Positions 1 to 64,000 of a stretch of DNA of 64,000 nt are shown piece by piece. The position numbers were made by a program, and so were the translations under genes. The stretch is from Candidatus Omnitrophota bacterium (GTDB lineage: Bacteria > Hinthialibacterota > Hinthialibacteria > Hinthialibacterales > Hinthialibacteraceae): positions 1 to 64,000 of the forward strand of contig JABLXU010000018.1 of assembly GCA_013177805.1 (NCBI GenBank). The letters run 5' to 3'. The notes under the pieces are model-generated. The model saw only the letters and a list, made by a program, of their open reading frames with translations, was not told the origin of the DNA and made no database searches. The number at the start of each line of letters is the position of its first letter. Within the stretch, counting starts at the first letter, position 1.

Positions 1-84
1 GGGGCATTCATCCTCAGTTTCCTCGCGGCGCGGCCCGTGGAAATACCACAGAGGTCCGTGGAAAAACCGCCGCGGGAGGAGTAG
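1..84 (+). CDS. C-terminal end of an unidentified protein (truncated by window edge)
   Basis: Frame 1 is open from the first base to a TAG at 82-84, giving 27 residues that begin with a hydrophobic stretch (AFILSFLAA) followed by a charged tail (RSVEKPPREE). This looks like the end of a membrane or secreted protein. The tail is too short to name a family. The next gene starts 450 bp later, so it is probably a separate transcription unit from the pilus locus. Chance is a real alternative, since 28 codons in GC-rich DNA can be open without coding. Confidence 0.35.
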   Translation, partial: GAFILSFLAARPVEIPQRSVEKPPREE

Positions 85-138
85 AACGGATTTCCGGACT
101 TGTATCCACTCATCAAGGCTCAATCCAAATACCCCGTC

Positions 139-195
139 CCAAGGGATCCAAATTCCCAGCACCAAGGGATCCAAATTCCCAGTCCCAAGGGATCC
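139..195 (+). repeat. Short tandem repeat, period 23 bp, about 2.5 copies
   Basis: The 21-bp core beginning CCAAGGGATCC and ending TTCCCAG occurs at 139-159 and again at 162-182, and a third partial copy (CCAAGGGATCC) lies at 185-195. The spacing is exactly 23 bp and the two complete cores are identical. It lies in non-coding DNA about 350 bp upstream of the pilin gene. Confidence 0.85.
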
Positions 196-334
196 CCCGC
201 CTCTCATTCCCACATCCCGGTGTATTCCCCCTAGAAGGAAATCACAAAATGCTACTAAAAAATATTCCAACCATGCTTTGTAATGTCACAATATTTTCTA
301 TCCATCTCCACAATCAGCCGGTATACTCTCCAAA

Positions 335-348
335 ACTCCCATGGGAGT
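335..348. promoter_or_regulatory. Perfect 14-bp palindrome, candidate operator
   Basis: ACTCCCATGGGAGT at 335-348 equals its own reverse complement. It is about 190 bp upstream of the pilin start, in AT-rich DNA, and is flanked by partial matches to its half-site (CTCTCC at about 326-331 and 350-355, GGGAG again near 375). A dimeric regulator site is the simplest reading. The factor is unknown. Confidence 0.45.
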
Positions 349-397
349 ACTCTCCCTATTCGCCGGTTCTCTATGGGAGAATTATTCCTGTTTTTTA

Positions 398-441
398 GGA
401 GAATATTAACCGATTAAAAGGGCTTTCACCCGATATTCTCC
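398..441. promoter_or_regulatory. 9-bp inverted repeat upstream of the pilin gene
   Basis: GGAGAATAT at 398-406 is matched perfectly by ATATTCTCC at 433-441, with 26 bp between. The half-site resembles other words in the same region (GGGAGAATTA near 374-383). The spacing suits two sites for one regulator, or a hairpin in the leader RNA if transcription begins upstream of it. Confidence 0.4.
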
Positions 442-538
442 AACTCCAATCCCTCCTAGAATCTTCATCAACAATCACATCGTGCTGTGGGCGCCATGTG
501 AAAAAAAAATCAAAAGCAGGTTCGGAAGGAGAAGGATC

Positions 539-721
539 ATGAAGAAGTTCTGGATGGACGAGGGCGGTGCGGTGGCAACCGAGTATGCAATCGTTGTTAC
601 GCTGATCGCTTTGGTGATTGTTGCCGGTGTTGCACTTTTTGGTACAAACCTTAATAAATGGTTTAGTGATGCAGGTACTTCAATCGGAACTGCGGATGCT
701 AATGTTAATCTTAATCCTTGA
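539..721 (+). CDS. flp: Flp/Fap-type major pilin of the Tad pilus
   Basis: The product is 60 aa and is the structural subunit of the Tad pilus. It has a short positively charged leader (MKKFWMDEGG), then the class IVb prepilin processing site G-AVATEY with Glu at +5 and Tyr at +6 of the mature protein, then a roughly 20-residue hydrophobic helix and a polar tail. The prepilin peptidase encoded next should cut after the Gly. The start at 539 follows a clear AAGGAGAAGG ribosome binding site at 527-536; an in-frame extension to 482 would add a leader unlike the family and is rejected. A strong stem-loop follows the gene, as expected where a pilin must be made in excess over the assembly proteins. 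Confidence 0.93.
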   Translation: MKKFWMDEGGAVATEYAIVVTLIALVIVAGVALFGTNLNKWFSDAGTSIGTADANVNLNP

Positions 722-739
722 TTGAGCAATATTATCGCA

Positions 740-792
740 GGAGAGTCACCCAGAATCTTACAACCATCATCCATCACTCTGGGTGACTCTCC
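740..792 (+). terminator. Perfect 15-bp stem-loop between pilin and assembly genes (attenuator or mRNA stabiliser)
   Basis: GGAGAGTCACCCAGA (740-754) pairs perfectly with TCTGGGTGACTCTCC (778-792) around a 23-nt loop. It starts 18 bp after the pilin stop codon. There is no run of T after it, only TTCCTCTCTTAATC, so it may be a partial terminator or a 3' stabiliser of the pilin mRNA rather than a full stop. Confidence 0.7.
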
Positions 793-829
793 TTCCTCTC
801 TTAATCACATGAGGGCGGGAAGGGTTGAA

Positions 830-1345
830 ATGACGGGCACGGTGATACTTTGTGTGATTCTGGCGTTGGCGGCGGGGGTTGATTACCAGACCCACCGTAT
901 ACCCAACTGGCTGACGGTCCCGGCGTTTGGGACCGGGATCGCCTTGAACACCATCGTGCTGGGGTTAGCGGGCCTGAAGATGAGCCTAATCGGCGGCCTG
1001 GTGGGTTTCGGGCTGCTGTTTGCATTCTACGCGATCGGCGCCATGGGCGCGGGGGACGTAAAATTGATGGCCGCGGCGGGGGCCTGGACGGGTGCCGCGG
1101 TTACATTTCAAGCATTTTTGTGGGCGGCGGTCATCGGCGGCCTCGTGGCGCTGGTCTTGATGGCGGGCAGCGGGCAGTTTTTCGCCCAGCTACGCAAGGT
1201 CAAGGACGCGGGCTGGAATCTGCTGTACTTCCACCAGGCGGATATCGGGGTGGAAGATCCGGCCCGGCGGAAGATCCGGTTTCCCTACGGCGTGTCGATC
1301 GCCCTGGGCTTTTACGCCTACTTTCTCTTTGGAGGTTTGATCTAA
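830..1345 (+). CDS. cpaA: Tad prepilin peptidase (type IV leader peptidase, A24 family)
   Basis: This 171-aa membrane aspartic protease should remove the leader from the Flp pilin and the TadE-like minor pilin. The two family aspartates are visible in typical settings: one in DYQTHRIPNWLT near residue 19, just after the first membrane segment, and one in the GxGD motif (MGAGDVKLMAAAGAW) near the middle. The length and several hydrophobic helices fit the short CpaA/TadV form without the N-terminal methylase domain. The start at 830 has a GGAAGGG ribosome site; ATG at 809 is possible. The stop overlaps the next start (TAATG), so the two genes are translationally coupled. Confidence 0.9.
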   Translation: MTGTVILCVILALAAGVDYQTHRIPNWLTVPAFGTGIALNTIVLGLAGLKMSLIGGLVGFGLLFAFYAIGAMGAGDVKLMAAAGAWTGAAVTFQAFLWAAVIGGLVALVLMAGSGQFFAQLRKVKDAGWNLLYFHQADIGVEDPARRKIRFPYGVSIALGFYAYFLFGGLI

Positions 1346-1815
1346 TGCCTTGGTCGCGGAAGTGGACTCCGAAGGGGGGTGAGCGGGGGGCGGCAGCGGT
1401 CGAATTCGCGATTGTTTTATGGATCCTGCTTTCTATCATTTTTGCGATCATCGAATTCGGGCGCATCATGGCCTATAAAAATATGGTCACCTCGGCGGCG
1501 CGCGAAGGGGCGCGGACGGCCATTTTGCCGGGGGCGTCAGCAGATGATGTGATCGACAAAATTGTCGATGTTCTAAAAGGGGCTGATATGGATAAACGCC
1601 CTTACGAAATGTATATCACATTCTATAACTCAAATCCTAATGGCGTTATCTATGAATTGGCTAGCGGATTGGATTTGAGTGCTGCTGGAGGAGGGAATCC
1701 TGTAACAATTACAGTGCGGATCAATTTCAGCGATTACGCGCTGGTGCCGGGTTTCATGGATTGGATCGTCCTCGACGGCACGGTGACCATGCGGAAGGAA
1801 AATATGACGGGCTGA
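1345..1815 (+). CDS. tadE: TadE-like minor pseudopilin
   Basis: The product is 156 aa. Its N-terminus has the TadE pattern: a basic leader, G-AAAVEFAIVLWILLSIIFAIIEFGR with Glu at +5 of the predicted cleaved product, one hydrophobic helix, then the typical segment ending in AAREGAR. The rest is a beta-rich extracellular domain. TadE proteins are minor pilins processed by the same peptidase and needed for Tad pilus biogenesis. The start overlaps the stop of cpaA and is preceded by GGAGG at 1331-1335. The middle, about 1540-1700, is clearly more AT-rich than the flanks. A 28-bp tandem duplication begins inside the last codons and repeats the stop codon. Confidence 0.87.
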   Translation: MPWSRKWTPKGGERGAAAVEFAIVLWILLSIIFAIIEFGRIMAYKNMVTSAAREGARTAILPGASADDVIDKIVDVLKGADMDKRPYEMYITFYNSNPNGVIYELASGLDLSAAGGGNPVTITVRINFSDYALVPGFMDWIVLDGTVTMRKENMTG

Positions 1816-1858
1816 GGCGGCCTTCCACGGTATGACGGGCTGAGGCGGCCTTCCACGG
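1803..1858 (+). repeat. 28-bp perfect tandem duplication spanning the tadE stop codon
   Basis: The 28 bases at 1803-1830, which contain the codons for Met-Thr-Gly and the TGA, are repeated exactly at 1831-1858. The second copy is non-coding. A recent slippage or replication error is the simplest cause. Confidence 0.9.
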
Positions 1859-1870
1859 GAGGGAGGTTTT

Positions 1871-2013
1871 CCCAGGGTTTAAACCCTGGGCTGCTGTAGG
1901 CGGCCCCTTAAAAGGGGCGCTCTCAGTCCGGAAACCCCTTGTTCTGAGTGGAAAAAGTAATTTTGAGTCTCCTTCAGGGGACGGCTTGAAAGCAACCGCC
2001 CGGCAAGGCCGGG
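1871..2013. repeat. Cluster of palindromes and dispersed repeat elements between tadE and cpaB
   Basis: This gap holds a perfect 20-bp palindrome at 1871-1890 (CCCAGGGTTT plus its complement), a second hairpin GCCCCTTAAAAGGGGC at 1902-1917, an inverted copy of the dispersed family B element (TCCTTCAGGGGACGGCTT, about 1965-1992) and a GC hairpin CCCGGC-AAG-GCCGGG at about 1999-2013 followed by TAAAAAA. The CTGGGCTG and CTTCAGGGGACGGCTT words recur at 29.7, 36.4, 38.1 and 45.7 kb. It probably acts as a transcription punctuation point inside the Tad locus. Confidence 0.7.
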
Positions 2014-2085
2014 TAAAAAACCAAAATCGAATTCAACAAGCGTTTTTTTCAAATAGATGCAAATTAAGTACACAGGAGAGCGATC

Positions 2086-2958
2086 ATGTCGAAGGGAGCG
2101 GCGTTTTTCTTACTGCTGGTGGCGGTGATCTCGGGGGCGGTGGCCACCGCGGCCGTGCGGAATTATCTCCAAAGCAATATAGCGGCGCAACAGACAGGCG
2201 CGGCCCCGCCGATGGCGCAGGTGGTGGTCGCGAAATTCAAAATCCCGGCGGGCACGGCCATCAAGCCGGAATACCTGGTCGTGACCGAATTGCCGGCCAA
2301 AGCCATCCCGATGAACGCCTTCAAAACCATGGAGAAACTCGAGGGGCGGGTGGTGAACAGCGACATCTACCCCGGCGAGGTGGTCTTGAGCAGCCGGCTG
2401 GAACCGGAAGGGGCCCAGGCGGGCCTTTCGGCGTTGATTCCCAAGGGCATGCGGGCCATCACCCTGAAGGTGGATGACACGACGGGCGTGGCGGGCTTCG
2501 TCAAGCCGGGGAATTACGTGGACGTGGTGACCACCATCCGTTCGGCGGAGGTGCAGGAAGGGGCCATCAGCAAGGTGGTCCTGCAGAACGTGAAGGTCAT
2601 CGCCACGGGCGAGCAGGTGGAAGTCAATCCCCAAGACGCCAAGCAATCCCGGAAGGTGCCGACAGTGACGGTGCTGGTGACCCTCGAGCAGGTGGAACGG
2701 CTGTCGCTGGCCACCACCCAGGGCTTGATGCGGCTGGTGCTGCGCAACCAGACCGACACCTCGGAAGAACAAACGATGGGCGCGACGCTGTCGAAACTGA
2801 TCCCCATGGCCAACGAGGATCCCTCACCACCGCGCGAAGTCGTGGCGGCTCCGGTGGTGGAAGCCCCGGCACCTACGCCCACGCCCAAACCCCGGCCCGT
2901 TCGCACGGTGCAACTGCTGAGCGGCAACTCGGTGAAGGAGTTCACCTTCCAGGAGTAG
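2086..2958 (+). CDS. cpaB: Tad pilus assembly protein CpaB/RcpC
   Basis: The product is 290 aa. It begins with one N-terminal membrane anchor (AFFLLLVAVISGAVATAAV), then an SAF-type beta-clip domain (roughly residues 45-110, with IPAGTAIKPEYLVV and GRVVNSDIYPGEVVLSSRL), then the RcpC/CpaB domain (GMRAITLKVDDTTGVAGFVKPGNYVDVV). The C-terminal part is proline-rich. CpaB proteins are periplasmic partners of the secretin and may help it fold or bind peptidoglycan. The ribosome site CAGGAGAG lies at 2073-2080. The gene lies just upstream of cpaC, the usual order in Tad loci. Confidence 0.92.
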   Translation: MSKGAAFFLLLVAVISGAVATAAVRNYLQSNIAAQQTGAAPPMAQVVVAKFKIPAGTAIKPEYLVVTELPAKAIPMNAFKTMEKLEGRVVNSDIYPGEVVLSSRLEPEGAQAGLSALIPKGMRAITLKVDDTTGVAGFVKPGNYVDVVTTIRSAEVQEGAISKVVLQNVKVIATGEQVEVNPQDAKQSRKVPTVTVLVTLEQVERLSLATTQGLMRLVLRNQTDTSEEQTMGATLSKLIPMANEDPSPPREVVAAPVVEAPAPTPTPKPRPVRTVQLLSGNSVKEFTFQE

Positions 2959-2972
2959 GGAGCCGAACCGGG

Positions 2973-3006
2973 CCGGGACGACGTGCGGCCCGCGTTGTCG
3001 TCCCGG
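2973..3006 (+). terminator. Stem-loop between cpaB and cpaC
   Basis: CCGGGACGAC (2973-2982) pairs perfectly with GTCGTCCCGG (2997-3006) around a 14-nt loop, 15 bp after the cpaB stop. There is no T-run, so it is more likely an attenuator or processing site than a full terminator. Confidence 0.45.
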
Positions 3007-3147
3007 TCCCTCTCCCGCAAAAATAGCGATGTGCCATTGATATTCCCTCTGCGATGGGTAGAGGATTGTGATGAGGAGAGGACTCGCACACGTGGAAAAC
3101 GGACAACAAGGCAGCGAAATCCTCAACAAAAACAATGGGGGAAAACC

Positions 3148-4647
3148 ATGAACAAGGCAGGGATGCTGTGGATAACAGGGATGGCCGCCGTGGTAGTGGG
3201 AATGGTGGGATGGACGGCGGGTTACGCGTGGGGAGAGCAGACGCTGGAGACCCTTCTTCCGCCGAACGAGAGAATGGAGATCGCGGTCAACAAATCGCAT
3301 CTGATTCAACTCGAACGCGCGGCGGAACGGGTGTCGGTGGTGAATCCGGAGATCGCCGACGTGCAGATCATCGATCCCAATCAAATCCTGGTCAACGCGA
3401 AATCCGTGGGCGAGACGGGGATGATCATCTGGACGGAAGGCGGCGAACACCGGGCGATCGACCTGGTGGTCAAGTGGAACATCGCGCCGATCCAGGCGGC
3501 GATGCTGATGATGCTGCCGGACGAGGCCATTGAAGTCGTGCCGATGGCGGACGGCGTGGCGCTGAAGGGGCAGATTCAGGATATCGAATCCATGGACAAG
3601 GCGGTGGAAATCGCCACCTCCTTCGCCCCGAAGGTGATCAACCTGCTCAATGTGCCCGGCCAGCAGCAGGTGATGTTGAAGGTGAAGGTCGCCGAGGTGG
3701 CCAAGAACTTCCGGGAAGAGTTGGGGTTCGATTTCTTGGTCACGAACCAGGACGGCTTCGGGGGCAGCATCCTGAATAATCTCATTCCCTCCAAGCGCGC
3801 GTACGGGACCGGTTTTCCGGATGTGAAGGAGCTGACCGACGCGGTGTCGCTGTTCTTCGGGCTTCCCAATGACGACGTGTACGGCTTCATCCAGGCGATG
3901 AAAACCAAGGGATTGATGCACATGCTGGCGGAGCCGAACCTGATCTCGCGGAGCGGCGAGACGGCGACCTTCCTGGCCGGCGGCGAGTATCCGATTCCCG
4001 TGGTGCAGGGCGGAGGGCTGTCGAACTCGGTGACGGTGGAATACAAGGAATACGGCGTTCGGCTGAGCTTCACGCCCACGATCGTCGCGGTGGGGGTGAT
4101 CCATTTGGATATCTCGCCGGAGGTGAGCGACCTGGATTTCGCCAACGGGGTGAATTTCAGCGGGTATACCATTCCGGCCCTGGTGACGCGGCGGGTGCAT
4201 ACGGTGGTCAAACTGCGCGACGGGCAGACCTTCGCCCTCGCCGGACTGATGAGCCGCTCGCGCCAGGACACCAACCGCAAAGTGCCGTTCTTGGGCGACA
4301 TCCCCATGTTCGGCAACCTGTTCCGGGGCAGCCAGAAATCGGCGAAAGACACCGAGTTGTTGATCATGGTCACGCCGCAGATCGTCGCGCCGCTGGACTC
4401 GGACGCGATGGACCTGTTCCCCAAGGACCTGCGGACCATCGAAAGCATGTATGAGGTCAAGCCGCAATCCTCTCCCGCCGGGCAGAACGCCATTCCGCCG
4501 GCGAACGCGCTGGAATACCGGCAGCAGATGTCCACGGGCGGCGCCGGGCAGGCTGTGCAGGAAACCAGCACGGAAGAACTGATGGAACAGACCATCAAGA
4601 TGGAAAAGAAAAACAAGTTTACCGGCAAGAACATATTCTACCGCTGA
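3148..4647 (+). CDS. cpaC: Tad outer-membrane secretin CpaC/RcpA
   Basis: This 499-aa protein forms the outer-membrane channel through which the pilus leaves the cell. A signal peptide (MNKAGMLWITGMAAVVVGMVGW) is followed by the N-terminal pilus-secretin domain (ERMEIAVNKSHLIQLERAAERVSVVNPEIADVQII), a BON-like segment, and the secretin core from about residue 190. The core holds typical strands such as LAEPNLISRSGETATFLAGGE, VEYKEYGVRLSFTPTI, LRDGQTFALAGLMSR and KVPFLGDIPMFGNLFR. The start at 3148 gives the signal peptide at the N-terminus; an open extension to 2983 has no such feature. The C-terminal 60 residues are hydrophilic and variable. Confidence 0.94.
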   Translation: MNKAGMLWITGMAAVVVGMVGWTAGYAWGEQTLETLLPPNERMEIAVNKSHLIQLERAAERVSVVNPEIADVQIIDPNQILVNAKSVGETGMIIWTEGGEHRAIDLVVKWNIAPIQAAMLMMLPDEAIEVVPMADGVALKGQIQDIESMDKAVEIATSFAPKVINLLNVPGQQQVMLKVKVAEVAKNFREELGFDFLVTNQDGFGGSILNNLIPSKRAYGTGFPDVKELTDAVSLFFGLPNDDVYGFIQAMKTKGLMHMLAEPNLISRSGETATFLAGGEYPIPVVQGGGLSNSVTVEYKEYGVRLSFTPTIVAVGVIHLDISPEVSDLDFANGVNFSGYTIPALVTRRVHTVVKLRDGQTFALAGLMSRSRQDTNRKVPFLGDIPMFGNLFRGSQKSAKDTELLIMVTPQIVAPLDSDAMDLFPKDLRTIESMYEVKPQSSPAGQNAIPPANALEYRQQMSTGGAGQAVQETSTEELMEQTIKMEKKNKFTGKNIFYR

Positions 4648-4681
4648 AGCGGATGCGAAAACGCGAAAGCGAGGACGGGCG

Positions 4682-5887
4682 ATGAGAAAGAAACACGAAG
4701 TAGAAAGCGGCGCGGTGTTGGTGTTAGTGGCGATTTGCATGTCGTTGTTCTTCATTCTGCTGGCGGTGGCCATCGACATCGGCTATATGCACGCCACCAA
4801 GGCGGAACTGCAGCATGCCGCCGACGCGGCCGCTCTGGCGGGGGCGATCGAACTGGCCGAGGCCGCGCCGGATCCAGTGGGCCGGGCGCAAGAATATGGC
4901 GGCTACAATGAGGCGGCCAAGGTCGCGTTGACGGAGATGCCGGAAAGCGATGTCATCGTTGGCTATATGGAGAATCCCCTTGACATCCATGCCGAGATCG
5001 ACACCGAGAGCGAAGACGATCCCAACTCCGTTGAAGCGGTCACCCGGCGGACAACAGACGTGAACGGGCCGTTGCAATTGTTTCTGGGAGCCTTTACGGG
5101 ACTGGACGAGGTGAACATCGCGGCCAAAGGCCGGGCGGTATATACCAGGAAAATTGGAGGATTTATGCCCGATGCTCCCGGAGGTACGGAAGGCGGAGGC
5201 GGAGGAATACCCAATGTGATGCCTTTCGCAATCCATATTGACCTTTGGAAAAAAATGTTAGAAGGACCAGTAGATGGTTCAAAAGTTTTTGATGACTATT
5301 CTTATGATGAGAAACAGCCAGTAGGACCTAGTAGAGTTGTCGAAGGCAAAACAGATGATAAATTTGAGATCAAAATGTATCCCAATGATAAAGATGAATC
5401 TTCTCCTGGAAATTATGGCACAGTCGATATTGGCAATCCCAACAACTCCGTCCCCGATATAAGAGACCAAATAAGAAATGGCATATCAGAAGAAGATGTG
5501 GAGTATATTGGAGGATCATTGGATGTGGTTGATAACTTTGAACTCGATGGAACTACACCCTGCAATTGTCTTTGGTTAGAAGCGGATCCAGGGATCAGTG
5601 CAGGATTTAAAGATGCATTGGAAGATGAAATCGGTGTTCCGAAAGTAATTCTGTTATTTGATGATATGTTATATGATGATGGGGGAAATACATCAGCATA
5701 CCGGATCATTGGCTTTGGGGCAGTCGTCATTTTGGAAGTAAAAATGACAGGCAACCCTAAATATGTCAGGATTCAACCAACCGGTGAAATCAATCTCGGT
5801 GGTGATTCCGATCACTGGGGTACTCCTATTTTCAATCCTGATAGCCCAGAATCAGAAAATATGTACATGACCGGCTTGACCCGGTAA
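4682..5887 (+). CDS. tadG: TadG-like pilus-associated protein with a compositionally distinct C-terminal domain
   Basis: The product is 401 aa. Residues 10-60 form the Tad/TadG N-terminal module: GAVLVLVAICMSLFFILLAVAIDIGY, a membrane helix, then TKAELQHAADAAALAGA. This family anchors pilus-associated proteins. No von Willebrand domain with a MIDAS motif is visible, so this is a short TadG-like form. After a Gly-rich linker near residue 165 the sequence becomes acidic (many Asp, Glu and Asn), and the DNA from about 5200 to 5880 is strikingly AT-rich compared with everything around it. This suggests the exposed domain was exchanged or evolves under different pressure. The start at 4682 has a weak ribosome site (GAGGACGGGCG). 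Confidence 0.82.
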   Translation: MRKKHEVESGAVLVLVAICMSLFFILLAVAIDIGYMHATKAELQHAADAAALAGAIELAEAAPDPVGRAQEYGGYNEAAKVALTEMPESDVIVGYMENPLDIHAEIDTESEDDPNSVEAVTRRTTDVNGPLQLFLGAFTGLDEVNIAAKGRAVYTRKIGGFMPDAPGGTEGGGGGIPNVMPFAIHIDLWKKMLEGPVDGSKVFDDYSYDEKQPVGPSRVVEGKTDDKFEIKMYPNDKDESSPGNYGTVDIGNPNNSVPDIRDQIRNGISEEDVEYIGGSLDVVDNFELDGTTPCNCLWLEADPGISAGFKDALEDEIGVPKVILLFDDMLYDDGGNTSAYRIIGFGAVVILEVKMTGNPKYVRIQPTGEINLGGDSDHWGTPIFNPDSPESENMYMTGLTR

Positions 5888-5974
5888 ACCGATCATCGCA
5901 ATTCAAATCCAGCCGGTTCAGGTAGTGTTGCAATACAGGTATGGAGTGAGGCAGGCGCAAAGGATTCGGAAGCC

Positions 5975-7204
5975 ATGAATTTACCCTGGGAAGAACCGCT
6001 CAAATTCCGGGCCGTCATGATCGACCGCAGCGCGGACGACGTGAAAGCCTCGCGCAACGTGCTGGCCGCGCACCAGATCGAGGTCGTAGGCGAGGCCCAG
6101 CAGTTGGCGATGGCGCCGGCGCTCATCGAGCGGCACGCGCCGGATTTCATCTTCCTGGCCGTGGAGCACGAAGGGCCGCTGGCGCTGGAGATGATCGAGC
6201 GGATCCGGGAGCGGAACGCGAACCTGAAGATCGTGGCCCTGAGCACGCAGACCGACGCGAACAAGATCCTGGATTGTTTCCGGAGCGGCGCGGACGAGTT
6301 CCTGGTCAAGCCGGTGCAGGCGGCGGAGGTCAGCAAAGTTGTCGAGCGGTTTAAGGCGCACCTGCGTAAACAGATGCAGGATCAGCAGCCGCACGGCAAG
6401 GTGATCGCCGTCTGGGGCAGCCGGGGGGGCAACGGAACCACCACGGTGGCCTGCAACCTGGCCAACGCCCTGCAGGCGAAGCAGCCCACGATCCTGGTGG
6501 ATTTCCACTTTGCGCAGGGGGATCTGTCGGTGTATTTCAACCTGCAGCCGGCCTACACGCTGGAAGACATCAGCCAGATGGCCGACCGGCTGGACGAAAC
6601 GCTGATCGACAACATCACCCTCAAGCGGCCCAACGGCCTGTCGGTGCTGGTGCAGCCCGTCCGCGCGCCCATGGTGGAGTTGAAGGACGAGGAAACCGTC
6701 AAACTGCTCAAGATCCTGCAGAAAAAGTACAAGTACGTGGTTCTGGATATCGGTCATGAAGAATCGATGGCGGGCAAGATATTGCCTTATGTCGATAAAA
6801 TCCTGCTGATCGTGACGCAGAACATGCCTTCCATTTACCTGGCGGTGCGCAAACTGCGGTTTTTGCGGAGCACCGGTTTTGAAAAACAAAGCGTCTTCGT
6901 CGCGGTGAACGCCTACAACCGGCGCGGCGAGGTGACCCTGGGCCGCATCGCCAAGGCCTTGGAAGTGCGGGACCTGTACTCGATCCGGCACGATGAGGCC
7001 AACGTCGTGATGGCCATGAACCGGGGATATCCCTTGCAGGAGATCTCCCGGCGGGGCAAGGCCAACCAGGACATCGCGGGCCTGGCGCAGATGATCCACG
7101 AGCAAAACCATGTGATGCCCCATACTCCTTCCCCCGGGCAGCTGGAGCTGAAACCTTTGCTGGAAAAGGCCATTTTTCCCGAGACGTTGCGGGAATCCAT
7201 TTGA
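5975..7204 (+). CDS. cpaE: Tad pilus localisation protein CpaE/TadZ: receiver-like domain plus MinD/ParA-type ATPase
   Basis: The product is 409 aa. Residues 10-125 look like a response-regulator receiver fold (VMIDRSADDVKASRNVL, LEMIERIRERNANLKIVALS, FLVKPVQAAEV). From about residue 140 follows a MinD/ParA-like domain (KVIAVWGSRGGNGTTTVACNLANAL, ILVDFHFAQGDLSVYFNLQP, YVVLDIGHEE). CpaE/TadZ proteins mark the pole or site of pilus assembly. The P-loop reads GSRGGNGTTT where ParA/MinD proteins have KGGVGKT, so both signature lysines are missing; atypical TadZ ATPases of this sort are known. The gene is followed 10 bp later by cpaF. Confidence 0.92.
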   Translation: MNLPWEEPLKFRAVMIDRSADDVKASRNVLAAHQIEVVGEAQQLAMAPALIERHAPDFIFLAVEHEGPLALEMIERIRERNANLKIVALSTQTDANKILDCFRSGADEFLVKPVQAAEVSKVVERFKAHLRKQMQDQQPHGKVIAVWGSRGGNGTTTVACNLANALQAKQPTILVDFHFAQGDLSVYFNLQPAYTLEDISQMADRLDETLIDNITLKRPNGLSVLVQPVRAPMVELKDEETVKLLKILQKKYKYVVLDIGHEESMAGKILPYVDKILLIVTQNMPSIYLAVRKLRFLRSTGFEKQSVFVAVNAYNRRGEVTLGRIAKALEVRDLYSIRHDEANVVMAMNRGYPLQEISRRGKANQDIAGLAQMIHEQNHVMPHTPSPGQLELKPLLEKAIFPETLRESI

Positions 7205-7214
7205 GTGAGGCGCG

Positions 7215-8564
7215 ATGACGACATCACCCATTTACCTGAAACCCAATAACGGAACGCAGCGGACGGCGGAGCAGCACGAACTGTATCAGAAGGTGAAAGC
7301 CGATGTCCACCGGCAGCTGATCGAGATCCTCAACTTGGGCGAGATCACGGAGGAAAACATTCCGTACGTGAAAAAAGAGGTCCGGCCGGCGGTGAGCGAA
7401 TTGATCGCCTCCCAAACCGTGCCCCTCAACGGCAGCGAACGGATGATCTTGATCGAAGAAGTGCTGGACGAGGTCTTCGGCCTGGGTCCTCTGGAACCCT
7501 TGCTGAAGGATCCGGACATCTCCGACATCCTGGTCAATAACGCGCGGGATGTCTATATTGAAAAGCACGGCCGGCTGGAGAAGGTCAACGCCCAGTTCCG
7601 GGATAACCGGCACCTGCTGCAGATCATCGACCGGATCGTCTCGCGGGTGGGGCGGCGCGTGGATGAAAAATCGCCCATGGTGGACGCCCGCTTGCCGGAC
7701 GGGTCGCGCGTGAACGCCATCATTCCCCCCTTGTCCCTGAACGGCCCCTGCCTCTCCATCCGCCGGTTTGGCGTCAACCCGCTGACGCTGGAGGATCTGC
7801 TGGAATACGAGTCGATCCTGCCCGAATTTGTGGAGTTGTTGCGTGCCGCGGTGCAGGCCAAACTCAATATCCTGATCTCGGGCGGAACCGGTTCGGGGAA
7901 AACGACGCTTCTGAACATTCTCTCCTCCTTCATCCCGCCGACGGAGCGGATCATCACCATCGAGGATTCGGCCGAACTGATCATGCAGCAGCCGCACGTG
8001 GTGCGCCTGGAAACGCGGCCCCCCAACATCGAGGGGCAAGGCCAGATCACCCAGCGCGACCTGCTGTTCAACGCCTTGCGCATGCGGCCCGACCGGATCA
8101 TCGTGGGGGAGGTGCGCGGCGGCGAGGCCCTGGACATGCTGCAAGCGATGAACACGGGCCACGAGGGCTCGTTGACGACGATCCACGCCAATTCGCCCCG
8201 CGATTCGCTCAGCCGGGTGGAAACCATGGTCTCGATGGCGGGTTTCGACCTTCTGGTGAAGGTCATCCGGCAGCAGATCGGATCGGCCATCGACCTGGTG
8301 GTGCAGACCTCGCGGCTCATCGACGGCCGCCGGCGGGTGGTCAGCATCTCCGAGGTGAGCGGAATGGAGGGGGACGTGATCACCATGCAGGAAATCTTCA
8401 AGTTCCAACAGGTGACCGTGGACCGGGAAGGCAACGTGATCGGCAAGTACATCGCGACCGGCGTGCGGCCGCAGGCGATGGACCGCATCGAGGCGGCGGG
8501 CATCGAATTGGATCCCCGTCTGTTCGAGCCGGGTGAAATTCTGCCGGCGGGAGCGGTATCATGA
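7215..8564 (+). CDS. cpaF: Tad secretion ATPase CpaF/TadA
   Basis: This 449-aa hexameric ATPase powers pilus extension, and in Tad systems also retraction. The N-terminal domain (residues 1-200) holds the conserved [19 protein letters not shown] and [17 protein letters not shown] segments. The Walker A motif GGTGSGKTT lies near residue 222, the Asp box follows, and the Walker B region [19 protein letters not shown] and His box [12 protein letters not shown] come next. All expected motifs are intact and the length is normal. The end overlaps the next gene by 4 bp (ATGA), so cpaF and tadB are translationally coupled. Confidence 0.96.
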
Positions 8565-9541
8565 CGTTTCCACTTCCCGATCTCAGTCCGAGCATGGCGG
8601 TCTTCTTTTTGAGCACGGCGGTGTGCGTGTTCAGCGTGCTGTTCTTTCTGCGGTACGTGCTGGTCCAGGGCGGATCCTCGGTCCAGAAGCGTTTCGACAC
8701 GATTCCCAAAGCATTCCAAAATCCCGTGGGTGAGCGGCGGGCCTTGATCCGCAAGCAAAACGACTGGAAACAATTCACGGTATTCAACAAACTGCCCGCG
8801 CCTGTCAATCTGCCCTTGTTGTTCGAACAGGCGGGCATGACCTGCAACCTGGGGATCTGGCTGATGACCGTAGGGGCGCTGGCGGCCACCGGTGGATTTT
8901 TGGCCTGGTTCATGACGGGGAAGATCCCCCAGTCGGCGGCTTGCGGCGGAGTGTTGTTGCTGGTGCCTTACTTGTATGTTTTATATAAAAAGAAACAGCG
9001 GGTCCATCAGTTCGAAACCCAGCTGGCCCAGTCGTTGGAGATCATCGCGCGGTCCCTGCGGGCGGGCCATCCCTTCCTGGCCGGGCTGCAGATGGTCAAC
9101 CAGGAAATGCCCGATCCGATCAGCACGGAGTTCGGCCGGGTCTGCCAGGAACAGCAAGTGGGGATGACCATCGAGGAATCCCTCCTGGCCATGACGCGCC
9201 GCGTGCCATTGATCGATCTGCGTTTTTTTGTCATCGCCATCATCATCCACCGGCAGATCGGCGGGGATTTGGGCGAAGTGTTGGACAATCTCTCCCGGGT
9301 CATCCGCGACCGCTTCCGTGTCCTGGGCCAAGTGAAAGCCCTGACCGCCGAGGGGCGCTTGTCGGGATGGATCCTCTGCGCCCTGCCTGTCTTCATCTTC
9401 TTCATGCTGTCGCTGATCAACCCCGAATACATCGGGACCCTGACCGGCACGGATATCGGGTTGAAATTGATCTACACGGCGGTTTTCTTCCAGGTCATGG
9501 GCATGCTGTGCATCCGTAAAATCGTGAATATCAAGGTGTGA
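8561..9541 (+). CDS. tadB: Tad inner-membrane platform protein TadB
   Basis: The product is 326 aa. It has N-terminal and central membrane helices and one GspF-type (T2SSF) domain around residues 150-280: [26 protein letters not shown], then [37 protein letters not shown], then [18 protein letters not shown]. TadB and TadC form the membrane platform on which the CpaF ATPase acts. The start overlaps the cpaF stop by 4 bp. The length matches the family. Confidence 0.94.
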
Positions 9542-9543
9542 TC

Positions 9544-10467
9544 ATGAATGTCTGGATCGATGTCTTCAGTTTCGTTTCGGCCTTCTTGCTGATCGTTTCG
9601 CTGGCGGTGATTTCCGGCGCGGTGAAGCATCCCGTGGATAAGCGTATCCAGGAGATGAAGCCCAACAAGCGGCGTCGGGAGAATCCGACGTTTATCACCA
9701 CACCCAAGAAAAGCAATCTCGTGGCCGCGTTGGGCAAGCAAGTGGCGCCGACCGAGGTGGAACGGCGCTCGATGAGCAAGAAGTGGCTGGCGAAAGCTGG
9801 GTATTACAGCGATACGGCGTTCTATACGTATTGGGGGATCAAAATCCTATTGACCGCTCTGTTGCCCAGCCTGATTTTGCTGGTGTACCTCGGGCGGCAA
9901 ATGCCCCCCATGGAAGGCTTGTATAGTATTGTTTGCGCGGCGCTGTTGGGATTTCTCTTACCGGATGTATTTTTGTTTTTTGTCAAGCAGAAACGGCAGG
10001 AGAACATTTTTTTGGGCTTGCCGGATATGCTGGACTTGCTGGTGGTTTGTGTGGAGGCGGGTTTGGGGTTGGACGCCGCCCTCCAAAAAGTGAGCGGTGA
10101 GATCCACATCGGCAGCAAGGAGTTGAGCCAGGAGTTGCAGATGACGGCGGCCTCCATCCGGCTGGGACAAAGCCGGGAGGCGGCGTTGCACGACCTGGGG
10201 GAACGCACCGGCGTGGTGGACTTGAAATCGTTCGTGGCGGTTTTGATTCAGGCGGACCGGTTCGGCACCAGCCTGGCCCAGGCCCTGCGGGTGCACGCCG
10301 AGGACATGCGCACGCGGCGGCGGCAGCGGGCGGAGGAACTGGCGGCCAAGACGACGGTGAAGTTGATCTTCCCGTTGGTGTTGTTCATCTTCCCGGCGAT
10401 CTTCGTGGTCATTGCCGGTCCGGCGATCATTCGCATTTACGACTTCTTCGTCAAACAAGGCTCATGA
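9544..10467 (+). CDS. tadC: Tad inner-membrane platform protein TadC
   Basis: The product is 307 aa, the partner of TadB. It has an N-terminal membrane helix, a cytoplasmic segment, two helices (ILLTALLPSLILLVYLG and YSIVCAALLGFLLPDVFLFF), a T2SSF domain (LPDMLDLLVVCVEAGLGLDAALQKVSGE, LGERTGVVDLKSFVAVLIQADRFGTSLAQALRVHAEDMRTRRRQRAEE) and a C-terminal hydrophobic hairpin. The start at ATG 9544 is chosen because AAGGTG at 9533-9538 is well spaced; GTG at 9538, overlapping the tadB stop, is an alternative. Confidence 0.93.
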   Translation: MNVWIDVFSFVSAFLLIVSLAVISGAVKHPVDKRIQEMKPNKRRRENPTFITTPKKSNLVAALGKQVAPTEVERRSMSKKWLAKAGYYSDTAFYTYWGIKILLTALLPSLILLVYLGRQMPPMEGLYSIVCAALLGFLLPDVFLFFVKQKRQENIFLGLPDMLDLLVVCVEAGLGLDAALQKVSGEIHIGSKELSQELQMTAASIRLGQSREAALHDLGERTGVVDLKSFVAVLIQADRFGTSLAQALRVHAEDMRTRRRQRAEELAAKTTVKLIFPLVLFIFPAIFVVIAGPAIIRIYDFFVKQGS

Positions 10468-10482
10468 AAAAGGAGTAGGACG

Positions 10483-11088
10483 GTGAAAAGCACAATTCGA
10501 ATCATCCTGGTGGGTTTGCTGTGTGTCGGATGTGAAACGATGAAAAGCCAAGCGCCGGTGGAAACCACGGACGCGGCCCCCTTCGGCCAGAGCGTGGAGA
10601 CCGCTTTCCAGACCATGGCGCGCAACGCCGCCCAGCCGGAAACCGTGTTGGGGTATGTCCATTTCGCGTATGACCGGGATTCCCTCACCCCGGAAGCGAA
10701 GGCGGCCTTGGATTGGATCGCCCAGGACATCGCCCAGCGGGAGGGGCTGGTGATTGTGGAAGGCCACGCGGACCATTTCAACACGGACGAGTACAACCTG
10801 CGGCTGGGATACCGCCGGGCCCTCAACGTGGCGGATTATCTCAAGAGCGCTGGCGTATGGGACGAACGGCTGGTGATCCGCAGTTTCGGCGAGGCGCGGC
10901 CGGTGGCGACCAATTGGATCGATTCCGAACGGGCCAAGAACCGCCAGGTGGTGATCAAAATGTTCGCCCAGGGAGACGGAATGTCGTCCAAGGAAGCGAT
11001 GCGCGCCTATCAGAAAACCTTGCAAGAGAAAAAATCCACCGAATCGCGCGCGGGGGGCATTAATTTCATCATGTCAGGAGCCAACTGA
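10483..11088 (+). CDS. OmpA/Pal-family peptidoglycan-binding lipoprotein of the pilus locus
   Basis: The product is 201 aa and starts with GTG after a strong AGGAGTAGG ribosome site. The N-terminus is a lipoprotein-like signal (IRIILVGLLCVGCETMKSQ); the residue at -3 of the putative lipobox is Cys rather than Leu, so lipidation is likely but not certain. Residues 55-165 form an OmpA C-terminal domain: YVHFAYDRDSLTPEAKAALD, VEGHADHFNTDEYNLRLGYRRA, and the closing SERAKNRQVVIKM. Such proteins tie the outer membrane to peptidoglycan. Position right after tadC suggests it stabilises the secretin in the envelope. Confidence 0.88.
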   Translation: MKSTIRIILVGLLCVGCETMKSQAPVETTDAAPFGQSVETAFQTMARNAAQPETVLGYVHFAYDRDSLTPEAKAALDWIAQDIAQREGLVIVEGHADHFNTDEYNLRLGYRRALNVADYLKSAGVWDERLVIRSFGEARPVATNWIDSERAKNRQVVIKMFAQGDGMSSKEAMRAYQKTLQEKKSTESRAGGINFIMSGAN

Positions 11089-11165
11089 GAGAGTTGCATG
11101 CGGGTGGTACTCCTATAATCCAAGGGAAAAGGCGGATCCGGCCGATTGGATCCGGAGCGACGATC

Positions 11166-12536
11166 ATGACCGGGAACGCAATGAATACAGAAACTCTCGA
11201 AAACATGCCATTCAACAACGGGGATTCGGTGATGACCGTGGAACGGGAGCGGGTGAATATACCGCCCTCGCCCAAAACCGTTTTAGCGACGGGTTTGTCG
11301 CCTTCTTTCATCAGTGACTTGATCATCAAGCACATCTACCGGTATGGGACGATTTGCGGGTATGAGATCGCCGAAAAGATTTGCCTCCCCTTCCCGGTGA
11401 TCGACCGCATTCTGGACGAAATCCTGGAAAACAACCTGGCGGAGAAGCGGGGCAGCCGGGGGCTGGGCAATTCGACCGATTTGTTCAGCCTCGTGGAGAA
11501 AGGGCGGAACTACGCGCAGGATCTCCTGGAACTCGACACGTACACCGGGCCGGCGCCGGTCACGCTGGAGCAATACACGAAGCACATCCAGGAGACCAAT
11601 CTCAAAGGCATCACCGTGCGGGAAGCCATGCTGCGGGACGCCTGGAAAGACATCATCCTGGACGAATCGTTTTATCCAGTCCTGGGGCCCGCCATCCGTT
11701 CGGGGACCTCTTGTTTCCTGTACGGCCCTCCTGGAACGGGAAAGACCGTCCTGGCCAAATCCATCGCCCGGTACCTTGAATATTGGTGCGGGTACATCGC
11801 CATCCCCTACGCGATCATTGTGGGGGGAAGCATCATCCGCGTGTACGATCCGGTGTATCACGAGCAGGTGCAAAACACGAAGTCGTACGGCGACCGCTTC
11901 CTGCTGACCGAGAATCAGGACCGCCGCTGGTTGATTTGCAAACGGCCCTCGGTGATCTCCGCCGGGGAACTGACCCTGGATATGCTCGATTTGCGGTACA
12001 ATCCCATCACCAAGTATTACGAGGCGCCGTTGCATCTCAAATCGAACGGTGGAATCTTCATTATTGATGACTTCGGGCGTCAGCAGATCGATCCCCGCAA
12101 CCTGCTCAACCGCTGGATTCTCCCGCTGGAGGAGCGGATTGACTTCTTGACCTTGCACACGGGCAAAAAGTTTCCCATCCCGTTCGAACAGTTCGTGATT
12201 TTCGCCACCAACCTCAATCCCAAACAGTTGGTGGACGAGGCCTTCTTGCGGCGCATCCGGTACAAAATCTACGTCGGCCAGATCACGGTGAACACGTACA
12301 AATTGATATTCGATTGGGAATGCCGCAAGAAAAACCTGGTCTACAACTCCGTAGACCTGGACACGATCATCGAAAAATATTACCTCAAGCCCAACCGTAT
12401 GCTCCGCGCTTGCGATCCCCGGGACATCACCGACCGGATTGTGGATTATTGTCATTACCACGAATTGCCCCTCAAAATCTCCTATGAGATCTTCGACAAT
12501 ACCTACGCGGCCTACATGGCCACGGTGGTCACCTGA
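11166..12536 (+). CDS. AAA+ ATPase with N-terminal winged-helix-like region, end of Tad locus
   Basis: The product is 456 aa. Residues 40-110 look like a winged helix (IKHIYRYGTICGYEIAEKICLPFPVIDRILDEILENNLAEKRG). An AAA+ ATPase core follows, with Walker A YGPPGTGKT near residue 186, Walker B GIFIIDDFGR near 295-304, and sensor-like FATNLNP. A C-terminal helical lid contains PRDITDRIVDYC. The architecture resembles MoxR-like chaperone ATPases, but this exact combination is not one of the core Tad proteins. The start at 11166 has GGAG upstream; an open extension to 11094 has no clear ribosome site. It follows the OmpA-like gene by 77 bp on the same strand and probably belongs to the same operon. 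Its function in piliation is unknown. Confidence 0.83.
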   Translation: MTGNAMNTETLENMPFNNGDSVMTVERERVNIPPSPKTVLATGLSPSFISDLIIKHIYRYGTICGYEIAEKICLPFPVIDRILDEILENNLAEKRGSRGLGNSTDLFSLVEKGRNYAQDLLELDTYTGPAPVTLEQYTKHIQETNLKGITVREAMLRDAWKDIILDESFYPVLGPAIRSGTSCFLYGPPGTGKTVLAKSIARYLEYWCGYIAIPYAIIVGGSIIRVYDPVYHEQVQNTKSYGDRFLLTENQDRRWLICKRPSVISAGELTLDMLDLRYNPITKYYEAPLHLKSNGGIFIIDDFGRQQIDPRNLLNRWILPLEERIDFLTLHTGKKFPIPFEQFVIFATNLNPKQLVDEAFLRRIRYKIYVGQITVNTYKLIFDWECRKKNLVYNSVDLDTIIEKYYLKPNRMLRACDPRDITDRIVDYCHYHELPLKISYEIFDNTYAAYMATVVT

Positions 12537-12824
12537 GCGGAATCGTCCCTGCCCCTGCATTCCTGGGCTATGCATTGTGTTTGAATGGTTCGATGGGGTT
12601 GCCCACGCAGCGGCGGTGACCCCTTTTCTTTTTAAATCTCGTTCAGCACCCATTTAGCGGATGCGCTATTTTTTTAAGGAATCCTTGCCCGCTACTCCCA
12701 AAACGGATGCAAAATTCAATCGATTATAGCCACTGGATCCCTCAACGGTGGAATGGGGAATCCGGTATAGTATAAGGATAATCCATCAAGCGATGGATTT
12801 ATTCAGAAAAACACCGGATGAATT

Positions 12825-14525
12825 ATGAAGCACGCCATGAGATGGAATCCCCAAATCGTTTTGACCGTTCTGGGTTGCGTAGGATTGTCCCTCGCGTGCG
12901 GCCGGCCCGTCCAGGATCAGCGGGAACCGGGATTTTATGACATTACCGCCGCGACAGGCATTACCTTTGTGCATACGGACGGCAGCAGTGGACGGCATTA
13001 CCTGGTGGAGACGGTGACCGCCGGCCTCGGCCTGTTTGATTATGACAACGATGGCGATCTGGACATCTATTTCGTCAACGGAGCGGATCTGCCGGGGCAG
13101 ACATCCGAGACACCCCCCACCAACGAATTATGGCGTAATGACGGGGGATTCCGTTTCACCAATGTGACCCGTGAGGCAGGAGTGGGTGACACCGGGTATG
13201 GCATGGGATGCGTGATGGGCGATATCGACAACGACGGATACCTGGATATTTACGTATCCAATTTCCGCGAGGATGTGTTGTACCGCAACAACGGCGATGG
13301 AACCTTCACGGACACCACGGCGTCCGCCGGCCTAGGGGATCCCCGTTTGGGAGCGGGAGCGTGCATGGCCGATTTCAACCAGGACGGCTGGCTGGATATT
13401 TTCGTCGCCAATTATATCGAATGCCCCCTGGACACGCCCGCCCCCTGCACGCGGTTGGGCGTTCCCGTCTATTGCGATCCCAGCACCTGGAACATGTACG
13501 AACCGCAGCAAGCCAGCCTTTATTTCAACAACGGAGACGGCACGTTCCGCGATGTCAGCGTGGAATCGGGCATTGCCCAATTCCGGGGCCGGGGCATGGG
13601 TGTGACCTCGACGGATTACGACAACGATGGAGACATGGACATTTATGTCGCCAACGACGTCACCGAAAATTTTCTCTATCAGAACCAGGGAGACGGGACT
13701 TTTCTGGAAACCGCGCTGCTTTCAGGGACCGCTTATGATCTTCATGGGCACGAGCAGGGCAGTATGGGTTGCGATTTCGGCGATTACGATGGGGACGGCT
13801 GGTTCGACCTGATCGTGACCAGTTACCAGAATCAACCTAACACCCTCTATCACAATCTACGGGATGGCACGTTTGAAGATGCCACTATCCCTTCGCGGGT
13901 GATCGTGGGAAGTATGGAGAACGTCACCTGGGCCACGTTTTTCTTCGATTACGACAACGACAGCCGCATGGATTTATTCATCGCTTACGGCCATCTGCAG
14001 GACAACATCGAAAAGATCGAACCGCAAACCAAGTATTTATGGCCCAATCAACTGTTCCGCAACAACGGGGATGGAACCTTCACCGATGTTTCGGCCCAGG
14101 CCGGCCCCGGATTTCAAGTGCGGCGCACAACCCGGGGGGGCGCGTTTGGCGATCTGGACAATGACGGCGATCTGGACATTGTGCTTTCCAACTCGCGGGA
14201 GGGGCCGACGGTGCTGGAGAATGTGCTGCGCAACGGACGTCATTGGATCAACATCCAATTGGAAGGCGTGAAGAGCAACCGGGACGGGATCGGCGCGCGG
14301 GTTGAAGTGACCGCGGGAGAGAAAAAGCAGATCAACGAAGTCCGGGCGGGCAGCAGTTACCAGAGCCATTACGATCTGCGTCTGCATTTCGGCCTCGGCA
14401 ATTCAGAAACGATCGAAGAAATCCGGGTGCTCTGGCCCAGCGGCCAGGTGGACACGCTCACCAATGTGAAAGCGGATCAGTTTTTAAAGATCAAGGAAAA
14501 CGGTGGGTATGTTGTATTGAGATAA
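12825..14525 (+). CDS. Secreted FG-GAP/VCBS-repeat protein with C-terminal ASPIC/UnbV domain (CRTAC1-like)
   Basis: The product is 566 aa. A signal peptide ends near a Cys (LSLACGRP), so it may be a lipoprotein. Most of the chain is FG-GAP/VCBS beta-propeller repeats with repeated calcium-binding loops of the form DxDxDGxLD (DYDNDGDLDIYFVNG, DIDNDGYLDIYV, DFNQDGWLDIFV, DYDGDGWFDLIV). The last 80 residues match the ASPIC/UnbV domain (GIGARVEVTAGEKKQINEV, YDLRLHFGLGN, EIRVLWPSGQVD). The family is abundant in bacteria that degrade complex organic matter and is presumed to act in adhesion or binding. A promoter-like TATAGTATAAGG lies near 12763-12776. Confidence 0.9.
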   Translation: MKHAMRWNPQIVLTVLGCVGLSLACGRPVQDQREPGFYDITAATGITFVHTDGSSGRHYLVETVTAGLGLFDYDNDGDLDIYFVNGADLPGQTSETPPTNELWRNDGGFRFTNVTREAGVGDTGYGMGCVMGDIDNDGYLDIYVSNFREDVLYRNNGDGTFTDTTASAGLGDPRLGAGACMADFNQDGWLDIFVANYIECPLDTPAPCTRLGVPVYCDPSTWNMYEPQQASLYFNNGDGTFRDVSVESGIAQFRGRGMGVTSTDYDNDGDMDIYVANDVTENFLYQNQGDGTFLETALLSGTAYDLHGHEQGSMGCDFGDYDGDGWFDLIVTSYQNQPNTLYHNLRDGTFEDATIPSRVIVGSMENVTWATFFFDYDNDSRMDLFIAYGHLQDNIEKIEPQTKYLWPNQLFRNNGDGTFTDVSAQAGPGFQVRRTTRGGAFGDLDNDGDLDIVLSNSREGPTVLENVLRNGRHWINIQLEGVKSNRDGIGARVEVTAGEKKQINEVRAGSSYQSHYDLRLHFGLGNSETIEEIRVLWPSGQVDTLTNVKADQFLKIKENGGYVVLR

Positions 14526-14741
14526 AGAAAGATTGAAACTGCTTACCCGTATGCCGAACATTTTCAATGCTGATATATGGGATATAGGGAATGGAATGCT
14601 ATACCATATTCACTCCCTCGGGAAAGAGCACGGATGAGGATGGTAAGGTGAGCCCTTGGGTGAGTCGCATTCACTCACAGGCAAGCGATCCTGGAGAGAT
14701 TGGATTTGAATAACCGGGGGTGACAGTCCACCCGGCAGTGA

Positions 14742-15401
14742 TTACATCTTCGCCAGTTCGTCCAACAGCACGGAAGCGGCTTCCTCGATCGTAACCACCC
14801 GTACTTTTTCACCGTTCTTGAACAACATGCCCTTTTGATCGCCGAAAGCTATGCCGATATCCGCCGCCTTGGCCTCTCCCGGGCCGTTCACCTCGCAGCC
14901 CATGATGGCCACATCCAGGGGCTTGTCGATCGCATGCAGATGGGATTCGATCGATCGCACCATCTCGGGAAAATCAGTACGGCAGCGGGCGCAAGTGGGG
15001 CACGAGATGATGCGGATGCCTTTGGAACGTAATTCCAAGGAACGCAACAGGTCGCCGAGGGCCGGGAGGGTGTACTTGTAGTCGTCGTCCGGGAGGATAA
15101 CGCTCAGTTCCTGCCCGGTCCACCGGTACAGGATGGGGGATAAGTACACGACCAGCCGGGGAAAAGTATTCCCGAATCCCCGCAGATCCAAGAGGATCTT
15201 ACGGGCGGTGATGGGATGATCATTTTGCAGGTAGGGCAGGATATCGTCGAACGAACTCCAGCGCAGTTCGTTGATGGGCAGCGAAGCAGGGGAGGGAAGG
15301 GGTTCATAGCCATCGCACAACGTGGGAGAAATCGTCCGTTTCAACTCTTCCGCCCGTTCCGGTTGGGCGGCCACCTTTAAGTTCACGGAAAACAAGGACA
15401 T
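14742..15401 (-). CDS. Stand-alone IspG (GcpE) C-terminal iron-sulfur domain protein
   Basis: The product is 219 aa. The second half is unmistakably the [4Fe-4S] domain of IspG, the HMB-PP synthase of the MEP isoprenoid pathway: ISCPTCARC (Cys134, Cys137) and VAIMGCEVNGPGE (Cys169, Glu176), then DIGIAFGD and LFKNGE. IspG is normally about 360-400 aa or longer, with an N-terminal TIM barrel; here only about 120 residues of other sequence precede the cluster domain and no barrel is encoded next door. It is either a split IspG whose barrel lies elsewhere or a repurposed domain. The start is supported by GAGAAGGA 10 bp upstream on the minus strand, so this is not simply a frameshift remnant. Confidence 0.75.
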   Translation of the reverse strand: MSLFSVNLKVAAQPERAEELKRTISPTLCDGYEPLPSPASLPINELRWSSFDDILPYLQNDHPITARKILLDLRGFGNTFPRLVVYLSPILYRWTGQELSVILPDDDYKYTLPALGDLLRSLELRSKGIRIISCPTCARCRTDFPEMVRSIESHLHAIDKPLDVAIMGCEVNGPGEAKAADIGIAFGDQKGMLFKNGEKVRVVTIEEAASVLLDELAKM

Positions 15402-15564
15402 ACGTTTTATTTCCTTCTCTAGATCTTACTTATCGAGAATAAAATCGAGAAAATCCCTCCCCGATTCCTTCTTCCTCAAGGAGAGAGCCCGGGTGAGGGA
15501 ATTTGTTGGGGCGGACCTGGGTGTCCACCCGGAAAACGCATTTCCCGGATTTACATAACATCGT

Positions 15565-17007
15565 TCACGCCGCGGGTTCTGCTTGCGGCCGGTGTCCCCG
15601 CTGCAACAGGTTGCGCACCCGTTGGCACGCGGCCCGCAAGTAATTCAACGCCACGGCAGGTGAACCGGCATTGCGGAACGTCCGCAAAATATAGTGTGGC
15701 CGGAAATACATCCTCCACAAAGCCCGCCTCCGCCAGCGTTCCAATTCGTCCGCGCCGAGACTCTCGGTGGAGACCGCGCTTACCGCGTAACCGCCGTGCC
15801 GCAGTCGTTCCCGGATGATCAAGCCTTTGTCGTTCACCAGGCGGTCCAGCTCCGTCCCAGGCAGGGGAAACGCCACGTTGAAATCGAAAAAGTCCGGATC
15901 CAACCCAGCCGCGAAATCGATCAAGGCACGGATGGATTCCTCTGTGTCCCAGGGAAAGCCGAATACAAAGAAGGCATGGGACCGGACATCGTGCTTCCGG
16001 CACAGGCGGATTGCTTCCCGTGCCTGACCGGCTGTGGCGTTTTTCCGCATCAAGGTGAGATGCTCATCGTTCCCGCTTTCCACGCCGAAGCCCACCACCC
16101 AGCAACCGGCCCGTTTCATCCAGATGAGCCGTTCCTCATCGATGGAATCCACGCGGCTGTTGCATCCCCAGCGGATGGGCAGCTTGCGCTTCACGATTTC
16201 TTGGCACAGATGCACGATCCAGCGTTTGTTGAGGGTGAACGTATCCGCGTGGAATAGAAATTCGTGGATGCCGTAGCGGTTGATGCACTCCTCCAGCTCG
16301 GCTACCACGTTTTCCGGCGAACGGTAGCGCACGCTCGTTCCCGTCAGCGCCGGAACCGAGCAAAAGATGCATTTATAGGGACACCCCAGGGAGGTGACTA
16401 CGGTAGTCAGCGGATTCCGGGTTTCCGGGCTGCGGTAGAGGGTATTGTCGATCAGATGCCGGGCCGGAAAAGGCAGGGTATCCAGATCCATCAGCGGCTC
16501 TTCCCGATGAGTGCGGATCACGCGATCCCCCTCCCGGTAAGTCACGGCCGGCAGCCGGGACCAGTCCGCCGATTCCACGAAATCCGGCAGGTAGGCGTCC
16601 GATTCGCCCCGCAAAATGATGTCCAGGTCTTGGCATTTGAGGATGATATCTTCATCCAGGTAGAACAGCGGTTCGCCCTTGGCCGCGGTAATGACCTGGG
16701 GACAATTCTGTTTGATCAATTCCGCCGCGGAAAGATCACTCTCCAGCGTAGCAATGGTGGCGGTGAAAAGCGCCACGTCCGGCTGAATCTCGAGCAGGTC
16801 CCGCTCCAGGTCGCGCCAGGATGAATGGCTGGCGGGATAATCACGCACCCAAACCCGGTGGCCCGCCCGTTCCAACACAGCGGCGGGATAGAGCAATTCC
16901 ATGGGCGGGAAGACAACGTTAACGGTTTGGTCTTCCACCCGGTTTTGGCACCGGTTGTCCCGCCGGTACAGACCAGACGGGGGATTGAACAAGAATACTT
17001 TTTTCAT
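15565..17007 (-). CDS. B12-binding-domain radical SAM protein
   Basis: The product is 480 aa. Residues 1-150 look like a cobalamin-binding domain (FLFNPPSGLY, FPPMELLYPAAVLERAGHRVWVRDYP, DVALFTATIATLESDLSAAELIKQ). The radical SAM core follows with CPYKCIFC (Cys209, Cys213, Cys216), the GGE-equivalent segment and VGFGVESGNDE. The C-terminus is basic. This class includes methyltransferases and cyclases such as BchE, HpnJ and P-methyltransferases; the substrate cannot be told from sequence. The start overlaps the stop of the upstream TPR gene by 4 bp (17004-17007), so they are translationally coupled, which may link it to an envelope or lipid modification. Confidence 0.88.
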   Translation of the reverse strand: MKKVFLFNPPSGLYRRDNRCQNRVEDQTVNVVFPPMELLYPAAVLERAGHRVWVRDYPASHSSWRDLERDLLEIQPDVALFTATIATLESDLSAAELIKQNCPQVITAAKGEPLFYLDEDIILKCQDLDIILRGESDAYLPDFVESADWSRLPAVTYREGDRVIRTHREEPLMDLDTLPFPARHLIDNTLYRSPETRNPLTTVVTSLGCPYKCIFCSVPALTGTSVRYRSPENVVAELEECINRYGIHEFLFHADTFTLNKRWIVHLCQEIVKRKLPIRWGCNSRVDSIDEERLIWMKRAGCWVVGFGVESGNDEHLTLMRKNATAGQAREAIRLCRKHDVRSHAFFVFGFPWDTEESIRALIDFAAGLDPDFFDFNVAFPLPGTELDRLVNDKGLIIRERLRHGGYAVSAVSTESLGADELERWRRRALWRMYFRPHYILRTFRNAGSPAVALNYLRAACQRVRNLLQRGHRPQAEPAA

Positions 17008-18419
17008 CCCTGTGTCGGTGAAGCCACGGCCGAATCCGCCGCCGGAAGTTCCACGGGGGAAACGGATTCCGGGGATTGGTCTGCGGGTTGGGCCTCCACT
17101 GGTTCTCCGGCCGGTGCGGCGGACGGTTCCGTCCCGGCCGGTGTAGGCGGAGCCGCTGCTTCCGGACCCTGTGCCGCTTTTTTCGCGCGGTCTTGTTCGG
17201 TCCTCTCGATATATTGTAGCATCCCCATGGCCCGTTGCATGGCGTTGGGAACATGGGAATAGTTTTGCCGGATCCGCTCGATCGTTTGTTTGGCCTGCGC
17301 GAATTTGTCATAACGGATATACGCGTCGGCGAGTTGAAATAAGGCCAGCAAGGGTCTTTCGGGCGAAGAAGGTTCCCGGATGGCTTTTTCGAGCATGTCC
17401 ACGGCTTCGTTGAAATATTCCTCCGACTCTTCGGGTGTGGATTCCCGGATCAGCATGGCGATCGCCAGCCGGGCCTGAATCCCGTAATCCGTATCGGAGT
17501 AATCCTTGATGAGCCGCTGGTTTTCAAGAACCAACACGTTCAGCTCTTCGGCCGTGTAGGGGGAATTGTCTTCCTTCTTGAAAAGATTTTCGAGACTTTT
17601 GATTTTCCAGATGATCAATTGCGGCTTGACTTCTTCGGTGATGGCGGGATTGGTTTGAAGTTGATCATATATCGTGGCGGAAGAGATATAATCGCCCGCC
17701 GAGGCCCAGGTATGCGCCCAGTTGATCAAAGCGTTTTGACGGTCGGCCTCCAGGCCGACGATCCCGGTGGCACTGTTCACCACGTCCATTTCTTTCTGGT
17801 AGATTTCGCGCGCCTTTTCAAACTCCCCGCTGGCTTTCAGAACCTCCGCCTTGCCTGATAGCGCCATTAATTTATATTCCAGCGCCGCGGTCGGATCGGT
17901 CACTTCCGAGTCGGCGATCTGGAAAATCCGGTCAAAAAACTCTTCCGCGGTCGCCGTATGCGTCTGTTTCGCGTAGATGGACGCCAGGTAACTGAAGGCC
18001 CTCACCTGAATATGGGGATTGGTGGTGGCGCCGGCGATCTCTTGGAAATGGGCAATGGATTTATCGAAAAATCCCTCATAAAAATAGGTGCTGCCGATCT
18101 CGAAATCGGCCAGCATCTGAATGTTGGGCTCGGTGAATTTCTCCTTCATTTCTTGAAACACCTTGCGGGCGTTGGCGAAATCCCGCAGCTCGTAATAGCA
18201 CCGCGCCAGCATTTCGTAGGCAGCGGTGATGTTTTCGTCGTCAGGGAATTTCTTAATGAAATCCTCGAAATAGAGGGACGCCCCAATGGGATCGGCTTCC
18301 TGATACGCCCGTACCCCCCGGTTGAAAACCGCGTCCGGCGTGTTGCTCCCGCAGCAAGCCAACCCGATCGTGATGCTAAGAAACACCAATACCGGCAGTA
18401 CGGATTTGTAATCTCTCAT
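17004..18419 (-). CDS. Tetratricopeptide-repeat lipoprotein (BamD/Tol-Pal-system-like)
   Basis: The product is 471 aa. It starts at ATG 18419 with a lipoprotein signal (SVLPVLVFLSITIGLACCGSN). Many TPR-type helical pairs follow (AYQEADPIGASLYFEDFIKKFPDDENITAAYEMLARCYYEL, and similar), with the spacing seen in YbgF/BamD-like outer-membrane lipoproteins. The last 60 residues are Pro, Ala and Glu rich and probably disordered. An in-frame extension to 18500 lacks a signal and is rejected. AAGGA lies 11 bp upstream. It is translationally coupled to the radical SAM gene downstream. A scaffolding role in the envelope is an inference from the TPR fold. Confidence 0.82.
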   Translation of the reverse strand: MRDYKSVLPVLVFLSITIGLACCGSNTPDAVFNRGVRAYQEADPIGASLYFEDFIKKFPDDENITAAYEMLARCYYELRDFANARKVFQEMKEKFTEPNIQMLADFEIGSTYFYEGFFDKSIAHFQEIAGATTNPHIQVRAFSYLASIYAKQTHTATAEEFFDRIFQIADSEVTDPTAALEYKLMALSGKAEVLKASGEFEKAREIYQKEMDVVNSATGIVGLEADRQNALINWAHTWASAGDYISSATIYDQLQTNPAITEEVKPQLIIWKIKSLENLFKKEDNSPYTAEELNVLVLENQRLIKDYSDTDYGIQARLAIAMLIRESTPEESEEYFNEAVDMLEKAIREPSSPERPLLALFQLADAYIRYDKFAQAKQTIERIRQNYSHVPNAMQRAMGMLQYIERTEQDRAKKAAQGPEAAAPPTPAGTEPSAAPAGEPVEAQPADQSPESVSPVELPAADSAVASPTQG

Positions 18420-19155
18420 GATTCTTGCGTTCCTTGATTGTGGGAGTATGAACCGGTTGGAATACGGAACCGGCCGGCCGGCACCCGTTCCCGGGGGCAA
18501 AAAAATAAACTCGATCCTCCGCGCTTTTGGATTGGCTGGCGCGGAGAGGGTTTGCCTCGGCCATCGTTACTGTCCGTTGTCATTATCCTGGATTCTCAGG
18601 GAAACGGAAGCCATGAGGGATAATCGACCGGGGGACAATGGTGAAGAACGTTCTTCCACTCTCGTGTACGGTGGGGAGAGGTTCGTTTGGCAGTCCTTCC
18701 AGCAAAAGCACTTTTGGGCATGAAGACATCGTACGCGATTCAATCGAGCCAACTGGATCAAACCATCTCCCTAGTCCCTCTCTCTGGGAGAGGGAAGGGT
18801 GAGGAAAAGCCTTTCCGCTGCGTTATAACCCACCAAAATTTTGTTTCCCTCCCGCGAAGTCAATGAAGTCTTCTTCAGAAGGACAGCTTTCCAATGATCC
18901 ATGGTTTTCAACTGTGAGCCCAGATCTTGGGACACATTTCTTTCCCCCGGCGGATCCCCCAAATCTCCATTTACAGTAAATTGATTTGATTGATCGAATG
19001 TATATAATACATTGGACAGGGAAATCATCAGCAAACTCTCTTCAAGTAAGTTATTCCCCTTGATTCCGAATCCCGTCTTTCTTATATGTTGATGAAAAGG
19101 CATGACCATGCGGTCAATGCGCGGATCAATCTTTTTTCGAGGGAGGAAAACTCTC
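18420..19155. other. 736-bp divergent intergenic region with one dispersed repeat
   Basis: This stretch separates a minus-strand TPR gene from a plus-strand secreted-protein gene, so promoters for both should lie here. A copy of the dispersed palindromic repeat family A sits at 18771-18812 in inverted orientation. No convincing gene is seen; the open frames are short, lack ribosome sites and have no recognisable content. The second half (about 18930-19060) is AT-richer, as expected near a promoter. Confidence 0.6.
18771..18812 (-). repeat. Dispersed palindromic repeat, family A
   Basis: On the minus strand the element reads CCTCACCC-TT-CCCTCTCCC-AGA-GAGAGGGA. It shares its core with copies at 29643, 34795, 36341, 38177, 40067, 41621 and 45665. 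All are intergenic. Confidence 0.75.
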
Positions 19156-22100
19156 ATGAAAACCAGGTGGATTTGGCTAGGTGTAACCACCATCCTGTTT
19201 ATCGGTGGTGGATGGGGTGGCTCGGCGTTCGGGGCGGTGAAATACACCAATGACTTCAACAATCCCAGCAGCCCCATCGTCAGTGAAGCGTACCCCGAGT
19301 GGATCGATTTTGGGGGGAATACGGCCCGGGCGGTCAACGGGCGGATCGAATGGTATAGCTCCGGCGACAACAATGACTGGATCCGGTTGGATATACCGTT
19401 GGGCCCGCGGTACAGTTTCGAGTTTGATTTCTTTTATGAGGAAAACATCAACGGCCGGTTTTCGGTGTGGCCCTTCTGCAAACCGGGAGACAGCATTTTC
19501 GAGCGGCACAATTATTTTCTCCGGAAAAACACGCATTATTTCAACGGCGCCGACACGATCCCCAGCGAAGGGCCCCGGGATTTGACGCTGCCGGTTGGAT
19601 CGAAACCCCACCGGCTCCGGTTCGAAGTTACGGGCGATCACGTCATCTTCTTGTATAAGCACCAAGGCGAGGGCCCCTGGATCAAGGTGGACGAGCGGGA
19701 TTTCCCGAAGGTGGATGAACCCCGGTACATTCAGCTGGGTTACAACCATGACGGGGGCACGGGTGGTGTGCATTACATTGACAACTTCGTGCTGAACGTC
19801 ATTGGGGAAGGATTGTTTTTCTACAGCAACAATTTCAATGCGCCTAGCAGCAATATTCCGCAAGAGGCTTACCCGGAATGGGTGGATTTCGGCGGCAACG
19901 CGGCGCGGATGGTGAATGGGCGTTTCGAATGGTACGATTCCGGCGGCAACGATGATTGGTACCGGCTGAACATGGAATTGCCGGAAAATTACACCATCGA
20001 GCTTGATTTTTTCTACCAGGAGAACATCAACGGCCGCTTCTCGATCTGGCCGTTCTGCAAGCCTGGGGACAGCATTTTCGACCGGCACAATTATTTCCTC
20101 CGGAAAAACACGCATTATTTCAATGGCGCGGACACGATCCCCAGCGAGGGGCCGGTGGACATGACCCTGCCGGTAGGGGCCAAGCCACACCGGTTGCGGT
20201 TCGAAGTGACCGGCAACCACGTCGTGTTCTTATACAAGTACCAAGGCGAGGGCGGCTGGATCAAAGTGGACGAGCGGGACTTCCCGGCCGTTGATCCCCC
20301 ACGGTATTTCCAACTGGGTTATAACCATGACGGGGGAACGGGGGGCGTGCATTACGTCGACAACCTCATCATCCAGGGCATGGCGGAAAACCGGGCGGAA
20401 GTGAGCCGGGACATCGGGGCGGACAATTTCGTGGCCAATACTCCCGTGCCCGTGAAACTGCAAGTTCTCGTGGCCGGCACGCTGCCTTCCTTGACGGTGA
20501 CGGAAGGCATTCCGAACGGATGGTCCGCCGCCAATATTTCTCATGGCGGGGTGGTGACGGACGGCCAGATTGTCTGGACACTCAGCAATGTGTCGCAATC
20601 CATGGAGTTGACGTATAACGCGGTTCCGCCCCGGTTGATCTTTGAGCGCGTGGCCGGCTTTTCGGGCAGTGTGGATTCGGGGGAAGGCGAAGACCGGATC
20701 GCGGGCGAAACGGCCATCAGCATCAAGTTGCCTTATCTGTACCGCGAAGCCATCGATTATGATTTCTCCGGCAGTCCGCAGAACGGGAAGAAATACCCCA
20801 CCGGAGCGGAGTATGGAGTCCGGTACGCGCAAGGCATGGATGGCATTCCCAGTGATGTGGCCTATACTCGGCCCGGGGATGGCGTCACGACTCCCGCGAT
20901 CGATACGGTATTTAATTTCCCGGCCAATGCCGATTTCCACCAAGGTTCGCCTGAGATGAGCACCTTCTTGAGCGACGCGTATACTCTGGCCGGTTACCGG
21001 GATGAAGGCGAAGCGTGGCTGGAGACCGGCGCGAGCGACACCCGGGGCAACCTGGGGAGCATCGACGCAGGCGACTGGTTCCGTTACACCTTCGATCTGG
21101 GCGAAGGCGACCAAGTCATTATTTTGAATATCTGGCTCAACAGCTGGCACGCCGCGGACAATTTCGCCGGCGTGACGACGGTTTACACCGACATTTATGT
21201 CGACAACAAGTTTAAAGGCGAAATCGGGATGGAAGTCTTCCCCGCCAACCAATTCAGCATGTACTCGGTGGGCCCGATCGAAGTCAGCGGCGGTGAACAT
21301 TCCATTGTTGTTGCGTTCCCCATCGCGCCTCCTCCGGCAATGTTCAGCCGTCTGGAAGTGGTGCGGGTGAAAGGCATTGGCCACGTGACCCGCCAATTGA
21401 CCCCGGATGGATTCTTCGATCCGGATCAGCCTTTCACGGTGACCCTCCAAGCGCAAGCGGAGTATGGAACCTACACGCCGATCATCGAGGAAAACGTTCC
21501 CCGGGGGACGATCAGCGAAATCAGCCACGGCGGACAAATCGACGGCGGCAAGATCTACTGGCAGTTGGATCCGACCAGCACGTCGAGCACGGTGAGTTAC
21601 AAGGTAACCCCGCCGGCGGGCGCGAAGTTCTTGCTGTTCAGTGGATACTGCGACGTGGGCCTTTCCTTGGCGCAGGCGATCCGCGGCGACACCAGCGTGA
21701 CCAACGAACTCTGGCTGTTCGGCGAAACCGCGGAAGAGAAAAAGGATGAATTCACGGGAACCGCGCTGGCCGCTCCCTGGATCATCGAATACGGAAGCGA
21801 TCCGTCCTATAACACCAACTACCAGGAGGGCGTCACGGTCACGGTAGCTGACGGAGCGTTGACTCTGCACGTCGATCCGTTCGGTGACGGGGAGAAATTC
21901 AACGAATGGGCCAACGGGCGGCGGGCGCCCATGATCCTGCGGACGGATATTCCCGCGGGAGATTGGCGGATCGAAACCCAGTTCACTCTCCAGGACGTTT
22001 TCACCTGGTCCGGTTATCAGTCGGGCCTCGTGGTGGCGTACAATGACGGAGCTGACAGGGACGTGACCGGGGATGAGTATCTGTTCGGATTCTACGGCGG

Positions 22101-22437
22101 CGATCTGCGTGTGGAACTGACCAACAAGGGCGCCAGCGGCATTCTCCAGTATCACAATTACACGGATGAGTACGACTGGATCGATGCCGTATTGGCCGGC
22201 AATGTCAAGGCGGCGATCGCCGTGACCAAACGGGGCAACGAGTTGATCTTCAGCGCGAAATTGCCCGGCCGTTCCTGGCAATTGGTCGGCGCGCCGGTGA
22301 CTGAGAACCGGACTCCCACCCGGATCGGCCTGTTCGCGAAAACCTCGTCGGACAACTTCACGGTAACGTCATACGAGTATTTTACGCTCAGCAGCATTAA
22401 TCCCTTCACGGATGTGGAAGGGTGGATGTTGTTCTAA
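19156..22437 (+). CDS. Large secreted protein with a duplicated lectin-like domain, CBM-like and C-terminal laminin-G-like modules
   Basis: The product is 1093 aa with a signal peptide (MKTRWIWLGVTTILFIGGG, cut near SAFG-AVKY). Residues about 29-220 and 222-413 are two copies of a roughly 193-residue beta-sandwich module with no length difference and very high identity (for example GADTIPSEGP and GYNHDGGTGGVHY in both). Two DUF11/cadherin-like segments (NGWSAANISHGG, RGTISEISHGG), a CBM6/malectin-like segment (GSIDAGDWFRYTFDLGEG) and a final LamG-like domain (WIIEYGSD, SGLVVAYNDGADRDVTGDEYLFGFYGG) follow. It probably binds polysaccharide outside the cell; no catalytic residues are recognised. 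The start follows GAGGGAGGA. Confidence 0.8.
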   Translation: MKTRWIWLGVTTILFIGGGWGGSAFGAVKYTNDFNNPSSPIVSEAYPEWIDFGGNTARAVNGRIEWYSSGDNNDWIRLDIPLGPRYSFEFDFFYEENINGRFSVWPFCKPGDSIFERHNYFLRKNTHYFNGADTIPSEGPRDLTLPVGSKPHRLRFEVTGDHVIFLYKHQGEGPWIKVDERDFPKVDEPRYIQLGYNHDGGTGGVHYIDNFVLNVIGEGLFFYSNNFNAPSSNIPQEAYPEWVDFGGNAARMVNGRFEWYDSGGNDDWYRLNMELPENYTIELDFFYQENINGRFSIWPFCKPGDSIFDRHNYFLRKNTHYFNGADTIPSEGPVDMTLPVGAKPHRLRFEVTGNHVVFLYKYQGEGGWIKVDERDFPAVDPPRYFQLGYNHDGGTGGVHYVDNLIIQGMAENRAEVSRDIGADNFVANTPVPVKLQVLVAGTLPSLTVTEGIPNGWSAANISHGGVVTDGQIVWTLSNVSQSMELTYNAVPPRLIFERVAGFSGSVDSGEGEDRIAGETAISIKLPYLYREAIDYDFSGSPQNGKKYPTGAEYGVRYAQGMDGIPSDVAYTRPGDGVTTPAIDTVFNFPANADFHQGSPEMSTFLSDAYTLAGYRDEGEAWLETGASDTRGNLGSIDAGDWFRYTFDLGEGDQVIILNIWLNSWHAADNFAGVTTVYTDIYVDNKFKGEIGMEVFPANQFSMYSVGPIEVSGGEHSIVVAFPIAPPPAMFSRLEVVRVKGIGHVTRQLTPDGFFDPDQPFTVTLQAQAEYGTYTPIIEENVPRGTISEISHGGQIDGGKIYWQLDPTSTSSTVSYKVTPPAGAKFLLFSGYCDVGLSLAQAIRGDTSVTNELWLFGETAEEKKDEFTGTALAAPWIIEYGSDPSYNTNYQEGVTVTVADGALTLHVDPFGDGEKFNEWANGRRAPMILRTDIPAGDWRIETQFTLQDVFTWSGYQSGLVVAYNDGADRDVTGDEYLFGFYGGDLRVELTNKGASGILQYHNYTDEYDWIDAVLAGNVKAAIAVTKRGNELIFSAKLPGRSWQLVGAPVTENRTPTRIGLFAKTSSDNFTVTSYEYFTLSSINPFTDVEGWMLF
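19243..20394 (+). repeat. Internal tandem duplication within the 1093-aa gene (period 579 bp)
   Basis: Copy one (about 19243-19815) and copy two (about 19822-20394) encode the same 193-residue module. Equivalent codons are exactly 579 bp apart, with no insertion or deletion seen. Long blocks, such as the codons for HNYFLRKNTHYFNGADTIP, are almost unchanged at the DNA level. Confidence 0.85.
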
Positions 22438-22465
22438 GTGCGGATTTCAGTACAGCCACACGCAT

Positions 22466-22498
22466 CGGGCGGCGCGCGGTACGCGCCGCCCGGTTTTT
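22466..22498 (+). terminator. Rho-independent terminator
   Basis: CGGGCGGCGCG (22466-22476) and CGCGCCGCCCG (22482-22492) form a perfect 11-bp GC stem with a 5-nt loop, followed by GTTTTTAC. It ends transcription of the 1093-aa protein gene and lies between convergent genes. Confidence 0.9.
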
Positions 22499-22520
22499 AC
22501 CGGATTTTAAGACAGACGGA

Positions 22521-22886
22521 TCAGATTACCCAATCCTGCACATGCTCTGGAGGAAGAATCCGTTCGATGTAGATCATGATGGCGGCCCATAACTCGTCGG
22601 GGGGATCGCCTGCCCGCACTTCGATGATGTTTCCCGCCTTGCGGACCTGCGTTTCGGGATTGTAGAGTTCCACCCGCTTGCCCATGGGGTGCTTGGCGAT
22701 CCACTCATTCCGGGTTGGCAGGTCGGGCAGAACCTTGCTGCCCACCAAAACGTTCTTGAACGAGATGATGGTGTGGCTGTGTTCCTCGGTGGTCAAAAAT
22801 TCATCCGGCGTGGTATGCCGCATGATTTCCGGGGCGAAAAGCAGGACATCTTCGTGGACCAATTGCCATCGTTCTGCATTCGGCAT
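22521..22886 (-). CDS. Hypothetical protein, 121 aa
   Basis: The family is not recognised. The protein is soluble, with no signal peptide or membrane segment, and mixed charge (MPNAERWQLVHEDVLLFAPEI, GKRVELYNPETQVRKAGN, IMIYIERILPPEHVQDWVI). AAGGA precedes the ATG by 13 bp on the minus strand, and codon use fits the GC-rich neighbours, which supports a real gene. It is convergent with the large secreted-protein gene and lies 138 bp upstream of the cobA-like gene's 3' end on the same strand, so it could be co-transcribed with it only if read through from there. Confidence 0.65.
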   Translation of the reverse strand: MPNAERWQLVHEDVLLFAPEIMRHTTPDEFLTTEEHSHTIISFKNVLVGSKVLPDLPTRNEWIAKHPMGKRVELYNPETQVRKAGNIIEVRAGDPPDELWAAIMIYIERILPPEHVQDWVI

Positions 22887-23024
22887 GCCTGGATTCCTTT
22901 CCGTCGCCTGTCGGGTCGGGGGTAATTCCCCGGGATTCTCTGCGGCATTGTGACATCATGCCATAAAGCATACAACCCGATGCTCCCGTAGGAGAAAAAG
23001 GAATAAGCGTCCGGCCAGGAAACC

Positions 23025-23825
23025 TCAATCCTCAGGCGGATCCAAGGCGCGCGCCGTCTCGAACCAAGCCAATTTGTCCCGCAGACGGACCACCTTGCCG
23101 ATGACGATCAATCCCGGCGGGCGTAATTGGTGTTGCTCCACTTGATCCGCAATGGTTTCCAGGGTGCCGGTCAACGTCTCTTGTTCGGGGGTAGTGCCCC
23201 ACCGGATCACGGCCACCGGAGTTTCAGGCGGACGGCCATGCCGGATGAGCTCCTCGCAGATTGGCCGGAGCGAGAGGATACCCATGAACACCACGAGGGT
23301 GGCGTCTAGGCGGGCGAGAAGAGACCAATCAGTTTGGGAACGCTCTTTCCCGGTGTGTTCGTGGCCGGTAACAGCAACAAACGCAGTGCTGTGATCGCGG
23401 CATGTCAGCGGGATGCCAGCATAAGCGGGGACGGCGGAGACGGCGGAGACGCCCGGCACAACCTCAAATTCCACTCCGTGCTCGCGCAAAAAAGCGCATT
23501 CCTCCCCTCCGCGGCCGAAAATAAAGGGATCGCCGCCTTTCAGCCGGACCACCAAGGCGCTCCGGCGGGCCTCTTCGAGCAACAGGGAGTTGATTTCATC
23601 CTGGGTGAAGGTGTGTTTGCCGGCGATTTTGCCGACGTAGATCCGGCGGGCCTGAGGAGACGCAAGATCCAGAATTTCGCGGGAGACCAAGTGATCGTAT
23701 ACAATCACCTCCGCCTGGCGCAGGAGCTCCGAGCCGCGCACGGTGAGCAGGCCGGGATCTCCCGGTCCCGCGCCAACCAGATAAACACGTCCTTGGGAAA
23801 ATTGGCCGACAACCATGCGCTCCAT
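23025..23825 (-). CDS. cobA: Uroporphyrinogen-III C-methyltransferase (SUMT)
   Basis: The product is 266 aa from ATG 23825. It methylates uroporphyrinogen III at C2 and C7 with S-adenosylmethionine to give precorrin-2, the branch point to siroheme and cobalamin. Family motifs are all present: VYLVGAGPGDPGLLTVRG at the N-terminus, VVRLKGGDPFIFGRGGEE, VVPGVSAVSAVPAYAGIPLTCRD, VVFMGI and VAVIRWGT. The length matches single-domain SUMT without the CysG dehydrogenase. An in-frame extension to 23888 is Arg-rich and unlike the family. No other siroheme or B12 genes are in this window, though a B12-binding radical SAM enzyme is encoded 6 kb away. Confidence 0.94.
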   Translation of the reverse strand: MERMVVGQFSQGRVYLVGAGPGDPGLLTVRGSELLRQAEVIVYDHLVSREILDLASPQARRIYVGKIAGKHTFTQDEINSLLLEEARRSALVVRLKGGDPFIFGRGGEECAFLREHGVEFEVVPGVSAVSAVPAYAGIPLTCRDHSTAFVAVTGHEHTGKERSQTDWSLLARLDATLVVFMGILSLRPICEELIRHGRPPETPVAVIRWGTTPEQETLTGTLETIADQVEQHQLRPPGLIVIGKVVRLRDKLAWFETARALDPPED

Positions 23826-24595
23826 TCCCGCGCGCCACTCCGCGCGGCCCTTCTCACGAAAACGATTTTGGCGCAAAAGCAGGCACAAAGGTCTTCTCGT
23901 GCTCTATACGATATATTACTTGGCTACCGGCCGACCGGCCAGGAAGATTCAACATCAGTGCTTCTCTCTTTTTGAGGTTCCTCCGGAATGGGAACCGCTT
24001 ACTTGAGTGCAGAATTTTCTTACGGCACGATTCGTGCTATGAGGATTTATGAAAACACGAATACATACCCTCTTCCATTGGGAGGAGGTCAGAATGAGAA
24101 AAGTCCTGAAAGAGCAAAATTTATATTGTCCGCGCATTCGAACGAACTGTTATATTTTCATAATAATGGAAGACAAGGTAAAAACAAACATTGGATCAAA
24201 GTCTTACTAAATCCGCTCGCAGGGATCCACAACGATAATGATTTCATCATCCTGATTCATCGGGAGGGAAAGTGCAATTTCACTAACCAACAAATCTGTC
24301 CGCTATCCCCACAGAATCGCGAGGAGGCTGAATTGACAACTTCTTTGCCATCGGAGAACGCGGGGAGCGGAACGCGGCACAGCCGGCCTTCTACACTGGG
24401 GGGGGATCCATATTATAAATGAACACTATGGATTAAAATGACCTCATCGTTCCAGAATTCAATTCCGGGCAGCGGCTGGGAAAACGAAAGCCAATGCCGG
24501 GAATCAAGCCCGAGTGAAGCGGTGGGTATATTCTCCCTTTATACTGGTTGCTGTTCAGGTTGCGGGAGAACATATCCGAATGGAAGGATTATCCT
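23826..24595. other. 770-bp divergent intergenic region, AT-rich
   Basis: This is the gap between cobA (minus) and the SUMF1-type gene (plus). It holds a degenerate family A repeat (CCCTCTTCCATTGGGAGGAGG near 24068-24088). A 144-codon open frame at 23988-24422 is present but has no ribosome site, no recognisable domain and repeat-derived sequence, so I do not call it. No cobalamin-riboswitch B12-box was found upstream of cobA. Confidence 0.5.
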
Positions 24596-25705
24596 ATGTC
24601 TCGATCGATCTTCCTCAAAGCAGTATCTTGGTTATGGATAGCATGCTTGGGGGTGGAGGCGGCCCAAGCCGAACCCCCGGAGGTCTTGAACGTCCAGGCT
24701 TCGCAGAGGACCGATGGCTCACGCCTGGTGGACATATATTATGATGTAAGCGATCCGGACAGCCCAAAACTTAAAATCACCATCGCGATATCCGATAACA
24801 ACGGCGCTTCGTACACTATCATCCCCACCTCGTTATCGGGTGATGTAGGCCTTGTGACACCGGGAATCCGCAAACACATCGTTTGGAACGCGGGCCAGGA
24901 TCTTCCCGGGGTGTATGGCGACCAATACCGCGCGGCGGTCACGGCCGATGACGAGGTTCCCGATGCGGGAGGGCTCATCGTAATCAACCTGCCCAATCTT
25001 CCCGCCGGCGCCAAACCGTTGGAGATGGTGTGGATTCCAGCCGGAACCTATCGGATGGGATCGCCGGTCGATGAGCCAGACCGCTGGGATGATGAGGGTC
25101 CTCAGCGCCAAGTCACTCTGACTCGGCCTTTCTACATGGGGAAATATGAAATCACCCAGGCACAATGGCAGGCGGTGATGGGAAATAATCCATCGTACTT
25201 TGGGGGCAATAATCATCCGGTGGAGCGCGTTTCCTGGAACGATGCCCAAGCCTTCATCCAGAAACTGAACCAACTAGGTCATGGAACGTTCCGCTTACCC
25301 ACCGAGGCGGAATGGGAATATGCCTGCCGGGCGGGAACCTCAACCCGGTACTATTGGGGCGATGATCTGGATTACAGCCAGATCGGGAACTACGCGTGGT
25401 ATCAAGAGAATTCAAGTTATCAAACCCAGGATGTTGGAATGAAATTGCCGAATGCCTGGGGTTTGCACGATATGAGCGGCAATGTGTGGGAGTGGTGCCA
25501 AGATTGGTATGGGGCGTACAGCACAAATCAACAGGTTGATCCGGTGGGCGCCGCTTCGGGCACTGACCGTGTCCTGCGCGGCGGTGGCTGGGGCGACCTC
25601 AAGGAAGACTGCCGTTCCGCTTGCCGCTACTGGTACAAACCCGGCGAGGCGGACGATTACATTGGTTTACGCGTTGTGTTGATTCCTGAACTAAGCGAAT
25701 CATAG
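24596..25705 (+). CDS. Secreted SUMF1/FGE-type (formylglycine-generating-enzyme-fold) protein
   Basis: The product is 369 aa. A signal peptide ends at AAQA, followed by about 110 residues of beta-sandwich-like sequence (QRTDGSRLVDIYYDVSDPDSP) and then a complete SUMF1 domain from about residue 150: MVWIPAGTYRMGSPVDEPDRW, FYMGKYEITQAQWQAVMGNNPS, VSWNDAQAFIQKLN, FRLPTEAEWEYACRAGT, WGLHDMSGNVWEWCQDWYG, RGGGWGD and YIGLRVV. In true sulfatase-activating enzymes two copper-binding cysteines lie just after the RGGSW motif; here the first is replaced (GWGDLKEDC), so formylglycine formation is unlikely. Export and the extra domain suggest a binding or structural role. GGAAGGA precedes the start. Confidence 0.87.
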   Translation: MSRSIFLKAVSWLWIACLGVEAAQAEPPEVLNVQASQRTDGSRLVDIYYDVSDPDSPKLKITIAISDNNGASYTIIPTSLSGDVGLVTPGIRKHIVWNAGQDLPGVYGDQYRAAVTADDEVPDAGGLIVINLPNLPAGAKPLEMVWIPAGTYRMGSPVDEPDRWDDEGPQRQVTLTRPFYMGKYEITQAQWQAVMGNNPSYFGGNNHPVERVSWNDAQAFIQKLNQLGHGTFRLPTEAEWEYACRAGTSTRYYWGDDLDYSQIGNYAWYQENSSYQTQDVGMKLPNAWGLHDMSGNVWEWCQDWYGAYSTNQQVDPVGAASGTDRVLRGGGWGDLKEDCRSACRYWYKPGEADDYIGLRVVLIPELSES

Positions 25706-25810
25706 GATTTCGGATTCTGAATCCAGAAACGCATCCGCATGAAACAAAAAGAATATCACACCTATGGCTGCCTGGAATCTGCAAACGCAAGTAATCAAGG
25801 AGTCCACATC

Positions 25811-28477
25811 ATGAAACATTCACTTCCATTTCTGATATTGCTAATCCTCCCAGGCCTTGGTTATGCCGCCACGCATACAGGTTATTCAAACCGGTTCACT
25901 ATCAATAATACCCTTCCTCCCCAAATCGATACGGCGGCTCTCCCCGCGGCGGAGGCGGGGAAAGAGTATTGGGCCGCAATCCAGGTATCGGAAGGCGCGC
26001 GGCCATTTCTATTTTCCGTGGTTTCCGGCGAATTGCCCTCGGGGCTGATCCTATCCTCCACCTTGGGGACGATATCAGGGACACCAGTGCCAATCGGGAC
26101 ATTTACATTTTCCCTCCGCGTGAACGACGCTGCGGGATTATTCGACGAACAAGAATACACCGTCACGATCCTGGAAGGATTCATGATCGTTTCCTCCACG
26201 ATTCCAAGTGGCCTGCAATTCGCGCCCTATGAAGCGAAGGTGGAAGGGGCGGGTGGCATCGTTCCTTATTCCTGGGCCGTGGTTTCCGGCGTTCTGCCGG
26301 CCGGGCTGATTTTAGATCCATCGTCAGGTGTTCTATCGGGAATCCCCAGGGAATCCGGGCAATTCCCCTTCACCTTGCAGTTGACTGATTCGTCCTCTCC
26401 CGCCCAAACCGCCACTCAAGAATTTATCATCGAGGTGATCTCCCACCCCCCCGAGCTGGATATCCAAGGGGAATTGTTCACCGATGGCCAGTCCCTGGGC
26501 CGTCTGGAGGATGGGAAAATTTACAAAGGCTTAGCGGCCGGACAAATCCTGCAAATTCAACTATCCATCACCGACCCGTCTCAGGGCGTGGTTTACTCCC
26601 CTGAGGTAACTATCTCCGATCCTAGCGCGGCAGGGGAATTCAAATCCAGCAAGGAAGTACCAGGCTTGTTGGAAGGCGTTTACATATTCGAAATTGGGGA
26701 ATTCAATTTCATCCAAATCACGATGCAGTTCAATTCATCCAACACCGCACCGGTCATGCTGAGTTTTACATTGGAGGTTGCCATACCTGTACCCACCGCC
26801 ACTACCACGCCCGGGACGCCCATTGCGACTTCCACCCCGGCAGCCACACCAACGCGTACGGCGGCGCCCACCGCGACTGTCCCAGCCATTCCCACACCCA
26901 CCGCCCTTTCCACCCCTACGGTCACGCCTACTCCCAGCCTCACCCCGGTTGTCATTACTCTCCCGGAAAACTCCGTGGAGGTGTTCGACGATCTGTTCAG
27001 CACCAATCCCTTGACCGGGTTGACTGATTTCGATGCGCTCGAGGACCGGCAATTGGTGGTGCGTTGGAACTATGCCGGCCCTGCACCGATTACCGATTGG
27101 CATGTGTATGTCCGGAAAGGAGACGGGGGGTATTTCTACCTGGGGCGCACGGGTTCGGGGGACAGCCGCCGGTGGACTTGGCTCAATCCGGATGTCAACG
27201 CGCAATATCAGTTCCGGGTTTGGGGATTGTACCCAAATGAAGCGGGCCAAACCCGCCTGGTTGTTCTCAGCCAGCCAGGACCGATGGGCTACAACCTGGC
27301 CGACGGCGCCGCCATCCAGCTCAAGAATATCAGCAATCCCACCGACTTGGCACCGGGGACGGCCATCGTGGTAGACGACTTGTTCCACACCCGGGACCTC
27401 AGCGGCGGAACCGACACCGACTTCCCCCTGGCCCGCGCGTTGGCCCTTAAATTCCATCCCGGCACCGGCGCATTTCTGAACACGCATGTGTACATCAGCA
27501 CCGACGGGGTGAATTACTCGTACCTGGGCCAGACCGGCGCCGCGGACCTGGCTTATTTCCGCTTTGACGCCAACGGCACCTTCTCGCTCCACCCCTCGTG
27601 GCAAAATGGTCCGCAGGAGGGGGTGACCTACTGGTTCCGCGTGTTTGCCTTAAAGGCCGAGGGGGGATCGGTCCGCATGGATACGGGTCCGGTGGCCTAT
27701 GCGCTGGCCTCCCCGCCCGCGATGTCCGCGCCGGTCGAAGTGTATGATGACGAATGGAGTGCGGAACCGTTGACCGGCCGGACCGATTTCGACGATCTGG
27801 ACTACCGCCGTTTGACCCTCCGCTGGGAATACACGGGAGACCTGCCCATCACCGATTGGCATATTTATGTCCAGAAAGGGCATGGCGGATTCTTTTATCT
27901 GGGCCGCACCGGCGAGGGCGCGGCGCGGATGTTCACCTGGCGGAATCCGGATGTCAACGCGCAATATCAATTCCGGGTTTGGGGATTGTATCCCAGCGAA
28001 ACAGGCCAACTCAGCCTGCTCGTTCTCAGCCAGGCGGGGCCGATGGGCTACAATCTGGCGGGCGGCGCGGCCATCCCACTAAAGCAAATCGCCAATCCGG
28101 ACGATCTGCCGGCCGGAACGCTCCGAGTGACGGACGATTTGTATCACCAGACGGACCTGAGCGGCGGCGTGGACACCGATCCGGAAGCGGAGCGGGCTTT
28201 GGCCTTGAAGTGGAATCCGGGGGAAGGCCTCTTCCTCAACGCGCATATCTATGCCAGTCCGGATGGTCAGAATTTCACGTATCTGGGCCAGACGGGCGCG
28301 CATGATCTGCACTATTTCCGGTTTGATGCCAACGACACCTTCTCTCTTAATCCCGCTTGGCGGAACGGTCCGCAGGACGGCGTCACCTACTGGTTCCGCG
28401 TCTTCGCCCTGCGGGCGGAAGGTGGTGCAACCCGCCTGGACACCGGCCCGGTTGTATTTCAAATCACCGTCCCTTGA
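25811..28477 (+). CDS. Secreted repeat protein: two Ig-like (He_PIG) domains, Thr/Pro linker, paired Fn3-like modules
   Basis: The product is 888 aa with a signal peptide (MKHSLPFLILLILPGLGYAA). Two He_PIG-type Ig domains follow (GELPSGLILSSTLGTISGTP, GVLPAGLILDPSSGVLSGIP), then a beta region, then a linker rich in Thr, Pro and Ala near residues 330-375. Two copies of a roughly 250-residue unit come next, each made of two different Fn3-like halves (ITDWHVYVRKGDGGYFYLGR with NAQYQFRVWGLYP, and GVNYSYLGQTGA with GVTYWFRVFALKAEGG). It probably acts outside the cell as an adhesin or carbohydrate-binding scaffold. AAGGAG precedes ATG 25811. Its last 14 bp overlap the convergent GH99-like gene. Confidence 0.82.
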   Translation: MKHSLPFLILLILPGLGYAATHTGYSNRFTINNTLPPQIDTAALPAAEAGKEYWAAIQVSEGARPFLFSVVSGELPSGLILSSTLGTISGTPVPIGTFTFSLRVNDAAGLFDEQEYTVTILEGFMIVSSTIPSGLQFAPYEAKVEGAGGIVPYSWAVVSGVLPAGLILDPSSGVLSGIPRESGQFPFTLQLTDSSSPAQTATQEFIIEVISHPPELDIQGELFTDGQSLGRLEDGKIYKGLAAGQILQIQLSITDPSQGVVYSPEVTISDPSAAGEFKSSKEVPGLLEGVYIFEIGEFNFIQITMQFNSSNTAPVMLSFTLEVAIPVPTATTTPGTPIATSTPAATPTRTAAPTATVPAIPTPTALSTPTVTPTPSLTPVVITLPENSVEVFDDLFSTNPLTGLTDFDALEDRQLVVRWNYAGPAPITDWHVYVRKGDGGYFYLGRTGSGDSRRWTWLNPDVNAQYQFRVWGLYPNEAGQTRLVVLSQPGPMGYNLADGAAIQLKNISNPTDLAPGTAIVVDDLFHTRDLSGGTDTDFPLARALALKFHPGTGAFLNTHVYISTDGVNYSYLGQTGAADLAYFRFDANGTFSLHPSWQNGPQEGVTYWFRVFALKAEGGSVRMDTGPVAYALASPPAMSAPVEVYDDEWSAEPLTGRTDFDDLDYRRLTLRWEYTGDLPITDWHIYVQKGHGGFFYLGRTGEGAARMFTWRNPDVNAQYQFRVWGLYPSETGQLSLLVLSQAGPMGYNLAGGAAIPLKQIANPDDLPAGTLRVTDDLYHQTDLSGGVDTDPEAERALALKWNPGEGLFLNAHIYASPDGQNFTYLGQTGAHDLHYFRFDANDTFSLNPAWRNGPQDGVTYWFRVFALRAEGGATRLDTGPVVFQITVP

Positions 28478-29546
28478 ATTTCCGGACGAATTCCGCTGTC
28501 AGGTCAATATAGGTATAGCCATGCTCGAATGTCGCTTCGATGTGGCTGAACTCGGCTAGTTCGTTGAAGGTGGATATGTGCAGCCAATCCGGATTGGAAC
28601 GCATCGCCGCTTCGAACGTGCCCCGGTAGTAAGCGCCTTCCGGATCGTCCGGGTAGTTCACGCCGAACTTGGTCCGGTCTTTCCACCCCGCGCCTTTGAA
28701 GCCGCCGTTGCGGCTCTTGCGGCTCTCGTTCCGGGTTTCATCATACCCAGGTGAAATCGTGGCGTGGTGTTGGGCGGGTTTGCCGTTTTGGAAGCCTTGG
28801 GTCCGGTTATAGTCATCGATATGGCCGCGCATGGTCTGCATGAATTCCGCCAATTGGCAATCCTCGATATCTACCAGCGTATACTCTTCCAGCGCGCGGA
28901 ACGGCCCCAGGTATTCCTTTCCCTTGCCGTTCTGATAGCTGCCGGACATGATGGGAAACGCGCGGATTCCGGCTTGCTCCAATTTGTCGAATACCTCCTG
29001 CCATTCGGCCGGCGTATGTCCCCAAGCGGTCCAAACCATGACGACCGGCTGGCCTTCCACCTTCAGCATGGCCGGATGATCTTTGTACCGGTTCAAGAAA
29101 TAAAACAAGTCATGATACACTGTATCCAATGGCGCGCCTCCGTGTTCGTAATCGATGGTGATCTTCAGGTTGTGCGCGACAGCTTTTTCATAAATGGTGT
29201 CCAGTGTGCTGTTGAAACGGTTCGGCTTGGGGTCATACCACCAGGATACCGCCAGGGCGTCGATCAAAGCGCGGTTCATCTGTTGCATGTGCTTCTCGAT
29301 AATGGCGGGATCCCAGGAGTTATACGCGCCCACGAGCGGATGCAGGCCATCCAGCCCTTCCTTGCGGCCGCCATCGTTTTCAGATTTCAACCAGTTGTCT
29401 TCGCTGAACCAGATATAGTAATAAGCGAGAACCACTTTATCCGTGAATGCGAAGCCATTGTTCAAGTCCGCAGCCGGTGCCCAGGAAGGCATTCCTGCTA
29501 ACAGCGCCAACGAAATCATGCAGCATAGAAGGATTATTTTTTTCAT
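28464..29546 (-). CDS. Secreted glycoside hydrolase family 99-like protein
   Basis: The product is 360 aa with a signal peptide (IILLCCMISLALLAGMPSWAPA). The chain follows the GH99/GH71-type TIM barrel pattern: VLAYYYIWFSEDNW at strand one, HMQQMNRALIDALAVSWWYD, LKITIDYEHGG, KVEGQPVVMVWT and NPDWLHISTFNELAEFSHIE near the C-terminus, where the Asn-Glu pair is the expected catalytic area. GH99 enzymes are endo-alpha-mannosidases or mannanases; GH99-like proteins are wider and often uncharacterised, so substrate is open. GGGAG precedes the start. It is convergent with, and overlaps by 14 bp, the Ig/Fn3 gene. Confidence 0.8.
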   Translation of the reverse strand: MKKIILLCCMISLALLAGMPSWAPAADLNNGFAFTDKVVLAYYYIWFSEDNWLKSENDGGRKEGLDGLHPLVGAYNSWDPAIIEKHMQQMNRALIDALAVSWWYDPKPNRFNSTLDTIYEKAVAHNLKITIDYEHGGAPLDTVYHDLFYFLNRYKDHPAMLKVEGQPVVMVWTAWGHTPAEWQEVFDKLEQAGIRAFPIMSGSYQNGKGKEYLGPFRALEEYTLVDIEDCQLAEFMQTMRGHIDDYNRTQGFQNGKPAQHHATISPGYDETRNESRKSRNGGFKGAGWKDRTKFGVNYPDDPEGAYYRGTFEAAMRSNPDWLHISTFNELAEFSHIEATFEHGYTYIDLTAEFVRKFKGR

Positions 29547-29642
29547 GAGTTTCTCCCATCAATTTAGTGGATATTTCCCCTACCGCAGAGGGTTTTGAAG
29601 GGGCAAATATATACTCGATTCCAGAGAAAAGATACCTTTCAC

Positions 29643-29752
29643 ACTTTCAAGGCTTCCTTCACCCTTATCCTCTCGCGGGAGGAGAGGGAGATTCATTGCT
29701 ATTTTCTGTGGGCTTACATTTCCCTGGGCTGACGCCCTGGGCTATAATCATG
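29643..29752 (+). repeat. Adjacent copies of dispersed repeat families A and B
   Basis: A family A copy (TTCAAGGCTTCCTTCACCC, then CCTCTCGCGGGAGGAGAGGG) lies at 29643-29690. A family B-like hairpin (CCCTGGGCTGACGCCCTGGG) lies at 29722-29741. Both are in the 283-bp divergent gap between the GH99-like and GH36 genes. Confidence 0.7.
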
Positions 29753-29829
29753 CCGCGCCGTAGGCGCTCAAAGATTGCGATGCCATCTTGTCCAAAATGA
29801 TGATTTCAATTCGCCCAAGGAGCCCTGAG

Positions 29830-31854
29830 ATGTCCCATAACCCAACCAAAACCTGCTTAGGCTTGCCCGTGAACTTTTTCCTGCTGGGGCTGTGTCTTTT
29901 TCCCCCCGCCGGGTGGTCCGTGGAAGTCACGCTGGATGAGATCCAATTGAAAGATCAATGGGTGCAAGAACACTGGCTGGGCGCCCAACCCCGGTTGCCG
30001 TTTTCATTCACCTATGATGGCAAATCCTCCGACGAATGGCTGGCAGCCTGGACGGAAACCGCCCGTATCGAGCGCCTGGACGACGCGCGCACCCGGCACA
30101 CGTTTACCTGGACCGATCCGAAGAAGGCCTTGGTAATCCAGTGTGTGGCCGTGGATTACGCGGATTTTCCCGCCATCGAATGGACCGTGTATTTCAAAAA
30201 CAACGGCCCGTGGGACACACCCCTACTGGAGAACATCCAAGGGCTGGACACCCAATTCCAAGGCGGACCGGAGGGCGAATTTACGCTTCTCCATTGGAAC
30301 GGTGATACCTTCAACCAGGACCTGTACCAGCCTTTTGAATTGCCCCTTGGTTCCCTCGCCAGCCAGCGTTTCACCCCCAACGGCGGGCGGGGCAGCAACG
30401 GCGCTTTTCCCTACTACAACCTGGTGACACCCGGCGGCGGGATTCTTCTGGCCGTCGGCTGGCCGGGGCAATGGGCCACCGCTTTTGTCCGGGACGCGTC
30501 GAACAGTTTGCGAATTACGGCCGGTCAGGAATTGACGCGTCTGGCGCTTCAACCTGGCGAACAGGTCCGGACACCGCTCATCGCCATGATGTTCTGGAAA
30601 GGGGAAGACACGGAGCGGGCGCAGAACCTGTGGCGGAAATGGATGTGGGCGCATAACGTTCCCCGCGCGGAAGGACGGTTGCCCTCGCCATTCCTATTCG
30701 GCAATACCTCGTTGTGGTTCAACGAGATGGTCAACGCCACGGATCAAGATCAAATCGCTTTCATCGACCGGTATGGAGAAGAACGCGTGCAACTCGACTA
30801 TTGGTGGATGGACGCGGGCTGGTACCCCTGCGACAATTGGCCTCAAACCGGCACGTGGGAACCCGATCCGAAACGATTTCCGAAAGGCCTGCGCGCCGTG
30901 AGCGATCACGCTCTCCGGCATGGAATCAAAACCCTCGTCTGGTTCGAGCCGGAACGGGTCGCTCCGGGCACCTGGATCGCGAAGAATCACCCGGCCTGGC
31001 TGTTAGGCGACACGTTACTGAATCTCGGAATACCGGAGGTTAAGCAATGGCTGACGGATCATGTGGACCGCACGCTCCGCGAGCAAGGGATCCATTTCTA
31101 CCGCCAGGATTTCAACATGGATCCGTTGAATTATTGGCGTAAGAACGACCGGCCCAACCGCCAAGGGATCACAGAGAACTTGCACATCCAAAACTACCTG
31201 GCCTACTGGGATGCCTTGCGGGAACGCCATCCCAATCTGTACATCGACAGTTGTGCCTCCGGCGGGCGGCGGAACGATTTGGAGACCATGCGCCGGGCCG
31301 TGGCTTTGCACCCCACCGACTACAACTATGCCAATCTGACCGTCAAACAGGCATTCCACGCCAGCCTGTTCCAGTGGATTCCCTATTTCGCCTCGAACAC
31401 GCTGCCGGTTGACACAATCGACCCCTACGCCTTCCGCAGCGGCCACGCGATGGGTGTTGTCCTGGGCTATGACATGCGGCGGAAGGATCTGGACTATGAC
31501 CGGCTCCGCCGTTTGACGGAAGAATGGCGGCAAATCGCGCCTTGCTATTATGGCGATTATTACCCTCTCATGCCCTACAATATCCGCGAAGATCAATGGA
31601 TTGCCTGGCAATTCCACCAGCCCGAACCGGGTGAAGGTCTCGTGGAAGCTTTCCGCCGTCCGCGATGCGAGGAGAGCACGATGACTTTCCGTTTGAAGGG
31701 CTTGGAGGCGGACGTGAATTATGAAATCACCGATTTCGATGTAAAAAAACCGATCATTCATACCGGAGAAGAATTGATGGAAAAAGGATTGTCAATCGAG
31801 ATCGAAGACCGCCCCGGCGCCAAGGTGATAACTTACAAACCGGTGAAACACTAA
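29830..31854 (+). CDS. Secreted alpha-galactosidase, glycoside hydrolase family 36
   Basis: The product is 674 aa with a signal peptide (FFLLGLCLFPPAGWS). It has the GH36 layout: N-terminal beta-sandwich, central TIM barrel and short C-terminal beta domain. Signature motifs are LDYWWMDAGWYPCDNW, KTLVWFEPERVAPGTW, FYRQDFNMDPL with predicted nucleophile Asp427, and DSCASGGRRND with predicted acid/base Asp483. Both catalytic residues are present, so activity on terminal alpha-galactosides is likely. The start at 29830 has AAGGAG; an open extension to 29788 lacks a signal peptide. It is the first of two consecutive plus-strand sugar-hydrolase-like genes. Confidence 0.92.
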   Translation: MSHNPTKTCLGLPVNFFLLGLCLFPPAGWSVEVTLDEIQLKDQWVQEHWLGAQPRLPFSFTYDGKSSDEWLAAWTETARIERLDDARTRHTFTWTDPKKALVIQCVAVDYADFPAIEWTVYFKNNGPWDTPLLENIQGLDTQFQGGPEGEFTLLHWNGDTFNQDLYQPFELPLGSLASQRFTPNGGRGSNGAFPYYNLVTPGGGILLAVGWPGQWATAFVRDASNSLRITAGQELTRLALQPGEQVRTPLIAMMFWKGEDTERAQNLWRKWMWAHNVPRAEGRLPSPFLFGNTSLWFNEMVNATDQDQIAFIDRYGEERVQLDYWWMDAGWYPCDNWPQTGTWEPDPKRFPKGLRAVSDHALRHGIKTLVWFEPERVAPGTWIAKNHPAWLLGDTLLNLGIPEVKQWLTDHVDRTLREQGIHFYRQDFNMDPLNYWRKNDRPNRQGITENLHIQNYLAYWDALRERHPNLYIDSCASGGRRNDLETMRRAVALHPTDYNYANLTVKQAFHASLFQWIPYFASNTLPVDTIDPYAFRSGHAMGVVLGYDMRRKDLDYDRLRRLTEEWRQIAPCYYGDYYPLMPYNIREDQWIAWQFHQPEPGEGLVEAFRRPRCEESTMTFRLKGLEADVNYEITDFDVKKPIIHTGEELMEKGLSIEIEDRPGAKVITYKPVKH

Positions 31855-32025
31855 AGAGCCTGTCCGCCTGAGAGCGTTCCATACCATGCGCGTGCAGCAA
31901 GAACGTGGCGCATTCGGGGGGAATTCGTTATGATGGGTATTCCTTCCACCAGTCTTGATAACTGTACCCGCGGGCGGGGTGATACGAAATTCCCGGCAAT
32001 TTTGTATGCGGATGGGAGGCCAATT

Positions 32026-34614
32026 ATGATGACCATCGTGCCGTTGTTGCTTCTGCTCGTGGGATGTGCGATGCCATTATTCGCGTCCGAACCGGCGTCT
32101 GTGGTTCCGGATTATATGGTCCCCGCGCGGACGTCCGTCCCTTTCACATATTGCATCGGATACATCGTGAATCCGGAAGAAGAATCGTTCCTGAAGGAGT
32201 TGGCGAAAAGCCCTCCCGATTTGTACCATCTCGGATACCAGATTCCTTTCAAGGGCGCACTGGGGCCCACCTACGGACATGAATTGTTCACCGACTCTAT
32301 ACTTCCCCCCTCGGATATTCCGCGGGAAATCGATCGGATTCATCGCCTCATTGCCAAAATGCGCGCCGCCAGAACCGGCCGGCTAATCCCCTATGTCTAT
32401 ACCATGGCGTTTTTCGGGCATCCCGAGAAGCGGACTGGATTTTTCCGCTTCTATGACCAGTGGGACGACTATCGGATTTTCGGCCTCGGCCCCAAGCCGG
32501 CCGCGGATCCCAGCTTGTGGTCCCAAGTCCCCGGCCCCCGGCCCTTAGGGGGTGGACCGGAGGATGTGCTGCACTACGATCCTTGTGTCAACCATCCAGG
32601 CTGGTCGGACTATCTCGATCTGGTCACCCGGCAATTGGCTTCCGTGGGATACGACGGCATGTTCTTTGATGTAAACACCCAATACTGCTATTGCCCGCAT
32701 TGCCAGGAAAAATTTGATATTTACCTTTTGCGCAAATACGGGCGGCCGGGTTTGCAAGAGGCGTATGGAACCAGCGATCACCGGGAAATCAACCTCTCGG
32801 TGATTTACCGGGATTTCGAAAAGTATATATTGGAAAATTTCCAACCTTACTTACAGGACCGGGCACGCCATGCAGTAATCAAAACTAGATTGAACGGCCA
32901 GGATCCAGCCGGGATTCCCTTGGAAGAAGATTGGCGCTTACTGCGTTGCTATATGCAAGGCTCGCTCGGTGAATTTCCGCCCGAGGGTGAATTGCATCAG
33001 GTCTTGATGGATCGTTTTCAAACAGATCAACTGGGAGAATGGCCTGCCTCCCGGCAAAACCAGTTTACACAAACGGTATTGCGCTACTATTTCCGCGAGT
33101 ACCTGCGCAGCCGCGAATTGGCCGAAAAACTAAGGGAGCGGTTCGGATCTTCCGATATCCCGCGAAGATGCCTGGGCCAACCGCGCGATCTCTGGCTGTG
33201 GATGGAGACCCAACGGTTTTGGTGCCGCAGCATGGCGGGCACCTTGGCGCGGTTGAAACAAGTAGGGCAATCGGAATTACTGAAGAGCAACCGCGCCGGT
33301 ACATTTTACACGGTCGCTAACCTGGGATCGATGCAAACCGTGGATGGACTCAACAAGCGGCGCGTGGATGGCATTGACCTTACACATTTCGCTCCGATGG
33401 CCGATATGCAAATGTTTGAAGAGATGCCGCAGCCCGGTTCCTTGGAGAGTGGCGTGATCATTTCCAACATTTTCGCCTTCCGCTGGGCGGCAGGCGCAGG
33501 CACGAAAGCCGGTACCCTGTTATACAAAACCGTGGATGAGACCGCGGCGGATCTCTCCCATGCCGAAGCGGCCGCGGGCGGGGGGGGCGCGTTCATCCAG
33601 GCGGGACTCAACGCGCCGGATTCACGCGCGCGGTGGAAGCGTTTTTTTGCCGAATATTCCCATTGGTGGGAGAACGGAGCGTCGTATGCCCGCGTGGGAT
33701 TGCTGTTCTGGAGCGGCCAGGTGTTCTATGAATACCCGGAACACGTGGCCATGACACGCCGCATAATTCATATATTATCCGAAAACCAAGTTCCGTTCGA
33801 CATCATCACCGAAGAAGGCTTGGCCACTGTATCTCATTATGAGGTAATCTTCGCACCCCAGCTCCGATACCTGGCCGATTCGCACATCCATGCCTTGTTG
33901 GCCTACGTGGAGCAAGGCGGCCGTTTGGTGGTCATCGAACCCTTTGGCACGGAAGATCCCTATGCCCGGAAACGCGGCTGGCATCCGTTGTCACATTACC
34001 TTAAAAATGGAAATAACCGGCCTTTGATATCCCACGGGCAAGGCCATATTTTGGATCTCAGGCCAGAGGAAGTTCCCTTGCGGCACTCGGACGCGTGGGT
34101 TCTCATGGAAGAGCGCGCCGGGGCATTTCTGCTATCCAGCGATTTTCTCAACGTGGCGCGGGAACAGGATGTAAAACATCATGTAGATCTGGGAACCGGA
34201 TTCGTATCCCGGCTGGAAAAGTCCTTCCAGATCCGTTTGCGCTGGTCTCCTCCCAATACGGACGCCGGCGTGTATATCCATCCCTACCGGATTTCGCCTT
34301 CGGAAAACAATCCAGAAAAATTGGTGCTTCACGCCGTGAACTACCGCGTTCCCATTCGGCTGGACAAGGTAGTCCAAGAAACGGATGATCCGATCTGGGA
34401 CGTCTCGACCCGGTCCAGCGAACCGATACCGCAAAAGTTTGTGCGGATTTCAGTGCCTTTGCCGCCGGACAGGCAAGTCCACTCCGTGAAATCGTGCAGT
34501 CCAGTGGATGAGATTCAGCCGGTTGCGTGGGAAGTAAAGGACCAAACCGTGATGTTCGCAATCCCCGAGTTGAAGATCTATCAAGCGATCGTTATACAAA
34601 TGGATACCAGGTAG
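32026..34614 (+). CDS. Secreted GHL-type hydrolase-like protein with beta-galactosidase-trimerisation-like domain
   Basis: The product is 862 aa with a signal peptide (MMTIVPLLLLLVGCAMPLFAS). The first 300 residues look like a TIM barrel of the hypothetical glycosyl hydrolase type (RLIPYVYTMAFFGHPEKR, VNHPGWSDYLDLVTRQLASVGYDGMFFDVN, then a CYCPHCQEKF cysteine group typical of these proteins). A class I amidotransferase-like domain follows (ARVGLLFWSGQVFYEYPEH, VPFDIITEEGLATVSHYEVIFAPQLRYL, YVEQGGRLVVIEPFG), as in the trimerisation domain of GH42 beta-galactosidases. The C-terminus is a beta-sandwich. The substrate is unknown; location after the GH36 gene supports a carbohydrate role. GGGAGG precedes the start. 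Confidence 0.75.
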   Translation: MMTIVPLLLLLVGCAMPLFASEPASVVPDYMVPARTSVPFTYCIGYIVNPEEESFLKELAKSPPDLYHLGYQIPFKGALGPTYGHELFTDSILPPSDIPREIDRIHRLIAKMRAARTGRLIPYVYTMAFFGHPEKRTGFFRFYDQWDDYRIFGLGPKPAADPSLWSQVPGPRPLGGGPEDVLHYDPCVNHPGWSDYLDLVTRQLASVGYDGMFFDVNTQYCYCPHCQEKFDIYLLRKYGRPGLQEAYGTSDHREINLSVIYRDFEKYILENFQPYLQDRARHAVIKTRLNGQDPAGIPLEEDWRLLRCYMQGSLGEFPPEGELHQVLMDRFQTDQLGEWPASRQNQFTQTVLRYYFREYLRSRELAEKLRERFGSSDIPRRCLGQPRDLWLWMETQRFWCRSMAGTLARLKQVGQSELLKSNRAGTFYTVANLGSMQTVDGLNKRRVDGIDLTHFAPMADMQMFEEMPQPGSLESGVIISNIFAFRWAAGAGTKAGTLLYKTVDETAADLSHAEAAAGGGGAFIQAGLNAPDSRARWKRFFAEYSHWWENGASYARVGLLFWSGQVFYEYPEHVAMTRRIIHILSENQVPFDIITEEGLATVSHYEVIFAPQLRYLADSHIHALLAYVEQGGRLVVIEPFGTEDPYARKRGWHPLSHYLKNGNNRPLISHGQGHILDLRPEEVPLRHSDAWVLMEERAGAFLLSSDFLNVAREQDVKHHVDLGTGFVSRLEKSFQIRLRWSPPNTDAGVYIHPYRISPSENNPEKLVLHAVNYRVPIRLDKVVQETDDPIWDVSTRSSEPIPQKFVRISVPLPPDRQVHSVKSCSPVDEIQPVAWEVKDQTVMFAIPELKIYQAIVIQMDTR

Positions 34615-34794
34615 CTTACCAGCGAAGATTCCCGATCAGTGAGGAACAGTGGATAATTTCAAGGCCGCGATAGTCAATCGGCCTCCGCCTATTTTCCTTT
34701 CACGATGGGGCAGCATTCGTTGATGCGAGCCATCTGAATCGCGCCAATTTACTCGATCGCAGGGAAAAGCAGCCTATTGCCCCTCCGCGATTTC

Positions 34795-34825
34795 TATCCC
34801 CTGGCCCTTTCCCAGACGGAGAGGG
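34795..34825 (+). repeat. Dispersed palindromic repeat, family A
   Basis: The element reads TATCCCCTGGCCCTTTCCC-AGAC-GGAGAGGG, a diverged version of the copies at 38177 and 40067. It is intergenic. Confidence 0.6.
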
Positions 34826-34939
34826 CATCGTTTTGCGTTCCCATCAACTCTCCTATCCCGAATAGTGTAGTGAGACATTGCCGCATTCAGGTATATAGCT
34901 GCAATCCCTGAAGCGGTATCATTATTGCACGCATGAATA

Positions 34940-34948
34940 TGCTACAAT
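34940..34948 (+). promoter_or_regulatory. Extended -10 promoter element placed for a leaderless transcript
   Basis: TGCTACAAT at 34940-34948 matches an extended -10 element. Transcription would start about 7 bases downstream, at 34955, which is the A of the start codon. No Shine-Dalgarno sequence precedes that start. The same nine-base pattern is found upstream of gatB and, with one change, upstream of the GNAT-BMC operon. Confidence 0.45.
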
Positions 34949-34954
34949 GGCGGC

Positions 34955-36274
34955 ATGCTTGATCCCATCGTGTCTCATATCCGCATCCCGGCCCAAACGG
35001 CCCGGTCCACGGGATTGGCCGCGTTACTCCAAAGCGGTCCGGTGGCGGGGACGGTGTTGTCTCATCAGCCCGGAGGCAAAGTAGTAATCGCGTTTCAAGG
35101 CCAAGCATACCCGCTGAATCTGAAAGGAAGAACGCTCCAGCCAGGTCAAAGCGTGCTGGCGCGGATGGCGGGGGAGCAGATCTCGTTGGAAGTCATTCCT
35201 CCAACGAAAAGCGCCCCGCGGACCTTACCTTCCGGCAGCCCTGCTTCACTCTTATCTAACCTGGGGATCACGGACAAAAGCGCTCCCGCCCTGGCGCGGG
35301 CGTTCATCCAAGCGGGCATTCCGCTTGAGCAAGCCATCCTGCGCGAGGTGATGAACTACCTGCCGAATGTCTCCGAAAGCCAAGTTTCCGCCTTGGCGTT
35401 TTTGTTCAGCCGGGGGTTGCCCCTTAGCCCGATGCTGCTCCAATGGATCGCTCAGATTATGATCCCCAAACCCCGGCTGAGCGCACAGCTGAGCGGGGTA
35501 TTGACCCAATTACACGGATTTTTGGACTCCTGGGAAGAAGACGGTGGTCTGAGGATCAGCGTGGAGCAGCGTGAAGCGCTGCGCGCCACGTTCGATGATC
35601 TCGTCAACGTTCTTCCTTCTCTGCCGGATTTCACTCCGGAAGAATTAGTGTATGAGTTGGAAATCCTGTTTCAAAACGCGGCAGCCTCGCCGGAAGCATT
35701 GATTCAGCGCGATTCCGGGCAGGAGAACCGTTCCTTTCAGGAATCGGTAGTCCGGCTGTTGGCGCAGTTGCTCGCGTTCCAGCCGATGTTGGAAAAAACC
35801 CCCCAGGCGGATGAATTCACCACGCTGTTGAATCAAGTAAAAATCTTGCATGAAACCTTTGCCCAAGCCGCATTGCAAAATCTGCCCCAGAGCGACCCGG
35901 CCGCGTATCCCGTCTATTTGCAGATTCCGTACCGGGACGGAGAAACCATTCGCGAACTGCAAGCCCGTTATACTCCGCGGAAAGCCAACAGCCGGGCCGG
36001 CAGCCTGGATTTGCGGCTGGAACTTTCCCAACTCGGCCCGCTGCTCATCGCGATTCAATGGGACGCGCCGCGGATCAGCGTATCACTGGTGGTGGCACGG
36101 CCGGACATCCAGCAGTTTTTGAATCCTTTTCTGCCGGATCTGACCCATCGTCTGCAGGAGCAAGGATTGCAGGTGTTATCGGCGGGGGTCGTGGCGGGTG
36201 TGGTGCCGGAAACGTTGAGCGTGGAAGAATGGCCCGCCAGCGGGGGGACGGGGGGATTGGATGTGAGGGGTTAG
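34955..36274 (+). CDS. FliK-like protein (flagellar hook-length control C-terminal-like domain)
   Basis: The product is 439 aa. The N-terminal half is rich in Gln, Ser, Leu and Pro and lacks a signal peptide. Residues about 335-420 resemble the FliK C-terminal domain: SLDLRLELSQLGPLLIAI, then RISVSLVVARPDIQQFLNPFLPDLTHRLQEQGLQVLSAGV. In flagellated bacteria FliK measures hook length and switches export substrate. No flagellar gene is next to it, so it may be an isolated flagellar gene or a FliK-like protein of another export system. It lacks a ribosome site and may be translated from a leaderless mRNA. Confidence 0.6.
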   Translation: MLDPIVSHIRIPAQTARSTGLAALLQSGPVAGTVLSHQPGGKVVIAFQGQAYPLNLKGRTLQPGQSVLARMAGEQISLEVIPPTKSAPRTLPSGSPASLLSNLGITDKSAPALARAFIQAGIPLEQAILREVMNYLPNVSESQVSALAFLFSRGLPLSPMLLQWIAQIMIPKPRLSAQLSGVLTQLHGFLDSWEEDGGLRISVEQREALRATFDDLVNVLPSLPDFTPEELVYELEILFQNAAASPEALIQRDSGQENRSFQESVVRLLAQLLAFQPMLEKTPQADEFTTLLNQVKILHETFAQAALQNLPQSDPAAYPVYLQIPYRDGETIRELQARYTPRKANSRAGSLDLRLELSQLGPLLIAIQWDAPRISVSLVVARPDIQQFLNPFLPDLTHRLQEQGLQVLSAGVVAGVVPETLSVEEWPASGGTGGLDVRG

Positions 36275-36340
36275 GTGTTTGGATAGAAAAAACCGATGCA
36301 ACGATTGACTCGATGTTGTAGTACGGATGATGTTTACTCT

Positions 36341-36398
36341 TTCAGGGCTACCCTCACCCTGGGCTGCTTTGAGGCCCTCCCCTGAAGAAGACTCTTAG
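36341..36398 (+). repeat. Fused family A and family B dispersed repeats
   Basis: TTCAGGGCTACCCTCACCC (family A left part) runs directly into CTGGGCTGCTTTGAGGCCC and CCCCTGAAGAAGACTC (family B). This gap between the FliK-like gene and metG holds no gene. Confidence 0.7.
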
Positions 36399-36507
36399 GT
36401 TGATACAGTGCCGGGAAGCGCGTGGATAAATCAGGGGAGGCACCCAGGTCTGCCGTGCCGGATGCAGGGAAGATGCCTGCACAACAAATGGCTCATTTCC
36501 AAATGGC

Positions 36508-38037
36508 TCATTTCGTCTTGTCGATGCGGGGGAAAAGGCTTGCGCCTACGTCGATAGTATTTCCCGCGCAAAGGCCGGCGTGTTCAAGGTCCTTTAATAA
36601 GGGAAAGCCGCCGTCGAGGGGGAAGCCAAGGCGTTTGAGCATCTCCTCGGAGGTTCCCGGCATAAAGGGGTGAATCATGACCGCCACGGCGCGCAGGGCT
36701 TCGGCCAGGTTGAGTAAAACGCGGTCGAGATCGTCTTTCTTGTTGGGATCCTTGGCCAATGCCCAGGGTTCCTGTTTTTGTACGTAATCATTGGCCTTGG
36801 AGACCAGGTCCCACACCGCGCCGAGCGCCAAGTGCGGCGCGTATTGTTCCATGGATTCCACATAAGCACGCCGGATTTTGCTGATTACCTCTTGAAACGC
36901 GCCGTCTATCCCCGCGGTGCGGGGGACTCTCTGCTCGCGGTATTTTTTGATCATGGCCAGCACGCGGGAGAAGAGATTGCCCAGATCATTGGCCAGATCG
37001 GCGTTGTAGCGGTTGATCAAGGCATCCTCGGAATAATTGCCGTCTTGGCCGAAGGCGATTTCGCGGAGGAGAAAATACCGCAACGGATCGCGCCCGTATT
37101 GCTCGATGAGCGACACGGGATCGACAATGTTGCCGATCGTCTTGGACATCTTTTCGCCCTTATGATAAACGAAGCCATGCACGAGGACCATCTTGGGCAA
37201 GGCGATGTCGCACGACATCAGCATCGCCGGCCACAGGACCGAATGGAAACGGTTGATGTCCTTTCCGATCACGTGCACGTCCGCCGGCCAATAAGTATTG
37301 AACAATGCTTCGTCCTTCAAAAAGCCCACGCCGGTGAGATAATTCGACAGCGCGTCAAACCATACGTACGACACATTGGATTCGTCCCACGGCAGCGTGA
37401 TGCCCCAGCGGGTGGTCGAACGCGAGATGGAGATGTCCTGCAGGCCGCGGTCAAGCAGGGCCAGCATTTCGTTGCGGTACATCACAGGGACATTGAAGTC
37501 CGGATGTTCCTCGAAATGGCGCTTGATGGCCTCCGCATACCGGCTCAGGCGGAAGAAATAATTCTCCTCCTGCCGCCATTCCGCTTTCTTTTTATGAACA
37601 GGGCACAGTTCGCCATCCAGCAGGTCGTCCGCGAGGTAAAAGGCCTCGCAGGAGAAGCAATACCAGCCCTCGTAATGCCCCTTGTAGATATCGCCCTTGG
37701 CATAGGCGCGGCGCAGCAGTTCCTTGGTCGTGTCGTGATGGCGCGGTTCGCTGGTGCGGATAAAATCGGACAAGCTGCTGCCCGTCAGGCGGTGCAGGTT
37801 AAGGAACACCTCGGCCATGTAGTCGCAATAGTCCCGGGGATGCTGTCCCGCTTCCTCGGCCGCCTTTTCGACGGTGGCGCTGTGCTCATCCACCCCGGAG
37901 AGGAAGAAAACCGGACGCCCCTGCATGCGGCGGTACCGGCAGATCGCGTCCGAAACGATGAATTCATACGCATGCCCCACGTGGGGTTTGGCATTGACAT
38001 AGGAAATCGCGGTGGTGAGGTAAAACGGTTGAGACAT
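36508..38037 (-). CDS. metG: Methionyl-tRNA synthetase
   Basis: The product is 509 aa from ATG 38037. It charges tRNA-Met with methionine. The class I signature HIGH appears as HVGH at residues 19-22 and the KMSKS loop as KMSKT near 296. Between them lie the connective region with CFSC and CPVH pairs, which could bind one zinc, and WFDALSNYLTGVGF and VIGKDINRFHSVLWPAMLM. The C-terminal helical anticodon domain is present (NDLGNLFSRVLAMI, DLVSKANDYVQKQEPWALAKD). The extra C-terminal tRNA-binding domain found in some MetG is absent, as in the short form. GAGGA precedes the start. Confidence 0.95.
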   Translation of the reverse strand: MSQPFYLTTAISYVNAKPHVGHAYEFIVSDAICRYRRMQGRPVFFLSGVDEHSATVEKAAEEAGQHPRDYCDYMAEVFLNLHRLTGSSLSDFIRTSEPRHHDTTKELLRRAYAKGDIYKGHYEGWYCFSCEAFYLADDLLDGELCPVHKKKAEWRQEENYFFRLSRYAEAIKRHFEEHPDFNVPVMYRNEMLALLDRGLQDISISRSTTRWGITLPWDESNVSYVWFDALSNYLTGVGFLKDEALFNTYWPADVHVIGKDINRFHSVLWPAMLMSCDIALPKMVLVHGFVYHKGEKMSKTIGNIVDPVSLIEQYGRDPLRYFLLREIAFGQDGNYSEDALINRYNADLANDLGNLFSRVLAMIKKYREQRVPRTAGIDGAFQEVISKIRRAYVESMEQYAPHLALGAVWDLVSKANDYVQKQEPWALAKDPNKKDDLDRVLLNLAEALRAVAVMIHPFMPGTSEEMLKRLGFPLDGGFPLLKDLEHAGLCAGNTIDVGASLFPRIDKTK

Positions 38038-38081
38038 CCTTTTGGTCCTCGGTGTTGGCATTCTGTCAGCTCAGGGTTGAT

Positions 38082-38120
38082 CCCCTGGACTACTTTAAAG
38101 CCGTCTCCTGAAGGGGACTC
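38082..38120 (+). repeat. Dispersed repeat, family B
   Basis: CCCCTGGACTACTTTAAAGCC-GTCTCCTGAAGGGGACTC. The right half is the reverse complement of the 1965-1992 copy with few changes, and the element is close to the one at 36356-36398. Confidence 0.7.
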
Positions 38121-38176
38121 CAATTGGAGAAACGCATGGCTACAAGCGTTTGTTTATCAGACGCAAGAAGAAGCGA

Positions 38177-38220
38177 AAGGCTTTCCCTCACCCTGGCCCT
38201 CTCCCGGGGGGAGAGGGGAA
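38177..38220 (+). repeat. Dispersed palindromic repeat, family A (clearest copy)
   Basis: AAAGGCTTTCCCTCACCCT-GGCCCTCTCCC-GGG-GGGAGAGGGGAA. The CCCTCTCCC and GGGAGAGGG arms are perfect complements, giving a stable hairpin. Confidence 0.8.
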
Positions 38221-38429
38221 TATACCGCATCATATTCTGAGCGGCGTGGCGATTTGAGCCTGCCCTCCCTTCTTGCGCTCGATCCACCCGGCCTTGACGC
38301 GACGTTGGCCGTGGCAGAAAGGCTCCCAGTCCTGGAGGATTCAAAACATCATACTTGCGGAGGCCGGTTTCGGCAACAAACGTTGAAGCCTTGCGGTTGC
38401 GGTTCCGGCTTCGAGCCTGTCCGGCTTGT

Positions 38430-38438
38430 TGCTACAAT
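38430..38438 (+). promoter_or_regulatory. Extended -10 promoter element upstream of gatB
   Basis: TGCTACAAT at 38430-38438 is identical to the element before the FliK-like gene. It would start transcription near 38445, giving a leader of about 47 nt. No convincing -35 box is seen, as is usual for extended -10 promoters. Confidence 0.4.
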
Positions 38439-38491
38439 CCCCCCTATCGACTGTGCTCTGCCCCAAAAATCGAACGGCCTGGTGAAGATCG

Positions 38492-39943
38492 ATGAAATAC
38501 GAACCCATAATCGGATTTGAAACCCATGTCGAGCTGGCCACCCGCTCCAAGGTGTTCACCGGGACCCGCGCCGAGTTCGGTGGCGAACCCAACGAGTATG
38601 TCAATCCCGTCTGCCTGGGTCTTCCCGGCACGTTGCCTGTGCTCAACCGGGCCGCTTTCGAGATGGCTCTCAAAGTGGCTCTGGCGCTGGACTGCGAGAT
38701 CCCCGAGGTCACCATCTTCGACCGCAAGAACTACTACTATCCCGACCTGCCCAAGAATTACCAGATCTCGCAGGAATACCAACCCCTGGGGCGTAACGGA
38801 CGGTTCACTATCGTCCTCAAGGACGGAACCGAAAAGACGGTGGGCATTCACAACATTCACCTGGAGGAAGACGCGGGGAAACTGATCCACCAGGCCATCG
38901 GTTCCCGCTACTATTCGCTGGTGGATCTGAACCGCGCGGGGATGAGCCTGCTCGAAATCGTCAGCCAGCCCGATCTGCGCAGCCGCGAGGAAGCCGAAGC
39001 CTTCATGGAGACTATGCGCGGTTTGCTGCGGTATCTTGAAGTCAGCGATTGCAAAATGCAGGAAGGCTCGCTGCGGTTCGAACTCAACGTTTCCATCCGC
39101 CCCGAAGGCGCGAACGAGTTGGGGACCAAGGTGGAGATCAAGAACATCGGCTCTATGCGTTCCGTACTGCGCGCGCTGGATTACGAATTTCAGCGCCAGT
39201 CGGAGATTCTCGAGGACGGCGGCCACGTCATCCAGGAAACGCGCCTCTGGGACGACGAGCGGGGCGAGACGCGCCCCATGCGGGTCAAGGAAGGGGCCAA
39301 GGATTACCGGTATTTCCCCGAGCCGGACATCCCGCCCATCCACATCAGCCGGGATTACCTCGAGGCGCTGCGGGCGGCGTTGCCCGAACTGCGCGAAGCC
39401 AAGCGCAAGCGGTTCGTGGAGCAATACCAGCTTCCCGAATACGACGCCGGGGTGCTCACCGCCGAGAAAACCGTCGCCGATTATTTCGAAGCCTGCTGCC
39501 GGTTGTACGAGGCCCCCAAGGCGTACAGCAACTGGATCATGACCTATATCCTTCGTGAACTCAAAGGCGAGGAAGACAAGGACATCCGCGACATCCCCAT
39601 CCCGCCCGAACACCTCGCCCAGCTGGTCCAAATGGTAGACCAGGGGATCATCAATCAGAATATCGCCAAGCGGGTCATCAACGATATGATCCAAACCGGC
39701 CACCCGCCCCGGCGGATCGTCCAGGAAAAAGCCCTGGAAGTGGTGGATGATACGGCCGCGATCGAAAAAATCGTAGAGGAAGTCATCGCCGAGCATCCTG
39801 ATCCGGTGGCCCGTTTCCGCGCCGGGAGGGAACAGGCGCTCCATTTTCTGCTCGGGCAGGTTATGCGTAAAAGCCGGGGAAAGGCCAGCCCGGACGCAGT
39901 CCGGGAAATCATGCTTCGAAAACTCCAAAGCGGAGGGGAATGA
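38492..39943 (+). CDS. gatB: Aspartyl/glutamyl-tRNA amidotransferase subunit B
   Basis: The product is 483 aa. With GatA and GatC it converts Glu-tRNA(Gln), and often Asp-tRNA(Asn), to the correct amide form. Family sequence is plain along the whole chain: YEPIIGFETHVELATRSKVFTG, VCLGLPGTLPVLN, IFDRKNYYYPDLPKNYQISQ, HLEEDAGKL, VDLNRAGMSLLEIVS, VEIKNIGSMRSVLRALDYE and SKEG-like REGAKDYRYFPEPDIPP. The C-terminal YqeY-like helical tail ends in FLLGQVMRKSRGKASPDAVREIML. The length is normal. gatA and gatC are not in the window, so the operon is split. The presence of gatB implies indirect Gln-tRNA or Asn-tRNA formation. Confidence 0.97.
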   Translation: MKYEPIIGFETHVELATRSKVFTGTRAEFGGEPNEYVNPVCLGLPGTLPVLNRAAFEMALKVALALDCEIPEVTIFDRKNYYYPDLPKNYQISQEYQPLGRNGRFTIVLKDGTEKTVGIHNIHLEEDAGKLIHQAIGSRYYSLVDLNRAGMSLLEIVSQPDLRSREEAEAFMETMRGLLRYLEVSDCKMQEGSLRFELNVSIRPEGANELGTKVEIKNIGSMRSVLRALDYEFQRQSEILEDGGHVIQETRLWDDERGETRPMRVKEGAKDYRYFPEPDIPPIHISRDYLEALRAALPELREAKRKRFVEQYQLPEYDAGVLTAEKTVADYFEACCRLYEAPKAYSNWIMTYILRELKGEEDKDIRDIPIPPEHLAQLVQMVDQGIINQNIAKRVINDMIQTGHPPRRIVQEKALEVVDDTAAIEKIVEEVIAEHPDPVARFRAGREQALHFLLGQVMRKSRGKASPDAVREIMLRKLQSGGE

Positions 39944-40607
39944 GTTGGATTTCACCCAGCCGGCCCGGGTGGATATTACCGAAAGCGAGAGAGATAACGA
40001 CTTTCCAGGCAGGGAACTTTATCAGAAACTGTTTACCTGATAACCGAGAAGGGTAACTATTTGCCTTTTCAAGGCTGCCCTCACCCATCTCCTCTCCCCG
40101 AGGAAGAGGGAATTATTGAGTGCTCCCCCATGCGCATACCATGAAGCCAGCGCTGGGAAAGTTCTGCGTCCGGGTAAATAATAACCTATTTCAATACTTT
40201 TTAATCAAGCCGATCGGTTTCCAGGCAATCATCCCAGGCGGCGAATGTTCAAAAAGCTTCCATAATCGGCCTTCACCATTCACACCACTCCCAATATGCG
40301 GATAATATGGGGATATCTTCCGGTTGGCATCTACATCTGTGTTTGAGAGAAGAATCAAGAATGCCTGAGCCGGCTCTGGTTATACGGATTTGTTTTTTTC
40401 AAGGCGCGGCGGGTATCTCCTCATGAGGGCCGGAGAGAGCCGCCTCCCATGTTCTTTTCTTGCGGCAAAATGAACGGCCTGCGTATGACTGACCGAGGCG
40501 GGATGCAATTCCAGACATCTCGTCTTCAACAAGAATCCCAGGTATAGATCCTCGGCCGAGACGAGCAGAATCTGAATACCCATATCAATCGAGAAGGAGA
40601 AGCAATC
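39944..40607 (+). other. 664-bp intergenic region with a dispersed repeat, no gene seen
   Basis: A family A repeat (TTCAAGGCTGCCCTCACCC ... CCTCTCCCCGAGGAAGAGGG) lies at 40067-40112. The short open frames here have no ribosome sites and no recognisable content. The downstream gene has its own ribosome site at about 40590-40600, and its promoter is probably inside this region. Confidence 0.55.
40067..40112 (+). repeat. Dispersed palindromic repeat, family A
   Basis: Same core as the copies at 29643 and 38177: TTTTCAAGGCTGCCCTCACCC, a CCTCTCCCC arm and a GAAGAGGG arm. It is intergenic. Confidence 0.75.
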
Positions 40608-41513
40608 ATGTCACACCCATTGGATCGCCGGAACTTCATTAAGACCGGAATAGCGGCCGCGGCGGTGTTGAGCCGCACTCATCTGGCTGGGGCAAAGCAA
40701 GGCCGGAAGATCAAAAAAACCTTGAAGCTGGGGATGGTAGCGAGCCAGGACGAGAACAAGAATAAGCTTACGATCAAGCAACGCCTGCAAATCGCCAAGG
40801 ATGCCGGCTTTGACGCGGTGGAGCCGGACACCATGTTCGATCCCAAGGAAGTCGACGAAATCCGCAAGGCGGCGGACGAGGTGGGCATCCACCTGGACGC
40901 GATCATCTGCTCCACGCATTGGTCGAGTCCTCTGTCCAGCCCCGATCCCAAGGTTGTGGAAAAGTGTATGGAAGGCATGAAGGTCAGCCTGAAGAACGCC
41001 AAGGACATGGGCGGCGACATGGTACTGCTGGTCCCGGGAGTGGTCAGTCCGGAAGTAATGTACAAGGACGCCTACGAGCGATCGATGAAAGCGATCAAGG
41101 AGCTGGCCCCCATTGCTGAAGACATGGAAATTACCATTGGCTTGGAAAACGTGTGGAACAATTTCCTGATCAGTCCCATTGAATTTTTGGGATTCCTGGA
41201 GGAAATAAACAGCCCGCGGGTGAAGGCCTGGTTCGATGTCGGCAACATTCTCCGCTATGGATTCCCTCAGGATTGGATCCGCACCCTGGGGAGCCAGATC
41301 GCCCGGGTGGATGTCAAGGACGTCAAGATCACGGGCTTCATGACCTTTGACTTTGTTCCCCTGCTTAAAGGTTCCGTGAACTGGCCGGAAGTGATGAAAG
41401 CCTTTGACGAAATCGGCTACGAAGGTTACTTCGCGGCGGAAGTGCAAGGCGGCGGAATGGAATATCTGCGGGATGTGGTCGCGCAACCCATGGACCAGAT
41501 CATCGCCATGTGA
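40608..41513 (+). CDS. Tat-exported sugar phosphate isomerase/epimerase-like protein (xylose-isomerase-like TIM barrel)
   Basis: The product is 301 aa. The N-terminus has a twin-arginine signal (LDRRNFIKTGIAAAAVLSR), so the folded protein should be exported. The rest is an AP-endonuclease-2/xylose-isomerase-like barrel: LGMVASQDE, LQIAKDAGFDAVEPD, VGIHLDAIICSTHW, GGDMVLLVPG, ITIGLENVWNNFLISP, VKAWFDVGNILRYGFP, IARVDVKDVK and GYEGYFAAEVQGG. The Glu in GLEN, Asp in FDVGN, Asp in VDVKD and Glu in AAEV are the likely divalent-metal ligands. AGAAGGAGAAG precedes the start. A second protein of the same type is encoded at 62689-63690. Confidence 0.88.
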   Translation: MSHPLDRRNFIKTGIAAAAVLSRTHLAGAKQGRKIKKTLKLGMVASQDENKNKLTIKQRLQIAKDAGFDAVEPDTMFDPKEVDEIRKAADEVGIHLDAIICSTHWSSPLSSPDPKVVEKCMEGMKVSLKNAKDMGGDMVLLVPGVVSPEVMYKDAYERSMKAIKELAPIAEDMEITIGLENVWNNFLISPIEFLGFLEEINSPRVKAWFDVGNILRYGFPQDWIRTLGSQIARVDVKDVKITGFMTFDFVPLLKGSVNWPEVMKAFDEIGYEGYFAAEVQGGGMEYLRDVVAQPMDQIIAM

Positions 41514-41852
41514 GCCTGTCCGGCCGGGCATGAAGTCCAGCCGTGACAGGAACTAAAACGAACTTGTTCCGAAGAAGCCCCGGAGTAAAATCCGGGGCTA
41601 TCTGTTGTAGGTCATCGGGGCAGGTCCTCTCCCAGGGAGAGGGAATGGTTTAACGCATCCAATCATATTCATACCAAGAATTGAGCGGAGACAATTCCGC
41701 ATTCCGGTAAAAAAGAACGAGACTCGCTCGTCCCCGCATGGCGCGCAGATCAACCCGGCATCAATGGAACCAGATTCTATTGTTTTCTAAATATTAAATA
41801 TTATACTCATATCAGAAAATAAATTATTTACGAATAATCCAGGAGAATTCCC
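41514..41852 (+). other. 339-bp intergenic region with a stem-loop and a repeat
   Basis: A 9-bp perfect stem lies at 41576-41599 and a family A fragment (CCTCTCCCAGGGAGAGGG) at 41625-41643. The last 100 bp are very AT-rich (TAAATATTAAATATTATACTC), which fits a promoter for the small membrane-protein gene. Confidence 0.6.
41576..41599 (+). terminator. Candidate terminator hairpin after the Tat-exported isomerase-like gene
   Basis: AGCCCCGGA (41576-41584) and TCCGGGGCT (41591-41599) pair perfectly around a 6-nt loop, 62 bp after the stop. There is no T-run (ATCTGTTGTAGG follows), so termination strength is uncertain. Confidence 0.4.
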
Positions 41853-42191
41853 ATGGACAAGCCTTTCTACACTTATACCTATCTCGCGATAAGCGGCGTG
41901 GGAATCATCTTGTTTGTCTTGCTGATTGTGTATGTTTTTGAATATAGCCTCTATCTATTTGTCCGTAATCTTCTGGGAAAAGAAATTCAGCCGAATTGGG
42001 TATTTAAGAATTATGACAGGATCATATCAGGAATCTTGTTCCTGTCGATGACTGCTTTGCTCTTGCATTTTCTGCTCTTCGATAAAATTACCGAACTATT
42101 CCAGGGCTGGTTTGAAGGGTTCGTTTTGATGCTTCTTTATGGGAATTGCGGGTACAGGTTCATTCACTCCCTGAAAAGCCGCGGGGAATAG
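41853..42191 (+). CDS. Small hypothetical membrane protein, 112 aa
   Basis: The family is not recognised. Three hydrophobic segments are predicted: AISGVGIILFVLLIVYVFEY, IISGILFLSMTALLLHFLLF and a weaker one at FEGFVLMLLYGNCGYRF, separated by a basic loop (VRNLLGKEIQPNWVFKNYDR). CAGGAG lies 9 bp before the ATG. The gene is more AT-rich than its neighbours, which could indicate recent acquisition. It is convergent with the GntP permease gene. Confidence 0.75.
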   Translation: MDKPFYTYTYLAISGVGIILFVLLIVYVFEYSLYLFVRNLLGKEIQPNWVFKNYDRIISGILFLSMTALLLHFLLFDKITELFQGWFEGFVLMLLYGNCGYRFIHSLKSRGE

Positions 42192-42248
42192 CGGCCGTTG
42201 GGGGCGGGTGCGGGTAACCACGCCGCGGCATTGAACCTCAAACCGAAC

Positions 42249-43718
42249 TCACACCAAAGGCAATACCTTTGTCAACAGATACACCCATGCCATGCCGGTG
42301 AAGGCCATTAAGGTCAGCATGGCGGTCCAGGTCTTGAGGGTTTCCGCTTCCGATAGCCCGGTCAACTGGCCGAAAATCCAGAATCCGCTGTCGTTCATCC
42401 ACGAGTAGCCAGACGCGCCAAATCCGATTGCCATGACCAAGTACACCGGATGATAGGCCAACTCGATCTGCGGCAACGTGGGACCGATGATCCCCGCCGT
42501 CGTGATCATGGCCACCGTGGCCGATCCTTGGGCGATGCGGATCAGCGACGAGGTCAGGAACGCGATCCACAACACGGACAGTCCCCAATCCCGCGCGCCT
42601 TGGGCGATCACATCCCCTACGCCTGACGCCGCCAATACCTTGCCGAACGATCCTCCCGCGCAAGTGATGAACGCGATGATCGCCCCGCTGGCAATGGCCG
42701 GTTCGAGCAACTCCATCGCCCCCCGGTAGTTTAATTTCTTTTGCCGGATTACCAGCCGGATCGCGATCAAAGCCCCCAGGAAAAAGGATAAGTTCTTGTC
42801 ACCGGCCAACTTGATGACTTTCAAGGTCACGACTTTTTGGTAATCCACCGCAACCGGGGCTGCCGGATCGGCACTCTCCACATCGGGGTCTTGCGCGGCG
42901 GGCCGGGCTGGAGCCTCTTTCCATTCTTTGGGGATATACGGAGCGGCGATGGACGTCCCGGCCAGGAGGAGAACGGGCAACAGGAAGGGAACCAGGGAGG
43001 CCATGAGGCTGGGGAGTTCGTGGTCGGGCTTGAGAGCGGTGGCTTCGAGTTCTTTCTGCGAAACGCCCAGCGCGTCCTTGGGCGTCACCCGCAGCCGGCG
43101 GTCGATCCACCGGGCATAAAGCACCCCGCCCACGACCGCGGGCACCGCGGCCACCAAGATCCCCACCAGGACGCACAATCCGATCGTCACGGTGGCGTTG
43201 TACTGCGCGAGTTGTTCGCTCACTATCAAGGGTCCGGGCGTGGGGGGAACCAGCGCGTGTGTTAATGCGCCGCCCGCCGCCGTGGCGCAGATGATCAGTA
43301 CATACTGCGTCTTCCGCCGCGCGAAGACAGCGCGCGCCAGGGGGGCCAGGAGATAGAAAACCGTATCGAAAAACACGGGGATGGAGAGCACGAATCCGCT
43401 GGCTAACAGCGAGTAATGCTCCCGCCCCGCGCCGAAAAGCCGCGTGAAGGCCCGCACGATGCGGTCCGCGGCTCCGCTGTCCATCAGGCATTTGCCGATG
43501 ATGGCCGCCATGACCAGCAGAATGCCGATGTTGGCCATCATGTTCCCGAACTCGGACGCCACCAGCGGCAAGGCATTCTCGAGTGGAATCCGGTTGGACA
43601 ACACGGCAATGAGAATCGCGGCGCTGATCAGCGCCAGAAACGCATGAAAACGGAAATACAGCATCAAGACCAAAATCGCCACGATCCCAAACATCAGACA
43701 GGGCAACGGTCCCAGCAT
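42249..43718 (-). CDS. GntP-family gluconate/organic-acid permease
   Basis: The product is 489 aa with about a dozen membrane helices. It has the GntP pattern: FRFHAFLALISAAILIAVL near the N-terminus, FGNMMANIGILLVMAAIIGKCL, SIPVFFDTVFYLLAPLARA, GGALTHALVPPTPGPL and, near the C-terminus, IRIAQGSATVAMITTAGII and ASGYSWMNDSGFW. These proteins import gluconate or similar sugar acids by proton symport. A Pro/Ala/Asp-rich soluble loop near residues 265-295 is longer than in typical GntP. GAGGGG precedes the start. In the company of sugar hydrolases and isomerase-like proteins it fits uptake of sugar acids, but the true substrate is not shown. Confidence 0.92.
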   Translation of the reverse strand: MLGPLPCLMFGIVAILVLMLYFRFHAFLALISAAILIAVLSNRIPLENALPLVASEFGNMMANIGILLVMAAIIGKCLMDSGAADRIVRAFTRLFGAGREHYSLLASGFVLSIPVFFDTVFYLLAPLARAVFARRKTQYVLIICATAAGGALTHALVPPTPGPLIVSEQLAQYNATVTIGLCVLVGILVAAVPAVVGGVLYARWIDRRLRVTPKDALGVSQKELEATALKPDHELPSLMASLVPFLLPVLLLAGTSIAAPYIPKEWKEAPARPAAQDPDVESADPAAPVAVDYQKVVTLKVIKLAGDKNLSFFLGALIAIRLVIRQKKLNYRGAMELLEPAIASGAIIAFITCAGGSFGKVLAASGVGDVIAQGARDWGLSVLWIAFLTSSLIRIAQGSATVAMITTAGIIGPTLPQIELAYHPVYLVMAIGFGASGYSWMNDSGFWIFGQLTGLSEAETLKTWTAMLTLMAFTGMAWVYLLTKVLPLV

Positions 43719-44119
43719 GGTTCACCCCTCGCATTAAACAGAATCGGACATTTTCATCATCGAATTGAATCAGAATAAACGAGACGAGTTTACCATGGGG
43801 GCGGGGGGAATCCTACGGTCACCTGAATCCAGGCCCCAGAGGAACGCGGGTATCTACCAGCGGCGCAAATAACCTTAGGCAGGAATATTTCCTGATCCTA
43901 CGCAGTTGCCTTATAGCGCCAAAGGGATACAAGAAAATAGAGCCCAGGAGCAACGACCATACGTGCTAAGTTAAGCCTATTTTGTTAAGCCTATTGTAAA
44001 ATGTCTTCGCTTGGAATTCATGTAAAACCAGCCTCCCTATTCCCATTTTTTCCCTCGTTAAGCAAGCGCCTATGAGATTGAAATCCCGAGCGGTTGTAAA
44101 TCTGTTCCCTGGGGGCTGA
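43719..44119 (-). other. 401-bp intergenic region, no gene seen
   Basis: This gap lies between purQ and the GntP permease gene, both on the minus strand, so it should carry the permease terminator-side boundary of purQ's downstream region. An 11-bp direct repeat TTAAGCCTATT occurs at 43971-43981 and 43985-43995. No coding or structured RNA signal was recognised. Confidence 0.5.
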
Positions 44120-44971
44120 TCAGGTGGAAAAGAAATAATCGGCCAAGGAGGCAAAGAGGGCATAACCGGGGCCGGGCTCGTTCCAGCGGCCGGGGCGTCC
44201 GGTAGCTTGGCGCCGTTTTTCACCCCACTCGCCCGGCCAGTTGGCTGGAACTTGGTGGAGGAAGAAGGCGCGTTCAGGGTGGGGCATGAGGGCCGCGACG
44301 TTTCCGCGGGGATTGCAGATGCCGGCGATATTGGCGTAGGAGCCGTTGGGATTAATAGGAAATTCGGGGTCAATCTCTCCCTGGGGGCCGCAGTAACGCC
44401 AGAGGATGAGGTTTTGTTCGTCGAGGGCACGCAGGATATCGGGATTCTCGCTGATAAAGCGGCCTTCGCCGTGGGAGAGAGTCATGGGGAGTATTTGATT
44501 TTGGTTCAGTTTGCGGGTGAACGGCGTCCGTGAGGGAGGAGTGTCGCAGCGAAGGTTAATCCAGGCGCAATGGTGTCCCCGGCGGACGACGTGCCCGCCG
44601 CGGGTCATGTAATTGGGAGCAAGGGCCATTTCCACGCGGCCCGGATGCAACCCTGGGAGCAGGCCGCTTTCGAGGAGGATTTGCGCGCCATTGCAAATAC
44701 CGAGGACTGGTTTGCCTTTTTCGGCCTGCTGGGCCAGCGTTTCGAGAAGGGGTTCTTTGGCAGCGATGACGCCGGCGCGGACGCGGTCTTCGTAAGAGAA
44801 GCCGCCAGGGATGATATAGGCGTCGAACGGTTCCAATTCGGCGGCCGGCCGGTTCCAGCGGAAGATTTCGGGTTGGAGGCCGGCGGCCTGGATGGCGCGG
44901 GCGGTCTCGGTTTCACAATTCGAACCCGGGAACTGCAGAATGGCGACGCGAGGCAAGGGGGAGTGAATCAT
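44120..44971 (-). CDS. purQ: Phosphoribosylformylglycinamidine synthase, glutaminase subunit (PurQ)
   Basis: The product is 283 aa. It supplies ammonia from glutamine to PurL in step four of purine synthesis. Motifs: VAILQFPGSNCETETARAI, YIIPGGFSYEDRVRAGVIAA, the catalytic PVLGICNGAQILLESGLLPG with nucleophile Cys93, and the His-Glu pair in VAALMPHPERAF near the C-terminus. It is longer than the roughly 225-aa Firmicute PurQ and matches the extended type with an insert before the His. The start at 44971 gives a family-like N-terminus; ATG at 44992 is an alternative and neither has a strong ribosome site. purL and purS are not nearby. Confidence 0.93.
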   Translation of the reverse strand: MIHSPLPRVAILQFPGSNCETETARAIQAAGLQPEIFRWNRPAAELEPFDAYIIPGGFSYEDRVRAGVIAAKEPLLETLAQQAEKGKPVLGICNGAQILLESGLLPGLHPGRVEMALAPNYMTRGGHVVRRGHHCAWINLRCDTPPSRTPFTRKLNQNQILPMTLSHGEGRFISENPDILRALDEQNLILWRYCGPQGEIDPEFPINPNGSYANIAGICNPRGNVAALMPHPERAFFLHQVPANWPGEWGEKRRQATGRPGRWNEPGPGYALFASLADYFFST

Positions 44972-45125
44972 GTCACGTACTTTCAGGATCATGGGGTGAT
45001 CGATGATATCCTAGAAGGATTGTCACATCAGATTGAGGTAATTCAATCCCGGTGGAGAGGATTTTGGCAGTGGAAGGACGGCCTTCTTTCCAGAATCTTC
45101 ATTGTGAAGGAGGAGGAGGTCTGGG

Positions 45126-45497
45126 CTATAAAAAACGGATGGTGAGAGGGTAACGGAAAGCCATTCCGTCGTTGGCCTGGATGGCGGCGTATATGCTGGC
45201 GGCAAACCAGAACAGGCCGAGCGCCAGGGCGAGGGGAATTCCGATAAAAAAGAAAAACAGGAGGACGCAAGGAATCGCGTAGAGAGTGACGCTGATCTGG
45301 AAATTGATCGCTTCCTTTCCGTGTTCATCGATGAACGCGGAATCGTGCCGTTTGATGAGCCAAAGCACCAACGGAGCGATAAGGTGGCCGACCGGCGGCA
45401 AGATAAAAATGGCGAAGCACGAAAGGTGGCAAAAGGTGGACCAGAGCCGTTCATCCTTGGATATTTCCGGGGAGATCCCCATTTCGTCGAGCCTCAT
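45126..45497 (-). CDS. DUF4870 (Tic20-like) membrane protein
   Basis: The product is 123 aa. It starts with SKDERLWSTFCHLSCFAIFILPPVGHLIAPLVLWLIKR, the DUF4870 signature, followed by HGKEAINFQISVTLYAIPC and two more membrane helices. The function of the family is not established. A near-ideal AAAGGAG lies 8 bp before the ATG. The gene sits 150 bp upstream of purQ on the same strand and may be co-transcribed with it. Confidence 0.88.
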   Translation of the reverse strand: MRLDEMGISPEISKDERLWSTFCHLSCFAIFILPPVGHLIAPLVLWLIKRHDSAFIDEHGKEAINFQISVTLYAIPCVLLFFFFIGIPLALALGLFWFAASIYAAIQANDGMAFRYPLTIRFL

Positions 45498-46003
45498 GTG
45501 TTTTCTCCTTTGTTGACTTCAGTCTGCCCGGATTCGGGGAATGAGACAAGACGCGTGGACGAAATTGACAGCCCGATCGAGGGAGCAAAAGAGAGACGAA
45601 GGGTTTAATAAAATTATGCCAACGGTACGGATGGATCGTGTGCGCGAAAGGCCGATAGAACATCCTTTCAGGGTTTCCCTCACCCTGCCCCACTCCCAGA
45701 GCGAAAGGAAATGATTATCTTGGTCCCGGCCTATACCAGGACTGAAGCCCTGGGCTGGTTTAATAAGGCTAGTTTAATAGCGCCGATGGCGTTGGCACGG
45801 CGAACCCACACATCGGAACCTCATTCATGACAAAGAAGCCACAGAATCTAGCTCATCCTCACTTTGCCGAAATAGAGACTTTTTGATGGCACTCCGCTCC
45901 AAAATTTGTATCGATTCACTCCAGACAACTTTTTACAAAACTCCCGGATGGTCAGCCTGTTTTTCGATACACTCAGTGTGAGAAAGCTTGAAGGAGTATG
46001 GCC
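45498..46003. other. 506-bp divergent intergenic region with repeats
   Basis: No gene is seen. A family A element lies at 45665-45710 (TTTCAGGGTTTCCCTCACCC) and a family B-like fragment (GAAGCCCTGGGCTGGTTTAA) at 45744-45763. Promoters for the DUF4870 gene and the 328-aa gene should both lie here. Confidence 0.6.
45665..45763 (+). repeat. Adjacent dispersed repeat families A and B
   Basis: The family A core (CCCTCACCCTGCCCCACTCCC-AGA-GCGAAAGG) has a decayed right arm. It is followed about 35 bp later by the CCCTGGGCTGG word of family B. Intergenic, like the other copies. Confidence 0.6.
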
Positions 46004-46990
46004 GTGACCGGGAACCTTGTACAGTTACGGAGCAATGATGATCAGCAGCGGATTGTTCTATTTTACCTCGAACGAATCATGGAACAATTGGAGAACGGAT
46101 GCCTTCTGCTGGCCCGTCAGGCGTTTGAACGATACAGTTCTTACTTTGCCACGCTGTTGAAACCCAATCACCTTCAGCGGCTGCAAGAAGCGGTGGCGCA
46201 ACCCGATCCCTGGTCTTCCAGCAAAGAAAACGCATTTTTCGAGCGAATGCAAAACGCATGGGAGTTCGGCGAGCACAAGGCGGTGCATGACTGCGGGCGG
46301 GAAATTCTGCTTCATCATCATCATGAATCCGACCCATGCGCCCTCTGCGTCAAGGTCAACGATATGTTGGTGGTGAATAACGCCCACTACATCGAACCGG
46401 ACAGCATCGCCATCAATACCTTCATCGACGCCAAAATCGATTTCGTTGTCGAAAAACGCAAATCCAGCGCGCAAACCCGTAAAAACCTCCAGGGGAATCC
46501 GGGATTTTACCTGCAAGACGCGGTGGGCACGCGTTATCGTTGCTTTGTCAAGCAGGTGAATGACGTCAAGGTGGGGGATGTCTTAAAGCTCAAAATCACG
46601 AACATTCCCGGCCTGGCTATCGCGACCCGCAACAACCAGGAACCTATCCTATACCTGGAGCCCCGCGTTTCGCCCGGCGATTTGATTGAAATCGAACTCG
46701 TCAGCCTTTCCCACACGGAAAACAGTTTCACGTTCCGGCATCACAGCTACGATGGCTTCTTGTGGTTCAAACGGCGGGGCGTGAACAAGGCCCTGTTCAA
46801 TCAATCCACCCTCCGGCCGGGAGAACGGATTATCGCCAAGGTGCTTTATACCACCGAGGAAGAAAAACGGGCCAGCAACGGCAACATCACGCGGCTGGGC
46901 ATCATCAAGGCGATTCCCGTACGCAAGGCCGATCAGGAACTGAACCCGGAGGACAATCCAGATACCGACGCTGCCAAAGCTCTAAACTGA
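46004..46990 (+). CDS. Hypothetical protein, 328 aa, with helical N-terminus and OB-like C-terminal half
   Basis: The family is not recognised. GTG 46004 is preferred as start because AAGGAG at 45991-45996 is then 7 bp away; ATG 45998 would leave a single base of spacing. The first 110 residues look helical (QRIVLFYLERIMEQLENGCLLLARQAFERYSSYFATLL) and include the run LLHHHHESDPCALC, a possible metal-binding group. From about residue 165 the sequence becomes beta-rich with repeated small-barrel-like segments (VKVGDVLKLKITNIPGLAIATR, SPGDLIEIELVSL, RPGERIIAKVLYTTEE), reminiscent of TRAM/OB folds. No signal peptide. Its last 86 bp overlap the convergent asnB gene. Confidence 0.7.
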   Translation: MTGNLVQLRSNDDQQRIVLFYLERIMEQLENGCLLLARQAFERYSSYFATLLKPNHLQRLQEAVAQPDPWSSSKENAFFERMQNAWEFGEHKAVHDCGREILLHHHHESDPCALCVKVNDMLVVNNAHYIEPDSIAINTFIDAKIDFVVEKRKSSAQTRKNLQGNPGFYLQDAVGTRYRCFVKQVNDVKVGDVLKLKITNIPGLAIATRNNQEPILYLEPRVSPGDLIEIELVSLSHTENSFTFRHHSYDGFLWFKRRGVNKALFNQSTLRPGERIIAKVLYTTEEEKRASNGNITRLGIIKAIPVRKADQELNPEDNPDTDAAKALN

Positions 46991-48857
46991 GTAAAATCCA
47001 TAAGTGGTTGTTATAATCCCGTTTCCCGTCTTGATGGTCCTTTATTATCTCCTGAACGCGCCGGGGATTGAACAATCCCCGGCGCGCGACTGTCTCAGGC
47101 GACGCCACGTCATTGATCAAGTCCCGTAATTCCTTTTTGAACCATTCGCCCACCGGCACATCGAATCCATGTTTCCGCCGCCGGATGATTTCAGGAGGCA
47201 GACAGTCCGCGAAGGCCTGTTTCAATATCCATTTGGTGGTTTTCCCGCGTAATTTCAGACGCGCGGGAAGCGAAAAGCCGAATTCCACCAACGTGTGGTC
47301 GAGAAACGGCACCCGCACTTCCAACGAATGGAGCATCGACATGCGGTCTACCTTGCGGAGCATGTCCGCGGCCAGGGTATGCCGCAGATCCACCCACAAC
47401 ATGCGGTTCAAATCGTCCCAATCGGGCATTTCATCGAATAGATCTCTCCGCAAACGGCATGGACCATCGAAAGCCATAGCCTCGCGGACCTCATCGCGCA
47501 GTAACGGAGCGCGGATTTCGTCCTCGAAATGAATACCCCATTTGAGATGCCGCGCGAATGGGTCGGGATCCAGTCCGCGAAAGAATTTCTTGATCTGCCG
47601 CAGAAAATCCATCGCCACATTGGCCCGGGACTCGGGAATTCCCGCCACCAGCGTGCGGGACAGAAAACGCTGCCAGGATTCCGGCAAGAACGCGAAGAAA
47701 CGCCGGTAATATTCGGCTTGATATTTCCGGTACCCCGCGAAGACCTCGTCCCCGCCGTCTCCGGAGAGGACCACTTTCACATGCCCCGCGGCCAGCCGGG
47801 AAACAAAGTAAACCGGGAGGCAGGAGGAGTCGGCCAGGGGTTCATCCAGTTGCCAGGTGATGTCTTCCAACGCCGTGAGCAGATCCCGGGGAGCGAGCCG
47901 TTTTTCGTAATGCTCGGTCCCGAACTGACGGGCTATGGTACGGGCGTAGGGGGTTTCGTCGAAGAGGCGGTGGCCTTCGAAGCCAATCGCGAACGATTTG
48001 AAACCCGGCCCCAAATGATCGTGCATCAGGGCCACCAGGATGCTCGAATCGATCCCGCCCGATAAAAACGCGCCCACGGGCACATCCGACAGCAAATGTT
48101 CCCGGACTACGTTTTTCAAACGATCGGCCAATTCCCGCTGGATATCTTGTTCGTCCACTTCGGTCAAAGGGCGGATGGTTTCTTTCGGATTCCAGAAGGG
48201 CCGGATGGTGATATTCCCATCCTGAAATATCAACATCTCGCCCGCGCCCAACTGCCGGATACCTTGGAACATCGTAAGCGGTTCCGGGGCCGAAAAGTAA
48301 GCCAGAAAGTAATTCAACGCTTCCAGGTCGATCCCCCGGGGCACCTCGGGATCCAGTAGAATAGATTTGATTTCCGAGCCAAACCGCAGTGCCTTCCCAT
48401 CGAAATGATAGTACAGCGGTTTGATGCCTAGCCGGTCCCGCGCCAGGATTAACCGGCGCCGCGGCGCGTCCCACAACGCCAGGGCGAACATTCCCCGCGC
48501 TCGCTCCAAAAACGTGTCCCCATACTGGCGGTAGAGGTGCAGATAGGTTTCCGTGTCAGACGCGGTCCGGTAACGGCATCCCCGAGACTGCAGATTCCGC
48601 TTTAATTCCGGATGATTATAAAGTTCTCCATTATAGACAATCCACAGCCCGCCGTCCGCGGAGGCCATGGGCATGTGGCTGTCTTGGCCCAGCCCGACGA
48701 TGGCCAAGCGGCGCGAACCGAGGCCCACGCCACCCGCCCGGTACAGGCCCTCGTCGTCCGGCCCCCGGTGTTGGATGATCCGTGTCATGGCTGTCAGGAG
48801 GCGTTCATCCACCGGCTGGTTTGGATCAGTATAGACAATCCCGCAAATGCCGCACAT
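46905..48857 (-). CDS. asnB: Asparagine synthetase, glutamine-hydrolysing
   Basis: The product is 650 aa. The N-terminal glutaminase domain starts MCGICGIV, giving the catalytic Cys2, and holds RRLAIVGLGQDSHMPMAS, IVYNGELYNHPELK and the ASDTE motif. The synthetase domain has the pyrophosphate loop SGGIDSS near residue 266, VVLSGDGGDEVFAGYRKYQ and LEVRVPFLDHTLVEF. This type makes asparagine or amidates related acids, often in cell-surface polysaccharide or exosortase loci. No Shine-Dalgarno is seen before the ATG, but MCGI must be the true N-terminus. The 3' end overlaps the opposing 328-aa gene by 86 bp, and a perfect 13-bp inverted repeat (47057-47086) lies inside its coding sequence. Confidence 0.94.
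   Translation of the reverse strand: MCGICGIVYTDPNQPVDERLLTAMTRIIQHRGPDDEGLYRAGGVGLGSRRLAIVGLGQDSHMPMASADGGLWIVYNGELYNHPELKRNLQSRGCRYRTASDTETYLHLYRQYGDTFLERARGMFALALWDAPRRRLILARDRLGIKPLYYHFDGKALRFGSEIKSILLDPEVPRGIDLEALNYFLAYFSAPEPLTMFQGIRQLGAGEMLIFQDGNITIRPFWNPKETIRPLTEVDEQDIQRELADRLKNVVREHLLSDVPVGAFLSGGIDSSILVALMHDHLGPGFKSFAIGFEGHRLFDETPYARTIARQFGTEHYEKRLAPRDLLTALEDITWQLDEPLADSSCLPVYFVSRLAAGHVKVVLSGDGGDEVFAGYRKYQAEYYRRFFAFLPESWQRFLSRTLVAGIPESRANVAMDFLRQIKKFFRGLDPDPFARHLKWGIHFEDEIRAPLLRDEVREAMAFDGPCRLRRDLFDEMPDWDDLNRMLWVDLRHTLAADMLRKVDRMSMLHSLEVRVPFLDHTLVEFGFSLPARLKLRGKTTKWILKQAFADCLPPEIIRRRKHGFDVPVGEWFKKELRDLINDVASPETVARRGLFNPRRVQEIIKDHQDGKRDYNNHLWILLSLELWQRRYLDCPPGSVPDRPCVRESP
47057..47086. 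terminator. Perfect 13-bp inverted repeat inside asnB, 67 bp beyond the convergent gene's stop
   Basis: CGCGCCGGGGATT (47057-47069) and AATCCCCGGCGCG (47074-47086) pair with a GAAC tetraloop. On the asnB strand it encodes part of ARRGLFNPRR. For the plus-strand gene ending at 46990 it could act as a terminator or 3' stabiliser although no T-run follows. Confidence 0.4.
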
Positions 48858-49029
48858 ATCAGTTCAATATCGATGGTTTGGAATGATGGTTCTGGTAAGT
48901 ATGTATCGATTTAACTCATTACGGAACCTTTGGGATTGGCAGAAACGCACCGGGAGGAGCGAAGAAAATGTCCTGTGAGGGGATGGCAGCAGGGATTGTT
49001 TCATGATGAATAAGCTTTTAATGAAGCCG

Positions 49030-49780
49030 TTACCCCACTCCGCCCAGCCAAAAAATCAGCCCGCACGCGCCGGATGTGGTGATTTGGATCGTCAAATTGT
49101 CCAGGCAGTGAAACGACACCGCTTCGACCAGTGTGGTGATCATGGCCAGGATTAGGGAAGCAAGCAGCACAAAGGACCAGGCGGCGTTGTATCCCAGGGA
49201 TAACAGGATCACACAGCCGCACAGGGACGCCAGAAATACTGCCCCGCTGCCCTCGATACTGCGGCGTGTGACCATACCCCGTAAGGTGGGAACCCGGTAG
49301 GTATGCTTCCCCCATCGAGTTCCCACGGGTTCGCCGGCGGCATCGCCCCATCCGGTAGTGATGTATCCCACTACCGCGAATTGGCCAAACAACAAGTTGC
49401 TGAGCATGCCGCCCAGAGCTGTCATCAAAAAGGGGACAAGGATACAAAATTTTTCAAATGGATGATCATTTGGCCGGGCAACTGCCCGAAACAGCCGGCT
49501 TTGATTTCCACGCCAAACCGCGCACAGGACGACCACTCCCACCGCCGCCCCGAAAACTTGAACGGCCCCAAATCCTTTCATCAAGCCTAAAATCCCGGCT
49601 AAGGTGAAGATGACGAAATGAAATATTTTTCCGGGAATACCCCACCGGCCACTGCCACCGTTCCCGGCAGTATGCGGCTGACCATCCCGCGAGAACTTCC
49701 GTAATTAATCCGGGGGGAAAAATCAGGATCCAATCCCAGAGGGATGGAAACGTCCAGAAGGAGAAATCCGGTAGCCTCAT
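49030..49780 (-). CDS. Phytol/dolichol kinase-like (COG0170) membrane enzyme, interrupted by a one-base frameshift
   Basis: From 49584 the frame holds the CTP-dependent polyprenol kinase signature: GYITTGWGDAAGEPVGTRWGKHTY, then RRSIEGSGAVF, among about six membrane helices. No ATG lies upstream in that frame. In the neighbouring frame an ATG at 49780 starts MRLPDFSFWTFPSLWDWILIF ... WQWPVGYSRK. Removing one T from the T5 run at 49626-49630 joins YSRK to IFHFVIFTLAGILG, restoring the family's RK-x-x-H motif and a protein of about 235-250 aa. So either the gene is frameshifted in the cell or the homopolymer was mis-assembled. The restored start overlaps the stop of the upstream gene by 4 bp. 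These enzymes phosphorylate isoprenoid alcohols. Confidence 0.72.
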
Positions 49781-50589
49781 AGCGGGAAAAATAGGTTTCC
49801 TCTTTTTTCTATGGAAGTGGGGGAGGTAACAGACGTGTCTGGATTGGATAACATCTGTTGAGTCGAATCCCAATCCCCGGCAATGATCGAAGTTTGTTCC
49901 TCCTTGTTGCCGTTGTCCGCCCGCAACCAGGAGGCATAATCCCGGCAGTCGTTTTGGTCATAGGAAAACAGCCGCGCCCGGATCCCTGCGATGGCCAGCG
50001 CCATGCGGAACGGTTCGAAAGAATAGCGGCAGATCACGAACAATCCCTGGGTAAATGGATTCGTTTTTAATGAGGGTAAAATCAAGTCATGCAGGATGTC
50101 CCGCGCGGAGGTCATAATATAAAAAACGTAACCCGCCGACAGGGATAGAAGGCCTATTTCCTTGATCACACAGGCCTGGCACGAAGCCGGGATTTCCCTG
50201 GAGGCTCTATGCGGGTCCGGTCTGCGGTGAAGGTTCTGCTCCAAAAAATAACAGTCATGATTGCTTCTACCCGATACGCAAGGAGGACTCAGAGATTTCA
50301 GGCAAAACCCCACGCCCAGGACCGGTTGGCCTCTGCCTCGATCATCCGCGTTTCCATCTGTTGCTTGATGGAACACCGGAAGACCTTCACCGGGTGAATT
50401 CTCATCCGCGGGGGCATCTATTTCTGAGTGCTGGTAGTACTGGATTCCCCGCCAGGTCCGCACCGGATGCCGCAGGAGCACGGATTTTATGAAATCCCGC
50501 CCGTATTCCCGCCGGAGGCTGCGGAAGGAAAAATCCCAGATCCGGATATTCAGAAAACGGACGGCGTCGAACCATTCCAGCCATCTCAT
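49777..50589 (-). CDS. Cysteine-containing protein of unknown function, DUF116-like C-terminal half
   Basis: The product is 270 aa without signal peptide. The N-terminus is aromatic and basic (MRWLEWFDAVRFLNIRIWDFSFRSLRREYGRD). The centre has several cysteines, including SCQACVIKEIG, and the C-terminal half (SLSAGYVFYIMTSARDILHDL, ICRYSFEPFRMALAIAGIRARLF, DQNDCRDY) resembles DUF116 proteins, which share a CxxC ... GY..YI ... C ... DGC order. That match is by eye only and weak. GGGAGG lies 11 bp before the start. Its stop overlaps the start of the polyprenol-kinase-like gene by 4 bp, so the two probably work together. Confidence 0.6.
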   Translation of the reverse strand: MRWLEWFDAVRFLNIRIWDFSFRSLRREYGRDFIKSVLLRHPVRTWRGIQYYQHSEIDAPADENSPGEGLPVFHQATDGNADDRGRGQPVLGVGFCLKSLSPPCVSGRSNHDCYFLEQNLHRRPDPHRASREIPASCQACVIKEIGLLSLSAGYVFYIMTSARDILHDLILPSLKTNPFTQGLFVICRYSFEPFRMALAIAGIRARLFSYDQNDCRDYASWLRADNGNKEEQTSIIAGDWDSTQQMLSNPDTSVTSPTSIEKRGNLFFPL

Positions 50590-50904
50590 GGGACTTATGG
50601 CCTCCCTGGGAATTCATGAATCTTTCTAGACATTGAAAACAAAGTACTTTATATTATAAAGAAAAGGAATTCAAGTATCCCCGCCAAGGAAAAGGAGAAA
50701 CGCAACAAGCGATCTACGGATGAAACGTAATTTGTTGAACGATAATTTCCGATGAGCTAACGGTGCGAGGGAAGCCGTCCGGAAAAAACCACCGGCAATC
50801 CGGCGAATTGTTCCCCGTAAACTTGGGGGATGGGGAAAGCCATGATACAATGTCTCATCACGTGGTTTTGTACTGTCTAAAGAAGAAAGGCCGATCCATT
50901 TGGA
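50590..50904. other. 315-bp divergent intergenic region
   Basis: This region separates the DUF116-like gene (minus) and the GNAT-BMC operon (plus). It contains an AT-rich palindrome CTTTATA-T-TATAAAG near 50647-50661 and an extended -10 element at 50843-50851. No gene is seen. Confidence 0.6.
50843..50851 (+). promoter_or_regulatory. Extended -10 promoter element of the GNAT-BMC operon
   Basis: TGATACAAT at 50843-50851 differs by one base from the elements before gatB and the FliK-like gene. Transcription would start near 50858, giving a leader of about 47 nt. Confidence 0.4.
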
Positions 50905-51453
50905 ATGAACGGGTTCCGCAAAGCGCGTGTGGAGGACGTCCGGCGCATCAAACAACTGATCGACAATCACATGCAAGAAGGTTTCATGCTTCCCCGCCCT
51001 CTGAGCGAGTTGTATGAAAACCTGCGGGATTTTTATGTGTGGGAAGAAGACGGCGTTATCCACGGCAATGTCGGCCTGCACATCGTCTGGGAAAACCTGG
51101 CGGAAGTGAAATCGCTGGTGGTTGATCATCACGGCCGGGGCCGGGGCATCGGGAAACAACTTGTCAACCTGTGCCTCGAGGAAGCACGCCAATTGCACAT
51201 CCAAAAAGTGTTCGCCCTCACCCAGATTCCCGATTTCTTCGTGAAGATGGGATTCCAAATTCTTGACAAGGCCCAGTTGCCCCATAAAGTATGGGCCGAG
51301 TGCATCAAGTGTCACAAGTATCCCAGTTGCGATGAGATCGCCGTAGGGATCACCCTCCTGGAAACGCCGCTCCGGTCAATCCAGGAACCGGAATTATTGG
51401 CTGGAGTCTTTCCGACGTTGGCTTCGAAAGCGGCCGGGAATTGCGTGAAATGA
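50905..51453 (+). CDS. GNAT N-acetyltransferase, N-acetylglutamate-synthase-like
   Basis: The product is 182 aa. It has the GNAT fold: FRKARVEDVRRIKQLIDNHMQEG, a central WEEDGVIHGNVGLHIVWENLAEVKSLVVDHHGRGRGIGKQLV with the acetyl-CoA pyrophosphate loop (GRGRGIG), and the ArgA-type ending FALTQIPDFFVKMGFQILDKAQLPHKVWAECIKCHKYPSCDEIAV. Such stand-alone proteins act as N-acetylglutamate synthases in some bacteria. The three BMC vertex genes start 9 bp after its stop on the same strand, so it is the first gene of their operon. No clear ribosome site precedes the ATG (only TTGGA). Confidence 0.85.
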   Translation: MNGFRKARVEDVRRIKQLIDNHMQEGFMLPRPLSELYENLRDFYVWEEDGVIHGNVGLHIVWENLAEVKSLVVDHHGRGRGIGKQLVNLCLEEARQLHIQKVFALTQIPDFFVKMGFQILDKAQLPHKVWAECIKCHKYPSCDEIAVGITLLETPLRSIQEPELLAGVFPTLASKAAGNCVK

Positions 51454-51462
51454 GGAGACCTT

Positions 51463-51789
51463 ATGTTTTTGGCTAAAGTGGTGGGGACCGTGGTGGCGAC
51501 CCAAAAAGATCCCAAGCTGGCGGGGCTCAAACTGTTGCTTGTTCAGAATCTGACTCTGGACCTGGAGTTGACTAAAAGTTTCGTGGTGGCCGCCGACGCG
51601 GTGGGAGCGGGGACCGGTGAAGTGGTGGTGTGCGCCACCGGCTCCTCCGCCCGATTGACAGAAGTGACACACAATCTGCCGGTGGACGCGGTGATCATGG
51701 CTATTGTCGATTCCCTTGAAGTCGGCGGCCGGATCACGTACAACAAAATGAACGATGAAAAGCCCGTGGCGGCCGGTCCGGTATCGTAA
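51463..51789 (+). CDS. Bacterial microcompartment vertex protein 1 (BMC-P, EutN/CcmL family)
   Basis: The product is 108 aa. It shows the full EutN/CcmL pattern: [53 protein letters not shown], then [18 protein letters not shown]. These proteins form pentamers that cap the vertices of the icosahedral protein shell. The ribosome site GAGGAGA is 7 bp before the ATG. It is the first of three consecutive BMC-P genes. It keeps the canonical AVGAGTGE turn that shapes the pentamer, and its C-terminal tail is the longest of the three. Confidence 0.94.
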
Positions 51790-51792
51790 TCC

Positions 51793-52071
51793 ATGAATAT
51801 CGCAACGGTAATCGGATCTCTTTGGGCGACCCAGAAACATCCTAGTTTCAACGGGATGAAATTCTGCGTGATTCAGCCATTGGATCAACACCGCCGGCCG
51901 GTGGGCAGCCCCATTATCGCCGTGGACCCGGATAACCGGTGCGGGCGCGGGGAAACCGTCTTTTACGTGGATGGCGGAGACGCCGCCACGGTCAAAGAAA
52001 ACCACTCCATGCCTTCGGATGCTACCATAGTCGGCATCATTGACAGCATGTCCACGGATAACCACACATGA
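51793..52071 (+). CDS. Bacterial microcompartment vertex protein 2 (BMC-P, diverged)
   Basis: The product is 92 aa, EutN/CcmL family: MNIATVIGSLWATQKHPSFNGMKFCVIQPLD, then PIIAVDPDNRCGRGETVFYVDGGDAATV and MPSDATIVGIIDSM. The AVGAGTGE motif of the paralogues is replaced by DNRCGRGE, with Cys and Arg, so the pentamer core or pore is chemically different. It follows the first vertex gene by 3 bp and overlaps the third by 4 bp (ATGA), so all three are made from one message. No strong ribosome site precedes it, and coupling is likely. Confidence 0.92.
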   Translation: MNIATVIGSLWATQKHPSFNGMKFCVIQPLDQHRRPVGSPIIAVDPDNRCGRGETVFYVDGGDAATVKENHSMPSDATIVGIIDSMSTDNHT

Positions 52072-52373
52072 GACTCGCGCGGGTTGTGGGAAATGTCGTT
52101 TCCACGTTGAAGCATGAATCGTACGAGGCGCGGTCATTGCTGCTGGTCGAACCGATTCATCCGGGAGGCGAACCAGCCGGTCCGGCAACCGTAGCCGTGG
52201 ACTACGTTGGCGCGGGAACCGGTGAAGTGGTGCTGATGGGCGCCGCGCCAGGGGCCGCGAAACTAGTCTTTGGAATCCCAATCGCCCCGATCAAGGAAAT
52301 GGTCATGGGGATCGTGGACGAAGTCGAACTCCATGGCCAAGTGGTTCTCCGCGCCTCAGAAGAGAACGCCTAA
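52068..52373 (+). CDS. Bacterial microcompartment vertex protein 3 (BMC-P, EutN/CcmL family)
   Basis: The product is 101 aa: [57 protein letters not shown], then PIKEMVMGIVDEVEL. It again has the canonical VGAGTGE turn and a short C-terminal tail. Its start overlaps the second vertex gene by 4 bp. It is the last gene of the GNAT-BMC-P operon; a convergent acetyltransferase gene follows after 78 bp. No hexameric BMC-H or BMC-T shell gene and no encapsulated enzyme is in the window. Confidence 0.94.
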   Translation: MRLARVVGNVVSTLKHESYEARSLLLVEPIHPGGEPAGPATVAVDYVGAGTGEVVLMGAAPGAAKLVFGIPIAPIKEMVMGIVDEVELHGQVVLRASEENA

Positions 52374-52451
52374 CAATATAAACCGAAAAAATAAATCACT
52401 TTCTTCCCGCGTTATGAATTTCCGCGGTATATCCCTGGAAGCCGTCCCGGC

Positions 52452-53573
52452 TCACACATACCCAATCCCATACCACACCAGGGGAACGGGAAACGTCCGG
52501 TTTAGTACCTCATATAATTTCGAGTCTTTTGATACTTTGGAGGCCAGGAAATCCTCTCCCGCCCGGCCGAAGAATAGCAAGGCCAGTTCTCCGCCATGGG
52601 CCAGTTCGATTTTCTCGCTACCCAAAGCGATTTCCATGCGTTGATCTTCCGCCTCGATCTGTAGTTTCTCCAGGCAGGTTTCTCCGATCCGTTCGGCCAG
52701 GAAAGGGCGCGCCCGTTCCAGGAACCGGCGGGCGTGAATGACCAGCACCGTTCCGTCAAACCGGCGGTATTCTTGAATCCGGGAATGCCAGGCCAGCGGG
52801 AGCAGACTCATCGCAGAAGGAATATAAGTCAAGGAATTCACGCCATACCGTTCCATCCACCATGCCGCCGCGTGTTCCAAGGCTGCCGGATGCCCCGCCC
52901 AATCCAAAAGCATCAGGATGTCCGCGCGGTGATGGACGATGCCACAACCAACCGGGTTCCTTTCGTCCCGCACCATCCACCAATCTGTGGGTTTATCCAT
53001 CACCCATTTTGACTGAAACAACGCTTCCAAGTCTTCCCGGGGAAGCAAGTATCGGGTGGGCAAGGTGGCCCACAAGGCCGTCATATCCGGGAGATCGGAC
53101 ACTCGCATTTCGGCCACTGCAAGCCGGTTCGATAATTGGGCCTCACCGGTTCCGATCTGAACCACGGGATAGCAGCCGCAATCCACCGCGTGCATGCGCC
53201 GGTATACACCCAAGTCGCCCGAAATCAGCATGATATCCGCACCCTGGGCGACGCTGCGCTTGACCGCGTCTTCCATCAGAATGGAGGCAAATCCCTGGCC
53301 CCGGGCCTCCGGATGGGTGGCCACCGCCCCGATACCCGCTACCCACGTGGGGATTCCCCCCAGCACCACCGGACGGACAGAAACCGCCACGTGAGAGACA
53401 ATTTTACCGTGTTGTTTGATCACCCGGATGTTTTCGAGGTTGTTCATCCCCACATGCCGGGCATATTCGCGGCCCATATCTCCCCCCTGGGGGCGAAAGA
53501 CCTGATTCAACAAAGCGATCAGCTCAGGCAATTCTGGCGCGGTGATGGAGACGGGACCTTCGTAGTCAGGCAT
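52452..53573 (-). CDS. Eis-like acetyltransferase: two GNAT-type domains plus SCP2-like C-terminus
   Basis: The product is 373 aa from ATG 53573. The N-terminal GNAT domain holds IPTWVAGIGAVATHPEARGQGFASILMEDAVKRS, with the acetyl-CoA loop ARGQGFA. A second, more diverged GNAT-like domain follows (WWMVRDERNPVGCGIVHHR, AWWMERYGVNSLTYI), then a sterol-carrier-like domain (DQRMEIALGSEKIELAHGGELALLFFGRAG). This three-part layout is that of Eis-family acetyltransferases, which modify amines on small molecules or proteins. The substrate is unknown. AAGAAGG precedes the chosen start; an open extension to 53687 is basic and unlike the family. It is convergent with the BMC-P operon. Confidence 0.85.
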   Translation of the reverse strand: MPDYEGPVSITAPELPELIALLNQVFRPQGGDMGREYARHVGMNNLENIRVIKQHGKIVSHVAVSVRPVVLGGIPTWVAGIGAVATHPEARGQGFASILMEDAVKRSVAQGADIMLISGDLGVYRRMHAVDCGCYPVVQIGTGEAQLSNRLAVAEMRVSDLPDMTALWATLPTRYLLPREDLEALFQSKWVMDKPTDWWMVRDERNPVGCGIVHHRADILMLLDWAGHPAALEHAAAWWMERYGVNSLTYIPSAMSLLPLAWHSRIQEYRRFDGTVLVIHARRFLERARPFLAERIGETCLEKLQIEAEDQRMEIALGSEKIELAHGGELALLFFGRAGEDFLASKVSKDSKLYEVLNRTFPVPLVWYGIGYV

Positions 53574-53644
53574 AAACGGAACCTTCTTTCTACCGAGGGA
53601 TACAACAATGGATGATTTCTTACAAAATTCTCGAAGAATAAACA

Positions 53645-53680
53645 GAAAAGGGGGCAAGATCCGAAGATCCTGCCCCCGAG
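53645..53680 (-). terminator. Very strong Rho-independent terminator with UUCG tetraloop
   Basis: Read on the minus strand: GGGGGCAGGATC, loop TTCG, GATCTTGCCCCC, then TTTTCTG. The 12-bp stem has one G-U pair. C(UUCG)G is the ultra-stable tetraloop class. It starts about 21 bp after the stop of the secreted surface-protein gene. Confidence 0.93.
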
Positions 53681-53698
53681 ATTCCAAGCTAGACTTTG

Positions 53699-55387
53699 TT
53701 ACAGACCCAGCAGGCCCGCATCAAAGTAAGCGTCCTTGTCATCCACGATCCGTACGGACAGGTCATCCACGTTGGCATCCAGCCCAGCCGCCTGAACGAG
53801 CAAGAAGTTCGTTCCCGCTTGGCCAAGCGTAGCCACCGCGCAGACTTTCGCCCACGAATTGGTTGGGACCGCAGCGCCATCGACGAAGGACTGAGCCGTC
53901 GTCGCCGCACCATCCGTCATGACCAATACGAAGGCCGCGCCCGCGTCGGGTTCGCCGACACGCTGGACCCAGCATTCCGCCACATTGGTACCCTTCACCA
54001 GATTCACCTGGATGAAGGCATTGGCGATCTTGCCTTTGCCCGGAAGCGACATACTGCCCGCTCCCGCGGCCGAGGTGAAGTGGTTCGCCGCACTTGCGGC
54101 CGGAGCCGCAGCGCCCTGGGCCAACAGGTCACTGGACCAACCCGCGATCGAGGTCATGCTGCCATCCACCGGCAGAGCCAAGGCCGCGTTGGGATCAAAC
54201 GCGTAATCCACCACCGGGCCCGCCAACACCACCTTCATGTTGGTCAGCGTGACCGTAGCGGCTGACGAGCTGCCATTCCATACCTGGAAGCATGGATAGA
54301 CGTTGCCCGACATGTTCACGAACGAAATCGACAGGTTCTTCGATACGTTCGCTTCGAGGTTCGTGCCGCTCGGGTTGGTGAACTTTGTGCCAGCGCCCGG
54401 CGCGCCGTCAAACGCGACAAGCGCCAGATTGATGCCCGTATTGTTGGTCGTGTAATCGACCACCAACGACACGGTTTGGCCAGCGGTAACGGCAATCGGC
54501 GTGTTCAGAATGGCGAGGACACCCGATCCCGCATCGGCCGTGACCGTCGCGGCACCGTTCGCCACAGTGAGGTTCGCCTGCGGCGCCGACGCCAGAGCGG
54601 GCATTACCAACCACGCCGCCGCGTCCGTCATGCCCACGGCGATCGCTTGCGCGGCCAGCAGGTTCGCGCTATCCGCGCCGGTAGGAGCGGTCGCGCCCAG
54701 GCTCACGATCCACGCGCCCGTGAAGTTCGAGGCCGCGGCGAGGCTGTAGGAACCATCCGCGTTCAGCGTGGCGGTCAAGCCATTTGCGCTCGCACTGCCA
54801 GCGCCTGTGGCGACAATGCTCCGGGCCACTTGACGCAGACCGGTTTCCGCGTACGTCATCTGGACCGAACCGATGGTCGCGATGAGGGCCGCGGCGCCTG
54901 TCGCGCCACCCGGAGTAACCGGGCCACCGCCTTGCGGCAGATTGGTCAGGGCCGCCGCCGAATTCACGGTCGTTCCTGGCACCAAGGCATTGTAGAAGAT
55001 GTTCCCACCGGCCAAGCCCGGAATCCGGTTGTTGTTGTCAACCGCGGGCTTATTGCCGATCGCGAAGGAACTCACCTGGACAACGCTCTCCACCGTGGCG
55101 GATTCCGCGCCCGAAGTCGCGGTGAATTTCGCCACCGAACGGCCCGGCGTATCGCCGCCAAACACTTGCACCATGCTGCCCGTGACCGTGCCGCCTTCCG
55201 CTGTGTACGTCAAACTGCCTGTCACAGCGTCAAAGAAGTTGGCCAGATCGAAGACGACGGTACCACCCGGAGCCAAACGGATATCCGGGGTGTCATTCGC
55301 CACGACCGTTGCAGCTTGAGCAGGGGCGGCCACCAAGCCTAGAAGCGCTGCCAAGCCTACAATTGTTAGAACCGGCATTTTTCTCAT
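53699..55387 (-). CDS. Secreted Ala/Thr/Gly/Val-rich surface protein, candidate S-layer or major exported protein
   Basis: The product is 562 aa with a classic signal peptide (LTIVGLAALLGLVAAPAQA, cut before ATVV). The mature chain is low in charge, nearly free of Cys and Lys, and very rich in Ala, Thr, Gly, Val and Asn, with alternating short beta-type segments; no catalytic motif is seen. It ends without an anchor helix or PEP-CTERM-like tail. The composition, a purine-rich AAGGGGGG ribosome site, a long AT-rich leader with a hairpin, and the UUCG terminator all suggest high expression, as for an S-layer or abundant coat protein. No SLH or other anchoring domain was recognised. A second ATG (55378) is also possible. 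Confidence 0.8.
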   Translation of the reverse strand: MRKMPVLTIVGLAALLGLVAAPAQAATVVANDTPDIRLAPGGTVVFDLANFFDAVTGSLTYTAEGGTVTGSMVQVFGGDTPGRSVAKFTATSGAESATVESVVQVSSFAIGNKPAVDNNNRIPGLAGGNIFYNALVPGTTVNSAAALTNLPQGGGPVTPGGATGAAALIATIGSVQMTYAETGLRQVARSIVATGAGSASANGLTATLNADGSYSLAAASNFTGAWIVSLGATAPTGADSANLLAAQAIAVGMTDAAAWLVMPALASAPQANLTVANGAATVTADAGSGVLAILNTPIAVTAGQTVSLVVDYTTNNTGINLALVAFDGAPGAGTKFTNPSGTNLEANVSKNLSISFVNMSGNVYPCFQVWNGSSSAATVTLTNMKVVLAGPVVDYAFDPNAALALPVDGSMTSIAGWSSDLLAQGAAAPAASAANHFTSAAGAGSMSLPGKGKIANAFIQVNLVKGTNVAECWVQRVGEPDAGAAFVLVMTDGAATTAQSFVDGAAVPTNSWAKVCAVATLGQAGTNFLLVQAAGLDANVDDLSVRIVDDKDAYFDAGLLGL

Positions 55388-55666
55388 TCGGTATTTCCCC
55401 CCTTTCTAGGGTTTTGATTTTTTTTATGGTGAAAATCACCATTTTCTAGAGGAGCAAATGAGTCAAATGTCAGTTCTCCCTCCCTTCCACACGCTCAATT
55501 CTCATCATGTGTTCTTTCGTCCACTTTCTCATCGGCTTCGTTCATGCAAAAATTCCCAATCAAACGCTCGAGTCCCTCTCAGGAACAAATCCACTATATA
55601 AAATCTTGAAACTCCTGTCAACCCTATTTCCCATAAATCCATTCGGCCCTTATAGTTTACTATATT
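55388..55666 (-). promoter_or_regulatory. AT-rich leader and promoter region of the surface-protein gene
   Basis: The 279 bp hold the purine-rich ribosome site (AAGGGGGGAAA on the minus strand), a hairpin ATGGTGA-AAA-TCACCAT at about 55425-55441 and TTGACT with AT-rich sequence downstream near 55450-55470. No gene is seen. The hairpin lies in the likely 5' leader and may stabilise the message. Confidence 0.45.
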
Positions 55667-56590
55667 TCATGAATCCAGATCCCGTCTACCCATCCTTCGC
55701 CTCCCGAACAGATACCTCACTCCATAATATACCCCATGAACCACATAGATATTCAAAAAATTCACCAATCCAAGGTACGGGAAACGGCGTAAAAAAGCAA
55801 GGGGACTCTTCAAAATATTCCACTGTGTCAGCCAAAAGCGCCGCAGCCCCCAATTCTTCAGGACAAAGTTCATCCGCAGCCGCTCATGGTAATAATGATA
55901 CGCTACTTCTCCCCGGCGGGTACGGCCGGGTTCTGCGTAATGATGGAGGATCTTCACTTCCGGATTCACGTACAACCCATAGCCCCGTTTGCGCAAGCGT
56001 TCGCATAGGTCGGCGTCTTCGTACAGGTAAAAGAAATACTCATCGAAACCGCCGATTTCCCGCAACGCGGAAGTGCGGAAAATCGAGAAACAAGTGGACA
56101 GGACCGGGGGATCGTCCTTGGGCGCCAGCGAGGCCGCCGGATCGTGGTTGCCCGTCCAGTCCATGCATGGCGACCAGCACCACAACTGCCGTAATTCTTC
56201 ATCCGAATAATAAATTCCGGCCGCTCCCGCCGTCTGGGGATGCGCCTCGAGGTATTGAACCAGAATCGCCAATCCTCCCGGCGTCCGCAATTCGGCGTCG
56301 GAGTCCATAAAGAGGGTGTACGCGCCGGTGGCCACACGTAAACCTTGATTCCGGGCGGCGGCCGCGCCGGCGTTGGCCTGGTTTTCGATCAGAATGATAT
56401 CGGATCGAGAACGCAGCCACTCCCGCGAATCATCCGTGGAGCCATTATCCACCACGATGATCTCCAGGCCATCATAATGTTGATCCAACAGGGACTGAAT
56501 GGCTTTTTCCAAGTAGGCACGGCGGTTCCAACTGACCAGGATGGCGGAAAGGCGGGGAAGAGGCATCGTGATGGCAATTCCTTCATTCAT
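55667..56590 (-). CDS. Family 2 glycosyltransferase
   Basis: The product is 307 aa. It is a GT-A fold transferase of the rhamnosyltransferase-like type: LSAILVSWNRRAYLEKAIQSLLDQ, IIVVDNGSTDDSREWL, NAGAAAARNQGL, the metal-binding DSD in LFMDSDAEL, then FDEYFFYLYEDADLCERLRKRGYGLYV and a C-terminal hydrophobic tail. It should transfer a sugar from a nucleotide donor to a cell-surface glycan or protein. The start at 56590 overlaps the stop of the upstream radical SAM gene by 4 bp, so the two are coupled. The gene sits beside the candidate surface-layer protein, which could be its acceptor, but this is only an inference. Confidence 0.9.
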   Translation of the reverse strand: MNEGIAITMPLPRLSAILVSWNRRAYLEKAIQSLLDQHYDGLEIIVVDNGSTDDSREWLRSRSDIILIENQANAGAAAARNQGLRVATGAYTLFMDSDAELRTPGGLAILVQYLEAHPQTAGAAGIYYSDEELRQLWCWSPCMDWTGNHDPAASLAPKDDPPVLSTCFSIFRTSALREIGGFDEYFFYLYEDADLCERLRKRGYGLYVNPEVKILHHYAEPGRTRRGEVAYHYYHERLRMNFVLKNWGLRRFWLTQWNILKSPLAFLRRFPYLGLVNFLNIYVVHGVYYGVRYLFGRRRMGRRDLDS

Positions 56591-57720
56591 GAAGCCGCTT
56601 GGGTGGAAGCCGGATGGCGGGCCTGCTGTTCTTCCCATTCTTGAAGACTGGTCAGGACAAAACAACTGTGGGCGCAGGAACAGCATTGAATTTGTTTCCG
56701 CCGGGTTTGTGCCGCCGGGGAGGTCCATAGACGCGGCAAATCGAAATCAAAATCCGCAAGCCGGGCGAACGGGGTAGTGAATTCGCAAGCCGCCACCGAT
56801 CCGTCGCTGTACACTACAGCCGCCGTGCGGCCGGCGGACAGGCAATAAAACGGCGCGGGCCGGCCGAGATAGAGTCCGACCTGCACTTCCAATTGGCGCA
56901 CGCATTGGTTAAACCGCGAACCTTCGCGTTCATTCACCCGCCGGATTCGTTCCAGAATTGATTCCAGTTCTTCCCGGGGCGGAAGGTCGCATTCGCGGGG
57001 ATCTTCCTCCTGACGGATGGCATGGGGGATGTTCCACGTGGAAAAGCTGGCGCCGCGTACCAGGTCGTAGGTGTGCTCCACGCCGGTCTCGTCCCACAAA
57101 ATGCGGGCTAACTCTTCGATTTCGTGGTAGTTATTCTTGTTGATGTTGGTGAGAACCACCACCCGGAAAAAGGGATGTCCGCGCATCAACTCGACGAGCC
57201 GTTCCAGGTTGCGCAGAATCTTGGTGAAACTCCCCGGCAGGCGGCGGACGCGGTCGTGGGTTTCCGCCAGGCCGTCGAGGCTGACCTGATACGTCAAATA
57301 ATGCTGATAGTGAAGGGCGAGATCGCGAGTAACAAGGTCTTCCATGCGATCCATCAACAGGCCATTGGTGTTGATTTGCACGTGATGAGTCTGGTTGTCA
57401 CGGAAAAATGCCTCCACAATCCCCGCCAGGTCGCCGCGCAGAAACGGTTCGCCGCCGGTTATGGCCACGGTGCGCAGAGGCCATGATGTCCGGGCCAAGG
57501 TCTGGAGTTCTTCGAGCGTCATCTCTTGGCCGGGATTGTCGATTCGCTGCCAGAACATGCAATGATCGCAGCGCATATTGCAGCGGTCGGTCACAAACAA
57601 AATCAGATCCTTCACCCGCGGTTCCGGATACGTCCCGCGGGGATCCGCCGGGGAAGGATGGAACCATTGCATCAATTTAGGGAGTCGAATCGCCATGCGG
57701 CCACCTTGTTCAGAAGCCAT
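56587..57720 (-). CDS. Radical SAM protein with SPASM-like C-terminal cysteines
   Basis: The product is 377 aa. The radical SAM motif CNMRCDHC gives Cys47, Cys51 and Cys54, followed by VAITGGEPFLR (SAM-binding GGE) and YQVSLDGLAETHDRVR. Cysteines FNQCVRQLE, FYCLSAG, VAACEF and the cluster QCCSCAHSC near the C-terminus form a SPASM/twitch-like region for extra iron-sulfur clusters. Such enzymes mature peptides or act in glycan-associated chemistry; no precursor peptide was identified. It is translationally coupled to a family 2 glycosyltransferase. ATG 57696 is an alternative start with AAGGTGG. Confidence 0.88.
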   Translation of the reverse strand: MASEQGGRMAIRLPKLMQWFHPSPADPRGTYPEPRVKDLILFVTDRCNMRCDHCMFWQRIDNPGQEMTLEELQTLARTSWPLRTVAITGGEPFLRGDLAGIVEAFFRDNQTHHVQINTNGLLMDRMEDLVTRDLALHYQHYLTYQVSLDGLAETHDRVRRLPGSFTKILRNLERLVELMRGHPFFRVVVLTNINKNNYHEIEELARILWDETGVEHTYDLVRGASFSTWNIPHAIRQEEDPRECDLPPREELESILERIRRVNEREGSRFNQCVRQLEVQVGLYLGRPAPFYCLSAGRTAAVVYSDGSVAACEFTTPFARLADFDFDLPRLWTSPAAQTRRKQIQCCSCAHSCFVLTSLQEWEEQQARHPASTQAAS

Positions 57721-57901
57721 GCCAGAAACCTTGCCTAAACCGGCAGCTTTCCTTCATGATAAACGGCCGGTCCGGCATGGAATCCCTGTTTCCCGGCCGC
57801 GTGTCATGGCAGAATGAGTCTTCGTCCCGCGCGCGCCAATGCCTGTTCACGCTTGCCTGTTCACGCAGCGCCCATGGACGACGTTATCATAGCAGAGCCG
57901 T

Positions 57902-60391
57902 ATGTCCAGGCAACTGTATAATCTTCCGGCCAACGCTCCGCTGCCGCCGCTTCCCCGCCCCATGGTCCAATTGAGCCTGGCGTTGATGGGGGGAATCATC
58001 TACGCGCGGTATTTCCCCCTTTCCCTTCCGTTTACCCTTATTCTGATGCTGGCCCTGGTGCTGATGTGGATTACTACCTTCCGCAAGGGGCTTATGGGGC
58101 CCCGCAAAGCGGTTCACTGGGCGATGGCCCTGATCCTCACTGGCTTGTTGGGAGCCGTGCGCATGGAGATCCAGCGGCTCTCGTGGCGCGCTTTATCCCT
58201 GGAAGTTGAAGCACTAAATCAATCGGGAATCTGCACCATCGCGGGAACTGTTGAGGAGGTCCATGTTTACGAGACGGAGAAAGCGGCCGTCATTCTCACC
58301 GCCGTGCGGCTGGGACAACAGCAACAGGAACGCTTGTTCCCGGGAAAGTTGGAAATTACCGGTCCAGCCGCTTCTCTTGCTCAGTTCCGCCCCGGTGACG
58401 GTTTGCGCACCGAGGGAACTCTCTATCCGGTCCCCGGTCCCCGGATACCGGGATTTCTCAATACGCGGCAAAGCCGGTATTCGCTGGAAATCTTCGCCAC
58501 TGTGCCGGTCCGCCAGGAAACGCCGCTGGTTCGAAACACGCCGGCCCATTGGAGTCCCGCGCGGGGGTTTGCCTATTCCGCCATGGACGCGATCCAGAAA
58601 CAACTGGACACCCGGACCGTGCCCGCCCGGGATGAAATCGGCAGTCTGCTCGGTTCGATTTGTTTCGGTCTGCGTTCCGGCATGCCGGAGGGCCTGCGGG
58701 ACGCGCTGTCCGGCTCAGGATTGGCCCACGTCACTTCCATCAGCGGCCTGCACGTGAGCCTGGTGCTGTTTGGTTTGGGATACGGATTGAAACAAATCGG
58801 ATTCAAGCGCCGGCACGCCGCGCTGATCACGGTATGCTTTTCGTTTTTTTACATCCTGCTGGTGGGAGCGCGAATCCCTACCTTGCGGGCGGCGCTGATG
58901 GCGTTTGTCTTTCTGGGTGGATACTTCACCGAACGGCGCATCGACTCGCTCAATTCGCTCGCGCTGGCCGCTTTTCTGTTGTTGCTTGTGTACCCGGTGG
59001 AGCTGTTCCTCCCCACATTTCAACTCTCCTTCACGGCGGTTCTGATTTTGATCCTGATCCATCCCTACGGACAGATCCTGGGACAAAAGATCCGGTTCCG
59101 GCCTTTGGCCTGGCTGCTGCAAGGATTTCTAGCGTCGGCCGCGGTCAGCCTTGGCATGGCCCCTCTCACCATCGCTTATTTTCAAGCCTGGAGTTGGGGA
59201 GCGATCCCGGGCAACTTGGCGGCCATTCCCATCACCAATGTACTCATGCCGGTCACTTATTTATGGGCGCTATCGCTGGCGCTGCCGGTTCCGCCGCTTT
59301 CGCGGATTCTGGAAAGCCTGTCGGTTCACCTAAGCGAAGGATTACGCCAGACCATATTTTTCTGCTCCAATCCCGATCTTTTCCAATGGGAAATCGCCTT
59401 CGCCAGCCCAGTGATGCCCGCCGCCTTGTTTTTTTCGATCCTTCTCCTGGCCCGTCCGGGATTGCTTTTGTTTTACGCGCGATCGATTCCTTTCCGCTCC
59501 GCCCATGCGGCGTTGGCCTTGCTGGGGGCCGTGTTTTGGTCGCTGCCGTTCACGCAAATCGATCCTCCCTTGCGGATCGATTTTCTCAGCTTGGGGCAGG
59601 GGGATTGTAGCGTGATCCAAACTCCCCGCGGCCGGGTGATCCTGATCGACGGCGGCGCGCCGGAACGGTCGCGCGTAGATTCCACCACGCCCGCCCTGGT
59701 TGACTTTCTAGCATCGCAAGGGATCTCCGCCATCGATCTCATGATCTTGAGCCACCCTGAAGACGACCACATCGGCGAATTGGGCGCGGTGGCAGAACGC
59801 TATCCGGCCGCGGGTCTCCTGGAGGGAACCCGGAATCAGGATTCGGACTCATACCGGCGCTTAGTGGAGATCATCGAACAGCGGCAAATTCCCCGCCTTA
59901 CGGCGCGGAAGGGAACCCGGATTGACATCGAACCGAACCTTTCCGCCTGGGTGCTTTCGCCGGATTCAGATACCTTGCTGCGGGAGAAGGACGTCAACGA
60001 TCAATCGATCGTGCTGATCTTGCGCTACCAATCATTGAACTTGTTGTTTACCGGTGATATTTCGGAATCCATCGAACAACGTTTATGCGCCGCCTATGAT
60101 AACTGGGATGTGGAGGTCCTGAAGGTTCCCCACCATGGCAGCCGTTTCTCCACCAGTACCCTTTTCTTGTCCGAAGTCCGTCCGGAATTCGCCGTCATCC
60201 AAGTGGGCCGCAACCGGTACGGCCATCCTCACCTGGACACCCTGAACCGCTTGCGCAATGCCGGAGCCACCGTGTTGCGCACCGATTTGGAAGGTACGGT
60301 GACCCTCATCTCCCGGGGAAGCGGATTTCAAATCCACACCTCCGCGAGCAACCGGGTATATCAATACCGGCCGGAGCGGGGGGGAGATTGA
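57902..60391 (+). CDS. comEC: ComEC/Rec2 DNA-uptake channel with metallo-beta-lactamase-like domain
   Basis: The product is 829 aa. It has the full ComEC order: N-terminal membrane helices, a beta domain (GICTIAGTVEEVHVYE, LEITGPAAS), the competence region with HVTSISGLHVSLVLFGLGYGL and a dozen helices, then a C-terminal metallo-beta-lactamase-like domain (IDFLSLGQGDCSVIQTPRGRVILIDGG, ILSHPEDDHIGELGAV, LLFTGDISE, LKVPHHGSRFSTS). ComEC carries single-stranded DNA across the inner membrane in transformation; the C-terminal domain is thought to degrade the other strand. The HxxDDH-type motif is present. The gene stands alone and is divergent from the radical SAM gene. No ComEA or ComF is nearby. 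Confidence 0.93.
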   Translation: MSRQLYNLPANAPLPPLPRPMVQLSLALMGGIIYARYFPLSLPFTLILMLALVLMWITTFRKGLMGPRKAVHWAMALILTGLLGAVRMEIQRLSWRALSLEVEALNQSGICTIAGTVEEVHVYETEKAAVILTAVRLGQQQQERLFPGKLEITGPAASLAQFRPGDGLRTEGTLYPVPGPRIPGFLNTRQSRYSLEIFATVPVRQETPLVRNTPAHWSPARGFAYSAMDAIQKQLDTRTVPARDEIGSLLGSICFGLRSGMPEGLRDALSGSGLAHVTSISGLHVSLVLFGLGYGLKQIGFKRRHAALITVCFSFFYILLVGARIPTLRAALMAFVFLGGYFTERRIDSLNSLALAAFLLLLVYPVELFLPTFQLSFTAVLILILIHPYGQILGQKIRFRPLAWLLQGFLASAAVSLGMAPLTIAYFQAWSWGAIPGNLAAIPITNVLMPVTYLWALSLALPVPPLSRILESLSVHLSEGLRQTIFFCSNPDLFQWEIAFASPVMPAALFFSILLLARPGLLLFYARSIPFRSAHAALALLGAVFWSLPFTQIDPPLRIDFLSLGQGDCSVIQTPRGRVILIDGGAPERSRVDSTTPALVDFLASQGISAIDLMILSHPEDDHIGELGAVAERYPAAGLLEGTRNQDSDSYRRLVEIIEQRQIPRLTARKGTRIDIEPNLSAWVLSPDSDTLLREKDVNDQSIVLILRYQSLNLLFTGDISESIEQRLCAAYDNWDVEVLKVPHHGSRFSTSTLFLSEVRPEFAVIQVGRNRYGHPHLDTLNRLRNAGATVLRTDLEGTVTLISRGSGFQIHTSASNRVYQYRPERGGD

Positions 60392-60503
60392 GAGAGGTAT
60401 GGACAGCCAAAATTGGAACCGCTGCAGGCGTTGAACAAGCTTGCCGCTCCCTCCCCAACCCGATTGCCTTATGCCTTTATGGCAGAACGCGTTTTCCCCA
60501 GGC

Positions 60504-62465
60504 TCATTCCGCCAGCAGGGGAAATTCCGTGATCCGCAACCGGGTGTTGCCGTAGGGAATCAATTCCAGATCGGCCAGCGGCTGATCTGAAACTACCGGG
60601 CCCGGGGGCGGCGCTCCGGCGGAATTATCCACCAGGGTCCACTCCGGAAGCATCCGGCCTTTGACCTTCAACACCACCGGAGCATCTTCGTGGCTAAACG
60701 GCACCGAGCTCACAGGCCGGGTTCGGATTTCAACGCTTTCCCCGGGATTGTCCCGGTCCAGCGCCAAGCCGAAGTTCCACGGGGTGATGGGATAGATGGC
60801 CCAATCGGCCACGGGCAGCGTGTCGTGATAGGATTTTAGTTTTTTAAAATGCTCCTCGATTTTCAGTGAAAAATAGAGCGGGCCGCGCCGGATGGAGACG
60901 GCGCCGTTATACCGTGTCTCCGTTCGGATTTTCATGGGCAGGTCAAGGGTTACAATGTCACCCGGTTGCCAATCCCGGGTGATGGGGAAGAACAATCCCG
61001 CTTTGGGACGCAGGATCTGCCCGCCGGCCGTGGCCGTGGCCCCTTCCGCCCAGGCTGGGATACGCAGATAGAGGGGGAATCGTACGCTCCGCTCCATAGC
61101 CAACGAGAACCGGATGTTTCCCTCGAAGGGATACTGGGTTTCCTCGGTGATCTGGACGGTTTGGCCGTCCGCCACGCGGGCCGTAACCACGCTGGGACCA
61201 TACGCCACGGCGGCCATGCCCTGATCGTGGGTGGCCATCCATAGGTGCGACACGAACTTGGGCCAGCCTTGGTGCATGTTGGCCGTGCAGCAGCCGAAGT
61301 TCGGTTCCAGGCCGTAGAGATTCGAGGCGTTGCCGTTCGTGCTCCAATTGCGTTTGGCCACGGTGCAAAGCACCTGATTGGCTTGCTGATCATATTGATG
61401 CGCCCAATAATCCGGCGTGCAGGTCCCGGGATTGGCGTTGTAGGCGAGCACCTCCAGGCGGTCCGCCAGCGCGGGATCACCGAAGATTTCGATCAAATTT
61501 TCCAGCGAGAACATAAATTCCACCACCCCGCACAACTCGGTGCCCTGGGAGGGATGCCGCCCGGAGAGATGTTCATCGCCGGAGTACCGGCCCGCGGCCT
61601 GGCCATGATAGCGGTCCAGATTTTGGATGGCGGAAAACGAACCTTGCCGGTAAGGCTCTTCCTTGGCCAAGACATAGATCAGGCCGGGATATTTGATAGC
61701 CATGCCTAGATTCACTACGTGGCAGGGGTGACCATAACCGGTCCGTTTTTGCGTCCAGGCATCGTCAAAGGGGAATTGGTTGAAGAGGCCGGTCCAGTCA
61801 AAGCAGTTCTTGTAAATGATCTCCGCTGTCTTCAACACCCGTGGATCGCCTGTGCGGCGGTAGAGCCAATACGCGGTCACCAAATTCTCCATGGCCCGCA
61901 CGCCGCGCCAATCTTTATCCGGCCAATCGGGTGGATTGTTTTCGAGGAAATGGAAATAATTCTTGATGATGGTTAACGCCCGGGCGTCGCTCGTGGCTTC
62001 GTAATACTGACTCAGCACCTTGAGGGCCACGGCCAAAGGCCACCGGTCCTTGTTTTGGAGAGGTCCGAACCAGCCATCGGGCTGGCCGCTGGCCAAGATC
62101 GGTTCGATCCAGGACTTCACCTTATCGAGCAGCCGCGCGTCCTCGAGCAGGTAGGCCAAGGGAACCAGGCCGTCCAGGTAATACGGCCCCCGCTCCCACG
62201 CATCGCCGGTTCCCCCTTTCCAGGCTGAGTTGGAAAGCGATTCCCAAAACTCGTCGAGATGCCCGGTGAGGCCGTTGGCTTGGAGGGTCAGCTGATCCTT
62301 CAGCCATCCTGCGGGCTTAACCGTCCCCAGCGGTAAGGCCACGAATTCCGACTGCACTAAAGGTTCCAGATTCACGGGATAATGCCGGTTGACACTTTCC
62401 GCGGCTTTTCCCGCCGGTACCAGCCAAACCATCCCGGCGGCCAGAATCCAGATGGATGATTTCAT
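60504..62465 (-). CDS. Secreted beta-L-arabinofuranosidase-like enzyme, glycoside hydrolase family 127
   Basis: The product is 653 aa from ATG 62465, with a signal peptide (SSIWILAAGMVWLVPAGKAA). It has the GH127 barrel and beta domains: LPLGTVKPAGWLKDQL, YLDGLVPLAYLLEDARLL, the Glu-x-Cys metal site in GTELCGVVEFMFSLE (Glu310, Cys312) and the paired cysteines of NFGCCTANMHQGWPKF (Cys392, Cys393), one of which is the catalytic nucleophile in this family. All zinc and catalytic positions are intact. The likely activity is removal of beta-L-arabinofuranose from plant glycans; some relatives have other activities. CAGGAGG precedes the start. It is divergent from the Tat-exported isomerase-like gene. 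Confidence 0.9.
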   Translation of the reverse strand: MKSSIWILAAGMVWLVPAGKAAESVNRHYPVNLEPLVQSEFVALPLGTVKPAGWLKDQLTLQANGLTGHLDEFWESLSNSAWKGGTGDAWERGPYYLDGLVPLAYLLEDARLLDKVKSWIEPILASGQPDGWFGPLQNKDRWPLAVALKVLSQYYEATSDARALTIIKNYFHFLENNPPDWPDKDWRGVRAMENLVTAYWLYRRTGDPRVLKTAEIIYKNCFDWTGLFNQFPFDDAWTQKRTGYGHPCHVVNLGMAIKYPGLIYVLAKEEPYRQGSFSAIQNLDRYHGQAAGRYSGDEHLSGRHPSQGTELCGVVEFMFSLENLIEIFGDPALADRLEVLAYNANPGTCTPDYWAHQYDQQANQVLCTVAKRNWSTNGNASNLYGLEPNFGCCTANMHQGWPKFVSHLWMATHDQGMAAVAYGPSVVTARVADGQTVQITEETQYPFEGNIRFSLAMERSVRFPLYLRIPAWAEGATATAGGQILRPKAGLFFPITRDWQPGDIVTLDLPMKIRTETRYNGAVSIRRGPLYFSLKIEEHFKKLKSYHDTLPVADWAIYPITPWNFGLALDRDNPGESVEIRTRPVSSVPFSHEDAPVVLKVKGRMLPEWTLVDNSAGAPPPGPVVSDQPLADLELIPYGNTRLRITEFPLLAE

Positions 62466-62688
62466 GAACGCCAATACCTCCTGTTTCTTCATGTTCCGGA
62501 TCACGAAAAAGCCCCGCGGCCGGAAATCCATCTCATTCTCTGAAAAACGCACGCGGTTGTATAGAGGCTGGCGCGTTTGTGATCCTTTGGCCCTTCACTC
62601 TTCTCTTGTTGACAAGATTCATGATATAAACCAGATGACAATGACAGAAATAACGGTTTTTCCAACCATTCACTCAAGCGAGGACATG

Positions 62689-63690
62689 ATGAACCCCAAA
62701 ATCCGTTTGGAAACCATCAATCATGGATCCCAGGGCATGACCCGGCGGCAGTTCGCCCGGGCCGGTCTATTCGGTTTGAGCGCGATGGCCTGGGGCATGC
62801 CAGGATACACATCCGCCGCGGCCGGTTCTCCCATCAAAATGTATAAAAACCTGGGCGTGGGACATATCGGCGTGAACGCCAACTTGAAGCAGGCCATCGC
62901 TTACGCGAGCCGGTTCGGTTTCGAGGGTGTGAATCCCGAGATCGGCGAGCTGGAGAAAATGACGGCCGGACAACGGAAAGAAATCGTCGAGGATCTAACA
63001 AGCCACGGCCTGAAATGGGGTGCGGGCGGCCTGCCAGTCCAGTTCCGGGAAGGAGAGGAGCCATTCCAGAAGGATATGGCCTTGCTGCCCGGCCGGGCGC
63101 AGATCCTGCGGGAGGTGGGAGTTACCCGGGTGGCCACTTGGATCCTGCCCGGCCACGCCACGCTGACGTACCGGCAGAATTTCGAGCAACACCGCGCCCG
63201 CCTGGCCGAGGCGGCGAAAATTCTCCAAGATCACGGCATCCGGCTGGGGTTGGAATTTGTCGGCCCCCGGACGTTCCGCAACCGTTACCGTTTTCCCTTC
63301 ATCAGCAGCCAGCCGGAAATGCTGGAACTGTGTGGCGCGATCGGTACGGGCAACGTGGGCCTGCTGCTCGACGCGTGGCACTGGCATACGTCGCATGGCA
63401 CGCCCGAAGAATTGCGCCAACTGAGCAACGAACAGATCATTGAAGTGCACATTAACGACGCGCCGGAAGGAGTTCCCATTGACGAGCTGGTGGACAACCG
63501 CCGCAAACTGCCCAGGGCCACGGGCGTGATCGATCTGAAGAGTTTTATGAATATTCTAGTTGCGGTTGGTTACGACGGGCCGGTTACCATCGAGCCGTTC
63601 GACGACGATCTGCGGAAACTGGAAAACGAACCAGCCTTGGAAAAAACCAGCGAGGCCATGCGGCGGGCGTTCGATTTGATCGAAATGTAG
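62689..63690 (+). CDS. Tat-exported sugar phosphate isomerase/epimerase-like protein (second copy)
   Basis: The product is 333 aa. A twin-arginine signal (GMTRRQFARAGLFGLSAMAWG) comes first, followed by a xylose-isomerase-like TIM barrel: LGVGHIGVNANLKQAIAYASRFGFEGVNPEI, REVGVTRVATWILPGHATL, HGIRLGLEFVGPRTFRNRY, GTGNVGLLLDAWHWHTS, IIEVHINDAPEGVPIDEL and YDGPVTIEPFDDDL. The Glu in GLEF, Asp in LLDAWHW, His in EVHIND and Glu in TIEPF are the probable metal ligands. The start is at 62686 or 62689, after GCGAGG. It is divergent from GH127, which hints at use of the released pentose, but export from the cytoplasm would place it outside. Confidence 0.87.
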   Translation: MNPKIRLETINHGSQGMTRRQFARAGLFGLSAMAWGMPGYTSAAAGSPIKMYKNLGVGHIGVNANLKQAIAYASRFGFEGVNPEIGELEKMTAGQRKEIVEDLTSHGLKWGAGGLPVQFREGEEPFQKDMALLPGRAQILREVGVTRVATWILPGHATLTYRQNFEQHRARLAEAAKILQDHGIRLGLEFVGPRTFRNRYRFPFISSQPEMLELCGAIGTGNVGLLLDAWHWHTSHGTPEELRQLSNEQIIEVHINDAPEGVPIDELVDNRRKLPRATGVIDLKSFMNILVAVGYDGPVTIEPFDDDLRKLENEPALEKTSEAMRRAFDLIEM

Positions 63691-63719
63691 GATCATCCGG
63701 TAAGCGCGGGATAATTCGC

Positions 63720-64000
63720 TTACGCTTGGCGGATCATGCGCGCGGGAACGCCCACCGCGGTCACGCCGGGCAATACATCCCGGATGACGGCCGCTCCGCC
63801 CCCGATCACCGCGTCTTCGCCGATGCACACGCCGGGCAAAACGCACGCGCCGATCCCGACATGGGCGCGGCGGCCGATGGTGACATTCCCGCCCAGATGC
63901 ACGCCGGGCGAGATATGCGCCCCATCGCCGATCCGGCAGTCGTGATCGACCGTGCAGCCGGTATTGAGAATGACGTTTTCCCCCACGCACGCGCCGCTGT
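63720..64000 (-). CDS. NeuD/PglD-type left-handed beta-helix acetyltransferase, C-terminal part (truncated by window edge)
   Basis: The frame is open to the window end and encodes the last 92 residues. Hexapeptide repeats are clear (VDHDCRIGDGAHISPGVHLGG, VTIGRRAHVGIGACVLPG, IGEDAVIGGGAAVIRDV), ending in VTAVGVPARMIRQA, the closing pattern of the NeuD/PglD sugar O- or N-acetyltransferase family. The His in VDHDC is the usual catalytic residue. The N-terminal part, normally a small Rossmann-like domain, lies beyond the window. It is convergent with the isomerase-like gene. Confidence 0.9.
   Translation of the reverse strand, partial: SGACVGENVILNTGCTVDHDCRIGDGAHISPGVHLGGNVTIGRRAHVGIGACVLPGVCIGEDAVIGGGAAVIRDVLPGVTAVGVPARMIRQA

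What the first reader, a model, noticed from the sequence alone, without database searches (positions are those of the whole stretch)
50905..52373. Operon of three paralogous BMC vertex proteins led by an N-acetylglutamate-synthase-like GNAT, without shell hexamers
Three consecutive EutN/CcmL-family genes, one 3 bp apart and one overlapping by 4 bp, follow a GNAT gene by 9 bp. Vertex proteins are needed in only 60 copies per shell, so a dedicated three-gene satellite operon without any hexamer or enzyme gene is unusual. The second paralogue has replaced the canonical VGAGTGE turn with a DNRCGRGE version that adds Cys and Arg. This suggests vertices of different chemistry, or mixed pentamers that tune shell permeability. 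The role of a GNAT enzyme in such an operon is not described to my knowledge.
Basis: partly seen in the sequence, partly recalled or inferred. Interest (0 to 1): 0.75.

Follow-up and report, generated by a model that had tools for sequence, protein, structure and literature searches.

The report
Shell-vertex gene triplet behind an acetyltransferase
Three genes for the corner pieces of a bacterial protein organelle sit behind what looks like an ordinary amino-acid acetyltransferase gene, while the rest of the organelle is encoded at three other places in the genome; the vertex triplet is a known pattern, and only its lasting link to the acetyltransferase in one obscure phylum appears new.

Summary
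A 182-aa GNAT gene and three BMC-P genes lie head to tail at 50905-52373, with gaps of 9, 3 and -4 bp. The genome is not hexamer-free. Two BMC-H genes and one two-domain BMC-T gene lie on three other contigs, one beside PduL, a flavoprotein-like protein and an aldehyde dehydrogenase, another beside a PduS/RnfC-like protein. These three BMC-P are the genome's only ones. The layout matches the published 'FRAG' microcompartments: shell genes scattered over several loci, with a BMC-P triplet. A tree puts the three paralogues with first-, second- and third-position vertex proteins of many phyla, so they are the ancient triplet and not a local duplication. The 'DNRCGRGE' turn is not special: Cys occurs in 3 of 10 orthologues, and Sumerlaeota and Chloroflexota also have the longer turn. 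The part that seems undescribed is the GNAT link. All 10 BMC-P-bearing genomes of this small phylum have the GNAT directly before BMC-P1 (-4 to 27 bp) while flanking genes turn over; none of 48 multi-BMC-P loci outside the phylum has it. The GNAT is a short N-acetylglutamate-synthase-like enzyme, lacks an encapsulation peptide and persists in relatives without microcompartments. Best reading: vertex genes ride on a housekeeping arginine-pathway transcript.

The parts
50905..51453 (+). GNAT acetyltransferase, short N-acetylglutamate-synthase-like (NCBIfam PRK07757), 182 aa, with the conserved CxxCx5C motif C133-C136-C142
51463..51789 (+). BMC-P1, 108 aa; closest solved protein is the Haliangium ochraceum shell pentamer (5v74, E 2.6e-28); groups with first-position triplet members
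51793..52071 (+). BMC-P2, 92 aa; second-position triplet member; modelled fold matches CcmL, GrpN and EutN
51931..51954 (+). turn D47-N-R-C-G-R-G-E54 of BMC-P2, one residue longer than the VGAGTGE type; Cys not conserved
52068..52373 (+). BMC-P3, 101 aa; third-position triplet member; overlaps P2 by 4 bp
50627..50655 (+). possible sigma-70-like promoter (TAGACA-17-TATATT), no better than chance in number of hits
   Evidence: 3 sites found, shuffles 1.3 +/- 1.2

Best explanation
The operon supplies the pentameric vertices of a dispersed, FRAG-like metabolosome. The three BMC-P are the three ancient vertex classes of the BMC-P triplet. They would cap a shell whose hexamers (BMC-H1, BMC-H2) and trimer (BMC-T) are encoded at three other loci and whose cargo (aldehyde dehydrogenase, PduL phosphotransacylase and a flavoprotein-like protein) carries similar N-terminal encapsulation peptides. 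The leading GNAT is most likely a short-form N-acetylglutamate synthase of arginine biosynthesis, not cargo. The vertex genes probably use its transcript, which would give the steady low supply needed for a component used in 60 copies per shell. Shown by sequence: the genes, the dispersed shell and enzyme set, the triplet classes, and phylum-wide conservation of the GNAT-P1 order. Inferred: co-transcription, the NAGS activity, and the low-dose rationale.
For: PF03319 is found only here in the genome; BMC-H on C20 and C30 and BMC-T on C25. PduL, AldDh, PduS-like and BMC domains confirmed by Pfam; the flavoprotein assignment is weak (E 0.0031, below cut-off). The core loci are conserved in relatives; shared EP-like N-termini on three cargo proteins. 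Tree: P1, P2 and P3 group with 1st-, 2nd- and 3rd-position BMC-P of many phyla. Published FRAG and triplet description. GNAT: PRK07757 over cut-off, all 13 orthologues hit PRK07757 and the NAGS models; best PDB match is annotated amino-acid acetyltransferase (5yge, E 6.6e-20); it is the only match of its kind in each genome; ArgB over cut-off in 13 of 14 genomes and ArgJ in 12 of 14; the GNAT persists without BMC genes in G011-G013. Gaps of -4 to 27 bp before P1 in 10 of 10 genomes. Elsewhere BMC-P pairs also sit in apparent housekeeping units: after deoB in 4 loci and before an RpoD-like sigma gene in 4 loci.
Against: The GNAT-P1 link survives while other neighbours change between families. 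In genus g7 it even outlasts the link to P3, which moved away. This is stronger than simple hitchhiking predicts. ArgJ is present in most genomes, so NAGS would be only a primer of the pathway. No promoter or transcript data; the promoter scan is at chance level.
Confidence: 0.62

Rival explanations
1. The GNAT is a working part of the microcompartment system, for example using acetyl-CoA made by the aldehyde dehydrogenase to acetylate an amine or amino acid, or modifying shell proteins.
For: GNAT-P1 adjacency in 10 of 10 BMC-P-bearing genomes across three families, against turnover of other neighbours.
Against: No encapsulation-peptide-like stretch in the GNAT (scores equal to shuffles, while the cargo proteins score 24-28 bits, though those helped train the profile). 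Kept in three genomes without any BMC or BMC-P gene. No GNAT in 48 multi-BMC-P loci of other phyla. The Cys motif is shared with the BMC-less orthologues.
Confidence: 0.18
2. The adjacency is inherited gene order with no function: the triplet landed behind the GNAT once, in the ancestor, and has not yet been separated.
For: All carriers belong to one phylum. Nothing similar found outside it.
Against: Nearly all other neighbours changed between families while the GNAT-P1 spacing stayed at -4 to 27 bp.
Confidence: 0.17
3. The three BMC-P build vertices of different chemistry or mixed pentamers that tune permeability, with BMC-P2's Cys/Arg turn as the special feature.
For: Three distinct, conserved classes. 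The published survey also suggests an extra role for the paralogues.
Against: Cys in 3 of 10 and Arg in 4 of 10 orthologues; the longer turn also occurs in Sumerlaeota and Chloroflexota with other residues. No evidence on mixed pentamers either way.
Confidence: 0.12

Closest known systems
FRAG-type bacterial microcompartments (Sutter et al. 2021, PMC8217296)
   Same: Shell genes at several genomic places (four here), BMC-P triplet, AldDh near one shell gene, no obvious signature enzyme
   Different: No GNAT is mentioned in the paper's main text; its supplementary locus tables could not be read, and the type's own HMMs were not available
BMC-P triplet of many BMC types (PMC8217296; HO, ACI and FRAG named there)
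   Same: Three classes in the order P1-P2-P3; P1 closest to the solved Haliangium pentamer 5v74
   Different: Here the triplet has no hexamer beside it and is led by a GNAT
[quoted passage not shown]
   Same: Vertex genes away from the hexamers, beside one enzyme gene
   Different: The enzyme is an aldolase there (compare Myxococcota loci L079 and L142) and a GNAT here
Short N-acetylglutamate synthases: M. tuberculosis ArgA (my reading of 5yge/5yo2) and the GNAT domain of ArgH fusions (PRK12308)
   Same: Sequence over the full GNAT domain
   Different: Those are not linked to microcompartment genes (from my own knowledge)

Membership tests
BMC-P / EutN-CcmL family (PF03319) | Profile match above the curated cut-off over the full domain | tested here: met
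   101.9, 89.3 and 77.5 bits against 25; modelled P2 fold matches CcmL, EutN and GrpN
BMC-P triplet | Three paralogues drawn from three distinct major clades | tested here: met
   The tree separates 1st-, 2nd- and 3rd-position members across phyla (P2 clade SH-aLRT 97, P1 and P3 groups 94, many inner forks open)
FRAG-type BMC | Shell genes scattered over several loci | tested here: met
   Contigs C10, C20, C25 and C30
FRAG-type BMC | AldDh present but no obvious signature enzyme | tested here: inconclusive
   AldDh and PduL beside BMC-H1; one class II aldolase and one DeoC-family match elsewhere, no EP evident on the aldolase
FRAG-type BMC | Assignment by the type-specific shell HMMs of the catalogue | not testable with these tools
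   These HMMs are not among the libraries
N-acetylglutamate synthase (short form) | Match to a curated family above cut-off | tested here: inconclusive
   Over cut-off for PRK07757, named only 'N-acetyltransferase'; below cut-off for the amino-acid N-acetyltransferase models
N-acetylglutamate synthase (short form) | Acetylation of glutamate by acetyl-CoA | not testable with these tools
   Needs an enzyme assay
BMC cargo (GNAT as encapsulated enzyme) | Encapsulation peptide at a terminus | tested here: not met
   EP profile built from the genome's cargo scores the GNATs like shuffled sequence

The most novel reading that the evidence does not exclude
The GNAT is functionally tied to the metabolosome: selection keeps it on the vertex transcript because its product or activity (using compartment-derived acetyl-CoA, or acetylating an amine substrate or a shell part) is needed with the organelle. 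This would be the first acetyltransferase with a role in a microcompartment that I know of.
Probability: 0.15. Interest if true: 0.6.

Novelty: new variant of a known kind. Interest (0 to 1): 0.33.

Why it matters
FRAG microcompartments have no known function, and why genomes keep three vertex proteins is open. Here the vertex triplet is tied to one biosynthetic enzyme across a phylum, and in Ignavibacteriota, Calditrichota and their kin similar pairs sit between deoB and an RpoD-like gene. This suggests a testable rule: vertex supply is set by housekeeping transcription, apart from the inducible shell and enzyme loci. If only hitchhiking is at work, it is a tidy example of a known kind.

Tried and rejected
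Hexamer-free system: rejected, BMC-H and BMC-T exist elsewhere. Recent tandem duplication of one vertex gene: rejected by the tree. Special Cys/Arg vertex chemistry: not conserved. GNAT as cargo: no EP. Class II aldolase (L154) as signature enzyme: one per genome in the window's family and in g7, but no EP seen at its ends and it also occurs in BMC-less relatives. DeoC-family match on C53 is weak-to-moderate (55.6 bits) and was not pursued. Rfam: no RNA family in the window. Literature: no paper found linking a GNAT to BMC-P, though subscription papers and supplements were out of reach.

Full report
Observation. Pfam confirms EutN_CcmL on all three vertex proteins and a GNAT domain on the first. 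The modelled fold of P2 (mean pLDDT 77.6) matches CcmL, GrpN and EutN.

The rest of the shell. The genome (5.58 Mb, 93 contigs) has exactly three PF03319 matches, all here. It has PF00936 on three other contigs: BMC-H1 on C20, BMC-H2 on C30, and a two-domain BMC-T on C25. The C20 locus runs BMC-H1, PduL, a flavoprotein-like protein (weak Pfam match), AldDh; the C25 locus pairs a PduS/RnfC-like protein with BMC-T. These loci recur in the relatives whose loci were compared. AldDh, PduL and the flavoprotein-like protein share short amphipathic N-termini typical of encapsulation peptides. So the operon is a satellite of a dispersed metabolosome and not an orphan.

Relatives. The phylum has 14 held genomes. 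Ten have BMC-P, and in all ten the GNAT lies directly before BMC-P1 at -4 to 27 bp. Six genomes of family f1 and G010 (family f4) have the full GNAT-P1-P2-P3 set. In genus g7 (family f2) P3 lies elsewhere: found in G008 and G009, not found in G007. In G008 the contig ends inside the gene after P1, and P2 is on another contig. Between families the GNAT and BMC-P are almost the only shared genes in the compared flanks; exceptions are weak pilin and sigma-factor matches and neighbours shared within f1 or within g7. Three genomes with neither BMC nor BMC-P keep the GNAT as a single gene. G001 has a BMC-T but neither BMC-P nor this GNAT.

Outside the phylum. A scan with P2 returned 80 loci. Fifty hold two or more BMC-P in the held stretch; two of these are the phylum's own. 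None of the other 48 has the GNAT, and 19 of the 48 have no BMC-H or BMC-T in the held flanks (some flanks are cut short by contig ends). Sumerlaeota have the same P1-P2-P3 order without the GNAT. In the tree, P2 falls in a 58-row clade of second-position proteins from many phyla (SH-aLRT 97), P3 with third-position and P1 with first-position proteins (94 each); inner forks are often open, as 98 columns carry 154 rows.

The turn. P2's turn is one residue longer than the VGAGTGE type. Orthologues read NRCG, NQVG, NNVG, NRAG and SQVG; Cys is in 3 of 10. Chloroflexota (ATRQAGLGE) and Sumerlaeota (STSEHGEGE) share the length. The Cys/Arg argument therefore falls.

The GNAT. It passes PRK07757; all 13 orthologues also hit the amino-acid N-acetyltransferase models (for the window's own protein these hits lie below the models' cut-offs). 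The closest solved proteins are annotated amino-acid acetyltransferases (5yge, 5yo2). PRK12308, an argininosuccinate lyase model with a C-terminal GNAT part, matches too. ArgB passes its cut-off in 13 of 14 genomes and ArgJ in 12 of 14; the GNAT search gave no second, long-ArgA-like match in any genome. NAGS is thus the best guess but untested.

Mechanism. Best reading: vertex proteins for a FRAG-like shell are made from a housekeeping arginine-pathway transcript. A parallel supports it: BMC-P pairs follow deoB in L074, L086, L096 and L143 (in L086 with one small gene between) and precede an RpoD-like sigma gene in L074, L083, L086 and L092. deoB could instead belong to a sugar-phosphate pathway of that compartment, so the parallel is suggestive only.

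Known or new. FRAG microcompartments and BMC-P triplets are published (PMC8217296). The GNAT-led form is not mentioned in the main text of that catalogue or of the 2014 taxonomy. I rate it a new variant of a known kind, of modest interest.

Noticed in passing
L074, L086, L096, L143 (deoB upstream); L074, L083, L086, L092 (RpoD-like sigma gene downstream): BMC-P pairs without hexamers sit after phosphopentomutase deoB and/or before an RpoD-like sigma factor gene in Ignavibacteriota, Calditrichota, Bacteroidota and others: a recurrent, apparently undescribed satellite layout.
   Followed up: partly
L046:1529-4570 and L047:7034-10039, with arrays near L047:11400-12750: A Cas9-like protein of about 1000 aa with what look like cas1-type genes and a CRISPR-like repeat array lies right after BMC-P2 in genomes G008 and G009.
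   Followed up: no
window 52452-53687 (-): A second, unrelated GNAT (Acetyltransf_9, 411 aa) faces the operon from downstream; a homologue sits there in G002 too.
   Followed up: no
window 49030-50589 (-): Overlapping ORFs in different frames suggest a broken or frameshifted membrane-protein gene just upstream of the operon.
   Followed up: no
L043:3150-3308 and L047:6358-6514: A spacer of 157-159 bp with short repeated GC-rich units separates P1 and P2 in genus g7, where other families have -4 to 41 bp.
   Followed up: no
L061:8121-8717 (G001): A lone BMC-T in a genome (84% complete) with no BMC-H, BMC-P or GNAT match.
   Followed up: no
L008:10806-11705: Conserved protein of about 290 aa with an encapsulation-like N-terminus and only a weak flavoprotein match, between PduL and AldDh in all five genomes compared.
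   Followed up: partly
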